A stretch of 64,000 nt of DNA from positions 209,444-273,443 of the forward strand of contig LBMP01000002.1 of assembly GCA_001184205.1 (NCBI GenBank), given 5' to 3'. How positions within the stretch are numbered: position 1 is the stretch's first letter; each line of letters begins with the position of its first letter. Shown here one piece after another: positions 1 to 64,000 of the stretch. The stretch is from Desulfocarbo indianensis (GTDB taxonomy: Bacteria; Desulfobacterota; Desulfarculia; Desulfarculales; Desulfarculaceae). Below the pieces are notes generated by a model. That model was not told where the DNA came from. It saw only the letters and a list, made by a program, of their open reading frames with translations, and did no database searches. The position numbers and the translations under genes are program-made.

Positions 1-572
1 GCCGCCTCGGCCGGCGAGAGGCGCTGGGGGGATTTATCCAGCAACTGCCGGCTGGCCGCGCCCAGGCCCACCAGGGGCCCGCCAAAGGGAGCCCGGTTGA
101 GGTAATGGCAGAGTATCCGGTCCTTAGCCAGCCGCGCCTCCAGCCAGAGGGCGCGGGCCGCCTCCCTCAGCTTGGAGCGCAGGTCGCGCCGGGCCGGCCT
201 TTCCAGGCGGGCCAGCTGCATGGTGATGGTGGAGCCGCCGGATACCACCCGGCCGGCCAGCAGGTTTTGCCAGGCGGCCCGCGCCAGGGCCAGGGGGTCC
301 AGGCCGGGATGACGCTGGAAACGCTTATCCTCGGCGGCCAGAGCCGCGGCTTTGATCAGGGGCGTTATATCGCCCGGCTCCAGCCAGGGACCGGCCCGGC
401 GGCGGGGATGGGCCAGGCCCCCCAAGGGGGAGCCGTCCCCGGCCAATACCAAAAGATCCGACCTGGGGCCGTAGCCCACCCGCGGCGGGTCGCCGGGCAG
501 GCAAACCGCCGCCGCCCAAAGGGCCAGCGGCAGTATGGCGAGCGCCGCGGCTATGCCCAGCCGGCGTTTCAC
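1..572 (-). CDS. pbpC: Penicillin-binding protein 1C, N-terminal part (partial)
   Basis: Only the first 190 residues are in the window; the gene runs off the left edge. It begins at a GTG whose last bases form the TGA stop of the alpha-2-macroglobulin gene (GTGA overlap), so the two are translationally coupled. The protein starts with a signal-anchor (LGIAAALAILPLALWAAA) and then has the glycosyltransferase-51 signatures AAEDKRFQRHPGLDPLALAR and GGSTITMQLARL, which include the catalytic Glu of the EDxxFxxHxG motif. Such proteins polymerise glycan strands in the periplasm. The pairing with a macroglobulin is the classic pbpC/yfhM arrangement. The transpeptidase domain is expected beyond the edge and cannot be confirmed. 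Confidence 0.88.
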   Translation of the reverse strand, partial: MKRRLGIAAALAILPLALWAAAVCLPGDPPRVGYGPRSDLLVLAGDGSPLGGLAHPRRRAGPWLEPGDITPLIKAAALAAEDKRFQRHPGLDPLALARAAWQNLLAGRVVSGGSTITMQLARLERPARRDLRSKLREAARALWLEARLAKDRILCHYLNRAPFGGPLVGLGAASRQLLDKSPQRLSPAEA

Positions 573-3500
573 CGCACCACCAGCCTCCCGCCCGGCGTGC
601 TGCCGAACACCTCCGGCGCGTACATTTCCTCGGCCCTGGCCGGCCGCAGCACGAAGCCGCCGGGAACCGTGGCCCGCAGCTTGTAGCGGAAGCCGTACAC
701 GCCGGGGTCCAGGCGGCGGGCGTAGAGCAAAAGCCCGTCCTTGCGCAGCTCGCGCCAGCGCCAGGGCCCGCCCGGCTGGGAGCCCTGGGGCTTGCCCGTG
801 GCCGCGCCCAGGGGTTCCAGGCCGGCGGGGAAGGGATCGTTTATCAGCACGTGATGCCTGGTCTGGGTCACCACCAGGGTCAGCAGGCATTCCATCTCCT
901 GGCCCACCGCGGGCGTTTGTCCGGCCTGCCCCTGCACGGGTTGCAGCAGGCGGGAGAGCCCCAGGCCGGCGTTCACCGCCTCGGCGGGCGGCTGGCCCGG
1001 CGCGTAGCTCAGGCGGGCGTTCCAGAAGGGCCGCCCCTCTCCCTTGGCGCTGACCTCCAGGTCCTGGGTCTTTCCCGCGGCCAAGAGATTACGGTCCATC
1101 TTATAGGTGACCGGCGGCTGGGCCGGGCCCGTGAAGCCGTGCGTGATAAGCTCCCTGCCGTCCAGGGCCAGACGCAGCTCCACCGGCCCGCCGCCGGCGG
1201 CCTGGAGATAAGCGCCCAGGCCCCAAAGGCCGAACACGGCCTCCTGGGTGGAGATGTATTTTTGCTGGCCCAGGCTCAAGGCCACCCAGGCGGCCAGATC
1301 GGCCAGACGGGGGTAATCCGGCTTGGCCTGGGCAAGGGCCCACAGGGCCGCCGCGTTGCCCCGCAAGGTGGAGCCCAGCACCGTCTTCAAGCCGCCGGGG
1401 TCCACCGCGCTGAAATGGAGCTGGCCGGCGCTCACCTGGGAGAGGTTGTCCAGATCCTTGCTTAGCTGATCCACGGCCGCGCCTTGCCCCAGGCTGCGGG
1501 CCGCGTCCGTGAGGCAGGCCAGGCCAAAGGGCGTGAGCCCCTGCCGGCGGGTGAGGGCGGCTTGCAGGAGCGGCAGGCAGCCGTCCTTGTTTTCCCTGGC
1601 CAACGCGGCCAGGGCCAGGGCCTCGGCCAGGCGGCCGGCCAGGTCGGTCTTCTTGGGCGGCTTGGCCCGGTGCAGGCGCTCCAGGAGATACCCCGCCGCC
1701 CGCTTGCCCACCTCCGGGCCCAAGCCCGGCCCCTGGGGCTCCATGAGCCGCGCCGCCAACAAGGCATAGGCGGTGAGGAACAGATCGGGCTCGGTCATGC
1801 CCGGCCAGAAGGCGAAGCCTCCGGAGGAGGTCTGGAAATCAGCCGCCTGGGCCAGGGCGGCCCGCACGGCCTCCTGGTCGTCCGGCTGGGAGATGAGCCC
1901 CAGGCCGTCGCCCTGGTTCCGGCGGAAAGCCCTGGCCGCGGCCTTGCTGAGGCGCTGCTCCAGGCAATCCCAGGGATAATCCAGAAGCCCCTGCATGGCC
2001 GGCCGCAGGCCGGCGGCGGGGGAGGCGGCCAGCGCCACGCTGAGCCCGCCCCGGCCCGGCTGGGCCCCGGCGGGCAGGAGCAGCGGCGTGCGCGCCCGGT
2101 CCTGGCCGGCGCCGGGGTTCAGGGCCCCGGCCGCGGCTGCGGTTTCCAGGGCGGTCTGGGGCAGCACCTCCAGCTTGAAGCGGGCCGCGTCGGCGTGCTC
2201 GCCCATGACCGCGCGCAGGGTGAGCGCGGCCTGGCCGATCTCCCGGGCCTCGGCGCTGAAGGCCACGGCCCGGCTTTCGCCCGGCTCCAGGCTCAGCTCC
2301 TGCTGCGCCGGCCCCACCAGCTTGAGGCCCTTGGCATCGGCCTTTATGGTGATGGCGCCCTTGGCCCCGGAGAGGTTTTGCAGGGTGACCCTGGCGCTGA
2401 AACGGTCGCCCTGCACCGCAAACCGGGGCAGGGCCGAGAGCATCTGCAAGGGCCGCCGGGCCTTGACCACGGCCTGGCCCAGGCCGAAGCTCCCGGCCTG
2501 ATCGGCCGCCACCGCCACCACCCGGTAGGCGGTGAGGCTGTCGGGCAGCTTGAAGCCGGCGCTGAGTTCGCCCTGGTCGTCGGTTTCGGCCTGGGCCAGC
2601 CAGAACACGGCGGGATGAAATTCCTGGCGCAGGGCCAGGCCCAGCCCGCCGCCGCCGGCGGATTGCTCGCCTTTTTGGCCTTCGAAGCGGCGGCCGATCA
2701 CCTGGGTGCGGGCGTCGGCGGTAAGCATGGTCAAAGGCCTCTCGCTACCAAAGGTCCGGTTGGGGTCGTAGGAATTCTGCCCGCCCGCCGCGCTGAGCAC
2801 CCTTTCATCCACGGCCAGGAGGGTGATCTGGGTTTGGCGAGGCTCGCCCTGGTTGTTGGTGACCTTCACCGAGGCCTTCACCTCCGACCCCGGCAGGGTC
2901 ACTTCCTTGTCGGTGGACACCGAGACCTTGAGCCCCGCCTTGGGGTCCTTAACCTTCAATGACGCGTAGCCGATCCTGACCTGGGGCTTGCCCAAATCCA
3001 GGCCGCCTCCCGCCGGCGCGGTCACCCGCCCCCGCACCAGGAGCACGCCCACGAAAAGATTGGGCGCGTCCTCGGCGCTGACCGGCAGCTCCACCACCGG
3101 GGCCGGGCCTTCCAACTGGCGCAGCAACACCCGGCGCACCCCCTGGCGCTCCAGGGTTATGAGCGCCGTGGCCTTGGCAAAGGGATTCTTGATGAGCACC
3201 CGGGCGCTTTGGCCGGGCTCCAGCTCGCTGGGCTGGGCCAAGAGCTCCAGGCGGTGATCGTCGAAGCGCTCCCAGCCGGGCTGGCCCTTGCCCGCCGCGT
3301 AGAGATAGGTGGCGCTGCGGGCCAGCCGCCCGGCGGCGTCCTTGGCCTCGGCCACCAGCACGTAGGTGCCGGCCTCGGGCGGCGCGAAATTAATCGAATA
3401 GGGCTCGCTGCCCATCTTGAAGCCCTGCCGCCACACCAGGCTGCGCTTGGGCTTGGTGAGGTGCCGCCAGAAACCGCCGGGCCCCTTTTCCCGCACGGTT

Positions 3501-6100
3501 TCCCACACCTGGCGATAGGCCCGCACCATGACCTCCACCGGCGGCGCGGGCTGGTTGTCCGCCGTGGCCGAGGCCACCACCACCTCGGCCGGCTGGCCGG
3601 CGGTGGCCAGGGGCTCGCTCTTGACGCCCAGGTACAACGAACTGGGATGGGCCAGGTAACCCGCTCTTTGGGTCACGGTGAGGCCCGCCGCGTCGCTCAC
3701 CACCGCTTCCAATTCCACCCGCACCGGCAGGCCCGGCAGGGGCTTGGCCGCGGGCAGCTTGAACTGCGCCCGGCCCTTGGCGTCCAGGCCGGATTCCAGG
3801 CTGGCCAGGTGGCTTTGCAAACGGGGCTCCTCCAGGGGGAGATCGCCCACGGCAAAGCCCGCCAGACGCGGGGGCGCGTAATCGCTGGGCCCCTGGTCCA
3901 CTTCCAGCTTGGCCCGGCCCTGGCTCAGGGGCGCGCCGAACAGATAATCAGCGCTGAGCCCGGCCCGCTCGCCGGCCTGATCGCCGATCTGGGCCCGGGG
4001 CGGCTGCATCTCCACCCGGAAGTCGGGCGGCCGGAAGGAGGCCACCCGGAATTCGCCCGCGCGCAGGTCGCCGCCCTTGCGCTTAAGCCAGATGCCGTAT
4101 TCGCCCAGGCGCGCGCCGGGGGTGAGCTTAAACTCGCCGGCCAGGGAGCCGTAGGCGTTGGGCCGGCCTTTCAGGGTGGCCAGGGCCCGGCCATAGGGGT
4201 CTTGCACCTCGATGGCCGCCTCCTCGTCTTCGGGCAGGGCCAGGCCCTGGGGCGTCTGCTTGCGCAGGAACACGGCCAGGCGCACGGTCTGGCCGGGCTG
4301 ATACAGGGGAAGCTGGGTGATGGCGTGGGCGGCCAGGGGCTCCTCCGAGCCGGGCCGCCGCCATTCCACCTGGGACACATAGGAATAGAGCAGGTTCTCG
4401 CCCCAGGCGCTGGGCAGGAGCGCGAAATCGTCCTGCTGCCTGGCCAGAAGATAGGCCACCGGGTTCTGCCAGGCGCGGTTCTTGTCCGCCGCCGGGGCCA
4501 GTTCGGCCAGGGCGGGCAACCGGGCCAGGCCCTTTTCGTCGCTGGCCCCGCTCCACAGCGACTTGTTGTCCAGGCCGCGCAGCTCCAGGGAGACCCCGGC
4601 CAGGGGCTGGCCCGTGGAGAGGCTGGTGACCCAGGCCAGGCCGCCGCTCTCGCCCAGTTTGAGGCTGAGCCCCAGGTCGGTCACCTGCACCAGGGCCCTT
4701 TGCGCGTGCTCGCGCATGTTGCCCTTGGTGTCCGGCCAACTGGCCCGCAGGTCCATGAGCACCAGGCCGCCCTGGGGGCTTTTCCCCAGGAGCTTGGCCA
4801 AATCCAGGGGCCGGTACACCGCCTGGTTGTCCGGCGCGTCCAGTTCCATCTCCTGGACCACGGCGCCGTCCACGCCGGCTTGCAGGGGCTCGGGCTTTTT
4901 ATCCCAGGGGCGGTCCTCCTCGGCCCGCAGGGCGGGGACGGCCTGCTCCGGGCCCAGGGCCACAAGCCCCACCCGCAGGCGGGGCACGTTGCGCAGCCGC
5001 AAGGGATAAAGGGGCTGGCCCACCGCCTCCAGCACGCCCTTGCCGCCGGCCAGGTTGAAGTATGGTTCCAGGTCGCCGGTGAGGAAATTCAGCTCCAAGT
5101 GCTTTTGCAGCACGGTGCCCCAGGCGTCCTTGAGGCCGGGCTTGATGGAGACCCGGTAACGGGTGCGCGGCTGGAAATCGCCGGGCAGATACAGCCAGGC
5201 CGTGGGGTCGCCGCCGAAATCCTCGGGGTCCAGCTCCAGGGGCGGGCTGATGCTTAAGTATGGCAGGACTTCCTTGGGGACCACGGGATTGTTGAACTTG
5301 AGCACCAGGGGCGCGCCGGGGTCGTAGCCCCCGCCCGAGGCTGCGGCCAACTGCCAGCCCGCCAGCTTGAGCGCGGCGAAGGTCCTGTATTCATAGCGCA
5401 GGCTTCGCTGGAAGGGCTGGTTGCCCTGGCTGGGCTCCACGCCCGGCCCCAGCACCAAAACCGCCTTGCCCTGGCTGGGCAGGTCGTTGGCGGGCCCCAG
5501 CAGGTAAAGCCTGCCCTGGCGCTCCCGTTGCCAGGCGGGCAGGGCCGCTTCCTCGGCCTTGAGCGGCGTCTTGACGCCGTTCACCTCCAGGTAGCAGTTG
5601 CGGGCCAGGGAGGCCAGGTTCACCGGCTGGTTCAGGGTGAGCTGCAATTGGGGCCGGGGCCCCAGCACCGAGCCCGGCTTGGGCTGGATGCGCAGAACCT
5701 CCAGGGGGGGCGTCTCCACCACCGCGGTCACCGCCTTGGCCAGCCGGGAGCCGTCCAGGGCTTGCGCGCCGGCCGGCACGCCGAGGCTGATCCGGCTGGA
5801 GCCGGTGAGCGGCTTTTCCAGAATGAAGGCCAGGCTGCGCGTATCCAGCCAGCGGAAGGAGCCGGCCGGCTGGGGCGAGAGCCTTAAAGGCGCGGTCTTG
5901 GGGTCCTGGCTCATGTTGCCCAGGGCGCGCATGTCCTTATTGAAGCGCGCCACCACCTGGGTGAGCCGTTCCACCCTGCCTTGGGGCAGAAGGCTCTGCA
6001 CGGCCAAATCTTCCGCCAGGGCCGGGGCGGATGAAATTAGTAAGGCCGCGAAGGCGAAAAACAATATCAGCCCCCAGGCGGGGAAAGCCGGACGGCGCAT
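569..6100 (-). CDS. Bacterial alpha-2-macroglobulin (YfhM-type)
   Basis: An 1843-residue protein, the usual size for bacterial alpha-2-macroglobulins. It has an N-terminal signal peptide ending near APALA, many beta-rich macroglobulin repeats, and the thioester motif CLEQ at residues 1379-1382 within the alpha-helical thioester domain. A following receptor-binding-like beta domain ends in GGRLVVR. The family traps proteases in the periplasm through the thioester, protecting the cell envelope. Unlike E. coli YfhM, the leader shows no lipobox, so the protein may be soluble in the periplasm. Coupling to the downstream pbpC supports a joint role in wall repair and defence. Confidence 0.93.
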   Translation of the reverse strand: MRRPAFPAWGLILFFAFAALLISSAPALAEDLAVQSLLPQGRVERLTQVVARFNKDMRALGNMSQDPKTAPLRLSPQPAGSFRWLDTRSLAFILEKPLTGSSRISLGVPAGAQALDGSRLAKAVTAVVETPPLEVLRIQPKPGSVLGPRPQLQLTLNQPVNLASLARNCYLEVNGVKTPLKAEEAALPAWQRERQGRLYLLGPANDLPSQGKAVLVLGPGVEPSQGNQPFQRSLRYEYRTFAALKLAGWQLAAASGGGYDPGAPLVLKFNNPVVPKEVLPYLSISPPLELDPEDFGGDPTAWLYLPGDFQPRTRYRVSIKPGLKDAWGTVLQKHLELNFLTGDLEPYFNLAGGKGVLEAVGQPLYPLRLRNVPRLRVGLVALGPEQAVPALRAEEDRPWDKKPEPLQAGVDGAVVQEMELDAPDNQAVYRPLDLAKLLGKSPQGGLVLMDLRASWPDTKGNMREHAQRALVQVTDLGLSLKLGESGGLAWVTSLSTGQPLAGVSLELRGLDNKSLWSGASDEKGLARLPALAELAPAADKNRAWQNPVAYLLARQQDDFALLPSAWGENLLYSYVSQVEWRRPGSEEPLAAHAITQLPLYQPGQTVRLAVFLRKQTPQGLALPEDEEAAIEVQDPYGRALATLKGRPNAYGSLAGEFKLTPGARLGEYGIWLKRKGGDLRAGEFRVASFRPPDFRVEMQPPRAQIGDQAGERAGLSADYLFGAPLSQGRAKLEVDQGPSDYAPPRLAGFAVGDLPLEEPRLQSHLASLESGLDAKGRAQFKLPAAKPLPGLPVRVELEAVVSDAAGLTVTQRAGYLAHPSSLYLGVKSEPLATAGQPAEVVVASATADNQPAPPVEVMVRAYRQVWETVREKGPGGFWRHLTKPKRSLVWRQGFKMGSEPYSINFAPPEAGTYVLVAEAKDAAGRLARSATYLYAAGKGQPGWERFDDHRLELLAQPSELEPGQSARVLIKNPFAKATALITLERQGVRRVLLRQLEGPAPVVELPVSAEDAPNLFVGVLLVRGRVTAPAGGGLDLGKPQVRIGYASLKVKDPKAGLKVSVSTDKEVTLPGSEVKASVKVTNNQGEPRQTQITLLAVDERVLSAAGGQNSYDPNRTFGSERPLTMLTADARTQVIGRRFEGQKGEQSAGGGGLGLALRQEFHPAVFWLAQAETDDQGELSAGFKLPDSLTAYRVVAVAADQAGSFGLGQAVVKARRPLQMLSALPRFAVQGDRFSARVTLQNLSGAKGAITIKADAKGLKLVGPAQQELSLEPGESRAVAFSAEAREIGQAALTLRAVMGEHADAARFKLEVLPQTALETAAAAGALNPGAGQDRARTPLLLPAGAQPGRGGLSVALAASPAAGLRPAMQGLLDYPWDCLEQRLSKAAARAFRRNQGDGLGLISQPDDQEAVRAALAQAADFQTSSGGFAFWPGMTEPDLFLTAYALLAARLMEPQGPGLGPEVGKRAAGYLLERLHRAKPPKKTDLAGRLAEALALAALARENKDGCLPLLQAALTRRQGLTPFGLACLTDAARSLGQGAAVDQLSKDLDNLSQVSAGQLHFSAVDPGGLKTVLGSTLRGNAAALWALAQAKPDYPRLADLAAWVALSLGQQKYISTQEAVFGLWGLGAYLQAAGGGPVELRLALDGRELITHGFTGPAQPPVTYKMDRNLLAAGKTQDLEVSAKGEGRPFWNARLSYAPGQPPAEAVNAGLGLSRLLQPVQGQAGQTPAVGQEMECLLTLVVTQTRHHVLINDPFPAGLEPLGAATGKPQGSQPGGPWRWRELRKDGLLLYARRLDPGVYGFRYKLRATVPGGFVLRPARAEEMYAPEVFGSTPGGRLVVR

Positions 6101-6226
6101 GGCATGCTCCCAAATATTTTAAGCGGGTGGGACGGCGGCCGCCATTCAGCCGCCATCATGCCCAGTTTAAGGTCCGAACCCTGTAACGGTCAACGCCGGG
6201 GCCGCCGAACCCCGCCCGCCCCGGCC

Positions 6227-6255
6227 TTGACGCTGGCGGGCGATGTGAGTATATA
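6227..6255 (+). promoter_or_regulatory. Sigma70-type promoter for hisS
   Basis: TTGACG at 6227-6232 and TATATA at 6250-6255 are separated by 17 bases. Transcription would start near 6262, giving a leader of about 55 nt. The -10 box overlaps an in-frame upstream ATG at 6255, which argues against that ATG being the hisS start. Confidence 0.6.
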
Positions 6256-6317
6256 TGCAAGATTCCGCAATTATCCCCCTTGAGGCGCCGAAAGGACCAG
6301 GAAGAGGCTTTATTACC

Positions 6318-7568
6318 GTGAGCATTCAGGCGGTGCGGGGAATGAAAGACGTCTGGCCGGAGGAGGCCAGGAAGTGGCAGCGCGTGGAGGCGCTGGCCCG
6401 CCAGGTGTTCCACGCCTTCGGTTTCGGGGAAATCAAGACCCCGGTGCTGGAAAAGACCGAGCTTTTCGCCCGCTCCATAGGCGAGGCCACGGACATCGTG
6501 GAAAAGGAGATGTACACCTTCGCCGACCGCTCGGGCGATTCCCTAACCATGCGGCCCGAAGCCACCGCCGGCCTGGTGCGCGCCTACATCGAATCCAAGA
6601 ACTACGCCCAGCCCGGACCCCACAAGCTCTTTCTCATCGGCCCCATGTTCCGCCACGAGCGCCCCCAAAAGGGCCGTCTGCGCCAGTTTCACCAGATAGA
6701 CGTGGAGGTCCTGGGCGACGAGGAGCCCCAGGGCGACGCCGAGATCATTCTCATGCTGGACCAATTCCTCAAAAAACTCGGCCTGGGCAAGGTAATAATC
6801 AAGCTGAATTCCCTGGGCTGCCCGGCCTGCCGGCCCGGCTACCGCCAGGCGCTCCTGGATTTCCTGGGCTCCCGGCGGGGCAGGCTGTGCGAGGATTGCC
6901 GCCGCCGTCTGGATACCAACCCTTTAAGGGTGCTGGATTGCAAGGCCGAATCCTGCCAGGAGGCGGCCCAGGGCGCGCCAAACATGGCCGATCATTTGTG
7001 CGAGGCCTGCCAAAGCCATTTCGCCAAGGTGCGCCAGCTCATCGGCGCGGCCGGGGTGGATTACGAACTTGACCCGCGCCTGGTGCGCGGCCTGGATTAC
7101 TACATCCGCACCACCTTCGAGGCCGTGGCCGGCGATCTGGGGGCCCAGAACGCGGTGGCCGGCGGCGGGCGCTACGACGGGCTGATCGAGGCGCTGGGCG
7201 GGCCTGCCCAGGGCGGCATCGGCTTTGCCTTCGGCCTGGAGCGGCTGAGCCTGCTGCTGCCGGACGAGGAAACTCCCCTGGCGCCCGAGCTTTACATCGC
7301 CGCCCTGGGCGAGGAAGCCCGGGACTGGTCCTTCAGCGCCGCGGCCCAGTTGCGCGGCCAGGGGGTGTGGGTGGAGCTTTCCCCCCAGGATAAAAGCCTC
7401 AAGGCCCAGCTGCGGCGGGCCAACAAGCTGAACGCGGCTCAGGTCTTGATCATAGGCCCCGAGGAAATCAAGGCCGGCCGGGGCCAGCTCAAGGACATGG
7501 CCGGCGGCGGGCAAGAGGAAATTCCCCTGGACCAGGTGGCGGCCCGTTTCGCGCCGCCATCCCCATAG
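6318..7568 (+). CDS. hisS: Histidyl-tRNA synthetase
   Basis: A class II aminoacyl-tRNA synthetase that charges tRNA-His. The 416 residues carry the opening RGMKDV, motif 2 RHERPQKGRLRQFHQ near residue 112, the histidine-binding LVRGLDYYIRT near 255, motif 3 GIGFAFGLERL at 300-310, and a C-terminal anticodon-binding domain. I chose the GTG at 6318. AGGAAGAGG lies about 10 nt upstream, the length fits the family, and a good promoter overlaps the only upstream ATG (6255). aspS follows 57 bp downstream, a common pairing, so co-transcription is likely. Confidence 0.95.
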   Translation: MSIQAVRGMKDVWPEEARKWQRVEALARQVFHAFGFGEIKTPVLEKTELFARSIGEATDIVEKEMYTFADRSGDSLTMRPEATAGLVRAYIESKNYAQPGPHKLFLIGPMFRHERPQKGRLRQFHQIDVEVLGDEEPQGDAEIILMLDQFLKKLGLGKVIIKLNSLGCPACRPGYRQALLDFLGSRRGRLCEDCRRRLDTNPLRVLDCKAESCQEAAQGAPNMADHLCEACQSHFAKVRQLIGAAGVDYELDPRLVRGLDYYIRTTFEAVAGDLGAQNAVAGGGRYDGLIEALGGPAQGGIGFAFGLERLSLLLPDEETPLAPELYIAALGEEARDWSFSAAAQLRGQGVWVELSPQDKSLKAQLRRANKLNAAQVLIIGPEEIKAGRGQLKDMAGGGQEEIPLDQVAARFAPPSP

Positions 7569-7625
7569 CAACGCCGCCGGGGCGGACGCGAAGAATTTCT
7601 TTCCTATTATTAGATAGAGGTTAAC

Positions 7626-9416
7626 GTGGCTGAGCAGTTCATTGCCGATCTGAAAAGGACTCACTCCTGCGGCCAACTGGGCTTGGGCGAGGAAGGCCGG
7701 GAAGTGGTGCTCATGGGCTGGTGCCAGCGCCGCCGCGACCACGGCGGGCTTATCTTCGTGGACCTGCGCGACCGCGAGGGGCTGACCCAGGTGGTGTTCA
7801 ACCCGGAGGATTCCGGCGGAGCCCACTCCGAGGCCCACGGCATCCGGGCCGAATACTGCCTGGCCGTGAGGGGCCAGGTGCGCCGACGCCCCGAGGGCCA
7901 GGACAACCCCAAGCTGGCCACCGGCCAGATAGAAGTGGTGGTCAGCCAGTTCGAGATTTTCAACCCCAGCCTCACGCCGCCCTTCATGCTGGAGGAGTGG
8001 ATCAACGTGGGCGAGACCGTGCGCCTCAAGTACCGCTATCTGGACCTGCGCCGGCCCGAGATGTTCAGCAATCTGAAGCTGCGCCACAACGCGGCCCAGG
8101 CCGCCCGCGGCTATCTCAACGGCCAGGGCTTCCTGGAGGTGGAGACGCCTTTCCTCACCCGCTCCACCCCGGAAGGCGCCAGGGATTATCTGGTGCCCAG
8201 CCGGGTGCAGCCGGGCAACTTCTACGCCCTGCCCCAGTCTCCCCAGCTTTTCAAGCAGCTCCTCATGGTGAGCGGGGTGGAGCGCTACTATCAGATAGTG
8301 CGCTGCTTCCGCGACGAGGACCTGCGCGCCGACCGCCAGCCCGAGTTCACCCAGGTGGATTTGGAGATGAGCTTCGTGGACGAGGAAGACGTGATGGCCC
8401 TCACCGAGGGCTTGGTGGCTTCCATCGTAAAGGCGGCCACCGGAAAAGAGATGCGGCGCCCGGTGCCCCGGCTCACCTATGACGAGGCCATGGAGCGTTT
8501 CGGCCTGGACGCGCCCGACGTGCGCTTCGGCCTGGAGCTCATCGACGTGGCCCCCATCGTGGCCGACGCTGATTTCAAGGTATTCCGCCAGGTGGCGGAA
8601 AAAGGCGGCGCGGTAAAAGCGGTTAACGGCAAGGGCATGGCTTCTTTATCCCGCAAGGATTTGGACGACCTCACCGCCTACGTGGCCAATTACGGGGCCA
8701 AGGGCCTGGCCTGGGTCAAGGTCAAGGCCGGCGGCGAATGGCAATCGCCCATCGCCAAGTTCTTCAGCCAGGGTCACATGGAGCGCATAAACCAGGCGGT
8801 TAACGCCGAGGAGGGCGACGTCCTGTTCTTCGGGGCCGACCAGCCCGGCGTGGTGGCCGAGTATTTGGGCCGCCTGCGCCTGGAACTGGCCCGCCGCTTC
8901 CAGCTCACCGACCCGGCGGAGCTGAGCTTCTGCTGGGTCACCCATTTCCCCCTGTTGGAATGGGACCCCGAGGCCAAGCGCTGGGCGGCCAAGCACCATC
9001 CCTTCACCGCGCCCCGGCCCGAGGATTTGGACAAGCTGGCCGGCGATCCCGGCGCGGTCAAGGCCAGGGCCTACGACCTGGTGCTGAACGGTTCCGAGGT
9101 GGGCGGCGGCTCCATCCGTATCCACCGGCCCGACGTGCAGGAGCTGGCCTTCAAGGCGCTCAACATCGGCCAGGAGGAGGCGGCGGAAAAATTCGGCTTT
9201 TTGCTGGAGGCCCTCACCTTCGGCGCGCCGCCCCACGGCGGCCTGGCCCTGGGTTTCGACCGCTTGGTGGCCATTTTGGCCGGCGAGCCCTCCATCCGCG
9301 AGGTGATAGCCTTCCCCAAAACCCAAAAGGCGGCTTGCCCCCTGACCGCCGCGCCGGGCAGGGTGGATCAGACCCAGCTTTTGGAGCTGGGTATCAGGGT
9401 GGATAAAAAGTCATGA
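7626..9416 (+). CDS. aspS: Aspartyl-tRNA synthetase (bacterial type)
   Basis: A 596-residue class II synthetase with an N-terminal OB anticodon-binding domain (MGWCQRRRDHGGLIFVDLRD), motif 2 RCFRDEDLRADRQPEFTQ from residue 226, the GAD insertion typical of bacterial enzymes, and motif 3 GLALGFDRL near 539. It starts at GTG with AGAGG just upstream. Whether it discriminates Asp-tRNA from Asn-tRNA cannot be judged here; no gatCAB or asnS lies in the window. The 57-bp gap to hisS suggests a two-gene operon. Confidence 0.96.
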   Translation: MAEQFIADLKRTHSCGQLGLGEEGREVVLMGWCQRRRDHGGLIFVDLRDREGLTQVVFNPEDSGGAHSEAHGIRAEYCLAVRGQVRRRPEGQDNPKLATGQIEVVVSQFEIFNPSLTPPFMLEEWINVGETVRLKYRYLDLRRPEMFSNLKLRHNAAQAARGYLNGQGFLEVETPFLTRSTPEGARDYLVPSRVQPGNFYALPQSPQLFKQLLMVSGVERYYQIVRCFRDEDLRADRQPEFTQVDLEMSFVDEEDVMALTEGLVASIVKAATGKEMRRPVPRLTYDEAMERFGLDAPDVRFGLELIDVAPIVADADFKVFRQVAEKGGAVKAVNGKGMASLSRKDLDDLTAYVANYGAKGLAWVKVKAGGEWQSPIAKFFSQGHMERINQAVNAEEGDVLFFGADQPGVVAEYLGRLRLELARRFQLTDPAELSFCWVTHFPLLEWDPEAKRWAAKHHPFTAPRPEDLDKLAGDPGAVKARAYDLVLNGSEVGGGSIRIHRPDVQELAFKALNIGQEEAAEKFGFLLEALTFGAPPHGGLALGFDRLVAILAGEPSIREVIAFPKTQKAACPLTAAPGRVDQTQLLELGIRVDKKS

Positions 9417-9756
9417 AAAGCTCGTCAAAACCCCGGTTAGGGACAAAAAAACCCTAAAAAAAATAATAACCGTGGCCCAGAAAGAACGGCGATTAAACGG
9501 CCCGCAGGCGGCCATGAAGGGTATCAAGTTGAATTAAATGGATAAAACATGGGGCAACCTCATTGCGGTTGGGTCGGCCAAAAAAAGGCTTGCCAGTTGA
9601 CAGTTTGCCCAAGCCATGCATAAAATGAGACTCATAATAAGCAGGGTGTTCGGTGGCTTGGGCATCAAAGCCCTCAGCTGCTATGTAATGCGTTTGAAAT
9701 GATCTTATTGCCATAGATAATTACAGGGGTTTTGCATGGGAAGGAGGTCGTTAGGG
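9417..9756. other. A/T-rich intergenic spacer
   Basis: 340 bases between aspS and the LysM lipoprotein gene are clearly richer in A/T than the surroundings. They hold a weak inverted repeat (TTAGGG 9437-9442 with CCCTAA 9452-9457, the A-run being in the loop) and a promoter for the downstream gene. A 73-codon minus-strand reading frame (9493-9714) has codon use unlike the chromosome and no recognisable motif. It may be a decayed gene remnant, but I do not call it a gene. Confidence 0.5.
9597..9626 (+). promoter_or_regulatory. Promoter for the LysM lipoprotein gene
   Basis: A perfect -35 box, TTGACA at 9597-9602, is followed after 18 bases by TAAAAT at 9621-9626. The predicted start near 9633 leaves about 124 nt of leader before the ATG at 9757. 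Confidence 0.6.
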
Positions 9757-10203
9757 ATGTATAAGGTGGTCAAACTGTTGCCGTGGGTCGCTGTGGTGGT
9801 GGCTCTTGCTTTCCTCAGCGGTTGTGCCTCGGTTTGTGGCGTTGAGGAGAAGCCGGCCCCCGTTCCGCCTCCGCCCAAGAAATGGGAAGGCGTGCCCGCT
9901 CCGGTGACCGAGAAACCGGCTCCTGCTCCGGCGCTGCCCACCACGTACACCGTTGAGAAATGCGACGATCTGTGGAGCATTTCCGCCAAGCCGCAAATCT
10001 ACAACGATCCGTGGCTGTGGTGCCTGATCTTCGACGCCAACAAGGACAAGATCAAGAACGCCAACAAGATCAAGGAGGGCATGGTCCTGCAGATTCCCAG
10101 GGACGTGACCGATGACCAAAAGGCCGCCGCGCGCAAGTGCGCCAAGAAGTTCCCCAAGTATGTGCCGCCGGCCGGCGCCAAGCGTTACTGCCCGCCCAAG
10201 TAA
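9757..10203 (+). CDS. LysM-domain lipoprotein
   Basis: A 148-residue envelope protein with a lipoprotein signal peptide (lipobox LSGC, Cys23), a Pro/Ala/Lys-rich linker to about residue 62, and one LysM-like domain near residues 64-116 (YTVEKCDDLWSIS ... IKEGMVLQIPR). LysM domains bind peptidoglycan, so this is probably a lipid-anchored wall-binding protein. The domain contains extra cysteines. The start is ATG 9757 because AAGGAGG sits at 9741-9747; the in-frame ATG at 9736 lies upstream of that site. The gene stands alone between its own promoter and a terminator. Confidence 0.85.
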   Translation: MYKVVKLLPWVAVVVALAFLSGCASVCGVEEKPAPVPPPPKKWEGVPAPVTEKPAPAPALPTTYTVEKCDDLWSISAKPQIYNDPWLWCLIFDANKDKIKNANKIKEGMVLQIPRDVTDDQKAAARKCAKKFPKYVPPAGAKRYCPPK

Positions 10204-10275
10204 ACATAGGCCTTGGAATACCGGGGGCGGGCCGGTCCTAGGCCGAAGCCCCTCCCGGGCAAAAAAGTAGTAGCA

Positions 10276-10311
10276 GGGGAGGGGCATCCAAAAGGGTGCC
10301 CCTCCTGTTTG
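10276..10311 (+). terminator. Hairpin terminator after the LysM gene
   Basis: GGAGGGGCA at 10278-10286 pairs with TGCCCCTCC at 10297-10305, extended inward by TCC/GGG around an AAAA loop. A short T-rich stretch (TGTTTGT) follows. Confidence 0.65.
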
Positions 10312-10367
10312 TGGGCTTCGCCTCCAGCGGACCCGCCTGACTTTTTTCACGTAAAGCGAGTTTTATC

Positions 10368-12227
10368 ATGTCTAGGTGGAATTCCAGGAGAAGGCTTTTA
10401 GATCACGTTCACGAATCCCGGTTCCTTGCCTTGGATGACGTCAAGGAGCCGCAGTTTTTCCGCAATATCTTCCCCTATTCCCAAGTTTGCCGCATAGATT
10501 TCGATCACAAGGTTCAGCCGCTGGACCCGCCGGACGAAATGATGATAACCGACACCACCTTCCGCGACGGCCAGCAGGCCAGGCCGCCTTACAAGGTGGA
10601 GCAGATCGTGCAGCTTTACGATTTCATGCACCAGCTTTCCGGCCCCAAGGGCATAGTGCGCCAGTGCGAGTTTTTCCTTTACGCGGATCGCGACCGGGAG
10701 GCCGTGGAAAAATGCAGGGCCCTGGGGCATCGTTTCCCGGAGATAACCGGCTGGGTGCGGGCCAACCGGGAGGAGCTCAAAGTGGTGAAGGAGATGGGGC
10801 TCAAGGAGACCGGCATCCTCACCTCGGTTTCCGATTACCACATTTTTCTGAAACTGGGCCTCACCCGCCAGAAATGCATGGACAACTATCTGGGCGTGGT
10901 GAAGGACGCCCTCTCCTTGGGCATCATTCCGCGCTGCCATTTCGAGGACGTCACCAGGGCGGACATCTATGGTTTCGTGATTCCCTTCGCCTTGGAATTG
11001 GCCAAGCTGCGCGAGGAGAGCGGCATCAACATCAAGGTCCGCCTGTGCGACACCATGGGGTACGGCGTCACCTATCCCGGCGCGGCCCTGCCCCGCAGCG
11101 TGCCCAAGCTGGTCAGAGCCCTGATCGAAGACGGCGCCTGCCCCGGCCGGCTCATGGAGTGGCACGGCCATAACGATTTCTACAAGGTGCTGATAAACGC
11201 CACCACCGCCTGGCTTTATGGCTGCGGGGCGGTCAACGCCTCGCTTTTGGGCTTTGGCGAGCGCACCGGCAACACGCCTCTGGAGGCGCTGGTGATCGAA
11301 TACATGGCGCTCAAGGGCGCCGACGACGGCCTGAACCCCAAGGTGATAACCAAGATCGCCGAATTCTTTGAAAAAGACATCGGTTACCGCATCCCGCCCC
11401 CCACGCCCTTCGTGGGCCGGGATTTCAACGCCACTTCGGCGGGTATCCACGCCGACGGCTTGATCAAAAACCCCGAGATCTACAATATTTTCGATACCGA
11501 AGCCATCCTGGGCCGGACCTATACCATTGCCATCACGGATAAATCCGGCGCAGCCGGCATCGCGCACTGGGTCAACCAGCGCCTGAAGCTGGAAGCCGAG
11601 CGCCGGGTGGACAAGCGTCACCCCGGAGTCTTGAAGATTTACCAGTGGGTCAAGGAGCAGTACGAGGAAGGCCGGCTCACCACCATCGGCAACTCGGAAA
11701 TGGAAAAGCTGGCCCGCAAGCATCTGCCGGACCTGTTCCACAGCGAGTTCGACCGCCTCAAGTTCTGGGCCCAGACCTTGGCCATGGACCTGGGCCGTCA
11801 ACTGACCGACCGTCCCGAGATGAAGACCATGGCCCCGGCGGTGATAGAGCCGGTGCTGGAGGATTTCATCGCCAAGAACCCCTTTGTGCAGTTCCTGTAC
11901 GTGGTCAACTCCAACGGCTACAAGGTGACGCGCAACATCACCCATATCACCGACAAGGCCAAATACAGCCGGGCCTTGTTGGACGTGGATTTCAGCGACC
12001 GCGACTGGTTCGTGGCGCCCATGCGCGACGGCAAGATTCACGTCACCGAGTTTTATACCTCCAAGATCACCGGAGCCCTCTGCATAACGGTCTCGGGACC
12101 CATCCGCAACGAGGACGACCAGATAGTGGGGGTGCTCGGCGGCGACATCCGTTTCGAGGATCTGGCCAAGATGGAGGCCGAGGAACTGGAGCAAAACGGG
12201 GGCAAGGACGAGGCCCAAGGGTCTTGA
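10368..12227 (+). CDS. (Re)-citrate synthase-like DRE-TIM enzyme fused to a Cache-like domain
   Basis: A 619-residue protein. Residues about 50-450 are an HMGL-like (DRE-TIM) barrel with ITDTTFRDGQQARPPY from residue 60, ETGILTSVSDYH, RCHFEDVTRADIYGFV, metal-site HGHND at 266-270, and GERTGNTPLEALVIEY. As I recall the family, these segments match the Re-face citrate synthases of anaerobes (Clostridium kluyveri type) better than isopropylmalate synthase or the 5S transcarboxylase subunit. Residues about 500-600 (FLYVVNSNGYKVTRNI, DRDWFVAP, ITVSGPI, IVGVLGGDI) read as a Cache/PDC sensory fold with no membrane segment. The expected reaction is acetyl-CoA plus oxaloacetate to citrate. No strong ribosome site precedes ATG 10368. 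Confidence 0.75.
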   Translation: MSRWNSRRRLLDHVHESRFLALDDVKEPQFFRNIFPYSQVCRIDFDHKVQPLDPPDEMMITDTTFRDGQQARPPYKVEQIVQLYDFMHQLSGPKGIVRQCEFFLYADRDREAVEKCRALGHRFPEITGWVRANREELKVVKEMGLKETGILTSVSDYHIFLKLGLTRQKCMDNYLGVVKDALSLGIIPRCHFEDVTRADIYGFVIPFALELAKLREESGINIKVRLCDTMGYGVTYPGAALPRSVPKLVRALIEDGACPGRLMEWHGHNDFYKVLINATTAWLYGCGAVNASLLGFGERTGNTPLEALVIEYMALKGADDGLNPKVITKIAEFFEKDIGYRIPPPTPFVGRDFNATSAGIHADGLIKNPEIYNIFDTEAILGRTYTIAITDKSGAAGIAHWVNQRLKLEAERRVDKRHPGVLKIYQWVKEQYEEGRLTTIGNSEMEKLARKHLPDLFHSEFDRLKFWAQTLAMDLGRQLTDRPEMKTMAPAVIEPVLEDFIAKNPFVQFLYVVNSNGYKVTRNITHITDKAKYSRALLDVDFSDRDWFVAPMRDGKIHVTEFYTSKITGALCITVSGPIRNEDDQIVGVLGGDIRFEDLAKMEAEELEQNGGKDEAQGS

Positions 12228-12252
12228 CAAGAATGGGATGGCGCACTATGCT
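12224..12252 (+). promoter_or_regulatory. Promoter for the biotin carrier gene
   Basis: TTGACA at 12224-12229 overlaps the stop codon of the upstream gene. After 17 bases comes TATGCT at 12247-12252. The expected start near 12259 gives the carrier gene its own transcript. Confidence 0.6.
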
Positions 12253-12327
12253 GCCTTTACTTTTGCCAGTTGCAGGCTTGCCAGGTTATTACTCGGCCAT
12301 TAAGCCGATATAAAAGGAGGAATCGCT

Positions 12328-12540
12328 TTGGCGGACATCAAGGCACCCATGGGTGGGAAAGTCATCAAGGTTTCGGTTAACGTCGGCGATAGCATTGCCG
12401 AAGACGATGAAGTGGCCGTGCTCGAGGCCATGAAGATGGAAATGCCGATCCTCTCCGAAGAGGACGGGACCGTGGCCGAGGTCAAGGTTTCCGCTGGCCA
12501 AACGGTGGAGGCTGAACAGGTCCTCGTCGTACTCAGCTAG
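12328..12540 (+). CDS. Biotin carboxyl carrier protein
   Basis: A 70-residue single-domain biotinyl carrier with the biotinylation motif EAMKME; Lys36 is the acceptor. It starts at TTG with AAGGAGG at 12314-12320. There is no N-terminal linker or membrane segment, so it resembles the stand-alone 1.3S/MmdC-type carriers that shuttle CO2 between a biotin-dependent carboxyltransferase and a partner. It is flanked by its own promoter and a strong terminator and lies just upstream of the carboxyltransferase gene. No biotin carboxylase is encoded in the window. Confidence 0.92.
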   Translation: MADIKAPMGGKVIKVSVNVGDSIAEDDEVAVLEAMKMEMPILSEEDGTVAEVKVSAGQTVEAEQVLVVLS

Positions 12541-12564
12541 CGGGGGTTACCCCGGTTTGGCTTT

Positions 12565-12620
12565 AACCGTGGAGGTACGCGGAAGTTTGCAGGCATCCGC
12601 GCCGCTCCACGGTTTTTTTT
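12565..12620 (+). terminator. Rho-independent terminator after the biotin carrier
   Basis: ACCGTGGAG at 12566-12574 pairs with CTCCACGGT at 12605-12613, with an inner GCGGA/TCCGC helix. Eight T bases (12613-12620) follow directly. Confidence 0.88.
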
Positions 12621-12703
12621 CACCTTGCTAAAATCATAAAATTAATTAATCCCGTACAATAATAATAAATCCCGTCGCGGTTCGAAGTGGGGAGGGACTT
12701 AGG

Positions 12704-14266
12704 ATGAAGGTTCCGGAGACCACAAAGGAGAAAATTGCCGAGCTGAAAAGGCGTGACGACGAGGCCAAGATGGGCGGCGGACAAGGCCGCATCGACGCCC
12801 AGCACGCCAAAGGCAAGATGACCGCCCGCGAACGCATCGAGGCGCTTTTGGACGAAGGCTCTTTTTCGGAGTTCGATCGCTTCGTGGTGCATCGCTGCAA
12901 TGATTTTGGCATGGAAAAAAGCAAGATTCCCGGCGACGGCGTGGTCACCGGCTACGGCACGGTCAATGGCCGGCCCTTGTTCGTGTTCAGCCAGGACTTC
13001 ACCGTCTTCGGCGGGTCCCTTTCCGGGCCCTTCGGTGAAAAAGTCTGCAAAGTAATGGACTTGGCGGTCAAGGCCGGGGCCCCCATCGTGGGGCTCAACG
13101 ATTCCGGCGGGGCCCGCATCCAGGAAGGCGTGGTGAGCCTGGGCTCCTACGGCGAGATATTCAGGCGCAACGTCCTCGCTTCCGGGGTGGTCCCCCAGAT
13201 AAGCGCCATCATGGGGCCCTGCGCCGGCGGCGCGGTGTATTCGCCGGCCATCACCGATTTCATTTTCATGGTAGACCAGACCTCCTACATGCACATCACC
13301 GGGCCCCAGGTCATCAAGACCGTGACCGGCGAGGACGTGACCAGCGAGACCCTGGGCGGAGCCAAGGTGCACAACACCAAAAGCGGCGTGGCCCAGTTCA
13401 TGTGCAACTCGGATGCCGAGTGTCTGGAGCAGGTCAGGAAGCTGTTGTCCTATCTGCCGCAGAACTGGGAGCAAAAGCCGCCCGAGCTGACCTGCGCCGA
13501 CAGCTCCGAGCGGGCGGACAAGGACCTGGATGATTTCATCCCGGACAGCTCCAAGGCCCCCTACAACATGAAACAGCTCATCAAGAAGGTGGTGGACAAG
13601 GGCAGCTTCTTCGAGCAGGCCAAGCATTTCGCCAAAAACATGATAACCGCCTTCGCCCGCCTGGGCGGCATGTCGGTGGGCATCGTGGCCAACAACCCCA
13701 TGCACCTGGCCGGCTGCCTGGATATCGACGCCTCCCGCAAGTGCTCGCGTTTCGTGCGCTTTTGCGATGCCTTCAACATCCCGGTGATCACCTTCGTGGA
13801 CGTGCCCGGCTTCCTGCCCGGCATCCACCAGGAATACGGCGGCATCATCACCCACGGCTCCAAGGTCATCTACGCCTATTGCGAGGCCACGGTGCCTTTG
13901 ATCACCGTGATCACCCGCAAGGCCTACGGCGGGGCCTACGACGTCATGGGCTCCAAACACCACGGCGCCGACGTGAACTTCGCCTTCCCCACCGCGGAAA
14001 TCGCGGTGATGGGCCCGGAAGGGGCGGTCAATATCATATTCCGCAAGGAGATCAACGAGGCCGAGGACAAGGCGGCGCGCCACAAGGAATTGGTGGATAA
14101 TTACCGGGCGCGCTTCGCCAGCCCCTATTACGCGGCGGAGCTGGGCTATGTCGACGAGATCATCATGCCCAGCCAGACCCGCAGCAAGGTGATCAGGGCG
14201 CTCAACGCCCTCAAGAACAAGCGCACCTTCCGACCGGTGCGCAGACATGGCAACGTACCTCTCTAA
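12704..14266 (+). CDS. mmdA: Methylmalonyl-CoA decarboxylase / propionyl-CoA carboxyltransferase subunit
   Basis: A 520-residue carboxyltransferase of the MmdA/PccB/12S family with two crotonase-like halves. The N-terminal half carries [26 protein letters not shown] and the oxyanion-loop [12 protein letters not shown]. The C-terminal half carries [12 protein letters not shown] and [14 protein letters not shown]. It moves CO2 between biotin and propionyl-CoA/methylmalonyl-CoA. Downstream mutase genes fix the pathway context. Net direction (decarboxylase, transcarboxylase or carboxylase) depends on partners not encoded here. GGGGAGGGA precedes the ATG. The 160-bp spacer downstream of the carrier contains a terminator, so mmdA is probably transcribed separately; a -10-like TACAAT (12655-12660) lacks a good -35. 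Confidence 0.9.
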
Positions 14267-14355
14267 ACCGTCTGGCCGGGCCCGGGGCTTTTCGCGCCGG
14301 GCCGATTGCTTTTCGCGCGCTGTTGCCCTAACCACGCAGAGCTAAAGGAGGAGCT

Positions 14356-16017
14356 ATGAGCAACTCCGAGTTTCAGGAAAAGCTGGCCAAGTGGCAAGCC
14401 AAGGTGGACAAGCTGCAGGCCAAGCATCCGGAGCGCAAGGAGCGATTCACCACCTTGAGCGGCCTGCCCGTGGACCGCTTGTATCTGCCCCCGGAGCCAG
14501 GGCCCGATTACGCGGCCAAGCTGGGCTTCCCCGGGGCTTACCCTTTCACCCGCGGGGTGCAGCCCACCATGTACCGGGGCCGCTTCTGGACCATGCGCCA
14601 ATACGCGGGCTTCGCCACGGCCAAGGAATCCAACCGCCGCTACCGTTATCTTTTGGAGCAGGGCCAGACCGGCCTTTCGGTGGCCTTTGACCTGCCCACC
14701 CAGATCGGCTACGACTCGGACCACGAGCTTTCCCGGGGCGAGGTGGGCAAGGTGGGCGTATCCATCAGCTCCCTGGCCGACATGGAGGTGCTCTTGGACC
14801 AGATTCCTCTGGACAAGGTCTCCACCTCCATGACCATCAACGCCCCGGCCGGCGTCCTGTTGGCCATGTACATCGCCGTGGGCGAAAAACAGGGCGTGGC
14901 CGCCAAGCAGCTGCGCGGCACCATCCAGAACGACATCCTGAAGGAATATTCCAGCCGGGGCACCTACATCTATCCGCCCAAGCCCTCCATGCGCATCATC
15001 ACCGACATCTTCGCCTATTGCGCCGGGGAGGTGCCCCAGTGGAACACCATCAGCATCAGCGGCTATCACATCCGCGAGGCCGGCTCCACCGCGGTGCAGG
15101 AGGTGGCCTTCACCCTGGCCAATGGACTGGCTTACGTTAAAGCGGCGGTGGACGCCGGGCTGAAGGTGGACGAGTTCGGCCCGCGCCTGAGCTTCTTCTT
15201 CAACGCCCATTCCGATTTCCTGGAGGAAGTGGCCAAATACCGCGCCGCCCGCCGCCTGTGGGCCCGGCTCATGAGGGAACGCTTCGGAGCGGCCGACCCC
15301 AAGAGCCTCATGGTGCGCTTTCACACCCAGACGGCGGGTTGCAGCCTCACCGCCCAGCAGCCCAAGAACAACATCGTGCGGGTGGCGTTCCAGGCCATGA
15401 GCGCGGTATTGGGCGGCACCCAGAGCCTGCATACCAATTCCATGGACGAGGCCCTGTGCCTGCCCACCCAGGAGGCGGTGACCATCGCCCTGCGCACCCA
15501 GCAGATAATCGCCTATGAATCCGGGGTCACCGAGACCATAGACCCCCTGGCCGGCTCCTATTACATCGAAAAGCTCACCGACGAGATCGAGAGCCAGGCC
15601 TACGACTACATCCAGAAGATCGACGAGATGGGCGGCGCGCCCGAGGCCATTGAAAACGGCTACGTGCAGCGCGAAATCCAGGAGGCGGCCTACGCCTATC
15701 AAAAGGCCGTGGAGAGCGGCGAGCGGGTGGTGGTGGGGGTCAACAAGTTCACCGCCAAGGCCGAGCCCCTGGGCGAGATTCTGCGGGTGGACCACGCCGT
15801 GCGCGAGGCCAGGGTCAAGGAATTGGCTCAGCTCAGGAGCCAGCGGAACAACCAAGCCGTGCAGGCCAACCTGGCCGCGCTGAAAAAAGCGGCCCAGGGC
15901 GATGAAAACCTGATGCCCAAGTTCCTGGACTGCGTACGGGTATACGCCACCCTGGGCGAGATCTGCGACACCTTGCGCGGGGTGTACGGCGAATACCAGG
16001 CGCCGTCGACCATATAG
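14356..16017 (+). CDS. Methylmalonyl-CoA mutase, large (catalytic) subunit
   Basis: A 553-residue TIM-barrel subunit of the B12-dependent acyl-CoA mutases, without the cobalamin-binding domain. Substrate-specifying residues can be read: Tyr83 in MRQYAGF and Arg201 in YSSRGTY correspond to Tyr89 and Arg207 of the Propionibacterium enzyme, both with the same offset of 6. Isobutyryl- and hydroxyisobutyryl-CoA mutases differ at these positions, so methylmalonyl-CoA is the expected substrate. It interconverts (R)-methylmalonyl-CoA and succinyl-CoA. AAAGGAGGAGC lies just before the ATG. The B12 subunit starts 21 bp downstream, indicating an operon. Confidence 0.94.
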
Positions 16018-16038
16018 GCGGGCGGGAGGAGGCATATC

Positions 16039-16440
16039 ATGCGCAAGATAAGAGTGCTGGCCGCCAAGCCCGGCTTGGACGGCCATGACCGGGGGGTGAA
16101 GGTCATCGCCGCGGCGCTGCGCGACGCCGGCATGGAGGTGATCTACACCGGCCTCAGGCAAACCGCTGAGCAGATCGTGAACGCGGCCATGCAGGAAGAC
16201 GCCGACGTGATCGCCATGAGCATCCTGTCCGGGGCCCACGAGTACATCTTCCCCAGGGTCATGGAGTTGATGCGCGAAAAGGGCCTGGACGACGTGCTGG
16301 TCATCGGAGGCGGCATCATTCCCGAGGAAGACGTGCCCGCCCTGAAGGCCGCCGGCATCGCCGAGGTTTTCGGGCCGGGCACCAATACCAAGGACATCGT
16401 GGAGTACATCAGGAACAACCTGAAGCGAAGCTTGAACTGA
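16039..16440 (+). CDS. Methylmalonyl-CoA mutase, cobalamin-binding subunit
   Basis: A 133-residue Rossmann-like B12-binding protein. The cobalt-ligating histidine is His16 in the DxHxxG motif ([16 protein letters not shown]), followed by MSILSGAH and [10 protein letters not shown], which contact the nucleotide tail. It forms the split enzyme with the large subunit encoded immediately upstream. GGGAGGAGG precedes the ATG. No epimerase or MeaB-type chaperone lies in this cluster. Confidence 0.95.
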
Positions 16441-16450
16441 CGGTTATTAT

Positions 16451-16500
16451 ACGAGAACGCCCTAAGCGGCTTGGCCAATGGTCAAGCCGCTTCTCGTTTG
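16451..16500 (+). terminator. Terminator after the mutase operon
   Basis: AAGCGGCTTG (16464-16473) pairs with CAAGCCGCTT (16483-16492). An outer ACGAGA (16451-16456) can pair with TCTCGT (16492-16497). A short TTTG follows the long hairpin. Confidence 0.7.
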
Positions 16501-16673
16501 GCAAAGGCCGCCTTGCCGGCCGCATCGCCCCCAAGTCCGAGACTCCTCGCTCAGCTTGCAAATAGCACCGCCGCGTTTTTTAGCCCTGCCCCATCCCCGG
16601 TTCCCCGCCTGGCTTGTATAATTTAAAAAAGCGCGGCAAAGGCCGCAAAGCATTATCGGCAAGGAGAGGCTTG

Positions 16674-18932
16674 ATGCGTTGGAAATGGATCGCGGTTGGT
16701 GCGGCTGGGTTGGTGGCGGCGGCTCTGATAGCGGGCTACGCCATTTTGGCGAGCTACGACTACAACCAGCTCAAACCCGCCATTATCCGGGACGTGAAAA
16801 CCGCCACCGGCCGGGACCTGACCCTAATGGGCGACATCAAGCTGGCGGTGTCCTTCAGCCCGTCGCTCTCCGTGGAAGGGGTGGCCCTGTCCAACGCCCC
16901 CTGGGGAAGCCGCGGGCAGATGATAGCCGTGAAGCGGGTGGAGGTGCAGGTGGAGCTGCTCCCGCTTTTGTCCGGCGAGATACGTCTGGAAAAGCTGATC
17001 TTGCTGGAGCCGGATATCCTGATAGAGATCGACCGGGACGGACGTTCCAACCTGGACTTCACGCCGCCGGGCGCTAAAGCCGGCCAGGCCGGCCAGGCGC
17101 GGGCCGGCGCACAGGCTGACCGGCAGCCCGCCGCGCCCCCCGCCGGCGGCCGAGGCCCCAGCCTGCCGCCTTTGGCCTTCAGCCAACTGCGCCTGGAAAA
17201 GGGCCTGCTCACCTATCACGACCAGCAAAGCGGCGCCAAGCACCAGCTCGACCTGCAAACCCTGCAAGGCTCGGCGCCGGGGCTGCAAAGCCCGGTGAAG
17301 CTGGAGATCAAGGGAGCCATGGATGGCGAAGCGTTCGGCCTGGCCGGTGAAGCCGGCTCCCTGGCCGGTCTGCAGGACACGGCCAAGCCCTGGCCCGTGG
17401 ATTTGAAGGGCTCCTTCCGGGAGGCGGATATCGCCATCAAGGGCGGCCTGCTACGGCCGCTTTTGGGCGAAGGCTTGGATTTGAACGTGCAGGCCCAAGG
17501 CCGGGACCTGGCCAAGCTGCTGCCGGCAAGCGGCTTGGCCGGCCCGTTCCAAGCGCAATTTCACCTGAGCGACCCCCAACCCAAGCTCTACAAGCTGAGC
17601 GCATTGAAGCTGAGCGCCCACGGCAGCGACCTGGCGGGTTGGCTGCGGGCCGATATCTCCGGCCCGCGCCCGAAGCTGGCCGCGCAGCTGGCGGCCGGTA
17701 TTCTGGACCTCAGCAAGTTCACCGGAGAGACGGGAGCCGCCAAACCGGCCGCGGCCCCTGACGGCAAGGCGCCGGCAAAGCCCGGCCAGGCGGCGGAGGC
17801 CCAGGCCCAAGCGCCGGCCCCCGGCCCAAAGGAAAACCAGCAACCCCAGCCGGCAACAGGCTCCCGGAGGGACAAGGTGTTTTCCGCGGAGCCTCTGCCC
17901 CTGGCCACGCTCTCTGAGTTCGACGCCGATCTGAGCCTGACCGCCGCCAAGCTGGCGCTGCCCAACCTGGTTCTGGAGGAAGTCGGCTTGCAGGCCAAGC
18001 TGGAGCAAGGCGCTTTGCAGGTGAAGCCCTTCTCCGCCAAACTGCACGGCGGAACCCTGCAGGCCTCGCTGAGCCTCAAGCCCCTAGGCAAGGCGGCGCG
18101 GGCCGATCTGGAACTGAGCCTGGTTGGCTGCCAGGTGGGCGAGCTGCTGGCGGGCATGGGCCAGGGCAAATACCTGGAAGGACCCCTGGAGATCAAAGCC
18201 AGCCTGGGCGGCGCGGGCGGGTCCCTGGCCGGCATCATGGCCGGCCTGGGCGGCAGGCTCTCGCTCATCATCCAGCAGGGCCGCATCAATAACAAATACG
18301 TGGAGGCCGCCGGCGGGGACCTGACCCCGGTGCTGGGCAAGATTCTGCTGCCCACGTTAGGCAGCCAGGCCACCACCAAGCTGAATTGCCTGGTCATGGG
18401 CTTCAACGTGGTGGAGGGCCAGGCCAAGAGCAACGTGATCCTCATGAACACCGAGAACATGGTGGTGCTGGGCGAAGGCCGCCTGAATCTGGCCAGCGAG
18501 GAACTGGACCTGAAGATGCACCCCGAACCCAAGGGCAGCCTCAGCCAAAAGGCCACCGGCGGGCTGGCCGGCATCAACCTGGGCCAGTTGGCCAAGCCCT
18601 TCAAGCTAACCGGCACCCTGGCCCGCCCCAGGGTGGGCATCGACCAGGCCGGCGCCATCAGCACCTTGGCCCGCACCCTGGGCGGATACGCGGTCATGGG
18701 CCCCCTGGGCGCGGCGGCCGGGGCGCTCACCTCGGCCGGGGCCGGCGAGGAGGCGGGCTGCGCCGAGGCGGTGGCCGCGGCCCATGCCGGCCACAAGTTC
18801 GAGCCCAAGCCCGCCCCGGACCAAGCCCAGCAAGAGGGGCAGGCCGGCGATCAGAAAGAGTCGGGCGAGGAGCAGTTCAAGAAGGACATCGAGGAGGGCG
18901 TGGAGAAATTGAAGAGCCTGTTCGGCAACTGA
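16674..18932 (+). CDS. AsmA-family protein
   Basis: A 752-residue envelope protein. A single N-terminal membrane segment (residues about 5-27) is followed by the AsmA N-terminal region (YDYNQLKPAIIRDVKTATGR, SVEGVALSNAPWGSRG, KRVEVQVELLPLLSGEI), an Ala/Pro/Gln-rich linker near residues 355-400, and a C-terminal AsmA-like domain (NKYVEAAGGDLTPVLGKI, LNLASEELDLKMHPEPKG). AsmA-like proteins are membrane-anchored periplasmic beta-groove proteins linked to outer-membrane lipid homeostasis. ATG 16674 was chosen because AAGGAGAGG lies just upstream. A TATAAT (16617-16622) precedes it without a clear -35. The tail is Lys/Glu-rich. It converges with the next gene. Confidence 0.88.
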   Translation: MRWKWIAVGAAGLVAAALIAGYAILASYDYNQLKPAIIRDVKTATGRDLTLMGDIKLAVSFSPSLSVEGVALSNAPWGSRGQMIAVKRVEVQVELLPLLSGEIRLEKLILLEPDILIEIDRDGRSNLDFTPPGAKAGQAGQARAGAQADRQPAAPPAGGRGPSLPPLAFSQLRLEKGLLTYHDQQSGAKHQLDLQTLQGSAPGLQSPVKLEIKGAMDGEAFGLAGEAGSLAGLQDTAKPWPVDLKGSFREADIAIKGGLLRPLLGEGLDLNVQAQGRDLAKLLPASGLAGPFQAQFHLSDPQPKLYKLSALKLSAHGSDLAGWLRADISGPRPKLAAQLAAGILDLSKFTGETGAAKPAAAPDGKAPAKPGQAAEAQAQAPAPGPKENQQPQPATGSRRDKVFSAEPLPLATLSEFDADLSLTAAKLALPNLVLEEVGLQAKLEQGALQVKPFSAKLHGGTLQASLSLKPLGKAARADLELSLVGCQVGELLAGMGQGKYLEGPLEIKASLGGAGGSLAGIMAGLGGRLSLIIQQGRINNKYVEAAGGDLTPVLGKILLPTLGSQATTKLNCLVMGFNVVEGQAKSNVILMNTENMVVLGEGRLNLASEELDLKMHPEPKGSLSQKATGGLAGINLGQLAKPFKLTGTLARPRVGIDQAGAISTLARTLGGYAVMGPLGAAAGALTSAGAGEEAGCAEAVAAAHAGHKFEPKPAPDQAQQEGQAGDQKESGEEQFKKDIEEGVEKLKSLFGN

Positions 18933-18936
18933 GGTC

Positions 18937-19530
18937 TTATTGCCAGGGGCCCTCCAGGCGCTTGGCCTCGCGGGCCCTGGCCTCGGGACCATAGTATTTC
19001 TCCAGCAGATGCAGCGCCAGGTCTATGCCGGAGGACACGCCGCCGGCGGTTATGACACGGCCCTGGTCCACGATCTTCTGGGCCTTCACCTTCACCCGGG
19101 GGAAGGCCTTGGCCAGCTCCCCCAGGCGGGCGCCGTGGGTGGTGGCTTCCAGGCCGTCCAGCAGCCCCGCCGCCGCCAAAAGAAAGCTGCCCGTGCAGGC
19201 CGAGGCGATGTGGGCCGGGGATTGGGCGCGCTCCCGCAGGAAATCGATGACCGGCTTCTGCTTGCGCGGCTGCCGCGCCCCCGGCCCGCCGGGCACGATG
19301 ATGAGGTCCAGGCCGGGCGCTTTCTCCAGGGAATAATCCGGCCGCACCTTCAAGCCGCCCCGGCAGGCCACTTCGCCCGCCGCCGCCAGGGTGTGCACCC
19401 GGAACAGCTCCTTGCCCCTGGCGTCGGCCGCGCAGGCGAACACCTCGTAGGGGCCGGCGAAGTCCAGCACCTCCACCAGGGGGAAAAGCACGATTCCCAC
19501 CACCGGCCGGGTATCCCAGAGTTTGAGCAT
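18937..19530 (-). CDS. DJ-1/PfpI family protein
   Basis: A 197-residue protein of the DJ-1/PfpI/glutamine-amidotransferase-like superfamily. Visible are VVGIVLFPLVEVLDFAGPYEVF, VPGGPGARQ and the nucleophile elbow SACTGSFLLAAAG with Cys112. The layout resembles isonitrile-hydratase and transcription-factor-associated members rather than stress chaperones. Substrate is unknown. It is divergent from an amino acid permease across a 95-bp region holding a perfect inverted repeat, so the two may be co-regulated. Confidence 0.85.
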   Translation of the reverse strand: MLKLWDTRPVVGIVLFPLVEVLDFAGPYEVFACAADARGKELFRVHTLAAAGEVACRGGLKVRPDYSLEKAPGLDLIIVPGGPGARQPRKQKPVIDFLRERAQSPAHIASACTGSFLLAAAGLLDGLEATTHGARLGELAKAFPRVKVKAQKIVDQGRVITAGGVSSGIDLALHLLEKYYGPEARAREAKRLEGPWQ

Positions 19531-19568
19531 GAGCGTCTCCCGTTTTCCGCCGGCCTCGTCCGTCCGGC

Positions 19569-19592
19569 CTTGTGCTATAACTCTAGCACAAG
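19569..19592. promoter_or_regulatory. Perfect inverted repeat, likely operator
   Basis: CTTGTGCTA (19569-19577) and TAGCACAAG (19584-19592) form a perfect 9+9 palindrome with a 6-base spacer. It lies in the divergent region between the DJ-1/PfpI and permease genes and covers a TATAAC -10-like sequence (19576-19581). This is the shape of a dimeric repressor site. The regulator is unknown and none is encoded alongside. Confidence 0.6.
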
Positions 19593-19625
19593 CTTGGGCG
19601 GAGTCCGAATCAGCGGAGATGGAGC

Positions 19626-20843
19626 ATGGCGCAAAGGCCGCCGGTGGTGAGCACGGCGTTGTTGATCGGAGGAGCGGCGGTGGGGGCGGGCATCCTGGGC
19701 ATGCCAGTGCAGACCGGATTGTCGGGTTTGCTTCCCAGTCTGTTGGGGCTGGCGGTTTTGTCCGCGGCGCTGTGGGCCAACGCCTGGATAATGGCCGAGG
19801 GGCTGATCCGGCGCGGCGCGGACCAGCAGGATCTGGCCTGGCTGTTTCACCAGGAGCTGGGCCCCGGCGGCCGCTGGCTCACGGTGGCGGGCTACCTGGT
19901 GAATTATTACGGCGTCATGGTGGCCTATCTGGCCGGGGCCGGCGCGGTGCTGGGCGCGCTCCTGGGCTGGGAGGCCGGCCGGCCCCTGCTCACCCTGGGC
20001 TTTTTTCTGCCCGCCACGGCGCTGGCCCTTTTCGGGGTGGCGGTGGTGCTGCGCGGCAACGCGTTTTTCATGCTGATCCTGGGCGTCAGCTTCGCCTATC
20101 TGCTCTGGGCGGCCTGGCGGGGCATGGAGCCCCAGCGCCTGGCCTACGCAGATTGGAGCTATCTGCCCTCGGTGATGCCCATCATCATGTGCAGCCTGGC
20201 CTTTCACAACATGGTGCCCTTTACCTGCCGCAACCTGGGGTTCCGGCGGGGCCCCATCCTGTTGGCCCTGGGCCTGGGCGTGCTGATACCGTTGGTCCTG
20301 GGCGGGCTGTTGACCATGGCGGTGGTGGGCGGCCTGCCGCTCAGCGGCGGCGACGCCTCGCTTTGGGGGGCCTTTCAGGCGGACCAGCCGGCCACGGTGC
20401 CCCTGGCCAAGGTCATCAAGGCGCCGGGCATCAGCACCGCGGGCGGCGTGTTTTCCATCTGCGCCATCCTCACTTCCTATCTGGCGGTGGGCACCGGCCT
20501 CATGGGCTTTTGGCGAGACCTGTGGCCGGCGGCCGGACGCTGGACCAGGGCGGCCATCACCTTCGCGCCGCCCGTTTTGGTCGTATACCTGTATCCCAAT
20601 CTTTTTTTGCAGGCCCTGGATATGGCGGGCGGCTTGGGGGTGGGCCTGGTCTTCGGCATCGGCCCGGCGCTCATGCTGCTGCGCCGGCGGCCGGCCTCGC
20701 CCTGGCTCCGCCTGGCGGGCTGGGCCCTGCTGGCGCTTTTCGCGGGCGTGGTGGCCCTGGAGCTGGCCCAGGAGACGGGCTGGCTGGCCCTGCGGCCCGC
20801 GGTGGAGAACTGGACTTCCTACCAGCCCCGCTCAGGCCAATAG
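19626..20843 (+). CDS. Aromatic amino acid permease (HAAAP / Tyr-Trp type)
   Basis: A 405-residue inner-membrane transporter with about 11 hydrophobic segments. The start (STALLIGGAAVGAGILGMPVQ) is the glycine-rich first helix of the hydroxy/aromatic amino acid permease family, and MPIIMCSLAFHNMVPFTC is also typical. Proton-coupled uptake of tyrosine or tryptophan is the likely role. Its 3' end overlaps the convergent iorB 3' end by 12 bp. That neighbour oxidises aryl-pyruvates, which supports an aromatic substrate. GGAG (19615-19618) serves the ATG. Confidence 0.82.
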   Translation: MAQRPPVVSTALLIGGAAVGAGILGMPVQTGLSGLLPSLLGLAVLSAALWANAWIMAEGLIRRGADQQDLAWLFHQELGPGGRWLTVAGYLVNYYGVMVAYLAGAGAVLGALLGWEAGRPLLTLGFFLPATALALFGVAVVLRGNAFFMLILGVSFAYLLWAAWRGMEPQRLAYADWSYLPSVMPIIMCSLAFHNMVPFTCRNLGFRRGPILLALGLGVLIPLVLGGLLTMAVVGGLPLSGGDASLWGAFQADQPATVPLAKVIKAPGISTAGGVFSICAILTSYLAVGTGLMGFWRDLWPAAGRWTRAAITFAPPVLVVYLYPNLFLQALDMAGGLGVGLVFGIGPALMLLRRRPASPWLRLAGWALLALFAGVVALELAQETGWLALRPAVENWTSYQPRSGQ

Positions 20844-21452
20844 CGCGGCTCCCCTGGCCAGGGCCTGGCGGTTGGCCTCCATCTTGGCCGGCGGAAACAT
20901 CTCGGCCAGGGCCGCTTCCAATTCCGGCAGCCCCAGGGGCAAGAGACCGCTGGCGGCCAGAGCCCCCAGCATGACCACGTTGGCCAGGATGGGATTGCCC
21001 AGCTCCAGGGCCACGTCCGTGGCGGGCAGCCAATAGAGCCTGGAGCTCAGTTCCGCGAGCACCGCTTGCAGGTCGGCCATATCCGGGTAGCGGTTGGCCC
21101 CGGCTATCACGTTCACCGGCATGAGGGGCCGGTCGTTGGTGAGCACCACCACCTGGGGATGGCCGTAGGCCCCCAACACGCGCAGGGCCTCCAGGGGCTC
21201 CAGGCTGAGGATGGCGGTGGCCCGGTTCTCCGGCACCAGGGGGCCCATGACGCCCTGGCTGACCACCCGCACCATGCTCATCACCGCGCCGCCCCTCTGG
21301 GAAAGGCCGAAGGTTTCGCCCACGGTGACGCCGTAGCCCAGTTTGAGCAGCGCCCTGCCCAGCACCTGGCTGGCCAGGACGTTGCCCTGGCCGCCCACGC
21401 CGGTGATGATGATATCCAGGGGCTCCGCGTATAGCTTCGCTGCCGGGTTCAT
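20832..21452 (-). CDS. iorB: Indolepyruvate:ferredoxin oxidoreductase, beta (gamma-domain) subunit
   Basis: A 206-residue subunit of the 2-oxoacid:ferredoxin oxidoreductase gamma family, with IIITGVGGQGNVLASQVLGRALL near the N-terminus and GETFGLSQRGGAVMSMVR. With IorA it oxidatively decarboxylates aryl-pyruvates made from Trp, Phe and Tyr to aryl-acyl-CoA and reduced ferredoxin. The start is ATG 21452, overlapping the iorA stop by ATGA; longer in-frame extension reads into iorA and is discarded. Confidence 0.92.
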   Translation of the reverse strand: MNPAAKLYAEPLDIIITGVGGQGNVLASQVLGRALLKLGYGVTVGETFGLSQRGGAVMSMVRVVSQGVMGPLVPENRATAILSLEPLEALRVLGAYGHPQVVVLTNDRPLMPVNVIAGANRYPDMADLQAVLAELSSRLYWLPATDVALELGNPILANVVMLGALAASGLLPLGLPELEAALAEMFPPAKMEANRQALARGAALLA

Positions 21453-23377
21453 GCCGCCGCCTCCTTCCTGGGCTCGGCCAGGATGGCCCCGGCCGGGCAG
21501 ATCTGGGCGCACACTCCGCAGCCCACGCAGGTCACCTCGTCTATCACCGCCGCGCCGCCGGCCTGGTCAAAGGTCAGGCCGGGGCAGCGGAACACCCTGG
21601 AACAGAAGCGGTTGCAGCCGCAGTTCTCGCCCCGGCAGGCCTCGGCGTCCACCCGCATGCGATAGGGGTGGCCGCCCTGGCGGCCCTGCACCAGGGCGCA
21701 GAGGCGGCGGAAGATGAGCACCCTAACGCCGCCGCCCTGCTGCAGGGCGTCGTACAGCGCCTCCTGGGTGGCGGCCAGGTCGTAGGGGTCCACAATGGCG
21801 TAGGGCAGCCCCAGGGCCTGGCACACGCTCTCCACCGCCACCTGCTTCCCCGGCTGGCCCGTGGCGGTCCGGCCGGTGCCGGGGTGGGGCTGGAAGCCGG
21901 TCATGGCCGTGGCCGAATTGTCCAAGACGCAGAGCACGTAATCGGATTGGTTCCAGCGGGCGTTGACCAGCGCCGGCAGGGCGGAGTGGTAAAAGGTGCT
22001 GTCGCCCACCACGCTGACCACCGGCTGGTCGAAGCCGAAGCGCCCCAACTGGCCCAGGCCGTTGGATATGCCCAGGCCCGAGCCCATGCAGTGCACCGAG
22101 TTCACCCGCCGGAAGCCGGTGGGCAACACGCCCAGGGTGTAACAGCCGATGTCGCCGGAAACCAGGCCCTGGCGGCCGTCCACGGCCAGGGTCTGCTTGA
22201 TGGCCCAATAGGAGGCGCGGTGGGGGCAGCCCGGACAGAAGCCGAATTCCCTGGGCGGCACCAGCTTTGCCAAAAGCTCCGCGCTTCTTTTGGCGTAGGC
22301 CTCGTCCACAGTCCGCCACTCCAGGCCCAGGATGCGGGCCATGGCCGCGGCCAGCCTGCCCGGCGTGTTCTCGCCGATGGCGGCCAGGTGGCCCGTGGCC
22401 TTGCCGAAGAAAGCCTTGGCGCCCAGGCGGCCGGCGTTTTGGGCGTAGAGCGCCTTGATCTCGTTCTCCAGGAAGGGGTCCACCTCCTCGGCGAAAAGAA
22501 CCCGGCCGCACTTCGCCAGATGGTCGAGGATCAGCTCCTCGGGCAAGGGCCAGGTGGCGCCCAGTTTCAGGATGCCGGCCTTGTCTTCGGCCTTCAGAAG
22601 CTGCAAGGCCTCGGCGGCGTACAGGACGCTGGAGCCGGAGGCGATTATGAGAAGCTCGGGCTTTTGCGGCCCCTCATAGCTGTTGAAGCCGGCGGCGGCC
22701 ATGAGGCGGCCGGCCCGGGCCAGCTTTTCGTGCATTTTGGCGTGCAGCGGCACCACCGGCATGGTGGCGTGATTGACCTTGGGGTCCCAATAGGGCTTGG
22801 GCCGGGTTTGGGGCAGGGGGCCGGGGACGATGCCGGCCCTGGTGTGGCTGAGCCGGCTCAGGCTGCGCAGCACCACCAGGTTCTGGATCTCCTCGGAAAG
22901 CTCGAAGGCGAACTTGATCATGGCCATGGCCTCGGCCGGGGTGGCCGGCTCCAGGAGCGGCAGATCGGCCAGGCGGGCGATGAAGCGGGCGTCCTGCTCG
23001 TTGGTGGAGGATATGCCCGAGGGGTCGTCGCAGGTTATCAGCACCAGGCCGCCGGGCCCGCTGCCGGAGATGGTCAGGTTGCAGATGAAATCCTGGGCCA
23101 CGTTGACCCCGTTTTGCTTCATGGAGGCCATGGCCCTCAGCCCGGTATAGGCCGCCGCCGCCGCCGATTCCAGGGCCACCTTTTCGTTCACCGACCATTC
23201 GGCGTAGATGCCGGCGCCGGCCGCGCTGTCGGCCAGGGATTCCAGAATCTCCGAACTGGGGTTGCCCGGATAGGCGGCGCAGAAGGCCACGCCCGCCTCC
23301 AGGGCTCCCCGGGCCAGGGCCTCGTTGCCTTGCAGCAGCACGGTTTCACCCGGCATAAGCTTGCTCAAATCCGCCAT
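21449..23377 (-). CDS. iorA: Indolepyruvate:ferredoxin oxidoreductase, alpha subunit
   Basis: A 642-residue TPP-dependent subunit with an N-terminal pyrimidine-binding region (MPGETVLLQGNEALARGALE; AYPGNPSSEILE), CPGCPHRASY, the TPP/Mg region GDIGCYTLG and MGSGLGISNGLGQ, and a C-terminal ferredoxin-like domain with CRGENCGCNRFC and CVGCGVCAQICP (from Cys617). It is cytosolic and works with IorB. GGAAGGAGCG precedes ATG 23377, where similarity begins; the frame stays open upstream because of high GC. It follows the FrhB-like gene by 2 bp. Confidence 0.94.
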   Translation of the reverse strand: MADLSKLMPGETVLLQGNEALARGALEAGVAFCAAYPGNPSSEILESLADSAAGAGIYAEWSVNEKVALESAAAAAYTGLRAMASMKQNGVNVAQDFICNLTISGSGPGGLVLITCDDPSGISSTNEQDARFIARLADLPLLEPATPAEAMAMIKFAFELSEEIQNLVVLRSLSRLSHTRAGIVPGPLPQTRPKPYWDPKVNHATMPVVPLHAKMHEKLARAGRLMAAAGFNSYEGPQKPELLIIASGSSVLYAAEALQLLKAEDKAGILKLGATWPLPEELILDHLAKCGRVLFAEEVDPFLENEIKALYAQNAGRLGAKAFFGKATGHLAAIGENTPGRLAAAMARILGLEWRTVDEAYAKRSAELLAKLVPPREFGFCPGCPHRASYWAIKQTLAVDGRQGLVSGDIGCYTLGVLPTGFRRVNSVHCMGSGLGISNGLGQLGRFGFDQPVVSVVGDSTFYHSALPALVNARWNQSDYVLCVLDNSATAMTGFQPHPGTGRTATGQPGKQVAVESVCQALGLPYAIVDPYDLAATQEALYDALQQGGGVRVLIFRRLCALVQGRQGGHPYRMRVDAEACRGENCGCNRFCSRVFRCPGLTFDQAGGAAVIDEVTCVGCGVCAQICPAGAILAEPRKEAAA

Positions 23378-23379
23378 GT

Positions 23380-24459
23380 CTAGCGCTCCTTCCAGGCCTG
23401 GGCCGCACGTGCGCGCTTGGCCGCCGCCGCCGCGCGCAGGTGATCCAGGGATTCGGCGGGCGGGGTTTCCAGAATCAACAGGCCCCGTTCCAGGGCTGAT
23501 TTCACCAGGCTCTCGCCTTGGGCGCTGCGGGCGATGAGCGTGTTCCAGCCGGGCCGGCCCTCGGCCGCGCCGATGGAAACGTCTGCCAGTTCGGCGGTGA
23601 GATCGGGGCACAGGGCGCAGCCGGCGAGCGTGTGTTCCCGCACCTTGGCCAGGGGTATCTCCCTGGTTTCCTTTTCGGTTTCCACCAGGAAAACCTGGGC
23701 CGGCGGGGGAGGGATGTCGTATTTTTTCACCGGCCCCTGCAAACCCTCCGCGGCCAAAAGGGCGCGCAGGCCCCTGGCCGGCAGGTTCCAGGTACAGAAA
23801 AGCCCGATCACCAGGCCCAGACGCCGGGCCGCCGCGGGATAGGAGGGATGGGCCTTCATGGCGGCGGCGGCCAAGACCTGACAGGGCAGGCCCACCAGGC
23901 CCAGCTTGGGCCCCGTCTCCTGGGCCAGGGCCTGGTTGAGGGCCAGGAGGGAGCCGCCCGCCGCGTAGATGGAGCCCGCCGCCGCCAGGACGCCGGCCCG
24001 GTCCCGGACCAAGGCGCCTTGGGGCGCGCCGCGCTGGCCGCCGCGGGTGACCACCGCCTCGCCGATGAGCCCCTCTTCCAGGGCCAGGGCGAGCAGGGCG
24101 CTGGCCACCCCGCCGTATTGGGCCCGGCCCGCCAGATCCGGGCTGGCGGCCCTGGCCTGCCAGATGCCGGCATGGGGCCCCAGGGGCGGAGCCGGGGTCT
24201 GGCCGGCCTGGGCGTGCAGGGCCCGGCGTTTGCTTTCCTGGGCCGGTTCCGGGGCCTGGGGGCACAGGTCGAGGCAGCGGCCCTGGCTCAGGCCGCAATC
24301 ATCCGGCGCGGCCACCCGGCCGTCGTAGAAGATTATATGGGGGCAAAGTCCCACGCAGGCCCCGCAAGCCACGCACAAACCGGCGTCCAGCACTTGCTTT
24401 TTAAGCTGGTTAAGGCAGGCGGCGGGCGGGGTTGCCTCGGCCGCGACATGATTGGCCAT
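23380..24459 (-). CDS. FrhB/FdhB-like iron-sulfur flavoprotein
   Basis: A 359-residue protein of the coenzyme F420 hydrogenase beta-subunit (FrhB) family. An N-terminal ferredoxin-like segment has CVACGACVGLCP followed by CLDLCPQ. The FrhB core includes YGGVASALLALALEEGLIG, VGLPCQVLAAAA and CALCPDLTAELADVSIGA. Members bind FAD and Fe-S and pass electrons between ferredoxin and another carrier. Lying first in the iorAB operon, it may take electrons from IOR-reduced ferredoxin. The true partner is unknown; real F420 use is not implied. The start is ATG 24459 with AAGGAGCG upstream. Confidence 0.82.
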   Translation of the reverse strand: MANHVAAEATPPAACLNQLKKQVLDAGLCVACGACVGLCPHIIFYDGRVAAPDDCGLSQGRCLDLCPQAPEPAQESKRRALHAQAGQTPAPPLGPHAGIWQARAASPDLAGRAQYGGVASALLALALEEGLIGEAVVTRGGQRGAPQGALVRDRAGVLAAAGSIYAAGGSLLALNQALAQETGPKLGLVGLPCQVLAAAAMKAHPSYPAAARRLGLVIGLFCTWNLPARGLRALLAAEGLQGPVKKYDIPPPPAQVFLVETEKETREIPLAKVREHTLAGCALCPDLTAELADVSIGAAEGRPGWNTLIARSAQGESLVKSALERGLLILETPPAESLDHLRAAAAAKRARAAQAWKER

Positions 24460-24583
24460 GATAATCGCTCCTTGCAAAAAAACCGCACCCAAAGGCATAA
24501 CAGGAGGGGCGGTAAAAAGCAATCTCCCGCCGCGCGCGCGGCCATGGGGGCCGGGGTCTCTTACCTCCTGAAATAATTAGCCC

Positions 24584-24611
24584 TTGCCAAGGCTAGACTT
24601 TCCTTTATAAT
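24584..24611 (+). promoter_or_regulatory. Promoter for tRNA-Gly and possibly rimP-nusA
   Basis: TTGCCA (24584-24589) and a consensus TATAAT (24606-24611) are 16 bases apart, with predicted start near 24618, some 73 nt before the tRNA. The stretch from 24460 to this point holds no gene. Confidence 0.6.
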
Positions 24612-24690
24612 AAGCATCCGTCAGCGGCTTCGGATGGAGCCGCCGTCCGGGAGGAGGCAAAACCCGGTTTTGCCCCGAGCGGGCCGGCGA

Positions 24691-24766
24691 GCGGGCATAA
24701 CTCAGCTGGTAGAGTACGAGCTTCCCAAGCTCGGAGTCGCGGGTTCGATCCCCGTTGCCCGCTCCA
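24691..24766 (+). tRNA. tRNA-Gly (anticodon CCC)
   Basis: A 76-nt cloverleaf. Acceptor GCGGGCA (24691-24697) pairs with TGCCCGC (24756-24762). The D stem is ACTC/GAGT; the anticodon stem CGAGC/GCTCG carries loop TTCCCAA with anticodon CCC at 24724-24726. The T arm is GCGGG-TTCGATC-CCCGT. The CCA end is encoded (24764-24766). It reads GGG codons. All stems close with at most one G-U pair. Confidence 0.96.
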
Positions 24767-24861
24767 TCCTCTTGATGACCGACTGCCGCCCGCGAGAGAG
24801 GGGGGTGCCGAGTTGGTGCGCCCTTCGTCTTGGCGGGGTGTCCCTTTTTGAGGTGGCTGTC

Positions 24862-24894
24862 GGACGCCGCCCCCCGGTGTCCGGTGGTTTTCTT
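24862..24894 (+). terminator. Possible terminator or attenuator after tRNA-Gly
   Basis: GGACGCCG (24862-24869) pairs with CGGTGTCC (24875-24882, one G-T pair), followed within six bases by TTTTCTT. It could end the tRNA transcript or partly attenuate rimP-nusA. Nothing else is evident in the 265 bases between the tRNA and rimP. Confidence 0.35.
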
Positions 24895-25031
24895 CGATTA
24901 GTGGACCCGATCTGATCTGGCCGGCTTGTCTTGGGCCAACCATGATACGCGGACAGATTCGTTCGGTCCACGGCCCGGTGGGGCTTCACGGCCCCCATGC
25001 GCGGCGCCGGGGGGCGCGGAGGTATATGGGC

Positions 25032-25508
25032 GTGAGCCAGGCCAGCCATGTTGATTCGCCCGAGTTCGCGGCCAGGCTCCGGGAGTTGGCCGAACCGGTG
25101 GCGCGCTCCGAGGGCCTGGTGCTGGTGGAGCTGATCTGGCGGCGCGAGGGCAAGGGGCGGGTGCTCAGGCTCTTCGTGGACAGGCCGGAGGGCGGGGTGA
25201 CCCTGGAAGAATGCGCCCTGGTCAGCCGCCAGGTGTCCAGCCTTTTGGACGTGGAGGATATCATCCCGGTCAAGTACCGCCTGGAGGTTAGTTCGCCGGG
25301 ATTGACCAGGCAATTGAAAACCACGCGGGAATATGAGATTTTCGCGGGGCGGCCGGCCCGGCTGGTGGTCAGGGACCCCCAGGGCGGCACCGAAACGGTG
25401 AAAGGGCTCTTAAAGGGCCTGGCCGGCGAGGACGTTTTGATCGAGACCAAGGGGCGGATACGCTCCGTGCCTTTAAGCCAGGTGGCCAAGGCCAGGCTGG
25501 ATGTTTAA
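25032..25508 (+). CDS. rimP: Ribosome maturation factor RimP
   Basis: A 158-residue 30S maturation factor with the N-terminal alpha/beta domain (LVLVELIWRREGKGRVLRLF, DCA-like ECALVSRQVSSLLD) and the SH3-like C-terminal domain after YRLEVSSPGLTRQL. GTG 25032 was chosen: GGAGG at 25018-25022 is 9 bases away, whereas the in-frame ATG at 25026 is only 3 bases from it. It is the first protein gene of the nusA-infB operon, the usual bacterial place. Confidence 0.92.
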   Translation: MSQASHVDSPEFAARLRELAEPVARSEGLVLVELIWRREGKGRVLRLFVDRPEGGVTLEECALVSRQVSSLLDVEDIIPVKYRLEVSSPGLTRQLKTTREYEIFAGRPARLVVRDPQGGTETVKGLLKGLAGEDVLIETKGRIRSVPLSQVAKARLDV

Positions 25509-25544
25509 AGGCGCTTTCAGGTGGTCCTTTTGCGGAGCTAACGC

Positions 25545-27011
25545 ATGAGCGAGCTAAAGAGTATGATCGACCAGGTCGCCCGGGAAAAGGGGCTTGACCG
25601 CGAGATCCTAATCAACACCCTGGAGGAGGCCATGCGCTCGGCCGCCCGGCGCAAGCTGGGCTCCAAGGTGGAAGTGGACGTCGCCTACAACGATGATCTG
25701 GGCGAGGTGGAGATCTTCGAGTTCAAGGAAGTCGTGGAGGAAATCGAAGACCCCGAGACCCAGGTGGGGCTGGAAGAGGCCCAAAAACTGGACCCGGATT
25801 GCCAGGTGGGCGACGAATTGGGCGTGAAGGTGGATACCACCGATTTCGGGCGCATCGCCGCCCAAAGCGCCAAACAGGTCATCATCCAACGCATCAAGGA
25901 CGCCGAGCGGGACATCATCTTCGAGGACTTCAAGGACCGCAAGGGCGAGATCATCAACGGCATCGTCCAGAGATTCGACAAGGGCAACATCATCGTGAAC
26001 CTGGGGCGCACCGAGGCCATGCTGCCCTCCAAGGAGCAGGTGCCCCGCGAGGGCTACCGCCCCGGCGACCGGGTGCGCGCCTTTGTCCTGGACGTCAAGC
26101 GCATCTCGCGCGGGCCGCAGATTGTGCTCTCCCGCACCCATCCCGGTTTCATAGAGGCCCTTTTCGAGCTGGAAGTGCCGGAGATCGCCGAAGGCGTGGT
26201 CACCATCGAGGGCGTGGCGCGGGAGTCGGGCAGCCGCACCAAGCTGGGCGTCAGCTCGCGGGACCGCGACGTGGACCCGGTGGGCGCCTGCGTGGGCATG
26301 AAGGGCTCGCGGGTGCAGGCCGTGGTGCAGGAACTCAGGGGGGAAAAGATTGACATCATCGCCTACGACCCCGATCCGGCCCGCTACGTGGTGAACGCCC
26401 TGGCTCCGGCCGAGATCAGCCGGGTGGTGGTGGACGAGATAAACCACTCCATGGAAGTCATCGTGGCCGACGAGATGCTTTCCCTGGCCATCGGCCGCCG
26501 CGGGCAGAACGTGCGCCTGGCCAGCAAGCTCACCGGCTGGCGCATAGACGTTAAAAGCGAGACTAAATACGGCGAGGCTTTGCGCGACGGCTACCGGTCG
26601 CTTCTGGACGTGGTGGGCGTGGGCGAGGTCCGCGCGGACGTGCTGTTCCAGGCCGGCTACGGCTCGGCCGAGGCCCTGGCCGACGCCGATCCGTCGGATT
26701 TGGCGGCCTTGCCGGACATAGGCGAGGAAAAGGCCGCGAGCCTCATAGAAGACGCGCGCCGCTACCTGGCCAACGGGGCTTCCGCTGCTGCCGAGGCCGC
26801 GCCGGCGGAGCCGGACTCCGTAGAGGAACCGGCCAAGGAAGCCGAAGCGCCGGCCGAGGATTTATCGGCGGCGGAGCCCGCCCCGGAGGAAGAGCCGCCG
26901 GCCGAGGCGACCGGGGAGGCGGCGCCAGAGGAAGAGCCGCCGCCGGAAGACGCTTCCCCGCCAGCGGAGGAAGCCGCCAGCCAGGACCCGGAGCCCAGGG
27001 AGGGCGAGTAG
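25545..27011 (+). CDS. nusA: Transcription termination/antitermination factor NusA
   Basis: A 488-residue RNA polymerase-associated factor. It has the N-terminal RNAP-binding domain, S1 domain (about 130-195, GIVQRFDKGNIIVNLGR), tandem KH domains (VGMKGSRVQAVVQEL; AIGRRGQNVRLASKLTGW), and a helix-hairpin-helix repeat to about 405 (VGVGEVRADVL, LPDIGEEKAASLIEDAR). The last 80 residues are a Pro/Ala/Glu low-complexity acidic tail not needed by the core family. It lies 36 bp after rimP. Confidence 0.96.
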   Translation: MSELKSMIDQVAREKGLDREILINTLEEAMRSAARRKLGSKVEVDVAYNDDLGEVEIFEFKEVVEEIEDPETQVGLEEAQKLDPDCQVGDELGVKVDTTDFGRIAAQSAKQVIIQRIKDAERDIIFEDFKDRKGEIINGIVQRFDKGNIIVNLGRTEAMLPSKEQVPREGYRPGDRVRAFVLDVKRISRGPQIVLSRTHPGFIEALFELEVPEIAEGVVTIEGVARESGSRTKLGVSSRDRDVDPVGACVGMKGSRVQAVVQELRGEKIDIIAYDPDPARYVVNALAPAEISRVVVDEINHSMEVIVADEMLSLAIGRRGQNVRLASKLTGWRIDVKSETKYGEALRDGYRSLLDVVGVGEVRADVLFQAGYGSAEALADADPSDLAALPDIGEEKAASLIEDARRYLANGASAAAEAAPAEPDSVEEPAKEAEAPAEDLSAAEPAPEEEPPAEATGEAAPEEEPPPEDASPPAEEAASQDPEPREGE

Positions 27012-27014
27012 CTG

Positions 27015-27281
27015 TTGGCGGTCCGCCAAAAGAGGCAAGCCTGGCGCACCTGCGTGGCCTGCGGCCGCAAAGCGCCCCAAGGCGAGCTTCTGCGCCTGGC
27101 GGTCAGTGACGGCCGGGTCAGGCGGGATCCCAAGCGCCTTCTGCCGGGCAGGGGGGCCTATGTATGCCAGGGGCGGGGATGCCTGCAAACCCTGGCCAAG
27201 GACCGGAAAAGGGCCAGAGCCTTTCGCGGTCGGCTGGGCGAGGACGCCTGGAGCGAGCTATTTATCGAGTCGGGGGAATAA
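27015..27281 (+). CDS. ylxR: YlxR-family RNA-binding protein (DUF448)
   Basis: An 88-residue basic protein with the family opening RTCVACGRKAPQGELLRL and GRGAYVCQGRGCLQTL, including two CxxC/CxxxC-type cysteine pairs. In Bacillus and others the ylxR gene sits between nusA and infB, exactly as here. It is a small nucleic-acid-binding protein proposed to influence RNase P or transcription. The start is TTG 27015, four bases after the nusA stop, so translation is probably coupled. Confidence 0.88.
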   Translation: MAVRQKRQAWRTCVACGRKAPQGELLRLAVSDGRVRRDPKRLLPGRGAYVCQGRGCLQTLAKDRKRARAFRGRLGEDAWSELFIESGE

Positions 27282-27323
27282 AGCCCCGCGGCTTATCGGA
27301 GAGAACGGTTAGGAGATTTTTTG

Positions 27324-30239
27324 ATGGCCAAGATGCGGGTTTACGAGCTGGCCAAAGAACTCAAGGTCGACAACAAGGACTTGGTCCGGCAGCTCATCGA
27401 GATGGGGTTCGACGTGCGCAACCACATGAGCACGATATCCCCGGAAGAAGCTCAGGCGGTTCGGGACAGGACCAAGGAGTCCCGTTCCGAAGTGGTGGAG
27501 GAAAAGCGCGTCACCAGGACCGTGATCCGCCGCCGCCGCAAGCGGGTGGAGCCTGAGCCGGGCGAGGAGCTGGAGGGCTATGAGGAAGAGGCCGAGGGGG
27601 CTGAAGCCGCCGAGGCCGAAGATATGGGCGAACCGGCCGCCGCCGCTGGCGAAGCCGCGCCGGAAGCCGCCCGCGAGGAGGCCGAACCGGCCGAAGCAGC
27701 GCCCCAACCCGCGCAAGAGCCTGAAAAGGAAGAACCCCCCCTGGAGGAGGCTGCGATGGCGCAGACCGCCATGAAGGCCGTTGAGGAACAGGAGCCGGCG
27801 GAGCCGCCAGCCGAGGCCCGTTTGGCCGAACCCGTAATGGAACCAGAGACGGAGCCGGCCCCGGCGCCGCAGCCGGCGGAAGCCGGCGAGGCGGCAGAGG
27901 CGGAACCCGTGGCCGCGGCGGAGCCCGAGGCCGCCGAGCCCGCGGCGGAGCCCGCCGCCCCGGCCCAAGCGGCCCCGGCGGCGGCCGTCGCTCCCGAGGC
28001 GGCCAAACCGGCCGCCACCAAGGAGCCCGCCGCCGCGCCCGCCGGCGAGGCTAAAAGCGGGCCCCAGGCCAAGGGCGAGCCCGCGTCCGCCAAGGAAGCC
28101 GAGAAAAAGCCCAAGCCCAAGCCCAAGCGCAGGCTGCGGGAGGATGAGCCGGCCAGGATCATCAGCCGGCCCAAGCAGCCGGTGGCGCCCACGGTGCCCG
28201 GCGGCCCCCGGCCGGAGCCCAGCCGCCGGCCGGGACCTCCGGCGCGGACCGATATGGCCGCGCCTCCCGGACCCGCGCCGGAAAAGCTGGAAGGCACCCG
28301 CAAGCGCAAAAAGGGGAAGAAAACGGCGTCCTCCATTCCGGACGACGAATTCCTCATGCGCAAGACCAAGAGCCGCAAAAAGGAGATCCTGGACAAGGCC
28401 GATCTTTACGACGACCGCGGGTCGCGCCGCAAGCGGGGAGCGCCCAAGAGGTCCAGGAAGACCGAACTCACCACGCCCAAGGCGATCAAGCGCAGGGTCA
28501 AGGTGGCCGAGGCCATCACCGTGGGAGAGCTGGCCAAGCGCATGGGCGTCAAGGCCGCCGAAATGGTGGGCCGGCTCATGAAGCAGGGCATGATGCTCAC
28601 CCTGAACCAGTCCCTGGACGTGGAGGAAGCCACCCTGGTGGCCAGCGAGTTCGGCTTCGACGTGGAAAGGGTCGGCTTCGAGGAGCACGGTCTCCTGGAA
28701 AAGAAGCAGGATCAGCCCGAGGAAATGCAGGCGCGGCCGCCGGTGGTGACCATCATGGGCCACGTGGACCACGGCAAGACCTCGCTCTTGGACACCATCC
28801 GCCGCAGCGACGTGGTGGGGGGCGAGGCCGGAGGCATCACCCAGCACATAGGCGCCTACAACGTGCGCCTGGAAGACGGCGGCCAGGTGGTGTTCGTGGA
28901 TACGCCGGGTCACGAGGCCTTCACCCAGATGCGTGCCCGCGGCGCCCAGGTCACCGACGTGGTGGTGCTGGTGGTGGCGGCCGACGACGGCGTCATGGAG
29001 CAGACCAAGGAGGCCATCAACCACAGCAAGGCCGCCGAGGTGCCCATGGTGGTGGCCATCAACAAGATAGACAAGCCGGGGGCCGAGCCCGACAAGGTGC
29101 GCCGCGAACTGGCCGAGTTGGGCCTGGTGCCCGAGGATTGGGGCGGCGACTCCATCATGGTGGAGGTTTCCGCCAAGACCGGTCAGGGGGTGCCCGAGCT
29201 TCTGGAGATGCTGCTCCTGCAAGCCGAGGTGTTGGAGCTGTCGGCCAACCCCGACAAGATGGCCAGGGGCCATGTGCTCGAAGCCCGCCTGGACAAGGGC
29301 CGCGGCCCGGTGTCCACCATCCTGGTGCAGGAGGGCACCCTGCGCAACGGCGATCCGTTTGTTTGCGGCGTGTTCGCCGGCAAGGTGCGCGCCATTCTGG
29401 ACGATCTGGGCCGCAAGGTGGACGAGGCCGGTCCCTCCATCCCGGTGGAGGTGCAGGGCCTGGGCGGCGTGCCCGAGGCCGGCGACGAGTTCGTGGTGGT
29501 GGAGAGCGACAAGGTGGCCCGCCAGATCGCCGACCACCGCGCGCTCAAGAAACGCGAGGCCGAGCTGAGCCAGGCCAAGGGCGTGAGCCTGGAAGGCTTC
29601 TTCGAACAGATGAAGGAAGGCGAGGTCCAGGAGCTCAGCCTGGTGGTCAAGGCCGACGTGCAGGGCTCGGTGGAGGCCGTGGTGGACGCCTTGAACAAGC
29701 TGGGCAACGAGCAGGTCAAGGTCAACGTGATCCACGCCGCCACCGGCGCCATCACCGAAACCGACGTGATGCTGGCCGCCGCCTCGGAGGCCATCATCAT
29801 CGGCTTCAACGTGCGCCCCGCCGGCAAGGTGGTGGAGGTGGCCGAGGCCGAAAAGGTGGATATCCGCACCTACGAGGTGATCTACCAGATGCTGGACGAC
29901 GTCACCGCCGCCCTCACCGGCCTGTTGGCGCCCCTGGTGGAGGAGGAGGTCATCGGCCGGGTGGAGGTGCGCGACACCTTCAGCGTGCCCAAGATCGGCA
30001 TCATCGCCGGCTCCTATGTCACCTCCGGCAAGATCGAGCGCAACGCCAAGGTGAGGCTGCTCAGGGACGGCAAGGTGATAGCCAACACCAAGATATCCTC
30101 CCTAAGGCGCTTCAAGGACGACGTGAAGGAAGTGGCCCAGGGCTTCGAATGCGGCATCGGCCTGGAGAACTACAACGATATCAAGGTGGGCGACGAGATC
30201 GAGGTCTACATCACCCGCGAAGTGGCGGCCACCCTCTAG
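27324..30239 (+). CDS. infB: Translation initiation factor IF-2
   Basis: A 971-residue GTPase that delivers fMet-tRNA to the 30S subunit. The N-terminal IF2-N domain ([21 protein letters not shown]) is followed by a very long Ala/Pro/Glu-rich linker (about 60-290) and a basic segment. The second IF2-N-like region is near 395-440, the G domain has GHVDHGKT at 479-486, DTPGHEAF and NKID, and domains II-IV follow. AGGAGA at 27310-27315 points to ATG 27324, not the adjacent TTG 27321. It is in the standard nusA-infB order. Confidence 0.96.
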
Positions 30240-30293
30240 GGATATGCCCATGGCCGGCCTCTCAAAGACAGCCTCGCCGGAGCGGACGGCCCC

Positions 30294-30626
30294 TTGGTGG
30301 TAGGCGCGCTGCAGATGACTTTGCACCTGCCCGAATCGGGCGGGCTCAAGGTCAAACGCAAGGTGGTGCGCTCCGTCACCGACCGGGTGCGCTCCCGCTT
30401 CAACGCCGCCGCGGCCGAGGTGGGGGCCAACGATCTTTGGCAGCGCATCGAACTGGGCTTTGCGGTTTGCGGCAACGAAACCGGCTTCGTGGATCGCCAG
30501 ATGGATGAGATCAGCCGTTTCGTGGAGCGCCTGGCCCTGGCCGAAGTGGTGGACGTGCGCGCGGAAATCATCAACTTGAAGGACATGGCCTGGGCGCCGG
30601 CCGCAAAGCCGCCCTGGGAAGACTGA
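30294..30626 (+). CDS. DUF503 / YlxP-like protein
   Basis: A 110-residue small protein with the family hallmarks MVVGALQMTLHLPESGGLKVKR (first residues), VRSVTDRVRSRFNAAAAEVG and a strand-helix C-terminal half. Its place between infB and rbfA is conserved in Firmicutes and Desulfobacterota and implies a ribosome-related role, but the function is unproven. The start is uncertain: TTG 30294 gives the usual MVVG opening, and GTG 30297 is the next codon. Confidence 0.85.
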   Translation: MVVGALQMTLHLPESGGLKVKRKVVRSVTDRVRSRFNAAAAEVGANDLWQRIELGFAVCGNETGFVDRQMDEISRFVERLALAEVVDVRAEIINLKDMAWAPAAKPPWED

Positions 30627-30649
30627 ACCGGTGTTGTGGGGATTGCCAT

Positions 30650-31033
30650 TTGGCCACGCGTAGAACCAAAAGACTGGGCGCCTTGATCCAGGCGGAGCTG
30701 GCCTTGCTGCTCTTGAAGCGCATCAAGGAGCCACGCCTCAAGGAGGTCACCATCACCGGGGTAGACGTCAGCCCGGACCTGAGCCAGGCCAAGGTTTTTT
30801 TCAGCCTCCTGGAGGAATCCAAGGTGCCCGAAGCCATAGCCGGGTTCCAGGCGGCCGCGCCCTATCTGCGCCGGGAGCTGGCCGCCAGGTTGCAGATCAA
30901 GACCACGCCGCGCCTGATCCCGGTCTATGACGATTCCATGGCCAGGGGCGCGGAAATGGACGAGCTGATCCGCAAGGTGCGCGAGGAAGACAAGGCCCAC
31001 GCCCAGGACCGCGGCGACGAGGACGTCTCGTGA
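30650..31033 (+). CDS. rbfA: 30S ribosome-binding factor RbfA
   Basis: A 127-residue KH-like 16S rRNA processing factor. It shows RTKRLGALIQAELALLLLKRIKEPRL, TITGVDVSPDLSQAKVFFS and the C-terminal PRLIPVYDDSMARGAEMDELI. It matures the 5' end of 16S rRNA with RimP and IF-2, its operon partners. It starts at TTG with GTGGGG upstream; its stop overlaps the start of nrnA. Confidence 0.94.
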   Translation: MATRRTKRLGALIQAELALLLLKRIKEPRLKEVTITGVDVSPDLSQAKVFFSLLEESKVPEAIAGFQAAAPYLRRELAARLQIKTTPRLIPVYDDSMARGAEMDELIRKVREEDKAHAQDRGDEDVS

Positions 31034-31995
31034 GCCGGGCGGTGGCTCAAGCCCTCATGGCAGCCAAGCGGCTGCTGGTGGTTTCCCACTATGATCCGGA
31101 TGGGGACGCCCTGGGGGCCTCCCTGGGCCTCTCGCACCTTCTGCGGACCCAGGGCAAGCAAGTATGGGTGTACAGCGCGGGTCCCATCCCCGAGGAATAT
31201 GAGTTTTTGCCCGGCATGGACCAAGTGAGCGACGGCTTGCCTCCTTTGAAGGAGGTTGAGATGGCCGCGCTTCTGGATTGCCATCAGCCGGAGCGGGCGG
31301 GGGCCAAGGCGGCCGAGTTCCTGGCGGGAGTGCCGCGGGCGGTGGTGGTGGACCATCACCGGGGCCCGGTGGAATACGGCGATCCCGCCTGGGTGGACGC
31401 CGGCTACGCCGCCACCTGCCTGATGCTGGCGGAGATGGCCCTGGAGGCGGGCTGGGAGATATCTCCCGCGGCGGCCACCTGCCTGTTCGCCGGCCTGCAG
31501 ACCGACACCGGCTCCTTCCGCTATTCCAACGCCACGCCGCGGGCCTTCCGGGCGGCGGCCAAACTGGTGGAGGCGGGGGCCGACCCCTGGGCCGTGAGCC
31601 AGCAGGTTTACGCCACCCGGGTGAAGCGCTTGCGGCTTTTGGCCCGCGTCCTGGAAAGGATGGCCGTCCTGGCCGGGGGGCGGCTGGCGGTGGGCCAGGT
31701 CTCCCTGATCGACCTGGCCGAGATGGACGCCGACTCCCGCGATCTGGAAGACGCGGTGGAGGCCATCCGCGGCGTGCCCGGCGTGGAGGTGGCCGCCCTG
31801 GTGCGCGAAATGAAAACTGGCGGCGTCAAGGCCTCCATGCGCTCCAGGGGCGGCGTGGACGTGGCCGCGGTGGCCATCGCCCTGGGCGGCGGCGGCCATA
31901 AAAGCGCGGCCGGCATGCGCATGGACCTGAGCTTGGCCGAGGCCAGGGAGCTGATAATCAGCCGCCTGCTAAAGGCCATGGGGGCCGAGGCGTGA
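31030..31995 (+). CDS. nrnA: DHH-family oligoribonuclease/pAp phosphatase NrnA
   Basis: A 321-residue DHH phosphoesterase. Metal-binding motifs are SHYDPDGDALG, LLDCH, VVDHHRGP and LQTDTGSFRYSN; the DHHA1 domain ends in GGGGHKSAAG. NrnA degrades short RNAs and dephosphorylates pAp, a product of some sulfur-transfer pathways. It starts at GTG overlapping the rbfA stop by GTGA and is followed by truB with the same overlap, so the three genes are coupled. Confidence 0.92.
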   Translation: MSRAVAQALMAAKRLLVVSHYDPDGDALGASLGLSHLLRTQGKQVWVYSAGPIPEEYEFLPGMDQVSDGLPPLKEVEMAALLDCHQPERAGAKAAEFLAGVPRAVVVDHHRGPVEYGDPAWVDAGYAATCLMLAEMALEAGWEISPAAATCLFAGLQTDTGSFRYSNATPRAFRAAAKLVEAGADPWAVSQQVYATRVKRLRLLARVLERMAVLAGGRLAVGQVSLIDLAEMDADSRDLEDAVEAIRGVPGVEVAALVREMKTGGVKASMRSRGGVDVAAVAIALGGGGHKSAAGMRMDLSLAEARELIISRLLKAMGAEA

Positions 31996-32996
31996 AAAGG
32001 CGCGGCAAAACGCTTTTCGCCGACGACGGCTTGCTGGTGATCGATAAGCCGGTGGGCCCCACCAGCCACGACGTGGTGGCCGCCCTGCGCCGGCGTTTCA
32101 AGCCGGCCAAGCTGGGGCACGCCGGCACCCTGGACCCTTTCGCCAGCGGGGTCTTGCTCCTGGCCTTCAACCAGGCCACCCGGCTGGTGGAGATATGGGG
32201 CGCGGGGGAAAAGGTTTATCGCGGGTTGCTGGCCTTTGGCCGCGCCACCGACACCGGCGACCACACCGGCCAGACCGTGGCCGAGGCCCCGGCGCCGGAC
32301 GTGAGCCGGGAGGCGGCGGAGGAAGCGCTGCGAAAATTGCTGGGCGAACGCATGCAAAGCCCGCCGGCCTATTCGGCGGCCAAGCACCAGGGCCGGCCGC
32401 TTTATTCCTATGCCCGCGCCGGCCAGGAGGTGAGCAAGCCGCCCCGGCCCATCAAGGTGAGCGCCGCGCTTTTGCATGATTTGCGGCCGGGCTTCCTGGA
32501 GTTCGAGCTGACCTGCTCCCGCGGCACCTACGTGCGCTCCCTGGCCGAGGATTTGGCCAGGGATCTGGGAAGCGTGGGCCATCTGGCCTCGCTGAGGCGG
32601 CTGGCCTCGCGGCCCTTCGAGGCGTCCGAGGCGCTCGGCCTTGAGCAGGCCCTGGATTTGCAGCCGGCGGAACTGAGCGAACGCCTGCTGGAAGCCTCCC
32701 AGGCCCTGGCCCGCTGCGGGGTGCCGGCGGTGCAGGTGGACGAGGACCTGGCCTGGCAACTGCGGCAAGGCCGCATCATGGGCCAGCGCGAGCTGGACAA
32801 GCTGGGCCTGGAGCCGCAGCCGGGAAGGGCCTTCCGGATTTTGGAGGCCGCGGGCGGCTTGGTGGCGGTGCTGCGTTGGTTGGAGCCCGGAGTTGGCAAA
32901 AGCGGCCGGAGCTACGAAAATATTAGAGTGTTTCCCGAACGCCCCCGAGGCGGCGTCGGGCAGCAGGCATCTGCGTCGGCCATGGGAGCCGAGTAG
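31992..32996 (+). CDS. truB: tRNA pseudouridine-55 synthase
   Basis: A 334-residue pseudouridine synthase acting on U55 of the tRNA T loop. The catalytic motif GHAGTLDPFASGVL has its aspartate at residue 48, the same number as in E. coli TruB. YRGLLAFGRATDTGD, PPAYSAAKHQGRPLY and CSRGTYVRSLAEDL follow. A C-terminal PUA-like region ends in a short Gly/Ala-rich tail. GTG start overlapping the nrnA stop. Confidence 0.95.
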   Translation: MKRRGKTLFADDGLLVIDKPVGPTSHDVVAALRRRFKPAKLGHAGTLDPFASGVLLLAFNQATRLVEIWGAGEKVYRGLLAFGRATDTGDHTGQTVAEAPAPDVSREAAEEALRKLLGERMQSPPAYSAAKHQGRPLYSYARAGQEVSKPPRPIKVSAALLHDLRPGFLEFELTCSRGTYVRSLAEDLARDLGSVGHLASLRRLASRPFEASEALGLEQALDLQPAELSERLLEASQALARCGVPAVQVDEDLAWQLRQGRIMGQRELDKLGLEPQPGRAFRILEAAGGLVAVLRWLEPGVGKSGRSYENIRVFPERPRGGVGQQASASAMGAE

Positions 32997-33006
32997 CCTG
33001 GAAACC

Positions 33007-33083
33007 GGGGACGGTCCCCGCTGATTTCTGGGCCGCAGACAAGGGACCGAACTGGGTCCATGATTATTAAGGAGGATTGTAAA
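33007..33083 (+). promoter_or_regulatory. Structured rpsO leader, candidate S15 autoregulatory site
   Basis: Between truB and rpsO, GGTCCC (33013-33018) can pair with GGGACC (33043-33048). The overlapping GGACC (33044-33048) can instead pair with GGTCC (33055-33059), and GGGGAC/GTCCCC at 33007-33019 is a third, tight palindrome. Competing helices just before the ribosome site resemble S15-responsive leaders in other bacteria. There is no proof of binding. Confidence 0.4.
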
Positions 33084-33353
33084 GTGGTTCTGAACCCGGA
33101 AGACAAGAAGGAGATCATCGGGAAATTTCAACGTAAAGAGGGCGACACCGGCTCGCCGGAAGTGCAGATCGCCCTTCTGAGCGAGCGCATTCGCTATCTG
33201 AATGATCACTTCAAGGAGCACAAAAAGGATCATCACAGCCGGCGCGGCCTTTTGAAGCTGGTGGGCCAGCGCCGCCGCCTGCTCAACTACCTGAAGCGCA
33301 AAGACGTGGAGCGCTACCGGGCGGTCATCAAGGAGCTGGGTATCCGCAAGTAA
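33084..33353 (+). CDS. rpsO: 30S ribosomal protein S15
   Basis: An 89-residue protein, the standard S15 length, with [20 protein letters not shown] and [20 protein letters not shown], the rRNA-binding helices. GTG 33084 gives the correct N-terminus (MVLNPEDKK), with AAGGAGG at 33069-33075; the in-frame ATG at 33060 lies before that site. It is followed by pnp after 28 bp, the conserved rpsO-pnp pair. Confidence 0.97.
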
Positions 33354-33381
33354 GACCCTGCCTCCGAACAGAGGGAAGAGG

Positions 33382-35586
<2,205 letters not shown>

Positions 35587-35593
35587 TAGAACC

Positions 35594-36847
35594 GTGATAG
35601 AGAAAACCGTACTGGCCAACGGAGTGCGCGTGCTCACCGAGAGGCTTCCCCAAGCCTTCTCGGTGACCATGGGCTTGTGGGTGGAGGTGGGTTCTCGCGA
35701 CGAGGACCCGCCCCGCTCCGGCATCAGTCATTTCATAGAGCATATGGCCTTCAAGGGCACCGAGCGCCGGAGCCCCTTGGACATCGCCCGGGAGATAGAC
35801 CGCCTGGGCGGCCAGGCCAATGCCTTCACCAGCAAGGAGAACACCTGCTTTCACGCCCGGGCCCTGGCCGCCCGGCTCTCCGAGCTGAGCGATCTGTTGA
35901 TAGACCTGCTGTTGCACCCGGCATATCACCCCGAGGAACTGGAGCGCGAGCGCCAGGTGATCCTGCAGGAAATCTCCTATCAGGAGGACACGCCTGACGA
36001 TTTGGTGCACGTGCTTTTCGGCCAGAATTTTTGGCCGGGCCATCCCCTGGGTCGGCCGGTTCTGGGTTCGACCGAATCCGTGGCGCACATCGACCGACGC
36101 ACCATCCTTCATTACCAGCGCCAGCATTACCAGCCCGAGGGCCTGGTCATCTCGGCGGTGGGCAACCTGGAGCACCAGCAGGTGGTGGATTTGGTGGGCG
36201 AGGCCCTGGGCAGCCTGCCCATGGCGCCGCGCTCCCGGCAACGCTCGGCCGCCCAGAGCCGGCCGGGCCTGCACGTGGTGCCCCGGCCCCTGGAGCAGGT
36301 GCACATGGTCCTGGGCCACCAGGCCCCTTCGGCGGTGGACCCCGAGCGTTTCGCGGCGGCGCTTTTGAACCTCATCCTGGGTGGCAACATGAGCTCCCGC
36401 CTGTTCCAGGAAGTGCGGGAAAAGCGGGGCCTGGCCTATTCGGTCTATTCCTTCCTGAGCGCCTATAGCGATTCCGGGGCGCTGGGCGTCTATTTGGGCG
36501 TGGCGCCGAATCGGGCCGCCGAGGCCCTGCGCGTGGCGCGGGGCGAGGTGGAACGCCTGGCCGTGGGCCCGGTGAGCGATCAGGAACTGGCCGACGCCAA
36601 GGAGAACTTGACCGGCAGCATTCTGCTTTCGGCGGAAAATCCGGAAACCCGGATGTCGCGCCTGGCCCGCAACGAGATCAACTTCGGTAAGGATATCCCG
36701 TTGGAGGAAGTCGTCTCCCAGGTGGAGGAGGTGAGCGCGGATGACGTATCCCGCCTGGCCGCCCAGCTTTTGACCCCCGGCGAGCTTTCCGCCACCATAC
36801 TGGGCGCGGCCACGGCCGATGATCTGACCAGGGAGATGGGCGCGTGA
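35594..36847 (+). CDS. M16-family zinc peptidase (processing peptidase-like)
   Basis: A 417-residue pitrilysin/insulinase-family protease. The inverted zinc motif HFIEH (His46, Glu49, His50) and the distal glutamate region ERERQVILQEI are intact, followed by the second non-catalytic half (GNMSSRLFQEVREKRGLAYSVYSF). This is the short bacterial form related to mitochondrial processing peptidase; the substrate is unknown. GTG 35594 lies 7 bp after pnp, a place conserved in many bacteria. The open frame upstream overlaps pnp and is not coding. Confidence 0.92.
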   Translation: MIEKTVLANGVRVLTERLPQAFSVTMGLWVEVGSRDEDPPRSGISHFIEHMAFKGTERRSPLDIAREIDRLGGQANAFTSKENTCFHARALAARLSELSDLLIDLLLHPAYHPEELERERQVILQEISYQEDTPDDLVHVLFGQNFWPGHPLGRPVLGSTESVAHIDRRTILHYQRQHYQPEGLVISAVGNLEHQQVVDLVGEALGSLPMAPRSRQRSAAQSRPGLHVVPRPLEQVHMVLGHQAPSAVDPERFAAALLNLILGGNMSSRLFQEVREKRGLAYSVYSFLSAYSDSGALGVYLGVAPNRAAEALRVARGEVERLAVGPVSDQELADAKENLTGSILLSAENPETRMSRLARNEINFGKDIPLEEVVSQVEEVSADDVSRLAAQLLTPGELSATILGAATADDLTREMGA

Positions 36848-37293
36848 ACCGGATCAAGGTGGCGGTGGAGCGCCTGCCGCACGGCGGCGGCCTGGACCTG
36901 CCCGTCCGCATGTCCGAGCTGGCCGCCGGCCTTGATCTGCCCGCCGCCGTGACGGAAAATTTGGAGGTGGCGCCGGGGGACATCGCCCTGGTGCCCACCG
37001 GTTTCAAAATGGCCATTCCCGCCGGCTATGAGGGCCAGGTGCGGCCCCGTTCCGGCCTGGCCGTGAAAAAGGGTCTCACCGTGGTCAACGCGCCGGGCAC
37101 CATCGACGCCGATTACCGGGGCGAGGTCATGGTGGCCCTGATAAACCTGGGCCGCCGGCCGGTGGTCATCCAGCGCGGCGACCGGGTGGCCCAACTGATC
37201 ATCGCCCCGGTGACCATGGCGCAATTGGAGGAGGTGGCGGAGCTTCCCGCCAGCGGACGGGGGGAAGGCGGCTTCGGCCACACGGGTTATTAG
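36844..37293 (+). CDS. dut: Deoxyuridine 5'-triphosphate nucleotidohydrolase
   Basis: A 149-residue trimeric dUTPase with motif 1 AAGLDLPAA, motif 2 RPRSGLA, motif 3 GTIDADYRGEV, motif 4 GDRVAQLII and the C-terminal P-loop-like motif 5 GRGEGGFGHTG. It hydrolyses dUTP to dUMP, preventing uracil incorporation and feeding dTMP synthesis. GTG start overlapping the peptidase stop (GTGA), so it is translationally coupled. Confidence 0.96.
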   Translation: MNRIKVAVERLPHGGGLDLPVRMSELAAGLDLPAAVTENLEVAPGDIALVPTGFKMAIPAGYEGQVRPRSGLAVKKGLTVVNAPGTIDADYRGEVMVALINLGRRPVVIQRGDRVAQLIIAPVTMAQLEEVAELPASGRGEGGFGHTGY

Positions 37294-37295
37294 GC

Positions 37296-38066
37296 ATGGG
37301 CCTGCGCTTTTGCATCCTGGCCAGCGGCTCCAAGGGAAACGCCATCTACCTGGAAACCCGCGGCCAGGCGGTGCTGGTGGATAACGGGCTCTCCGGCGTC
37401 GAGCTGCTCAGGCGCCTGGAGGCCGCGGGCCTGAGCCCCCACGCCATCCAGGCCATAATCCTCACTCATGAACACCGCGATCATTCCTCGGGCGCGGGCG
37501 TGGCCGCCCGCAAACTTAAGATACCGGTCATAACCACCTCCGCCACCCTGGCCGCCTGCCCCGGCCTAGGCCAGGTGAGGCACCGGGCCATGGAGGCCGG
37601 CCGCTCGTTCGAGGTGGGGGGACTGGAGATAACGCCGTTCAGCATTCCCCACGACGCCGCCGACCCGGTGGGTTTGGTGGTGCGCTCCGGCCTCGCCCGC
37701 CTGGGCCTGTGCACGGATTTGGGCTGGGCCACCCGCCTGGCCGAAACCCGGCTGGCCGGCTGCCAGGCGCTGATCCTGGAGTCGAACCACGATCCGGAAA
37801 TGCTGGCTCAGGGGCCTTATCAGGAATGGCTCAAGCAGCGGGTGCGCTCGCGCCACGGCCATCTCTCCAATGAGGAGGGCGCGGCGCTGTTGAGCAAACT
37901 GCATCACGCTGATTTGCGGGAAGTGGTGCTGGCCCATCTTTCGGAAACCAACAACACGCCCGCCTTGGCTCGCGCCCAGGCCCGCGCCGCTCTGGACGAC
38001 CTGGATTCAAGGGCCGGCCTCTCCCTGGCCGAGCAAAGCCAAGCCACGCCGGTCATGGAGATATAA
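37296..38066 (+). CDS. MBL-fold metallohydrolase (YycJ/WalJ-like)
   Basis: A 256-residue metallo-beta-lactamase-fold protein. It opens with FCILASGSKGNAIYLET and carries the metal motif LTHEHRDHSSG, plus later metal ligands in CTDLG, ESNHDPEML and LAHLSETNN. This matches the YycJ subgroup of single-domain hydrolases, nucleases linked to DNA repair in some bacteria. It starts 2 bp after dut and ends the long rimP-to-here run. Confidence 0.88.
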   Translation: MGLRFCILASGSKGNAIYLETRGQAVLVDNGLSGVELLRRLEAAGLSPHAIQAIILTHEHRDHSSGAGVAARKLKIPVITTSATLAACPGLGQVRHRAMEAGRSFEVGGLEITPFSIPHDAADPVGLVVRSGLARLGLCTDLGWATRLAETRLAGCQALILESNHDPEMLAQGPYQEWLKQRVRSRHGHLSNEEGAALLSKLHHADLREVVLAHLSETNNTPALARAQARAALDDLDSRAGLSLAEQSQATPVMEI

Positions 38067-38093
38067 GACCGGCGGCCCTGATGGCCGCCGGTC
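38067..38093. terminator. Hairpin between convergent operons
   Basis: GACCGGCGGCC (38067-38077) and GGCCGCCGGTC (38083-38093) form a perfect 11-bp stem with loop CTGAT. There is no T-run on the plus side, so terminator function is likely but not canonical. It could serve both converging transcripts. Confidence 0.5.
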
Positions 38094-38165
38094 TATCGAG
38101 GCCGCGCCCCGGTTTCCCGGGCATGGCCTTCCCCCAGCCCTTTCAGTCAGACGCGCCGCTTGCGT

Positions 38166-39368
38166 CTAGCTTTCCTGCCGGTTCTTTAAAAAGCGTTCCA
38201 GTTCCTGCAAGGAGCGCACGGCCAGCTTGGCGGTGCTGCTGCCCTTTTTGGCTTCGGCCACGGCGGCGCGCAGGGAATTGCGCGCCTCCTCGTAGCGTTC
38301 CAATTGCAGGGCGCATTGGCCCGCCAGGAGGGCGTAACGGCCTTGGCCGTCCTTGAGCTTGGCCGCCCTGCAAAAGGCGTCCATGGCCGGGGCGTAGCGC
38401 CGGGCCTGTAAATGAATTTCGCCCAGGCGGGCCCAACGCTTGGCCGAGGGCGCGGCCCGCACGGCGGCCTGGGCGACCTCCAGGGCGGCTGGGAAATCGC
38501 GGGCCTCGATATAGACCATGGCCAGCAAGTCCAGATTCTTGGGCTCCGGCTTGGGGCCGAAGGCCCGGCGGTAGAACACCGCCGCCCTGGCCGGCGCGCC
38601 GGCGGCCAGGTGGAGCTCGGCCAGGCGGCGCCAGCTTTCGGTCTTGGGAGGCTCCAGGCCGTAAGCCACGCTTAGGGCCGCTGCCGCCGCGGCCGGGTCG
38701 TTCTTTTCCTGGCCGATCACGGCCAGCAAGCGCCAGAGGGCCGCGTCGCCCGGCTGGCCGGCCAGGAGGCGCTTCAGAACCGGTTCGGCCTGGGCCGGCT
38801 GCTTGAGCACCAGATAGGCCTGCACCAAGGCCTTCAGCCAGTCTTTCTTGGGCTTGGGCCTGTTGGCCAGCTCGACGAGCAGGGGCAACCCCTGTTTGGG
38901 CTGATCGGCCGCCAGGTATAGCGCCGCGGTTTCGTAGAGCAGTTGGTCGTCGGGCGGCTTGCTCAGATCATAGGCGCGGCGCATGAAGCCGGCGGCTTCC
39001 TTCAGTTTGCCCTGCTCGAAACGCACCACGGCCAGGTTGCGCCAAGCCGGGGAATAACAGGGATTCAATTCAGCGGCGCGTTGGAAATGGACGCCGGCCT
39101 TGTCGCGATGCTTCAGTTGAAAGGCCAGGACCCCCTGGGTGAAGGGCAAAAGATAGTGGTCTTCGTCCGGATTGTCCTTGGCGTATTTGTCCAATTCCTT
39201 GGCGGCTTGGGCCGTCTTGTTGGCGTCTATCAGTTTTTGGGCATTGAAAAGGGCGCTGTGCAGGCCCGGTCCGGGAGCGGTCTCCCGCGCGCCGGAGCAA
39301 TCTTGCGCCCATGCCGGCGGGATGGCCGCCAGCAGGCACAATACTATGGTCAGGCAGGCGATCCTCAT
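38166..39368 (-). CDS. Periplasmic TPR protein of the TonB operon
   Basis: A 400-residue protein with a signal peptide (to PPAWA) and an array of tetratricopeptide-like helical repeats across most of the rest (for example PCYSPAWRNLAVVRFEQGKL and DAALWRLLAVIGQEKNDPA). It ends the six-gene operon under the cobalamin riboswitch and overlaps tonB by 4 bp. TPR partners are known from TonB2-type systems of Vibrio (TtpC/Tpr type loci) and probably act as a periplasmic scaffold. Exact role unknown. Confidence 0.8.
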   Translation of the reverse strand: MRIACLTIVLCLLAAIPPAWAQDCSGARETAPGPGLHSALFNAQKLIDANKTAQAAKELDKYAKDNPDEDHYLLPFTQGVLAFQLKHRDKAGVHFQRAAELNPCYSPAWRNLAVVRFEQGKLKEAAGFMRRAYDLSKPPDDQLLYETAALYLAADQPKQGLPLLVELANRPKPKKDWLKALVQAYLVLKQPAQAEPVLKRLLAGQPGDAALWRLLAVIGQEKNDPAAAAAALSVAYGLEPPKTESWRRLAELHLAAGAPARAAVFYRRAFGPKPEPKNLDLLAMVYIEARDFPAALEVAQAAVRAAPSAKRWARLGEIHLQARRYAPAMDAFCRAAKLKDGQGRYALLAGQCALQLERYEEARNSLRAAVAEAKKGSSTAKLAVRSLQELERFLKNRQES

Positions 39369-40018
39369 CGGTCCTCCAATTTGAAGCGGATGGTGGTTTC
39401 CACCCAGGTTGCCACGGCCTGGCCGTCTTTGCGGCCGGGCTGAAAACGCCAGCGCGGCACGGTCCGCAGTACGGATTCCTCGAACACGCCGGGCGGCTGG
39501 GCCCCGGTGATCTCCAGGTGCTGCACTCTTCCCCTTTCGTCCACCAGGAAACGCACCTGCACCGCGCCCTCTATGCCCCGCCGGCGGGCGGTATAGGGAT
39601 AGGGAGGCGGCAACTGGGAAGCGATCATGGGCGCCCGGTCCACCTGGCCCAGTTCATAGCTCGTGGGGCCGGGCGCGGGCAGGGCCAGGCCCACGCCCAG
39701 GCGGGGGTTGAGTTCGTAATCCAGGCGGGGGCGCTCCAATTGCACCGGCGGAGTCTTCAGGGGATCGATCTCCATGCGGGAGATCTCCGGTTGCGGCGGC
39801 GGTTTTTCCGGCGGCGGCGGCTCCTCTTCCTCGGGCGGCGGCGGCGGCGGCGGCATGAACACCCGGATGGCGTTCAGGTCTCCCAGATCGCCCCGGTCGA
39901 GCTGGCGGGACAACAGCGACATGGAGCTGAAGATGATCAGGTTGATGCACACCGCTCCGGCCAGGGCCATGAGCCAGCGCTTCTGGCCGGAGGCGTTATG
40001 GAAAAAGGCCGCGCTCAC
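39365..40018 (-). CDS. tonB: TonB-family energy transducer
   Basis: A 217-residue protein. It has an N-terminal membrane anchor (about 16-36), a Pro/Glu-rich periplasm-spanning stretch with seven consecutive prolines, and a C-terminal TonB domain (PPPYPYTARRRGIEGAVQVR; VLRTVPRWRFQPG). It transmits proton-motive energy from ExbB/ExbD to outer-membrane receptors. It overlaps exbD and the TPR gene by 4 bp each. Confidence 0.92.
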   Translation of the reverse strand: MSAAFFHNASGQKRWLMALAGAVCINLIIFSSMSLLSRQLDRGDLGDLNAIRVFMPPPPPPPEEEEPPPPEKPPPQPEISRMEIDPLKTPPVQLERPRLDYELNPRLGVGLALPAPGPTSYELGQVDRAPMIASQLPPPYPYTARRRGIEGAVQVRFLVDERGRVQHLEITGAQPPGVFEESVLRTVPRWRFQPGRKDGQAVATWVETTIRFKLEDR

Positions 40019-40443
40019 GAGCTGGGCCTCTTGGCCGCCACGGCCACGTCGCGGGCTCCGGCCAGGCGGGCCTGGTCCAGCACCTCGATAACCCTGCCGG
40101 TGGCGCTGGCGCGGTCAGCCACGATGACCACCGCCCCCTTGGGGTCCTCGGCCAGGAAGCGTTCCACCAGGCCGCGCACGCTGCGCAGATCAACCTGGCG
40201 GTGGTCTATGAACAAGGCGCCGTCGGCGCGGACTCCCACCATGAGGGCGCCCTTTTCCTTGGACTGGGCCGTGGAGGCCAGGGGCCGGTCCACCTTGACC
40301 CCGGATTCCCGCACGAAACTGGTGGTCACCAAAAAGAAGATGAGCAGGATGAACACCATGTCGATCAAGGGAGCCATGTTGATTTCCGGCTCCTCGCCGC
40401 CGGTGCGGTTGGCGGCCGAGAGCCTGCTTCTCAGACGGAGCAT
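40015..40443 (-). CDS. exbD: ExbD/TolR-family proton channel subunit
   Basis: A 142-residue protein with one membrane segment (about 28-44) containing the essential aspartate Asp28 in INMAPLIDMVF, then a periplasmic domain (DHRQVDLRSVRGLVERFL; VVIVADRASATGRVIEVLD). GGAGGTGAAGCC precedes ATG 40443, which overlaps the upstream exbB end by 13 bp. The frame stays open far upstream by GC bias, but that part is not coding. Confidence 0.93.
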   Translation of the reverse strand: MLRLRSRLSAANRTGGEEPEINMAPLIDMVFILLIFFLVTTSFVRESGVKVDRPLASTAQSKEKGALMVGVRADGALFIDHRQVDLRSVRGLVERFLAEDPKGAVVIVADRASATGRVIEVLDQARLAGARDVAVAAKRPSS

Positions 40444-41048
40444 GGCTTCACCTCCGATGACTTGAGCCAGCGGTCCAGGCCTTGCTGAAACGAGTTGAGG
40501 CCCTGCTGCATCTCGCGCACCTGGCGGCGCAGGAAATAGCCGGCGAACAAGCCGGGGATGGCCACCAGCAGCCCGGTCTGGGTGGTGATGAGGGCCTGGC
40601 TGATGCCGGCGGAAAGGGCCTGGGCGTTGCTGGTGCCGAAAAAGCGGATGACCTGAAAGGTGTCGATCATGCCGCTCACCGTGCCCAAGAGCCCCAGCAG
40701 CGGGGCCACCGCCGAAAGCACCAGTACCGTGTTCACGTGGCGCCAGAGCACGGGAGCCTGGCGCCGCACGGCCACTTCCCACCAGAGGAGATCGTTTTTG
40801 GTCCGGCCGCAGCGCAGGCCCATGAACACCGCCAGGGCCCGGCCGCGCGGCCCCCGCGGGCGCGGCAGCTTGCCGCTTTGCAGATGCTCCACCGCCTGGG
40901 GCAGATCCAGGCCTTCCCGGCCCGCTTCCCACAGCCAGAAGAGCTTGGCCAGCACCAGGGACCAGAGCCAGAGGGACAAGGCCATGAGCGGCCACATCAC
41001 CGGGCCGCCGGCTTGCACCAGTTCCCAGGCCTTGAACGCCCCGTTCAC
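40431..41048 (-). CDS. exbB: ExbB/TolQ-family proton channel subunit
   Basis: A 205-residue protein with an N-terminal membrane helix (VMWPLMALSLWLWSLVLAKLF) and the MotA/TolQ/ExbB core (VLSAVAPLLGLLGTVSGMID; ISQALITTQTGLLVAIPGL). With ExbD it forms the proton-driven motor for TonB. It is the second ExbB-like gene of the operon and lacks the periplasmic extension of its neighbour. Confidence 0.92.
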   Translation of the reverse strand: MNGAFKAWELVQAGGPVMWPLMALSLWLWSLVLAKLFWLWEAGREGLDLPQAVEHLQSGKLPRPRGPRGRALAVFMGLRCGRTKNDLLWWEVAVRRQAPVLWRHVNTVLVLSAVAPLLGLLGTVSGMIDTFQVIRFFGTSNAQALSAGISQALITTQTGLLVAIPGLFAGYFLRRQVREMQQGLNSFQQGLDRWLKSSEVKPCSV

Positions 41049-42445
41049 GACGCGCCTCCTTCTTCGGTCAGCGCCGCGCTCATGGCCACGGCCTTTTCCT
41101 CCATGTCGGAGGCGATGCGCTGGGCCTTGCGGGAGAGCAGGGAGGCGGCCACCAGCACCGGGATGGCCACGGCCAGGCCCAGCTGGGTGGTGATCAGGGC
41201 CTCGCTGATGCCGCCGGCCATGAGCCGGGGATCGCCGGTGCCGTGCACCGTGATGACCTGGAAGGTGTTTATCATGCCGGTGACCGTGCCCAATAGCCCC
41301 AGGAGCGGAGCCACGGCGGCCATCACCTTGAGCGCGGTGAGGTAGCGCTCCAAGCGGGGCAGCTCCTTGAGCATGGCCTCGGTCAGGCCGTTTTCGATGA
41401 CCTCGGCCGAATGGCCCCGCAAGGCCAGCCCCGCCTTTATGACGTTGCTGGTGGGGCGGCCGGGCTGGCTGTCGGCCACGGCCAGGGCGCCGCTGAAATC
41501 GCCGGCCTGCACCAAATCATTCACCCGGTTCATGAGCTGGTCGGTGTTGGCCCTGACCTGGCGCAGGAATCCCAGGCGCTCCACGATGAGCACCAGGGAG
41601 ATGAGGCCCACCAAGAGAATGGGCCACACCAGGGGACCGCCGGACAGGAGCTGCTCCCAGGCGCTCTCGGCCCGGGCCAGCTGCTTGAGGGCCGCGCCGC
41701 CGGTTATGTCCATGGGAGCCGCCTCGGCCTCGCCGGCCATATAGGCCCGCAAGCCGCGCCGCACTCCCCAATCCGGCTCGCCGCCCACCGCCAGCAGGCG
41801 GCCGGTGGCCGGGCCCAGCACCAGATAGCCGACTTCATCGCCGTTGTCGTAGGCCGCGGTGAAGGGCCCCAGGGTGAGGATTCTGCCCGAGGATTCCTGG
41901 CCCTCGCGGTCCACGAAGGGCCCCTGCCGCAGGGCTGATTGCCCGCTTTCCGCCAGATAGACGAAATACATTTCCATCAGGCGGCGGATGTCCTCCAGGC
42001 CGGGGAAGCGGCTCTTGTTGAGATAGGAGCGCAGGATTTCCAGGCGCTCCGGCTGGGCGGCGGTGGCCGGCGTGGTTTCGGCCAGGCTCAAGAGCTCGCG
42101 GGCGCTGGCCCGCACCAGACCGGCCAGCTCCTTGAGGTCGCCCGCTTCCTGGCTCAGGAGGCGGCTGAGCTCGGCCTTTTCCTGGCTCACTTTGCTGAGT
42201 TCCTGGCGGGCCCGGCCGAGGGCGGCCTTCTGGGCCGCCTCCTGGGCTTGCAGGGCCTTCAGTTCGGCCTGGAGCTTGGCGATGCGCTGGGAGCGCTGGG
42301 CCACTTCCTGGCCTTGCTCGCTCACGGCCGTTTTCAAGTCGGCCGCCACCTCTTTGGCCACCGCCGGGAAATCGGCCGCCCGGCCGGTTATGGGCATGAA
42401 CGCTAACGCCGCCATGAGCAAGGTGCTGAGCCATAACCGTTTCAT
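41045..42445 (-). CDS. ExbB-like protein with periplasmic coiled-coil extension (TtpC-like)
   Basis: A 466-residue protein. A signal peptide (to GRAAD) is followed by a coiled coil (about 25-120), a periplasmic domain, a membrane helix near 272-290 (LVWPILLVGLISLVLIVER) and the MotA/ExbB core (MAAVAPLLGLLGTVTGMIN; ISEALITTQLGLAVAIPVL). This layout matches the TtpC-type extra component of TonB2 systems. It overlaps DUF3450 and exbB by 4 bp. Confidence 0.88.
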   Translation of the reverse strand: MKRLWLSTLLMAALAFMPITGRAADFPAVAKEVAADLKTAVSEQGQEVAQRSQRIAKLQAELKALQAQEAAQKAALGRARQELSKVSQEKAELSRLLSQEAGDLKELAGLVRASARELLSLAETTPATAAQPERLEILRSYLNKSRFPGLEDIRRLMEMYFVYLAESGQSALRQGPFVDREGQESSGRILTLGPFTAAYDNGDEVGYLVLGPATGRLLAVGGEPDWGVRRGLRAYMAGEAEAAPMDITGGAALKQLARAESAWEQLLSGGPLVWPILLVGLISLVLIVERLGFLRQVRANTDQLMNRVNDLVQAGDFSGALAVADSQPGRPTSNVIKAGLALRGHSAEVIENGLTEAMLKELPRLERYLTALKVMAAVAPLLGLLGTVTGMINTFQVITVHGTGDPRLMAGGISEALITTQLGLAVAIPVLVAASLLSRKAQRIASDMEEKAVAMSAALTEEGGAS

Positions 42446-43230
42446 GGCTTGACCTCCCTTGCCGGCAATACCCCCAGGGGCACCTCGATCAAGGTGGCCA
42501 CCCGGTGGCGCTGGGCGATGTCCGCGGCCTGGTTCAATGCGCGGCTGTAATCATCCACCGGGCTGAAGGCCTTGGCTTGCCTGTCGTAGCGCCAGGCTTG
42601 GCGGCCGTCCGGGCTAATGGCGAAAAGCCCCAAACGGCCGAGCCGCAGCACGCGCACCCGCAGCTTGCGCCCGCTTATCTCCAGTTCCCGCTCCTCGGCC
42701 TGGGCGGTGGCCCCATAGCGGGCCTCGATCTCCAGGGCGGCCAAAAGCCGGCGGGTCTTGTCGGGCAGGGAAGCGTCGAAATTGTTCAAAAGGTTGCCCA
42801 GGGTGGTCAGGCGCTCCTCCCGTTCCGACACCAGAAAAGGCAGGTCCGCCGCCACGAAACCGGAAAGCTGGGCGAAAGTCTGATCTAAAAAAGGCTCCAA
42901 CTCGGCCCTGATGCGGGCCATTTCCTTTTGCTGGCGCTGCATCTCGGCCAGCTTCTGGCGCTGGTCCTTCAGGAAGGCCTCGGTCTTTTCCCGTTGCCGG
43001 GTGACCAGGGCCAGTTCGCGGCTCTGGGTTTCCACCGCCTGGGCCAGCTCGGCCTCCTGGGCGGCCAGGGTCTCCACTTTCTTTTGGGTTTGGACTCGCA
43101 CCTCCACCGCTTGCTCGGCCTGGCCGCGCACTTTTTCCGCGCTGGGAGACGTATCAACCGCCCCTGCGGCTCCGGCCAAAGCCAGGGCCGCGAAGGTGAT
43201 ACACAGGGCGTGAAGTAATTTTGCCAACAT
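42442..43230 (-). CDS. DUF3450-type periplasmic coiled-coil protein
   Basis: A 262-residue secreted protein with a signal peptide (to AGAVD) and a long coiled coil (about 35-110, QKKVETLAAQEAELAQAVET). The C-terminal domain shows LPDKTRRLLAALEIEARYG and YDRQAKAFSPVDDYSRALNQ, typical of DUF3450. It is the first gene behind the B12 riboswitch. DUF3450 proteins commonly precede TonB2-type ExbB genes; their molecular role is unknown. ATG 43230 was preferred to the adjacent TTG 43233. Confidence 0.85.
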   Translation of the reverse strand: MLAKLLHALCITFAALALAGAAGAVDTSPSAEKVRGQAEQAVEVRVQTQKKVETLAAQEAELAQAVETQSRELALVTRQREKTEAFLKDQRQKLAEMQRQQKEMARIRAELEPFLDQTFAQLSGFVAADLPFLVSEREERLTTLGNLLNNFDASLPDKTRRLLAALEIEARYGATAQAEERELEISGRKLRVRVLRLGRLGLFAISPDGRQAWRYDRQAKAFSPVDDYSRALNQAADIAQRHRVATLIEVPLGVLPAREVKP

Positions 43231-43267
43231 CAATGCTCTCTTTTCCGTTTCTCATGGGGGGCAGAAT

Positions 43268-43297
43268 AAAAAACCCCAGACCACATTAGGTCTGGGG
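43268..43297 (-). terminator. Intrinsic terminator in the cobalamin riboswitch leader
   Basis: On the minus strand, CCCCAGACC (43297-43289) pairs with GGTCTGGGG (43282-43274) around loop TAATGT and is followed by six T bases (43273-43268). It stands between the aptamer and the first gene, so it is the likely expression platform for B12-induced early termination. Confidence 0.88.
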
Positions 43298-43392
43298 GGA
43301 TTGCATCCCGCTTTCTTCATCTCCCAGAAACGGTCCACCCAAGGCGTTTATTTACGCCTCGCCGGTTCCTCGCCGGGGATAATGGACCATAT

Positions 43393-43562
43393 GCGACCGG
43401 CAGGTCTTCTGGCTTCCGGGTCGTCCTCGGGTCACGCCTTCCCGCTCCTACGGAGCAGTGGCTGGATTTTCATAATCCAGCAACCCTTGTCGCCGGTTAC
43501 AGCGGCGGGACCGCGACGGATTCACACCGTCTTCCCTATTAAGCCATCTCTGGCACCGATCT
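43393..43562 (-). promoter_or_regulatory. Cobalamin riboswitch
   Basis: Read on the minus strand it contains the class hallmarks in order: GATCGGTGCC at the 5' end, AATAGGGAA (near 43540-43532), GACGGTGTGAATCCGTCGC, CCCGCCGCTGTAACCGG, a variable hairpin arm, and GGAAGCCAGAAGACCTGCC at the 3' end. It is followed by an intrinsic terminator and the DUF3450-ExbB-TonB operon. Adenosylcobalamin binding is expected to switch the operon off when B12 is plentiful. Confidence 0.95.
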
Positions 43563-43568
43563 TTCTTC

Positions 43569-43597
43569 TCTTTAACCCCAGTCAGCATTATTGTCAA
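43569..43597 (-). promoter_or_regulatory. Promoter of the riboswitch-controlled operon
   Basis: On the minus strand, TTGACA (43597-43592), a 17-base spacer and TAAAGA (43574-43569). The expected start near 43562 coincides with the 5' end of the riboswitch. Confidence 0.65.
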
Positions 43598-43681
43598 GCT
43601 AAGACTGCGCTTAAGCAAAGGGCCCGCCGAGAGGCCGGGCGCGTTTTTGGCGGGCCACGCGCCGGGCGACCCCCGTGGCGG

Positions 43682-43710
43682 TTGAGAGGCGAAAAGGCTT
43701 CTGATAGGAT
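43682..43710 (+). promoter_or_regulatory. Promoter for lon
   Basis: TTGAGA (43682-43687) and TAGGAT (43705-43710) are 17 bases apart. The start near 43717 is 75 nt before the lon ATG. No clear heat-shock type element was seen. Confidence 0.45.
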
Positions 43711-43791
43711 GAGCAAAGCAAGGCCAGAGCCGCTTTTTTCAAGCACTTATTGCGCTCCCTCGGATTGGCCGGCCGGGGCGCGGGAGCAGCC

Positions 43792-46302
43792 ATGGAGCAA
43801 GAACCCGAACGCCTGGGCAAAGAAACCACGGTGGAAGAACTCGAGGAGACCCCTCTGCCCGAAACCCTGCCGCTGTTGCCGGTGCGGGACGTGGTGGTGT
43901 TCCCCTATATGATTTTGCCGCTTTTCGTGGCCCGGGAGGGCTCGGTGGCGGCGGTAAACGAGGCCATGGAAAGGGACCAGCTGGTGTTTCTGGCCGCGCA
44001 GCGCGATCAGAACATCGACCAGCCGGACCCGGAGGACCTTTATACGGTGGGCGCCGTGGGCATGGTGATGCGCCAGCTCAAGCTGCCCGACGGCCGCCTC
44101 AAGGTGCTGGTGCAGGGCGTGACCAGGGGCCGCATCACCGAGTGGGTGCGCGAAAAGCCCTACTACGAGGTGCGGGTGGAAGCCCTGGAGGAAGACGAGG
44201 GCGACCACGAGATAAACGTCACCACCGAGGCGCTCATGCGCAACGTGCGCGAGGCTTCGGAAAAGATACTGGCCCTGCGGGGGCTGTTGTCCGGCGATGT
44301 GGTGGCCATCCTCAACTCGGTGGAGGAGCCGGGCCGCCTGGCCGATCTGGTGGCCTCCAACCTGCGCCTGGGCATGTCCGAGAGCCAGGAAATACTGGAG
44401 GAGGGCGATCCCGTCAACCGTCTGGGCCTGGTGCACGCCCACCTGGGCAAGGAACTGGAGGTCTCCAACCTGCAGGCCAGGATTCAATCGGAAGCCCAGG
44501 AGGAGATGTCCAAGAGCCAGCGCGAGTATTATCTGCGCGAGCAATTGCGGGCCATCCGCCGGGAACTGGGCGACGCCGAGGAACGGCATCAGGAATTGGC
44601 CGATCTGCGGGCCACCCTGGAGAAAAAGGGCCTGCCGGCCGAGGTGAAGCAGGAGGCGCTGAAACAGCTCAGCCGCCTGGAAATGATGCAGCCCGAGGCG
44701 GCCGAGGCCACCATCATCCGCACCTATCTGGATTGGATAGTGGACCTGCCCTGGTCCAAGTCCAGCCGCGACAAGCTGGATATTCCCAAGGCCAAGATAA
44801 TCCTGGACGAGGACCACTACGACCTGGAGAAGATAAAGGAGCGCATCCTGGAATACCTGGCGGTGCGCAAGCTGAACCCCAAGATGAAGGGCCCCATCCT
44901 GTGCTTCATGGGCCCGCCGGGGGTGGGCAAGACCTCCCTGGGCCGTTCCATCGCCCGGGCCCTGGGCCGCAAGTTCGTGCGCATCTCCCTGGGCGGGGTG
45001 CACGACGAGGCCGAGATACGCGGACACCGGCGCACCTACATAGGGGCCATGCCCGGCCGCATCATCCAGGGCTTGAAGACCGCCGGGGCCAACAACCCCG
45101 TGTTCATGATCGACGAGGTGGACAAGGTGGGGGCCGATTTCCGGGGCGATCCCACCAGCGCCCTTTTGGAAGTCCTGGACCCCGAGCAGAATTATTCCTT
45201 CAGCGACCATTACCTGAACCTGCCCTTCGACCTGAGCAAGGTCATGTTCATCTGCACGGCCAACCTGGAGGACACTATCCCCGAGGCCCTGTGGGACCGC
45301 ATGGAGGTGATAGAGCTTTCCGGCTACACCGATGACGACAAGCTGGTAATCGCCCGCCGGCACCTTCTGCCCCGCCAGCTCAAGGAGCACGGCCTGACCC
45401 CCCAGCAGGTGACCATCAGCGATTCGGCGGTCTTCGAGGCCATCCGCTCCTACACCCGCGAGGCGGGCTTGCGGAACCTGGAGCGCGAGCTGGCCGGGGT
45501 GTGCCGCAAGCTGGCCCGGCGGGTGGCCGAAGGGGACCAGGGGCCTTTCCGGGTCTCGGCCGCCAATCTGCACAAGTTCCTGGGCGTGCCCAAGTTCATC
45601 CCGGAAGACGAGCGCGGCGAGGGGGAGGTGGGCGTGGCCACGGGGCTGGCCTGGACCGCCTATGGCGGCGAGGTGCTGCGGGTGGAGGTTTCGCCCCTGG
45701 AGGGCAAGGGCAACCTGACCCTCACCGGCAGCCTGGGCGAGATAATGCGGGAGAGCGCCCAGGCGGCGCTGTCCTATTTGCGCAGCCGGGCCCGCGACAT
45801 CGGGCTCAAGCCCGATTTCTACGAGGACCTGGACCTGCACATGCACGTGCCCTCGGGGGCCATTCCCAAGGACGGCCCCAGCGCCGGCGTCACCATCTGC
45901 ACCGCCATGGTGAGCGCGCTTTCCGGCATCCCGGTGCGCGAGGACGTGGCCATGACCGGCGAGATAACCCTCACCGGCAAGGTGCTGCCCATCGGGGGGC
46001 TCAAGGAGAAATCCCTGGCCGCCCTGCGCCTGGGGCTGAAGGTCCTGTTGGCCCCGGAAAAAAACAAGAAAGACGTTTCCGAGATACCGGCCAAGGTGCG
46101 CCGCCAACTGAAGATCAAGCTGGTGAACCACATGGACCAGGTTTTGGAGGCGGCGCTTACCGAGAGCCCCTGGCGCAAGGCCCCGGCCAAAAAGAAAAAG
46201 GCGGCCAAAAAGAAGACCTCCGCCAAGAAGCCGGCGGCCAAGAAATCCCCCGCCAGGAAAACCGCGGCCAAAAAGCCGGCCACCCCCCGCAAAAAGGGCT
46301 AG
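43792..46302 (+). CDS. lon: Lon protease with lysine/alanine-rich C-terminal tail
   Basis: An 836-residue ATP-dependent serine protease. It has the N-terminal LON domain ([20 protein letters not shown]), AAA+ Walker A GPPGVGKT at 374-381, and the protease domain with catalytic Ser697 in PKDGPSAGV and Lys740 in GGLKEKS; their 43-residue spacing matches E. coli Ser679/Lys722. The last 41 residues (796-836) are almost only Lys, Ala and Pro in KK-AA repeats, like histone H1 tails, and are absent from ordinary Lon. ATG 43792 (GGGAG upstream) fits the family start better than TTG 43750. Confidence 0.95.
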
Positions 46303-46304
46303 CC

Positions 46305-47480
46305 ATGGCGGCGATCCTGTATATCGACGCTTGCGGGGGGCTTTCCGGCGACATGCTGGCCGGCGCGCTCCTGGACCTGGGCTGGCCGCTCCAGCGGCTG
46401 GAAGATTCGATAAAAGCCATGGGGCTGGCCGGGGTCAGGGTCTCCCAGGCCGCCGAGCGCCACATGGGCATCCGCTGTTCGCGGCTGGCGGTGGAGGTGG
46501 TGGACCAGCAGCCCCATCGCCACCTCTCCCAGGTGCTGGCCATTCTGGACAGGCTTCCCCGGGAAATAGCTCTGCCGGCGGCCAAGGTTTTTCAAGGCTT
46601 GGCCAGGGCCGAGGCCAAGGTGCACGGCGTGAACCCGGAGGAGGTGCATTTTCACGAGGTGGGCGCGGCCGACGCCTTGGTCGACGTGGCGGCCTTTTGC
46701 GACGGCCTGGCCTGGCTGGGCGCTCCCAGGGTGGTGTGTTCGCCCCTGCCCCTGGGCCGGGGATTCGTGGACTGCGCCCACGGCCGCCTGCCCCTGCCCG
46801 CCCCGGCGGTGCTCAACCTTTTGGAAGGCGTTCCGGTCAAGCCCTGGCCGGCCGAGGAGGAGACGGTCACCCCCACCGGAGCGGCCCTGGTGGCCGCCTT
46901 GGCCCAGGAGTTCGGGGCCATGCCCGAGATGCGCATCCAGCGTAGCGGCCTGGGCGGCGGCTCGCGGCCTTCCAGCGCGGCGCCCAATGTGGTGCGCCTG
47001 CTTCTGGGCGAAGACACCCAGGGCCACGGCCACGGGGAGGTGGTGGAGATAGTCTGCCATATTGACGACATGAGCCCCGAGGACCTGCCCATGGTCCTGG
47101 AGCGCCTCTTGGCGGCCGGGGCCCTGGACGCCGCCGCCGCGCCGCTCTACATGAAAAAGGGCCGGCCCGGCCTCATGCTGGTGGTGGTGTGCGGCCCGGA
47201 AAAGATCGAGGAGCTGTCCGGCCTGATCCTGAGCCAGACCAGCAGCCTGGGGGTGCGCCTGGGGCGCATGGACCGGCGCACGCTTTACCGGGAGGTGCTG
47301 GAGGTGGCCAGCCCCTGGGGGCCGGCCAGGGTGAAACGGGCCAGGGTAAAGGGTTCGGACGGGCGGAAGTATTGGCGCTTTCATCCGGAGGCGGACGACG
47401 TGGCCAGGATCAGCCGGGAAACCGGCCTGGCTCCCGCCCAGGTGCGGGAGCGCCTGACCCGTCTGGCCGAGGAGAGCTGA
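46305..47480 (+). CDS. larC: Nickel-pincer cofactor nickel insertase LarC
   Basis: A 391-residue protein of the LarC/DUF111 family. It shows ACGGLSGDMLAGALLDLGW at the N-terminus, VHFHEVGAADALVDV, CSPLPLGRGFVDCAHGRLPLPAPA, TPTGAALVAAL and CHIDDMSPEDLPMVLERL. LarC inserts nickel into the pyridinium bis-thiocarboxylate cofactor of lactate racemase-type enzymes. Here it is one uninterrupted frame, whereas some homologues need a frameshift. ATG 46305 is 2 bp after lon, so the two are probably co-transcribed. No larA, larB or larE is in the window. Confidence 0.92.
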   Translation: MAAILYIDACGGLSGDMLAGALLDLGWPLQRLEDSIKAMGLAGVRVSQAAERHMGIRCSRLAVEVVDQQPHRHLSQVLAILDRLPREIALPAAKVFQGLARAEAKVHGVNPEEVHFHEVGAADALVDVAAFCDGLAWLGAPRVVCSPLPLGRGFVDCAHGRLPLPAPAVLNLLEGVPVKPWPAEEETVTPTGAALVAALAQEFGAMPEMRIQRSGLGGGSRPSSAAPNVVRLLLGEDTQGHGHGEVVEIVCHIDDMSPEDLPMVLERLLAAGALDAAAAPLYMKKGRPGLMLVVVCGPEKIEELSGLILSQTSSLGVRLGRMDRRTLYREVLEVASPWGPARVKRARVKGSDGRKYWRFHPEADDVARISRETGLAPAQVRERLTRLAEES

Positions 47481-47514
47481 AGGCCCGGCCCGCAGGCGAG
47501 CAAGCAAAATATGG

Positions 47515-47543
47515 ACCGCCGCTTCCGGTTTGGGAGCGGCGGT
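47515..47543. terminator. Hairpin between larC and the convergent CBS gene
   Basis: ACCGCCGCTTCC (47515-47526) pairs with GGGAGCGGCGGT (47532-47543) over 12 bp (one G-T pair), with loop GGTTT, followed by TATTCGTTGTT. Confidence 0.65.
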
Positions 47544-47593
47544 TATTCGTTGTTGCCGAGCGCGGTCCCGGCCAAACGGCTCTCTGGGCGGGG

Positions 47594-48277
47594 CTATTTG
47601 AAATAGATTTCCCTGGTGTGCTCCCTGGCGTCGATAAGGTAACGCAGATGCCCCAAGGTCTTCAGCTCTTCCTTCAGCTGCTCCATTTGGGAGCGGTCCA
47701 GGCTCTTGGCCCGCATGAAAACCCGCCGCCAGCCGGGGGCCACCCGGTCGTAGGATTGCAGGATGGCCACCACCCGGCCGCCGTGGGAGCGGACCATGTC
47801 GGCGGCCTTCTTCAGGGAGCCCGGCACGTCTTCCATTTCCAGGGAGAACTGCACTCCGCCCCTGGTGATGCCGGTGAGGGAGATCAAGGCCCGGAACACG
47901 TCGCTTTGGGTGATGACCGACACCACGTTGCCCTCGTCATCCAGAACCGGCAGACCGCCCACCCTGCGTTGCAGCATGGTGAGGGCCGCCTCTTCCAAAG
48001 TGTCGTGGATGTGGGCGGTGTGGGGGTTGGGGGTCATTATGTCGCGCACCTTGACCTGCTCGTGCAGGCGCTTCAGCTCCTCGGGCGGGGGGGGCACGGC
48101 CTCCGAGGCGTTGGCCTTCTTGAGGTCGCGGTCGGTAAGGATGCCCACCAGCTTGCCGTTGTCCAGCACCACCAGCCGGCTGACTTGATAATCCTTGGTC
48201 AGTTGCAAGGCCTCGCCCAGGGTGGCGTCTGGTTCTATGCTCACCAGCCGGGCGCTCATCCAGTTGACCACCAGCAT
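47594..48277 (-). CDS. CBS-pair and ACT-domain protein (AcuB-like)
   Basis: A 227-residue regulatory protein with two CBS motifs (VNWMSARLVSIEPDATLGEA; GKLVGILTDRDL; VRDIMTPNPHTAHIHDTLEE; VVSVITQSDVFRAL) followed by an ACT-like domain near residues 140-205 (LEMEDVPGSLKKAADMVRSHGG). CBS pairs bind adenine nucleotides and ACT domains bind amino acids, so it probably senses a metabolite; its target is unknown. It is a single gene with GGAGG just upstream of ATG, facing larC. Confidence 0.85.
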   Translation of the reverse strand: MLVVNWMSARLVSIEPDATLGEALQLTKDYQVSRLVVLDNGKLVGILTDRDLKKANASEAVPPPPEELKRLHEQVKVRDIMTPNPHTAHIHDTLEEAALTMLQRRVGGLPVLDDEGNVVSVITQSDVFRALISLTGITRGGVQFSLEMEDVPGSLKKAADMVRSHGGRVVAILQSYDRVAPGWRRVFMRAKSLDRSQMEQLKEELKTLGHLRYLIDAREHTREIYFK

Positions 48278-48355
48278 GACATCCTCCAGGGTGGATTGAG
48301 AGCTTGATTGAGCCTATATTAACATGACCGGCCCAGTAGGCGGCAAACAATGCGA

Positions 48356-48946
48356 TCAGGCCAGGGCGCGGGCCAGCTCCTCGCCCAGGCTCCGGGCGCG
48401 GGCCATGGTTTCCGGCTGCTTCCGCACCTGCCCGGCGGCGAAAACCCCCGGCGCGATCAGTTCCCCCATCACCTCGTAGCCCAGGGCCTCCAGGGGCAGG
48501 CGCATGGCGGGCATGACCACCCCCAGGCCCTCCCGGCCCGGCTGCTCGGCCACCGCGGCGATGAGCGCCCGCCGGCCCTGGCCGGCCAGGCGGCTGGACC
48601 AGGGGCCGGGCCGCTCCGCGGCGAAATCGTAGAAGCAATAGAGCCGGTCGATAAAGGCCTTCATGAGGGCCGAGACGTTGTAATTGTGGGTGGGCGATAT
48701 CAGGACGAGGCCCTGGGCTTTCCGCACCAGCGGATAGATTAGCTGCATGCCGTCCCGGAGGCCGTCGCAGGCCCGGCTGCGGCGGCAGCGTTCGCACCCC
48801 CGGCAGGGGCTGAAATCATAGGCGCGCAAGGACACGGCCTCGGCGTCGTGCCCGTTCTCCGCCGCCGCCGAAAGAATCTGCCGCAAAAGAATCTCGCTGT
48901 TGCCTCCCCGGCGGGGGGAGCCGCTGATTCCCAGGATCAAAGCCAA
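48356..48946 (-). CDS. Flavodoxin-fold NAD(P)H oxidoreductase with cysteine cluster
   Basis: A 196-residue flavodoxin-like protein of the NADPH-dependent FMN reductase / iron-sulfur flavoprotein group. FMN-binding features are GISGSPRRGGNSEILL and SPTHNYNVSALMKAFIDRL. Four cysteines (48, 51, 54, 60) form C-x2-C-x2-C-x5-C, compatible with the [4Fe-4S] spacing of iron-sulfur flavoproteins, though some FMN reductases carry similar cysteines. The physiological electron partner is unknown. It lies 13 bp after radA on the same strand. Confidence 0.85.
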   Translation of the reverse strand: MALILGISGSPRRGGNSEILLRQILSAAAENGHDAEAVSLRAYDFSPCRGCERCRRSRACDGLRDGMQLIYPLVRKAQGLVLISPTHNYNVSALMKAFIDRLYCFYDFAAERPGPWSSRLAGQGRRALIAAVAEQPGREGLGVVMPAMRLPLEALGYEVMGELIAPGVFAAGQVRKQPETMARARSLGEELARALA

Positions 48947-48959
48947 AACAGCCTCCTTC

Positions 48960-50297
48960 TCAGGCCAGGAGTTCCAGGGCCGCGTCCAGGCGGGTGGCGC
49001 TTTGCAGGCGGATGCCCTTTACCTTGGCGTGCTTGCCCGGCGCGGTGAGCGCCTGGCTGAAGCCCTGGCGGGCGGCTTCGCTCAGCCGGGCCGGGGTGCG
49101 GCTCACCGCCCGCAGTTCGCCGGCCAGGCCCACTTCGCCGAAGCACACCACCCCGGCGGGCAGGGGGCGTGCGCGATAAGAGCTGGTCACCGCGGCGGCC
49201 ACCGCCAGATCCCCGGCCGGCTCCGCCAGCTTTATGCCGCCGGCCACGTTGACGAATACGTCGTGGGCGCTGAGATCGACGCCGGCGTGGATGCCCAGCA
49301 CCGCGCACAGCATGTGCAGGCGGCCGGGGTCCACCCCCAGGGCCTGGCGGCGGGGCATGGCCAGGCCGGAGGGGCTCACCAGGGCCTGCACCTCCACCAA
49401 AAGGGGCCGGGTGCCGCTCATGGCCGCGCACACCGCCGAGCCCGGGGCCTCGGCCGGCCGGTGGGCCAGGAACACGGCCGAGGGATTGTCCACCTGGGTC
49501 AGCCCCTGTTCGGTCATCTCGAACACCCCCACCTCGTCGGTGGCGCCGAAACGGTTTTTCACCGCCCGCAGGAGGCGCAGGCGCATGGAGGGCTCGCTCT
49601 CGAAATAGAGCACCGTGTCCACCAGATGCTCCAGCACCCTGGGGCCGGCCAGGGAGCCCTCCTTGGTGACGTGGCCCACCAGAAAAAGCGCCGCGCCGGT
49701 TTCCTTGGCCAGAGCGGCCAGTTCCGCCGCGCAAAAGCGCACCTGGCCCACCGAGCCCGGCACGCCGGCCAGTTCGGAGGTTCGCGCCGCCTGGATGGAA
49801 TCCACGATGACCGCCCGGTAGCCGCCCGCGCGCCAGGCGGCCAGCATGGCTTCCAGGCCGGTTTCGGCCAACAGCATGACCGATTGGTCATGAGCCCCCA
49901 GCCGGCCGGCCCGCAAGGCCACCTGGCGGGCGGATTCCTCGGCGGAAACATAAAGTATGGGCAGTCCGGCCGAACTGAGCGAGGCGGCCAGTTGCAGCAT
50001 GAGGGTGGATTTGCCTATGCCCGGCTCGCCTCCCACCAGGACCACCATGCCGTTCACCAGGCCGCCGCCCAGGACCCTGTCCAATTCGCCCATGCCGGTG
50101 ACGATGCGCGGCTCCTGGGCCTGGCGGGCCTGGGCCAGGGGGGTAAGCTGGAAAGACGCGGCCGGTGCGGACTGGGCCGGGGCCGCGGGTTCTTCCACCA
50201 GGCTGTCCCAGGCCTGGCAGGCGGGGCAGCGGCCCAGCCACTTGGGCGCGGCCGCTCCGCAGGCCTGGCATACGAAGTTGGCGCGGGGTTTGCTCAC
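48960..50297 (-). CDS. radA: DNA repair protein RadA
   Basis: A 445-residue RecA-like branch-migration factor. An N-terminal zinc finger (CQACGAAAPKWLGRCPAC), Walker A GGEPGIGKSTL, the RadA-specific VKNRFGATDEVGVFEM and a C-terminal Lon-like domain (PRRQALGVDPGRLHMLCAVL; VFVNVAGGIKLAEPAGDLAV) are all present. It processes recombination intermediates and supports repair. It is divergent from trxA. Confidence 0.96.
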   Translation of the reverse strand: MSKPRANFVCQACGAAAPKWLGRCPACQAWDSLVEEPAAPAQSAPAASFQLTPLAQARQAQEPRIVTGMGELDRVLGGGLVNGMVVLVGGEPGIGKSTLMLQLAASLSSAGLPILYVSAEESARQVALRAGRLGAHDQSVMLLAETGLEAMLAAWRAGGYRAVIVDSIQAARTSELAGVPGSVGQVRFCAAELAALAKETGAALFLVGHVTKEGSLAGPRVLEHLVDTVLYFESEPSMRLRLLRAVKNRFGATDEVGVFEMTEQGLTQVDNPSAVFLAHRPAEAPGSAVCAAMSGTRPLLVEVQALVSPSGLAMPRRQALGVDPGRLHMLCAVLGIHAGVDLSAHDVFVNVAGGIKLAEPAGDLAVAAAVTSSYRARPLPAGVVCFGEVGLAGELRAVSRTPARLSEAARQGFSQALTAPGKHAKVKGIRLQSATRLDAALELLA

Positions 50298-50381
50298 ATC
50301 CGACTCCTTTGGCCAACGAGAGGAGGTGCTTTGCTAAGCGGGTGGCGGGGGGGCTTTAAATAATTGCCGGCCTTGGCCACA

Positions 50382-50410
50382 TTGACAAAACCTTCACTCA
50401 TGTCTATACA
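50382..50410 (+). promoter_or_regulatory. Promoter of the trxA-trxB-bamD operon
   Basis: TTGACA (50382-50387), exactly 17 bases, then TATACA (50405-50410). The start near 50417 leaves an 85-nt leader before trxA. Confidence 0.7.
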
Positions 50411-50501
50411 TTTTATATATTAGCGGGTCCAGTCCAGGCCGCCAGCCGCCGTGAGGTTGGGGGGACGGCCCCATCCAGACGCAGACAAGGAGAAACACAA
50501 G

Positions 50502-50828
50502 ATGGCAGATAACGTCCTCGCGGTGACCGACGATACCTTTGAGGCCGAGGTTTTGAAGAGCGACTTGCCGGCCCTGGTGGATTTTTGGGCTTCCTGGTGC
50601 GGCCCCTGCCGGGCCATCGGGCCGGTGGTGGAGGAACTGGCGGAGGAATACGCCGGCAAGGTGAAGGTCGCCAAACTGAACGTGGACGAGAGCCCCAAGA
50701 CTCCGGGCCAGTACGGCATCCGGGCCATCCCCACCCTGATCATGTTCAAGAACGGGGAAGTGGTGGACCAGATCACCGGCGCGGTCTCCAAGAGCCACAT
50801 CGAGTCGGCTCTCCAGAAAATGATCTAG
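50502..50828 (+). CDS. trxA: Thioredoxin
   Basis: A 108-residue thioredoxin with the redox motif WCGPC (Cys33, Cys36), DFWASW before it, the conserved KLNVDESPKT and the cis-proline region IRAIPTLIMFKNGE. It reduces protein disulfides using the thioredoxin reductase encoded next. ATG 50502 is preceded by AAGGAGA. The operon order trxA-trxB gives a self-contained reducing system. Confidence 0.97.
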   Translation: MADNVLAVTDDTFEAEVLKSDLPALVDFWASWCGPCRAIGPVVEELAEEYAGKVKVAKLNVDESPKTPGQYGIRAIPTLIMFKNGEVVDQITGAVSKSHIESALQKMI

Positions 50829-50863
50829 GCGCTGATATAAGTTAAGACGCCAAGGAGCAGTTC

Positions 50864-51778
50864 ATGGAGGCCCGCGAATTGGTAATCGTGGGCGGAGGAC
50901 CGGCGGGGCTGACCGCCGGCCTGTATGCCGCCCGTGCCCGCCTGGACGCGGTGCTGATCGAGCGCCTGAGCCCCGGCGGCCAGATGCTCACCACCGACAT
51001 GGTCGAGAATTGGCCCGGCGACCTGGAAGCGGTGAGCGGTTTCGACCTTTCCGACCGCATGCGCAAGCACGCCCAGCACTTCGGCCTGGAGATCGTGAAC
51101 AACGAAGTCAGCGCCATCGCCATCGACGGCGAGCACAAAATAATCAACACCCCCAAGGGCGATATCCGCTGCAAGGCGCTGATTCTTTGCCCCGGGGCCA
51201 GCCCCCGCAAGCTCGGCGTGCCCGGCGAGGCGGAGCTGACCGGCAAGGGCGTATCCTATTGCGGCACCTGCGACGGTCCCTTCTACCGCGAGCAGGAGGT
51301 GGCCTGCGTGGGCGGGGGCGACACCGCGGCCGAGGAGGCGCTGTTCCTCACCAAGTTCGCCAAGAAGGTTTTCCTGATCCACCGCCGCGATCAATTGCGC
51401 GCCACCGGCATTCTGGCCGAACGGGTCATGCAGAATGATAAGATAGAGGTGCTCTGGTCGCAGGCGCCTTTGGCCTTCCAGGGGGAAAAAGGCGTGGAGT
51501 CGGTTCGCATCCGCAGGCTCAAGGACAATAGCGAATACGATCTCGCGGTGCAGGGCGCCTTTGTTTTCGTGGGCACGGTGCCCAACACTCAGTTTCTGGA
51601 TGGCCTGGTGGAGATGGATGGCCAAGGCTTCATCATCACCGACAAGAAACAGGAGACCTCCCTGCCGGGGGTCTTCGCCGCTGGCGATTGTTGCGCCAAG
51701 ATCCTGCGGCAGATAGTAACCGCCGCGGGTGACGGCGCCACCGCCGCTTTTGCCGCCCAACGCTATTTGGAAGAGTGA
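50864..51778 (+). CDS. trxB: Thioredoxin reductase
   Basis: A 304-residue FAD/NADPH flavoprotein. It has the FAD motif VIVGGGPAGLTAGLYAARA, the redox-active CGTC (Cys133, Cys136; many homologues have CATC), the NADPH-binding GGGDTAAEEALFL and the C-terminal FAD motif GVFAAGDCC. It transfers electrons from NAD(P)H to thioredoxin. AAGGAGC precedes ATG. It lies 35 bp after trxA and nearly abuts bamD. Confidence 0.96.
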   Translation: MEARELVIVGGGPAGLTAGLYAARARLDAVLIERLSPGGQMLTTDMVENWPGDLEAVSGFDLSDRMRKHAQHFGLEIVNNEVSAIAIDGEHKIINTPKGDIRCKALILCPGASPRKLGVPGEAELTGKGVSYCGTCDGPFYREQEVACVGGGDTAAEEALFLTKFAKKVFLIHRRDQLRATGILAERVMQNDKIEVLWSQAPLAFQGEKGVESVRIRRLKDNSEYDLAVQGAFVFVGTVPNTQFLDGLVEMDGQGFIITDKKQETSLPGVFAAGDCCAKILRQIVTAAGDGATAAFAAQRYLEE

Positions 51779-51780
51779 GT

Positions 51781-52599
51781 ATGAAAAAACGCCTTGCTTT
51801 GCTGCCGTATGTTTTGGTCGCGCTGCTCATGGCCCTCAGTTCCGGTTGCGGCTTCTTCGGCCTTGGCGAGGGGCCGGACAGCCAGGCCTTCGACACGCCG
51901 GCCCAGGTTTTGGCCAACGATGCCGAGTTGCAATACAAAGACGGAAAATACGAGGAGGCGGCGGAGCTGTACCAGCAACTCAAGGACCGGTTCCCCTATT
52001 CCCGCTACGCGCTGTTGGCCGATCTCAGGGTGGGCGACGCCTATTTCAAGTCCAAACGCTACGACGAGGCGATCCTGGCCTATGACGACTTCATCCGCCT
52101 GCATCCCAAGAACGAGGCCGTGCCCTACGCCATCTACCAGATGGGCATGGTCTACCACGAACAGATGCTGATTCCGGCCCGGGACCCCTCCAACGCCCGC
52201 AAGGCCTCCGAGACCTTCCAGCGGCTGCTGCGCCAATACCCCAACGACGAGTGGTCGGTCAAGGCCCGGCCCAGGCTGCAGGAGGCGCTGGAGCGCCTGG
52301 CCGCCCACGACATGTTCGTGGGCAAGTTCTATTTGCGCACCTCGCGCTACCGCGCGGCCATGGGGCGCTTTAAGAGAGTGCTTACCGATTATCCGGACGT
52401 GGGGCTCTACGGCGAGGCCATGACGCTTCTCAAGCAAAGCCAGGAGGAGTTCGCCAAGCTGCCGCCCGAGGAGCAGAGCCGCGAGGTTGACCGGCGCGAT
52501 CTGGACCGGGAGCTGCCCTACACCGACACCGCGCCGCCCGACGTGCTGAACGATCCGGCCATCAACCCGCCCATAGGCGGCGTGGGCAGCGGCATCTAG
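51781..52599 (+). CDS. bamD: Outer membrane assembly lipoprotein BamD
   Basis: A 272-residue lipoprotein with lipobox LSSGC (Cys23) and TPR-like repeats (AELQYKDGKYEEAAELYQQL; RVGDAYFKSKRYDEAILAYD; FYLRTSRYRAAMGRFKRVL) in the YfiO/BamD pattern. BamD works with BamA to insert beta-barrel proteins. A Pro-rich tail extends beyond the TPRs. ATG 51781, 2 bp after trxB, has GGAAGAG before it; GTG 51775 would overlap trxB. Confidence 0.92.
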   Translation: MKKRLALLPYVLVALLMALSSGCGFFGLGEGPDSQAFDTPAQVLANDAELQYKDGKYEEAAELYQQLKDRFPYSRYALLADLRVGDAYFKSKRYDEAILAYDDFIRLHPKNEAVPYAIYQMGMVYHEQMLIPARDPSNARKASETFQRLLRQYPNDEWSVKARPRLQEALERLAAHDMFVGKFYLRTSRYRAAMGRFKRVLTDYPDVGLYGEAMTLLKQSQEEFAKLPPEEQSREVDRRDLDRELPYTDTAPPDVLNDPAINPPIGGVGSGI

Positions 52600-52625
52600 C
52601 CGAGCCATTCCCGCGGAAAACGCCA

Positions 52626-52659
52626 AAGGACGGGGCCCCTCGGGCCCCGTCCTTGTTTT
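52626..52659 (+). terminator. Rho-independent terminator after bamD
   Basis: AAGGACGGGGCCC (52626-52638) pairs with GGGCCCCGTCCTT (52642-52654) around CTC, followed by GTTTTG. Confidence 0.85.
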
Positions 52660-52673
52660 GTGGCGGTCAAAGG

Positions 52674-53147
52674 TTATTTGGCCAGGGCGTCCGCCCAGCG
52701 GCCCAGTTCCCGGCTGGCCGGCAGGGAGGATTCGGCCAGGGCCCGGCCTATTTCTTTAAGGCAGGCCTGCACCACCGGCGGCAAGGGCTGGCTGCGCCTG
52801 GTTTGCGCCTCCAGGCAGGCGATATCCGCGGCCAGGTCCTGGGCCGCCGCGCCGCTCAGGCCCGCCGCGCCGGCCGCCTGCAGGTCGGCCAGCAGCTTGG
52901 CCAGGCCGCCGCCTCCGCCCCCGGCCGGGGAGCCGGCCCCCTGCAGATGATCCTTGCCGGCCTGGGTCAGGCGTACCTTGCCGTTGAGGCTGACCATTTC
53001 CAGATAGCCCCGGCCCATGAGCTCGGTGGCCAAATCCTCGCTCTGGTATTTTTCCAGGCCCATGGCCTCGCCGGTTTCCCACATGTTGCCGTCCTGGCCG
53101 GCCTGGTCTATCAGGCGCAGGAACTCCAGGCTCCGCTCGTTATCCAT
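52674..53147 (-). CDS. Small winged-helix-like protein of unknown function
   Basis: A 157-residue acidic protein I do not recognise by name. Residues 1-70 (LEFLRLIDQAGQDGNMWETG; LATELMGRGYLEMVSLNGKV; RLTQAGKDHL) look like a winged helix-turn-helix. A run of glycines near 78-82 links to an alpha-helical second half with one conserved-looking Cys-containing segment. AAGGAGCC precedes ATG 53147. It diverges from the radical SAM gene; a regulatory role is possible but unproven. The frame stays open for 2 kb upstream because of GC bias. Confidence 0.65.
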   Translation of the reverse strand: MDNERSLEFLRLIDQAGQDGNMWETGEAMGLEKYQSEDLATELMGRGYLEMVSLNGKVRLTQAGKDHLQGAGSPAGGGGGGLAKLLADLQAAGAAGLSGAAAQDLAADIACLEAQTRRSQPLPPVVQACLKEIGRALAESSLPASRELGRWADALAK

Positions 53148-53318
53148 TTTGGCTCCTTGGGTGACTATGCAAGCAACAGCCTGACACGGGAGGTTCGCGC
53201 CAGTCAAGGGATCACACCCCGGCCGCCGGCTCGGGGCGTCCGGGCCGCATGGCCAGGGGGGGCGCAGCGTGGTATCATGCCCAATCATGCCAATAGCCGT
53301 GCAGATAAGAGGCGCCCG

Positions 53319-55079
53319 GTGCCGCGGGTAAGCTGGGCCCTGCGGGAGCATCACAAGACGCTCCTGGGGCGGGAGCGGGGCTCGGTGGTCAAGGACCCCG
53401 GCGGCCGGCTGAAGGTGGTGGTCCTTTACCCCAACACCTATCAGGTGGGCATGGCCAACCTGGGCCTGGCCGTGATTTACCGGCTGCTCAACGACAGGCC
53501 CGATACCCTTTGCGAGCGGGCCTTTCTGCCGGGGCGCCAGGCGCAGGCCATCTACGCCAAGACCGGCGACGTCCTGGCCAGCCTGGAATCCTCCCGGCCG
53601 GTGGCGGATTTCGATCTGGTGCTGGCCACGCTTTCCTTTGAGAACGACGCCCCCAACCTGGCCGCCATGCTGATGCACGCGGGCCTGGGTTTTTACTCGG
53701 AAAGCAGGCGGGGCCCCCTGGTGGTGGCCGGGGGAGTGGCGGCCATGCTCAATCCCGAGCCTTACGCGCCCCTCATGGACGGACTGCTCCTGGGCGAGGC
53801 CGAGGTCGTCCTGGGGCCTTTCATGGAGACCCTGCTGGAGCAAAAAGAGCTGAGCCGCGAGGAACGCCTGCTGGAACTGGCCCAGAAAGTTCCCGGCTTT
53901 TACGCGCCCCGCTTTTACCGGCCCTCCTACCATGATGACGGCACCCTGGCTGCCTTTACGCCCTCGGCCGAGGTGCCCGCCCGCATCGTCGCCCCCAAAT
54001 ACCAGGGGCCGGCCGCGGGCCTGGCCCGCAGCGCCCTCACCGCGGCCCCCCAGGGCAAGGGCCAGGGCAGGGGGCCGGAGTTCGGCGACATGGCCCTCTT
54101 GGAAGTGGGGCGGGGCTGCGGGCATGCCTGCCGTTTTTGCGCGGCCGGCCACGTCAACCGCCCGCCGCGTCTGGGAGAGGGCCGGGATTTCGCCGCGGCG
54201 GCGCTGCAAGCGGCCCAGCAAGTGGGCAAGGTGGGTCTGGTCTCCGCCGCGGTGAGCGACCTGGCCGGCGGGGCGGAGCTGGCCCGGACCGTGGTGGAGG
54301 CCGGCGGCAGAATATCGGTCTCCTCCCTGCGGGCCGACTGTCTCAGCCTGGAGCTGGTGCGGGCCCTGGCCGAAAGCGGCAGCCAGAGCGTGGCCCTGGC
54401 CCCCGAGGCGGGCAGCGAGCGGCTGCGCAGGGTGATCAACAAGCACCTGAGCGAGGCGCAACTGGTCCGGGCGGTGGAGGCGCTCATCACCGGCGGCATC
54501 CTGAACCTGAAGCTTTATTTCATGGTGGGGCTGCCCACCGAGACCGAGGCCGACGTGGCCGAAATGATCGATCTGGTCAAGCTCCTCAGGCAGCAGGTGG
54601 TGAGCTTCGCCAAGGAGCAGGGCCGCCTGGGGCAGGTGGCGGTGAGCCTCAACGCCTTCGTGCCCAAGCCCTGGACGCCTTTCCAATGGGAGCCCATGGC
54701 CCCCCTCAAGCTCATCAAGGATCGCATGGCCCAAATCAAGACCCGGCTGGGCAGGCTGGCCAACCTCAAGGTGACCAGCGACGTGCCCAAATACGCCCGC
54801 TTGCAGGCGGCCCTGAGCAGGGGCGACCGCCGCCTGGCGCCGCTCATCGCCACCCTGGCCCGCGATCCCCAGCCCCAGCGGGCCGAGGCCGCCCTGGGCC
54901 TGGATTTGGATTTCTTCGCCACCCGCCGGCGTCATCGCGATGAACTGCTGCCCTGGGACCTGGTTGACCACGGCATCGGCAAGGAATACCTTTGGGACGA
55001 GGCGCAACGGGCGCTGAAAGGGAAAGAGTCCCCGCCCTGCCAGGTGGGGGTCTGTCACCGTTGCGGAGTATGTGCTTAG
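53319..55079 (+). CDS. Radical SAM protein with B12-binding-like N-terminal domain
   Basis: A 586-residue protein. The N-terminal half resembles the cobalamin-binding-like domain of radical SAM enzymes (VVLYPNTYQVGMANLGLAVI; FDLVLATLSFENDAPNLAAM). The radical SAM cluster is C267-x3-C271-x2-C274 (GCGHACRFC), followed by APEAGSERLRRVINKHLSE and GLPTETEADVAEMIDL. The C-terminus ends in four cysteines within 11 residues (CQVGVCHRCGVC). The reaction is unknown; tRNA or cofactor modification is possible. GTG 53319 (AAGAGG upstream) was preferred; the preceding in-frame ATG 53277 gives residues with unusual codon use. Confidence 0.8.
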   Translation: MPRVSWALREHHKTLLGRERGSVVKDPGGRLKVVVLYPNTYQVGMANLGLAVIYRLLNDRPDTLCERAFLPGRQAQAIYAKTGDVLASLESSRPVADFDLVLATLSFENDAPNLAAMLMHAGLGFYSESRRGPLVVAGGVAAMLNPEPYAPLMDGLLLGEAEVVLGPFMETLLEQKELSREERLLELAQKVPGFYAPRFYRPSYHDDGTLAAFTPSAEVPARIVAPKYQGPAAGLARSALTAAPQGKGQGRGPEFGDMALLEVGRGCGHACRFCAAGHVNRPPRLGEGRDFAAAALQAAQQVGKVGLVSAAVSDLAGGAELARTVVEAGGRISVSSLRADCLSLELVRALAESGSQSVALAPEAGSERLRRVINKHLSEAQLVRAVEALITGGILNLKLYFMVGLPTETEADVAEMIDLVKLLRQQVVSFAKEQGRLGQVAVSLNAFVPKPWTPFQWEPMAPLKLIKDRMAQIKTRLGRLANLKVTSDVPKYARLQAALSRGDRRLAPLIATLARDPQPQRAEAALGLDLDFFATRRRHRDELLPWDLVDHGIGKEYLWDEAQRALKGKESPPCQVGVCHRCGVCA

Positions 55080-55107
55080 CCCCGGCTCGCTGAAACGGAC
55101 TTCTGCC

Positions 55108-56856
55108 ATGACCCAGGAAAAATCGGAAATCAGCCAGAGCCCCGGACAGATGTTGGATCTGGCCAAGAAGGACCCGGCCCAGGCCGAGGCGCTGTGGAAC
55201 GGGCTGGAGCGGCCCCAGCGCCTGCGGGCCGTGCTGGCCGCGGGCGCCCCGGATCGTTTGCGCCTGCTGACCCTGGCCAAGGACGCCCGCGCCCTGGTGC
55301 GCGACATGGCCGTGGACGATTTCGCGGCCACGGTGCTGGAGCTGGGGCCCGAGGACGCCGGCCTGTTTCTGGCCCGCTGCTCGGACGAGCAGTTGACCTA
55401 TCTCCTGGACCTGACCGGCTGGGTGAGGGAAAAGTTCGCGCCCGAGCGCTACGCGGTGTGGCTGCCGCTTCTTCTGGAGGGCGGCGGCGAGCGCCTGCTG
55501 CGCTGGCTGCGCAACGTGGACCTGGAGGTGCTGACCCTTCTGGCGGCCCACTGGTTCCGGGTGGTCAAATACCTGGCCAGCCAGGACGAGCAGGAGCCGC
55601 CCGACGATTTGCCCACCTTCACCCTGGACGGCGTCTACTTCTTGGAGTTCCGCGACGAGGAGGTTGCCTCCTTCGTGGCCCAGGCGCTGGTGCAGCTAAA
55701 GAGCGACATGCCCCGGCGCTACGACGAATTGATGGAGGCCATGCTTTGGGAATCGGCCGCCCAGATAGCCGAGGACGCCGTGCGCTGGCGGCGGGGCCGG
55801 CTCATGGACCAGGGGTTTCCCGACCGGCTGGAGGCCCTGGAGCTTTGGGCCAAGCCGCTATCCGGCGAGGCGGAGTGGCGGAAAATGCAGCCCAAGGCCG
55901 AACTGGGCTTTCCCGAGCATGCGCCGCCCCGTTCCGACGCCTCCCTCATGCTGCTGCCCCGGGGGGAGCTGCTGCCAGCCCTGGCCGCGGAACTGGACGG
56001 CCAGGCCGCCGACCGCCTGCGCGCCGAGCTGGCCTACGTGGCCAACTGCGGGGTGGTGGCCCTGGAGGCCGACCCGGCCCAGCCAAGTGAAGTATCACGC
56101 GCGGCCAGGGAAAGCCTGGGCCTGGCCAATCTGGGGCTGAGCGCGCTTTCCGGCGGCGACAGCGCCCAGGCCCGCGAGATTCTGGCCAGGGCGGGGGTGG
56201 CGGCCCTGGCGCGGCAGGGCGCCCAGGCCCTGCGCGGGCTGAACCGGCGGGCCTGGATCCTGCTCAAGGAGGGCTGGCTGCGAAAACTCTCCACCACGTT
56301 GCACGTTTTGGACTATCCCCTGGACCGCCAGATGGCCGGCCTGGTTTTCAGGCGTCCCCGCTGCTTCGACCCCACCCTGGGCCAGGGCCGCGAATATCGG
56401 GCCTTTCACGGCCTGGGCGATCTGGAGGCGGCCCGCCGGGCCGTGGCCCAGGCCGAGTTCTGGGGGGTGATCCTTTTCGATCTGATGGGCTGGGAGCCCG
56501 AGCAGGTGGACGGCCTTCTGCGGGCCAAGGTCTGGCCCGAAGACCGCCGGGAGATCAAGATCAGCTCCATCATGGGCACCTGGCTGGCCCGCCGCGCCCT
56601 GGGCCTGCCCGGCCTGGAGCCCTTGCCGCCGGCCTGCCTGAACCGCGCGGTGGAGCTTCTGCAGAAGGGCCTGGCCGGCCCCCTGGCCAAGGAGGTCCTG
56701 GCCTCAAGCCGGGCGCTCAGGGACCCGGCCGAGACCGCCCTCAGCGGAGAGCTCTTGCGCGGGGTGTTGGGCAAATTAAAAGAGGAGCTGGGCGGGCTTG
56801 ATCCCGCCGCGCCCTTGGAGCCCGCGTTTATGGCCGGTTTGGTGGTGGAGCGCTAG
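55108..56856 (+). CDS. Uncharacterised protein, DUF6178-like
   Basis: A 582-residue soluble, mostly alpha-helical protein rich in Leu, Ala and Arg, with no catalytic motif, membrane segment or signal peptide visible. Segments such as LLDLTGWVREKFAPERYAVW, EFRDEEVASFVAQALVQLKS and LGLPGLEPLPPACLNRAVEL match my memory of the DUF6178 family of Desulfobacterota, but this is tentative. The upstream radical SAM gene nearly abuts it and menG follows with no gap, so a shared operon is likely. The start is unclear: ATG 55108 lacks a good ribosome site, and GTG 55072 overlaps the upstream gene. Confidence 0.7.
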   Translation: MTQEKSEISQSPGQMLDLAKKDPAQAEALWNGLERPQRLRAVLAAGAPDRLRLLTLAKDARALVRDMAVDDFAATVLELGPEDAGLFLARCSDEQLTYLLDLTGWVREKFAPERYAVWLPLLLEGGGERLLRWLRNVDLEVLTLLAAHWFRVVKYLASQDEQEPPDDLPTFTLDGVYFLEFRDEEVASFVAQALVQLKSDMPRRYDELMEAMLWESAAQIAEDAVRWRRGRLMDQGFPDRLEALELWAKPLSGEAEWRKMQPKAELGFPEHAPPRSDASLMLLPRGELLPALAAELDGQAADRLRAELAYVANCGVVALEADPAQPSEVSRAARESLGLANLGLSALSGGDSAQAREILARAGVAALARQGAQALRGLNRRAWILLKEGWLRKLSTTLHVLDYPLDRQMAGLVFRRPRCFDPTLGQGREYRAFHGLGDLEAARRAVAQAEFWGVILFDLMGWEPEQVDGLLRAKVWPEDRREIKISSIMGTWLARRALGLPGLEPLPPACLNRAVELLQKGLAGPLAKEVLASSRALRDPAETALSGELLRGVLGKLKEELGGLDPAAPLEPAFMAGLVVER

Positions 56857-57564
56857 ATGCAAGAGGCCGAGCAGCTCCGCCAGGTGCGCCGCATATTCAA
56901 CCAGGTGGTGCCGGTCTACGATTTCCTCAACCGGGCCTTGAGCCTGCGGGAGGACGTGCGCTGGCGGCGCTTCGTGGCCCGCGCCATCCGGCCCGGCCCC
57001 ACCGGCAGGGTCCTGGACGTGGCCACCGGCACCGGCGACCTGGCCCTGGCTATCGCCGCCCGCCCGGAAAAGCCCTTGGTGGCGGGCCTGGACCTGGTGC
57101 CGGCCATGCTGGAGCCGGCCCGGCGCAAGCTGGCCAGGAGCCGGGCCAGGGTGGCCCTGCTTTGCGGAGACGGCACCAGCCTGCCTTTCCCCGAGGCCAG
57201 CTTCGACGCGGTGACCATCGCCTTTGGCATCCGCAACATCCCCCGCCGCGGGCGAGCCCTGGGCGAGATGCTGCGGGTGCTGGCTCCGGGCGGCAGGGTC
57301 TACGTCCTGGAGTTCACCACGCCCCAAAAGCCCTGGGTCCGGCGCTTGTACCGGCTTTACCTGCGTTCCTGGCTGCCCGCCCTGGGGGGCCTGGTCTCCG
57401 GGGATGGCTCATCCTATCAATACCTGGCCGACACCATCCTGGAGTTCCCCGCTCCCCCGGCCTTTCGGGCGGAGATGCGCGCGGCCGGATTCAGGGCGGC
57501 CCGTTCCCACGCCCTTACCCACGGCATAACCTGGGTCCACGTGGCGGAAAAGCCCCAGGCCTGA
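56857..57564 (+). CDS. menG: Demethylmenaquinone methyltransferase
   Basis: A 235-residue SAM-dependent methyltransferase of the UbiE/MenG family. It has VRRIFNQVVPVYDFLNRALS, the SAM motif VLDVATGTGDLALAI, DAVTIAFGIRNIP and GGRVYVLEF. It performs the last methylation in menaquinone synthesis, the quinone used by the Qmo complex encoded downstream. Its ATG directly follows the stop of the preceding gene. Confidence 0.93.
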   Translation: MQEAEQLRQVRRIFNQVVPVYDFLNRALSLREDVRWRRFVARAIRPGPTGRVLDVATGTGDLALAIAARPEKPLVAGLDLVPAMLEPARRKLARSRARVALLCGDGTSLPFPEASFDAVTIAFGIRNIPRRGRALGEMLRVLAPGGRVYVLEFTTPQKPWVRRLYRLYLRSWLPALGGLVSGDGSSYQYLADTILEFPAPPAFRAEMRAAGFRAARSHALTHGITWVHVAEKPQA

Positions 57565-57711
57565 AAGCCACGTTCGCGCCAAATCCCTAAAAACGGAAAA
57601 TCCCGCCGCCGGCCACAAAAAGGGTACAAGTTTGTGAAAAAATGGTCTAGGCGTCTCAACCCCTTATATCCACTGGCGCTTCGAGGCCCAAGGTTGTAAC
57701 ATAGGGCCGCC

Positions 57712-59589
57712 ATGATTAAAAAAATGCTCATAAACGCATCGGACCCCGAGGAACTGCGGGTCGCCCTGGTGGAGGACGGCAAGCTGGAAGGCTTCTTCGT
57801 GGAAACCGCCTCCCGGGAGCAGACCCGGGGCAATATCTACAAGGGCGTGGTGGCCAACATCGAGCCCAGCCTGCAGGCCGCTTTCGTGGATTACGGCAGC
57901 GCCCGCCACGGGTTTTTGCAGATAGGCGACGTCAGGCCCGAGCTCTACCTGACCGACAAATCGCCTGAAAAAGGCCTGCCCCCCATAAGGGAAGTGTTGC
58001 GCCGGGGACAGGAATTTCTGGTGCAGGTGGTCAAGGAGGAGACCGGCAACAAGGGGGCCAGCCTCACCACCTTTCTCTCCCTGCCGGGGCAGGTGCTGGT
58101 TCTGGCCGTGGGCCGCGACGCCTGGGGGGTTTCGCGCAAGATAGACACCGAGGCCGAGCGGGCCAGGGTCAAAAAAATCCTGGGCGATATCAAGGTGCCC
58201 GAAGGCTTCGGCATCATCGCCCGCACCGCCGCCGAGGGCCGGCCCAAGAAAGATATCCAGGCTGAGGTCCGCATGCTGCTGCGGCTCTGGCAGGATCTGA
58301 AGAAAAACGCCAAAAAAGCCAAGGCGCCCAGCCTGATCCATAAAGAGCAGGAACTGGCCGTGCGCACGGTGCGCGATCTTTTCACCAGCGATGTGACCGA
58401 GATCCTGGTGGACAATTGCGAGGTCCACGCCAGGGTGGAGCGTTTCGTCAGCCTGGCCAATCCCCGCCGCAAGAACGCGGTGAAGCTCTACCGGGAACCG
58501 CGCCCCATCTTCGCCAAATACGAGATCGAGGAGCAGCTCAAAAGCATTTATCAGCCCCAGGTGCGCCTGGCCTCCGGGGCCAGCATCGTGATTCATCCCA
58601 CCGAGGCCCTGGTTTCGGTGGACGTGAACTCCGGCAAGGCCATCAAGGGCAAGGAGATCGAGGACACCGCCCTCAACGTGAACCTGGAGGCCGCGGCCGA
58701 GATAGCCCGCCAATTGCGCCTGCGCGACCTGGGCGGGCTCATCGTCATCGATTTTATCGACATGCGCGAGCGCAAGCACCAGCGGCAGGTGCTCAAGACG
58801 CTCAAGGACGAGCTGAAAAAAGACAAGGCCAAGGTTTCGGTGGGCAGCTTCAGCCGTTTCGGCCTCATAGAGCTTTCCCGCCAGCGCATCAGGCCGCCGG
58901 TGGATTTCGGCTCCACCAGGGCCTGCCCCCATTGCCAGGGGCGGGGTATTTTGCGCACGCCGGAGGCCATCGGCCGCGGGGTGGTGCGGAGCCTGGAGCG
59001 CAAGCTGGGCAAGGGCTGCGAGGGCGCCATCCGGGTGACCCTGGCTCCGGAAACCGCCCATTACCTGGCCAACGCCAAGAGGGCGGACCTGGCCCGCCTG
59101 GAAGCGGCCAGCGGGGTTTGCCTGGAAATAGTATCCGAAACGGGACTGGGCCCCGAGGAGTTCCGCCTGGCCAAAGTCGACCCCGCCTGGCCCCTGCCCG
59201 CGCCGGCCGCGCCCAGCGAGGAAGAATCCGCTCCGCCGGCGGCCGGCCCGCCCCAGGCGGCCCCGCCCGCCCAGCCCCCCAGTCAGGCCGGGGATTCCCC
59301 GGAGCCGGCGCAGCCGGCCAAGCCGCCGCGCAAGCGCCGGCGGTCCCCCCGCCGCAAAAAGGCCGCCGACTCGGCCAACGGGCCTGAATCCGCCGAACTG
59401 CCGCCCTCCGGCGCCGAACCCGGCCCCGAGCCGCCCGCGGCGGAACCGGAGGCGCTGGCCGAAAACGGGGAGGGCGCCGAGCAGGAAGCCAAGCCCCGCC
59501 GGCGCTCGCGCCGCCGCCGCCCCCGCCGCCGCCGCAAACCAGCCGGCGACAGCCCCGCCGAGGCCAATTCCGAGCCCGAAAACAGCTAG
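57712..59589 (+). CDS. rng: Ribonuclease E/G family endoribonuclease
   Basis: A 625-residue RNase E/G. It has the S1 domain (RGNIYKGVVANIEPSLQAAFVDYGSAR region), VDVNSGKAI, the catalytic acidic region IVIDFIDM and the zinc-link CPHCQGRG (Cys405, Cys408). After about residue 480 a Pro/Ala/Glu-rich tail carries two arginine blocks (537-550, KRRRSPRRKK; 594-611, RRRSRRRRPRRRRK). The catalytic size matches RNase G, but the basic tail recalls the RNA-binding part of RNase E. No hairpin lies in the 147-bp upstream gap. Confidence 0.92.
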   Translation: MIKKMLINASDPEELRVALVEDGKLEGFFVETASREQTRGNIYKGVVANIEPSLQAAFVDYGSARHGFLQIGDVRPELYLTDKSPEKGLPPIREVLRRGQEFLVQVVKEETGNKGASLTTFLSLPGQVLVLAVGRDAWGVSRKIDTEAERARVKKILGDIKVPEGFGIIARTAAEGRPKKDIQAEVRMLLRLWQDLKKNAKKAKAPSLIHKEQELAVRTVRDLFTSDVTEILVDNCEVHARVERFVSLANPRRKNAVKLYREPRPIFAKYEIEEQLKSIYQPQVRLASGASIVIHPTEALVSVDVNSGKAIKGKEIEDTALNVNLEAAAEIARQLRLRDLGGLIVIDFIDMRERKHQRQVLKTLKDELKKDKAKVSVGSFSRFGLIELSRQRIRPPVDFGSTRACPHCQGRGILRTPEAIGRGVVRSLERKLGKGCEGAIRVTLAPETAHYLANAKRADLARLEAASGVCLEIVSETGLGPEEFRLAKVDPAWPLPAPAAPSEEESAPPAAGPPQAAPPAQPPSQAGDSPEPAQPAKPPRKRRRSPRRKKAADSANGPESAELPPSGAEPGPEPPAAEPEALAENGEGAEQEAKPRRRSRRRRPRRRRKPAGDSPAEANSEPENS

Positions 59590-59824
59590 CGATATGGTTG
59601 GGATCTGGGCTGGTCTCCGGCGCTGAGCGGCCATGGTTGGGCCGGCCGGCGGGCCGCATGGGGGACTTTGCACAGCTTTTCGCATATCGAAAGCATGAGG
59701 CTTGCCGGGCACGGTTTCCCGAGGGGCGCGCCGGGATGAGCCCCAGCCGGCTTTTGAATAAAAATCTAATAAAATAAATGTGATACGGTATTAGGCCTTT
59801 GGGAGGGTTTTTGCCGAATTTCGC
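59590..59824. other. Intergenic region after the RNase E/G gene
   Basis: I see no gene here. The first 170 bases are GC-rich with short inverted repeats (for example GGCCGGCCGGCGGGCC) but no clear T-tailed terminator. From about 59755 the sequence turns sharply A/T-rich ahead of the apr promoter. Confidence 0.5.
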
Positions 59825-59842
59825 TTGTGACGATATTTACAA
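59825..59842. promoter_or_regulatory. Candidate Rex/HcpR-type operator upstream of apr
   Basis: TTGTGA (59825-59830), six bases, then TTACAA (59837-59842) match TTGTGA-N6-TCACAA in 11 of 12 positions. Rex and HcpR sites known upstream of sulfate-reduction genes in Desulfovibrionales have this form. It ends 6 bases before the apr -35 box. Confidence 0.45.
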
Positions 59843-59848
59843 TTTTTC

Positions 59849-59877
59849 TTGACAAGCCTGGTAGGGGTGGGTTAGAA
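59849..59877 (+). promoter_or_regulatory. Promoter of the aprBA operon
   Basis: TTGACA (59849-59854), 17 bases, TTAGAA (59872-59877). Transcription from about 59884 gives a leader of roughly 330 nt before aprB. Confidence 0.65.
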
Positions 59878-59883
59878 AGTGGT

Positions 59884-60214
59884 TCAAAATCCCCAATGAT
59901 TTGACGGCGGGCGGCGATTGCCGCAGCGCCGGCAGGGAGACGGAGACGGCGCCCTGGCAAAAGAACGGGGTGGCACCGTCGATCCAAGGGTGAGGAACTT
60001 GCTAGCTTGTTCCAACCCGCACAAGGGCTGCAACCAGCCGGGACGGCCAGAAAAGGCCGGCCGCGGCTGGCTAGAAAATTATTAGGAACCTAAAAAGTTC
60101 CAAGGAGGTGTTGGGAAAGAGTGCAAGGACAATGGTTTGAGATCATTTCGGTGATCTTGTAACCACGTCATCAGGTTGTGAAAATAACAACCACAATCCA
60201 ACGGAGGAAACTGA
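59884..60214 (+). promoter_or_regulatory. Long structured 5' leader of aprBA
   Basis: The leader holds several helices: GGAAC/GTTCC (59994-59998 with 60009-60013), the same pair again (60085-60089 with 60097-60101) just before AAGGAGGTG, CGGCC/GGCCG around AGAAAA, AGATCA/TGATCT (60140-60145 with 60152-60157), and GGTTGT/ACAACC (60174-60179 with 60187-60192). Identical arms allow exchange between the two GGAAC stems. A 13-codon frame from GTG 60121 could be a leader peptide. The aprB ribosome site GGAGG is at 60203-60207. No known RNA class was recognised. Confidence 0.5.
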
Positions 60215-60670
60215 ATGCCAAGCTTCGTAATGGTGGAAAAGTGCGATGGCTGCAAGGGTCAAGACAAGACCGCTTGCATGTACATCTGCCCGAACGACCT
60301 GATGCTCCTGGACAAGGACGGGTCGCTGGGTTATGGCGAGATGAAGGCCTTCAACCGCGACCCCAGCATGTGCTGGGAGTGCTACAACTGCGTCAAGATC
60401 TGCCCCCAACAGGCCATTGACGTGCGCGGCTACGCCGACTTCGTGCCCATGGGCGCTTCCTGCGTCCCCCTGCGCGGTTCCCAGGACATCATGTGGACCG
60501 TTAAGTTCCGTGATGGCGCCGTGAAGCGGTTCAAGTTCCCCATCCGGACCACTCCCGAGGGCGGGGCGCAGCCTCTGGGCGGCTATGACGAGGGCGATGG
60601 CGACATCAACAGCGTCAATCTCGTGACCGAGCCGAAATCGGCCGGCGCGGACAAAATGCCCACTATCTAA
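60215..60670 (+). CDS. aprB: Adenylylsulfate reductase, beta (iron-sulfur) subunit
   Basis: A 151-residue ferredoxin-like subunit. Two [4Fe-4S] clusters are bound by Cys10, 13, 21, 25 (CDGCKGQDKTACMYIC) and Cys53, 56, 59, 63 (CWECYNCVKIC), and the C-terminal tail wraps AprA in known structures. It passes electrons to the FAD of AprA for APS reduction to sulfite and AMP in the cytoplasm. ACGGAGGAAA precedes ATG. aprA follows after a 60-bp gap. Confidence 0.98.
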   Translation: MPSFVMVEKCDGCKGQDKTACMYICPNDLMLLDKDGSLGYGEMKAFNRDPSMCWECYNCVKICPQQAIDVRGYADFVPMGASCVPLRGSQDIMWTVKFRDGAVKRFKFPIRTTPEGGAQPLGGYDEGDGDINSVNLVTEPKSAGADKMPTI

Positions 60671-60730
60671 AACTCAGGCTGTCGCTTTTTTCGACTAAAT
60701 GCCCTCAGTTATTTGGAGGAGGAAATAAGA

Positions 60731-62605
60731 ATGGCAAATTGGGAAACCGTAGTGGTCGAAACTGACCTGCTTATCTGCGGCGGCGGCATGAGTGCCTGCG
60801 GTTGCGCCGTGGAAGCTGCCTATTGGGCCAAGAAAAACGGCCTGAAGGTCACCATGGTTGACAAGGCCACCCCCGTGCGCTCTGGCGCCGTGGCCATGGG
60901 CCTTTCGGCCATCAACGAGTACATCGGTTATGGCGCCGGCGACAACCCGCTGGAGGACTACATCCGTTACGTCCGCCAGGACCTCATGGGCATCGCCCGC
61001 GACGACTTGGTGTACAACATCGCCCGCCACGTGGACAGCTCCGTGCACCTGTTCGAAAAATGGGGCCTTCCCATTTGGTTGGATGAGAACGGCAAGTACG
61101 TCCGCGAGGGTCGTTGGCAGCTCATGATCAACGGCGAGTCCTACAAGGTGATCGTGGCCGAGGCCGCCATCAACGCCATGAACGACGCCGGCTTCGAGAT
61201 CTACGAGCGCGTCTTCATCATTGGCCCCATCATGGACGGTGATCGCATTGCTGGCGCTTACGGCTTCAGCACCCGCGAGAACAAGTTCTACGTGTTCAAG
61301 GCCAAGGCCGTGTACGCCGGCATGGGCGGCGCGGTGCACGTGTTCCGTCCCCGGTCCACTGGTGAGGGTCTGGGCCGCTCCTGGTATCCGCCCTTCAACA
61401 GCGGCGCCACCACCTACTTCCAGATCATGGCCGGCGCCGAGCTGACCTGTCAGGAAATCCGCTTCATCCCCGTGCGCTTCAAGGACGCCTATGGTCCGGT
61501 GGGCGCTTGGTTCTTGCTGTTCAAGAGCCGCGCGACCAGCGCCGAGGGTGGCGAGTACATGGCCGTCCGTAAGGAAGAGCTGTCCAACTGGGCGCCCTAC
61601 GGCCTGGTGAAGCCGATCCCCGCCAACCTGCGCAACTACCTGGGCATGTTGGACGTGGACGCCGGCCTGGGACCGCTATACATGGAGACCGCCGAGGCCA
61701 TCCAGAACCTGGCCAAGGCCTATGAGGGCGACGAGAAGGCCTTCAAAAAGAAGATGAAAGAGCTGGAGGCCGAGGCTTGGGAGGACTTCCTGGACATGAC
61801 CGTCAGCCAGTCCATCCTCTGGGCCGCCAACAACATCTATCCTGAGAAGAGCCGTTCCGAGATCGCGGCTTGCGAGCCCTACTTCATCGGTTCCCACTCC
61901 GGTGGTTCCGGTGCCTGGGTTTCCGGCCCCGAAGACATCGAGACCCCCTACAAGTGGGGCTACGGCAACATGACCACCATCAAGGGCCTGTTCACCGCTG
62001 GTGACGGCTCCGGCGCTTCCAGCCACAAGTTCTCCTCCGGCTCCCACGCCGAGGGTCGCTACGCTGGCAAGCAGGCCATCCGCTTCGTGCTGGACAACAA
62101 CAGCCAGCCCAAGGTGGACGACGCCAACGTCGAGGCGCTCAAGAAGGCCACCTTCGCTCCCATGGATCTGTTCGCGGCCAACAAGGGCTTCACCACCGAT
62201 CCCGACATCAACCCGGCCTACATCCGTCCCATGCAGTTCATGTTCCGCCTGCAGAAGCTGATGGACGAGTACGCTGGCGGCGTGTCCTCCGCCTTCAAGA
62301 CCTCCAAGTCCCTGTTGGAGCGCGGCATCGAGCTGTTGGCCATGTTGAAGGAAGACTCGGACAAACTGGGCGCCGAAACCTCCTACGAGCTGGAGCGTTG
62401 CTGGGAGAACACCCACCGCATGTGGCAGGCTGAGGCCCACGTGCGCACCATGCTGTTCCGCGAGGAGACCCGTTGGCCCGGCTATTACTTCCGCGCCGAC
62501 ACTCCCAAGATGGACGAGGACAACTGGCACTGCTTCGTGAACTGCACCTTCGCCAACGGCGAGTGGAAGTTCGAGAAGAAAGACGTTGTCAAGCTGATTG
62601 ACTAG
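60731..62605 (+). CDS. aprA: Adenylylsulfate reductase, alpha (FAD) subunit
   Basis: A 624-residue flavoprotein of the fumarate-reductase-like family. It has the FAD-binding LLICGGGMSACGCAVEAAYW, DKATPVRSGAVAMGLSAINE, substrate-region PRSTGEGLGRSWYPP and FIGSHSGGSGAWVSGPED, and GDGSGASSHKFSSGSHAEGR. Length matches characterised AprA. Codon use differs from neighbours, with many GGT, GCT, CGT and TCC codons, as expected for a very highly expressed gene. GGAGGAGG precedes ATG 60731; codons from 60713 include the ribosome site. It ends in a strong terminator. Confidence 0.98.
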   Translation: MANWETVVVETDLLICGGGMSACGCAVEAAYWAKKNGLKVTMVDKATPVRSGAVAMGLSAINEYIGYGAGDNPLEDYIRYVRQDLMGIARDDLVYNIARHVDSSVHLFEKWGLPIWLDENGKYVREGRWQLMINGESYKVIVAEAAINAMNDAGFEIYERVFIIGPIMDGDRIAGAYGFSTRENKFYVFKAKAVYAGMGGAVHVFRPRSTGEGLGRSWYPPFNSGATTYFQIMAGAELTCQEIRFIPVRFKDAYGPVGAWFLLFKSRATSAEGGEYMAVRKEELSNWAPYGLVKPIPANLRNYLGMLDVDAGLGPLYMETAEAIQNLAKAYEGDEKAFKKKMKELEAEAWEDFLDMTVSQSILWAANNIYPEKSRSEIAACEPYFIGSHSGGSGAWVSGPEDIETPYKWGYGNMTTIKGLFTAGDGSGASSHKFSSGSHAEGRYAGKQAIRFVLDNNSQPKVDDANVEALKKATFAPMDLFAANKGFTTDPDINPAYIRPMQFMFRLQKLMDEYAGGVSSAFKTSKSLLERGIELLAMLKEDSDKLGAETSYELERCWENTHRMWQAEAHVRTMLFREETRWPGYYFRADTPKMDEDNWHCFVNCTFANGEWKFEKKDVVKLID

Positions 62606-62627
62606 CCATATGGGTTAGCGTATAGCA

Positions 62628-62660
62628 ACTCCAGGCGCCTTATGGCGCCTGGAGTTTTTT
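62628..62660 (+). terminator. Rho-independent terminator after aprBA
   Basis: ACTCCAGGCGCC (62628-62639) pairs perfectly with GGCGCCTGGAGT (62644-62655) around TTAT, followed by a T-run to 62660. Confidence 0.93.
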
Positions 62661-62664
62661 GCCC

Positions 62665-62695
62665 GCCCCGGTGATGATTCACCCGTCACCGGGGC
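62665..62695 (+). other. Second stem-loop after aprA
   Basis: GCCCCGGTGA (62665-62674) pairs with TCACCGGGGC (62686-62695). It lacks a T-run; it may back up termination or stabilise mRNA ends. Confidence 0.5.
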
Positions 62696-62978
62696 GCGCA
62701 AAAAACCTCGGCCCCTGGCTAGGGATAATGTCCTGGACCGGGTCCGGGAAGTTGCGGATTTTGTGAAGGCTTTCTCCTGCTTTTGCTGGACTGGCCTTGC
62801 CCAGGTGTGTATATTGTGGTGCGTGTCGCCGGCTTGCTTTGGGCCGGAAAACGGCGCTGTTCCTTCGGCATTAGTCCTTCTATTGATTTCCTGGCGGCTC
62901 CGGCGGGCCCCCCGGCGGCAGCGGCGGGAGGGACGGGCCTTTCAAGGGGCGCGAAAGTACTACCGCGGAGGTGAGTAG

Positions 62979-64000
62979 ATGACCGATCAGGACAAAAAAA
63001 TATTGGTGGTGGGCGGGGGCATATCCGGCCTCACCGCCGCCTTGGAAGCCGCGGAAGCGGGCCATGAGGTGGTCTTGGTGGAGCGCAACCCCTATTTGGG
63101 GGGCCGCGTGGCCCAACTCCATCAATATTTCCCCAAGCTCTGTCCGCCCTATTGCGGCTTGGAGATCAATTTCCGGCGCATCAAGGCCAATCCTCGCCTG
63201 GAGGTTCTCACCATGGCCGAGGTGGAGGCCATCAAGGGCGAACCCGGCAACTACACCGTGACCATCAAGCAGCGCCCGCGCTTCGTGAACGAGAAGTGCA
63301 CCGCCTGCGACAAGTGCGCGGATGCGGTCTCCACCAAGATCAAGAATCCCTTCAACTACGGGCTGAACGAGGTCAAGGCGGCTTACCTGCCCCACGAGCT
63401 CTGCTATCCCTACCGTTACGTCATCGATCCTTGCATCGTGGGCGAGGAAGACGGCAAAAAGGCCGCCGAGGCCTGTCCCTACGACGCGGTGAATCTGGAC
63501 GACAAGGAATCCGAGATCACCGTGGAGGCCACGGCGGTGATCTGGGCCGCGGGCTGGCAGCCCTACGACCCGCTCAAGCTGGAGACCTACAACTTCGACA
63601 AGAGCCCGGATATCCTAAGCAACGTGCAGTTCGAGCGCCTGGCGGCCGCCAACGGCCCCACCGCCGGCAAGGTGCTGAAACCCTCGGACGGCCAGCCTCC
63701 CAAGAGCGTGGCCTTCATTCAGTGCGCCGGCAGCCGCGACGAGAACCATCTGCCTTTCTGCAGCACCATCTGCTGCCTGGCCTCCCTGAAGCATTCAACC
63801 TACGTGCGCGAGCAGTACCCGGACAGTGAAGTGACCATCTACTTCATCGACATCCGGGCCATGGCCCGCAACGAGGACTTCTACACCAGGGTCAAGGCCG
63901 ACGAGGGCGTGAAGTTCGTGAAATCCAAGATCGCCCGCATCGAGACCGAAGGCGGCAAGCTGGTGCTGGAGGGCGAGAACACCGCCACCGGCGCCAAGTT
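62979..64000 (+). CDS. qmoA: Quinone-interacting membrane-bound oxidoreductase subunit A (partial)
   Basis: The first 340 residues are present; the gene continues past the right edge. It is HdrA-like, with the FAD motif VVGGGISGLTAALEAAEAGH and YLGGRVAQLHQYFPKLCPPYC. A cysteine region CTACDKC and two further CxxxC-type groups (FCSTICC) follow. QmoA with QmoB and QmoC carries electrons from menaquinol to APS reductase, and apr-qmo is the standard order in sulfate reducers. GGAGGTGAG precedes ATG 62979. Confidence 0.96.
   Translation, partial: MTDQDKKILVVGGGISGLTAALEAAEAGHEVVLVERNPYLGGRVAQLHQYFPKLCPPYCGLEINFRRIKANPRLEVLTMAEVEAIKGEPGNYTVTIKQRPRFVNEKCTACDKCADAVSTKIKNPFNYGLNEVKAAYLPHELCYPYRYVIDPCIVGEEDGKKAAEACPYDAVNLDDKESEITVEATAVIWAAGWQPYDPLKLETYNFDKSPDILSNVQFERLAAANGPTAGKVLKPSDGQPPKSVAFIQCAGSRDENHLPFCSTICCLASLKHSTYVREQYPDSEVTIYFIDIRAMARNEDFYTRVKADEGVKFVKSKIARIETEGGKLVLEGENTATGAK

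Follow-up and report, generated by a model that had tools for sequence, protein, structure and literature searches.

What does a cobalamin riboswitch control when it stands before a set of Ton genes, and whose uptake would such a motor energise? By the usual view, a Ton motor, which powers the import of scarce nutrients across the outer membrane, is either regulated by iron or general equipment of the cell, and a B12 riboswitch governs receptor or biosynthesis genes. An operon of Desulfocarbo indianensis (genome G000) brings the two together. It was studied within a stretch of 64,000 nucleotides, here called the window (G000:C111:209444-273443), to whose positions all coordinates refer unless another contig is named. 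The window also encodes the beta subunit of APS reductase, its host being a sulfate reducer, and methylmalonyl-CoA mutase, a B12 consumer. From the stop of the TPR gene to the −35 hexamer the operon covers 38166-43597, exactly the span first assigned to it, and it comprises the following parts:

43569-43597, minus strand: promoter, with −35 TTGACA (43597-43592), a spacer of 17 and −10 TAAAGA (43574-43569)
43382-43575, minus strand: cobalamin riboswitch aptamer RF00174 (cmscan, 117.2 bits, E 1e-28)
43294-43330, minus strand: candidate antiterminator CTGGG/CCCAG from leader folding, occupying the 5' arm of the terminator
43268-43297, minus strand: intrinsic terminator, a 9 bp stem (43297-43274) followed by T6, the best of the region
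42442-43233, minus strand: ttpB-like gene, DUF3450 (PF11932, 208.8 bits, 1e-61; 263 aa)
41045-42445, minus strand: ttpC-like gene, extended ExbB (PF01618 MotA_ExbB, 116.5 bits at residues 331-449; 466 aa)
40431-41048, minus strand: exbB (PF01618, 80.3 bits)
40015-40443, minus strand: exbD (PF02472, 100.9 bits)
39365-40018, minus strand: tonB (PF03544 TonB_C, 78.9 bits), with a proline-rich stretch
38166-39368, minus strand: ttpD-like TPR gene, the last gene (several TPR families; 400 aa; signal-like N-terminus)

The genes and their known relatives

Pfam searches and open reading frames confirm the six predicted genes, for DUF3450, extended ExbB, ExbB, ExbD, TonB and TPR proteins, and all five junctions do overlap (by 4, 4, 13, 4 and 4 bases). 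The ttpB-like frame opens with TTG at 43233 and has an ATG directly after it, at 43230, which is the likelier start. No receptor gene lies within the six-gene operon, as had been predicted.

Vibrio TtpC proteins combine an ExbB domain with a long N-terminal periplasmic extension. The ttpC-like product has the same build according to Pfam, hhalign and a structural model, with a TtpB-like periplasmic domain at its N-terminus, where PF11932 gives a sub-threshold 29.5 bits, and the ExbB/MotA channel domain at its C-terminus. Judged by Pfam families, lengths and gene order, the operon belongs to the TonB2-type (TtpBCD) class, having its six-gene order and the features of TtpB, TtpC and TtpD, so that the proposal of a TtpC-containing system under a B12 riboswitch holds. 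In Vibrio vulnificus the TonB2 operon reads ttpB2-ttpC2-exbB2-exbD2-tonB2-ttpD2 (PMC6957404); it has an identical set of six genes, ordered as here from DUF3450 at the start to TPR at the end, is likewise free of a receptor, and its TtpB2 (255 aa) and TtpD2 (425 aa) match the proteins described here (263 and 400 aa) in length and domain. Both were shown in 2019 to be essential for TonB2-mediated iron/siderophore use (PMC6957404), and the original prediction was therefore wrong in treating the part that DUF3450 and TPR proteins play in such a system as undescribed. The V. vulnificus TonB3 operon also has six genes in the same layout, but it begins with a receptor gene, whereas the operon described here does not. 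A receptor-free operon is also normal for Vibrio TonB2, and only TonB3 has a receptor. V. vulnificus TonB2 is up-regulated when iron is limiting, and a potential Fur site is known for it (PMC6957404), a place held in this sulfate reducer by a B12 riboswitch; no sign of iron (Fur) control was found here, the best match to the Fur consensus near the operon being 11/19, which concerns a regulatory trait and not the definition of the motor.

Looser parallels exist in other bacteria. Plasmid pSZ77 of Geobacter lovleyi has a cobN-exbB-exbD-tonB cluster with receptors, for which extracellular corrinoid scavenging was proposed (PMC3403914). Ton genes stand there amid cobalamin genes, but the cluster has four genes with cobN and receptors alongside; the paper mentions no riboswitch, and its passages on the cluster name no TtpB, TtpC or TtpD (PMC3403914). 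In Pelobacter carbinolicus, TonB-like genes lie near outer-membrane channels by cobalamin-responsive riboswitches; these Ton genes are receptor-linked and are not described as a six-gene operon with its own switch (PMC3543383). The cobalamin riboswitches of btuB belong to the same aptamer family, RF00174, but control a receptor, whereas the switch described here controls the motor.

The relationship between TtpB and TtpC was traced by profile comparison and modelling. In hhalign, TtpB residues 30-223 align with TtpC residues 29-218 at 97% probability, and the models of TtpB and of the TtpC N-terminus show the same order of elements: a helix of about 99 residues, short helices, five strands and a helix. 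The TtpB model, with its long helix and C-terminal beta domain, has a mean pLDDT of 71 and the TtpC model one of 82, both with low pTM. Read from these alignments and models, TtpB is a relative of the periplasmic domain of TtpC that stands as a protein of its own, a homology which suggests that the two proteins pair. Foldseek, queried with the TtpB model, returned no relative of known structure (best E 0.13), and a PDB profile search gave short repeat-like matches only, mostly to designed propellers.

The riboswitch leader and its recurrence

The predicted cobalamin aptamer is borne out by RF00174, whose match spans the full model (1-189) and, at 117.2 bits, exceeds the gathering score of 31.5, and the predicted intrinsic terminator, CCCCAGACC-TAATGT-GGTCTGGGG-TTTTTT, does lie between riboswitch and genes. 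The promoter proposed at the 5' end of the riboswitch fares less evenly: its −35 TTGACA is perfect, but its −10 TAAAGA is weak, with 3/6 matches, which is why a consensus scan missed it. The promoter is supported by a TTGACA immediately upstream of the aptamer in each of the four Desulfarculaceae leaders compared (that of this operon, L051, L055 and L061).

When the leader was truncated before the 3' arm of the terminator and folded, the CTGGG/CCCAG pairing emerged. Comparable candidate antiterminators are CTGGTGGGA/TCCCCCAG in L051, CTGGGG/CCCCAG in L055, where the pairing is seen at one truncation point only, and GGGGA/TCCCC in L061. TTGACA, aptamer, candidate antiterminator and T-tailed terminator are features common to the four family leaders, the terminator being clear in three of them and, in L055, a weaker CAGCC/GGCTG hairpin before T7. 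By sequence and folding, an expression platform of terminator and competing candidate antiterminator is present, and the layout reads as that of a transcription-attenuating OFF switch. Its direction of switching and its ligand would be those of the riboswitch family. The leaders allowed no confident assignment of a kissing-loop partner of the aptamer.

A contig scan took in nine close relatives, and a wider sample covered 297 genomes of the phylum. Four genera of the family carry the riboswitch directly upstream of ttpB (DUF3450): beside D. indianensis these are G001, which we take to be Desulfarculus baarsii (94.5 bits), Dethiosulfatarculus (G011, 85.8 bits) and the metagenome-assembled genome G019 (86% complete, 87.1 bits). 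The joint arrangement of riboswitch and six genes is not due to chance. In a further genus of the family (g3), eight genomes have the DUF3450-TtpC locus without the riboswitch, and the motor can thus be kept without B12 control.

A strong DUF3450 match occurs in 40 of the 297 sampled genomes, and riboswitches were found at four scanned loci outside the family. One lies upstream of the ton locus on the same strand (G088, 45 bits); in G106 a cbiK-like gene stands between switch and ttpB, all on the same strand; and in G056 and G247 the ton operon diverges from a riboswitch that leads into a receptor gene, with a cobN-like gene farther downstream. Within the family, the G019 operon, split across two contig ends, converges at its distal end with a receptor that has a btuF-like gene next to it and follows a weak riboswitch match. 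The riboswitch-bearing operons form no supported clade, and the deep branches lack resolution both in a TtpC tree and in a tree of the six concatenated genes; neither a single origin nor an ancestral state of B12 control is therefore established.

The corrinoid regulon and the clients of the motor

The D. indianensis genome has 16 RF00174 matches, one of them weak (34 bits), and 25 receptor plug domains. Of the 16 riboswitches, five are at most 450 bases away from a plug domain encoded on the same strand, and for two more the distance is up to 1.8 kb. One other match stands before btuFCD-like genes, and further ones before a cobalamin operon that begins with cbiK and includes cob genes, and before a gene of the ThiC family. 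The original prediction had the motor regulated apart from its receptor, and a genome search for riboswitch-preceded receptors did find candidates elsewhere, five TonB-dependent receptors directly behind a switch. On the NCBIfam B12-receptor models all receptors stay below the cut-off, and it is the riboswitch on which the assignment of a corrinoid substrate to them is based. A selenocysteine considered for an FCYXU-family receptor at G000:C111:607 kb was dropped, the frame being open without it. The link of the operon to corrinoids is supported by this set of riboswitches, by the recurrence of the switched operon in the family and by the cobalamin genes next to ton operons elsewhere in the phylum. 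The genome has a second six-gene Ton operon, on contig C290, downstream of receptor and ABC-transporter genes; no riboswitch was found in its scanned locus, and Fur-box matching there gave nothing at 13/19.

In the relatives, the division of labour appears different. D. baarsii, Dethiosulfatarculus and G019 each have two ExbD and two TonB_C matches, and of the latter one is strong, the other weak. In D. indianensis the counterparts of the weak TonB_C match and its ExbD sit in a Tol-Pal-like cluster, and by analogy the weak TonB_C beside ExbD in the relatives would be part of Tol-Pal. Outside Tol-Pal, the only Ton genes detected in D. baarsii (one contig), Dethiosulfatarculus and G019 are those of the riboswitch-controlled operon. 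These genomes have 20, 40 and 2 receptors, respectively, the G019 counts being less firm at 86% completeness, and a B12 riboswitch precedes 3-4 of the 20 in D. baarsii and 6-8 of the 40 in Dethiosulfatarculus. With sole Ton genes facing that many receptors, the motor probably serves more than corrinoid receptors; the claim that it is dedicated to corrinoid uptake was overstated, and it is best read as B12-responsive, not corrinoid-only.

The whole is best explained, and quite likely so, by a cobalamin-attenuated TonB2-type motor that serves corrinoid receptors, probably not them alone. The g3 loci without a riboswitch, the riboswitch-free second Ton operon on C290 and the lack of a supported clade speak against this explanation. 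A sub-case of it, which differs in the tightness of the switch, has a chance that we put somewhat short of even: the motor would be general, with high basal read-through, and the riboswitch would only boost its output in B12 shortage, corrinoid import being the most demanding client. Sole Ton genes in three relatives where most receptors lack a B12 riboswitch, together with the switchless g3 locus, fit such a leaky control, but a strong terminator together with a candidate antiterminator points to a switch of considerable dynamic range.

It is unlikely that the motor works exclusively for corrinoid receptors while the second Ton operon serves everything else. The switch type that the operon has in common with at least five receptors would suit this division, as would a second, riboswitch-free six-gene operon downstream of its own receptor and ABC transporter; however, in D. 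baarsii and Dethiosulfatarculus the switched operon is, Tol-Pal apart, the sole source of TonB and ExbD, few of their receptors stand behind a B12 riboswitch, and Vibrio TonB2 works with many receptors (PMC6957404). Very improbable is a siderophore uptake operon into which the riboswitch was inserted incidentally or without function. Characterised TonB2 systems are indeed iron-regulated and move siderophores (PMC6957404), but the switch is intact and recurs in four genera with shared leader features, the best match near the operon to the Fur consensus is only 11/19, and cobalamin genes adjoin the ton operon in G019, G106, G056 and G247. That a Tol-Pal (envelope stability) operon was mistaken for Ton can practically be dismissed, for although TolQ and TolR models do hit the ExbB and ExbD proteins, the scores are far below cut-off, the TonB_C match is clear at 78.9 bits, TolB, Pal and TolQRA are lacking from the operon, and a separate Tol-Pal-like gene order was read from the sequence at G000:C1:603-610 kb.

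Proposed mechanism and biological meaning

Under the preferred reading of a cobalamin-attenuated motor with clients beyond the corrinoid receptors, high intracellular cobalamin would bind the aptamer and let the terminator form before ttpB, leaving little motor. When cobalamin is low, the CTGGG/CCCAG antiterminator would allow RNA polymerase to read through, and the motor would be made together with corrinoid receptors and BtuFCD, which are preceded by separate B12 riboswitches at other loci. Powered by the proton-motive force, ExbB-ExbD and TtpC would then drive TonB, and TonB would open the receptors; TtpB probably pairs with the periplasmic domain of TtpC, and TtpD may act as a TPR scaffold.

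Searches of the open-access literature, a scope outside which the B12-element catalogues of 2003-2004 lie, turned up no earlier account of a ton operon governed by a B12 riboswitch. The motor is of a known type, and its predicted attenuation by B12 is a new regulatory arrangement, of which an earlier mention is possible. The kinship between TtpB and the periplasmic domain of TtpC provides a specific model for two components that have been poorly understood.

We tentatively suggest, while leaning against it, that in D. baarsii, Dethiosulfatarculus and the third relative intracellular cobalamin gates all TonB-dependent uptake, including that of iron complexes, via a B12-repressed sole Ton motor. 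As D. baarsii is cultured, B12 gating is directly testable. With a B12 switch on the motor, in three relatives the only motor found, the status of one vitamin would set the energy supply of outer-membrane import, and what B12 status gates may extend beyond the uptake of B12 itself.

Further TonB motor operons

The genome that holds the window (G000) carries a second six-gene ttpB-ttpD operon (G000:C290:103501-113300, locus L048), preceded by genes for a receptor, for an ABC ATPase and for a solute-binding protein; no riboswitch was found in the scanned locus. At C10 of G106, a genome of the same phylum outside the family, a cobaltochelatase-like gene, cbiK, lies within the ton operon, in the order riboswitch-cbiK-ttpB-ttpC-exbB-exbD-tonB-ttpD (L136:1612-7792).

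A B12 consumer in the window

About 22 kb away from the riboswitch operon, methylmalonyl-CoA mutase genes represent a B12 consumer:

12704-16440, +, carboxyltransferase, methylmalonyl-CoA mutase large subunit and B12-binding subunit

Riboswitches elsewhere in the genome

G000:C111:608178-608368 (L023), -, riboswitch
G000:C301:49208-49423, -, cobalamin riboswitch (101 bits)
G000:C312:106809-107000, +, riboswitch

In L023, the riboswitch is followed by a receptor near the NCBIfam FCYXU-motif family, below its cut-off (672.6 bits vs 825), and then by a protein that has matches to tetrapyrrole methylase and whose N-terminus is signal-like. The first gene 3' of the C301 riboswitch encodes an AMP-binding CoA ligase (L021:1394-2947), an unusual target for a cobalamin riboswitch. 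The ThiC-family gene 3' of the C312 riboswitch (L020:2113-3423) may encode either ThiC itself or a BzaF-type lower-ligand synthase.
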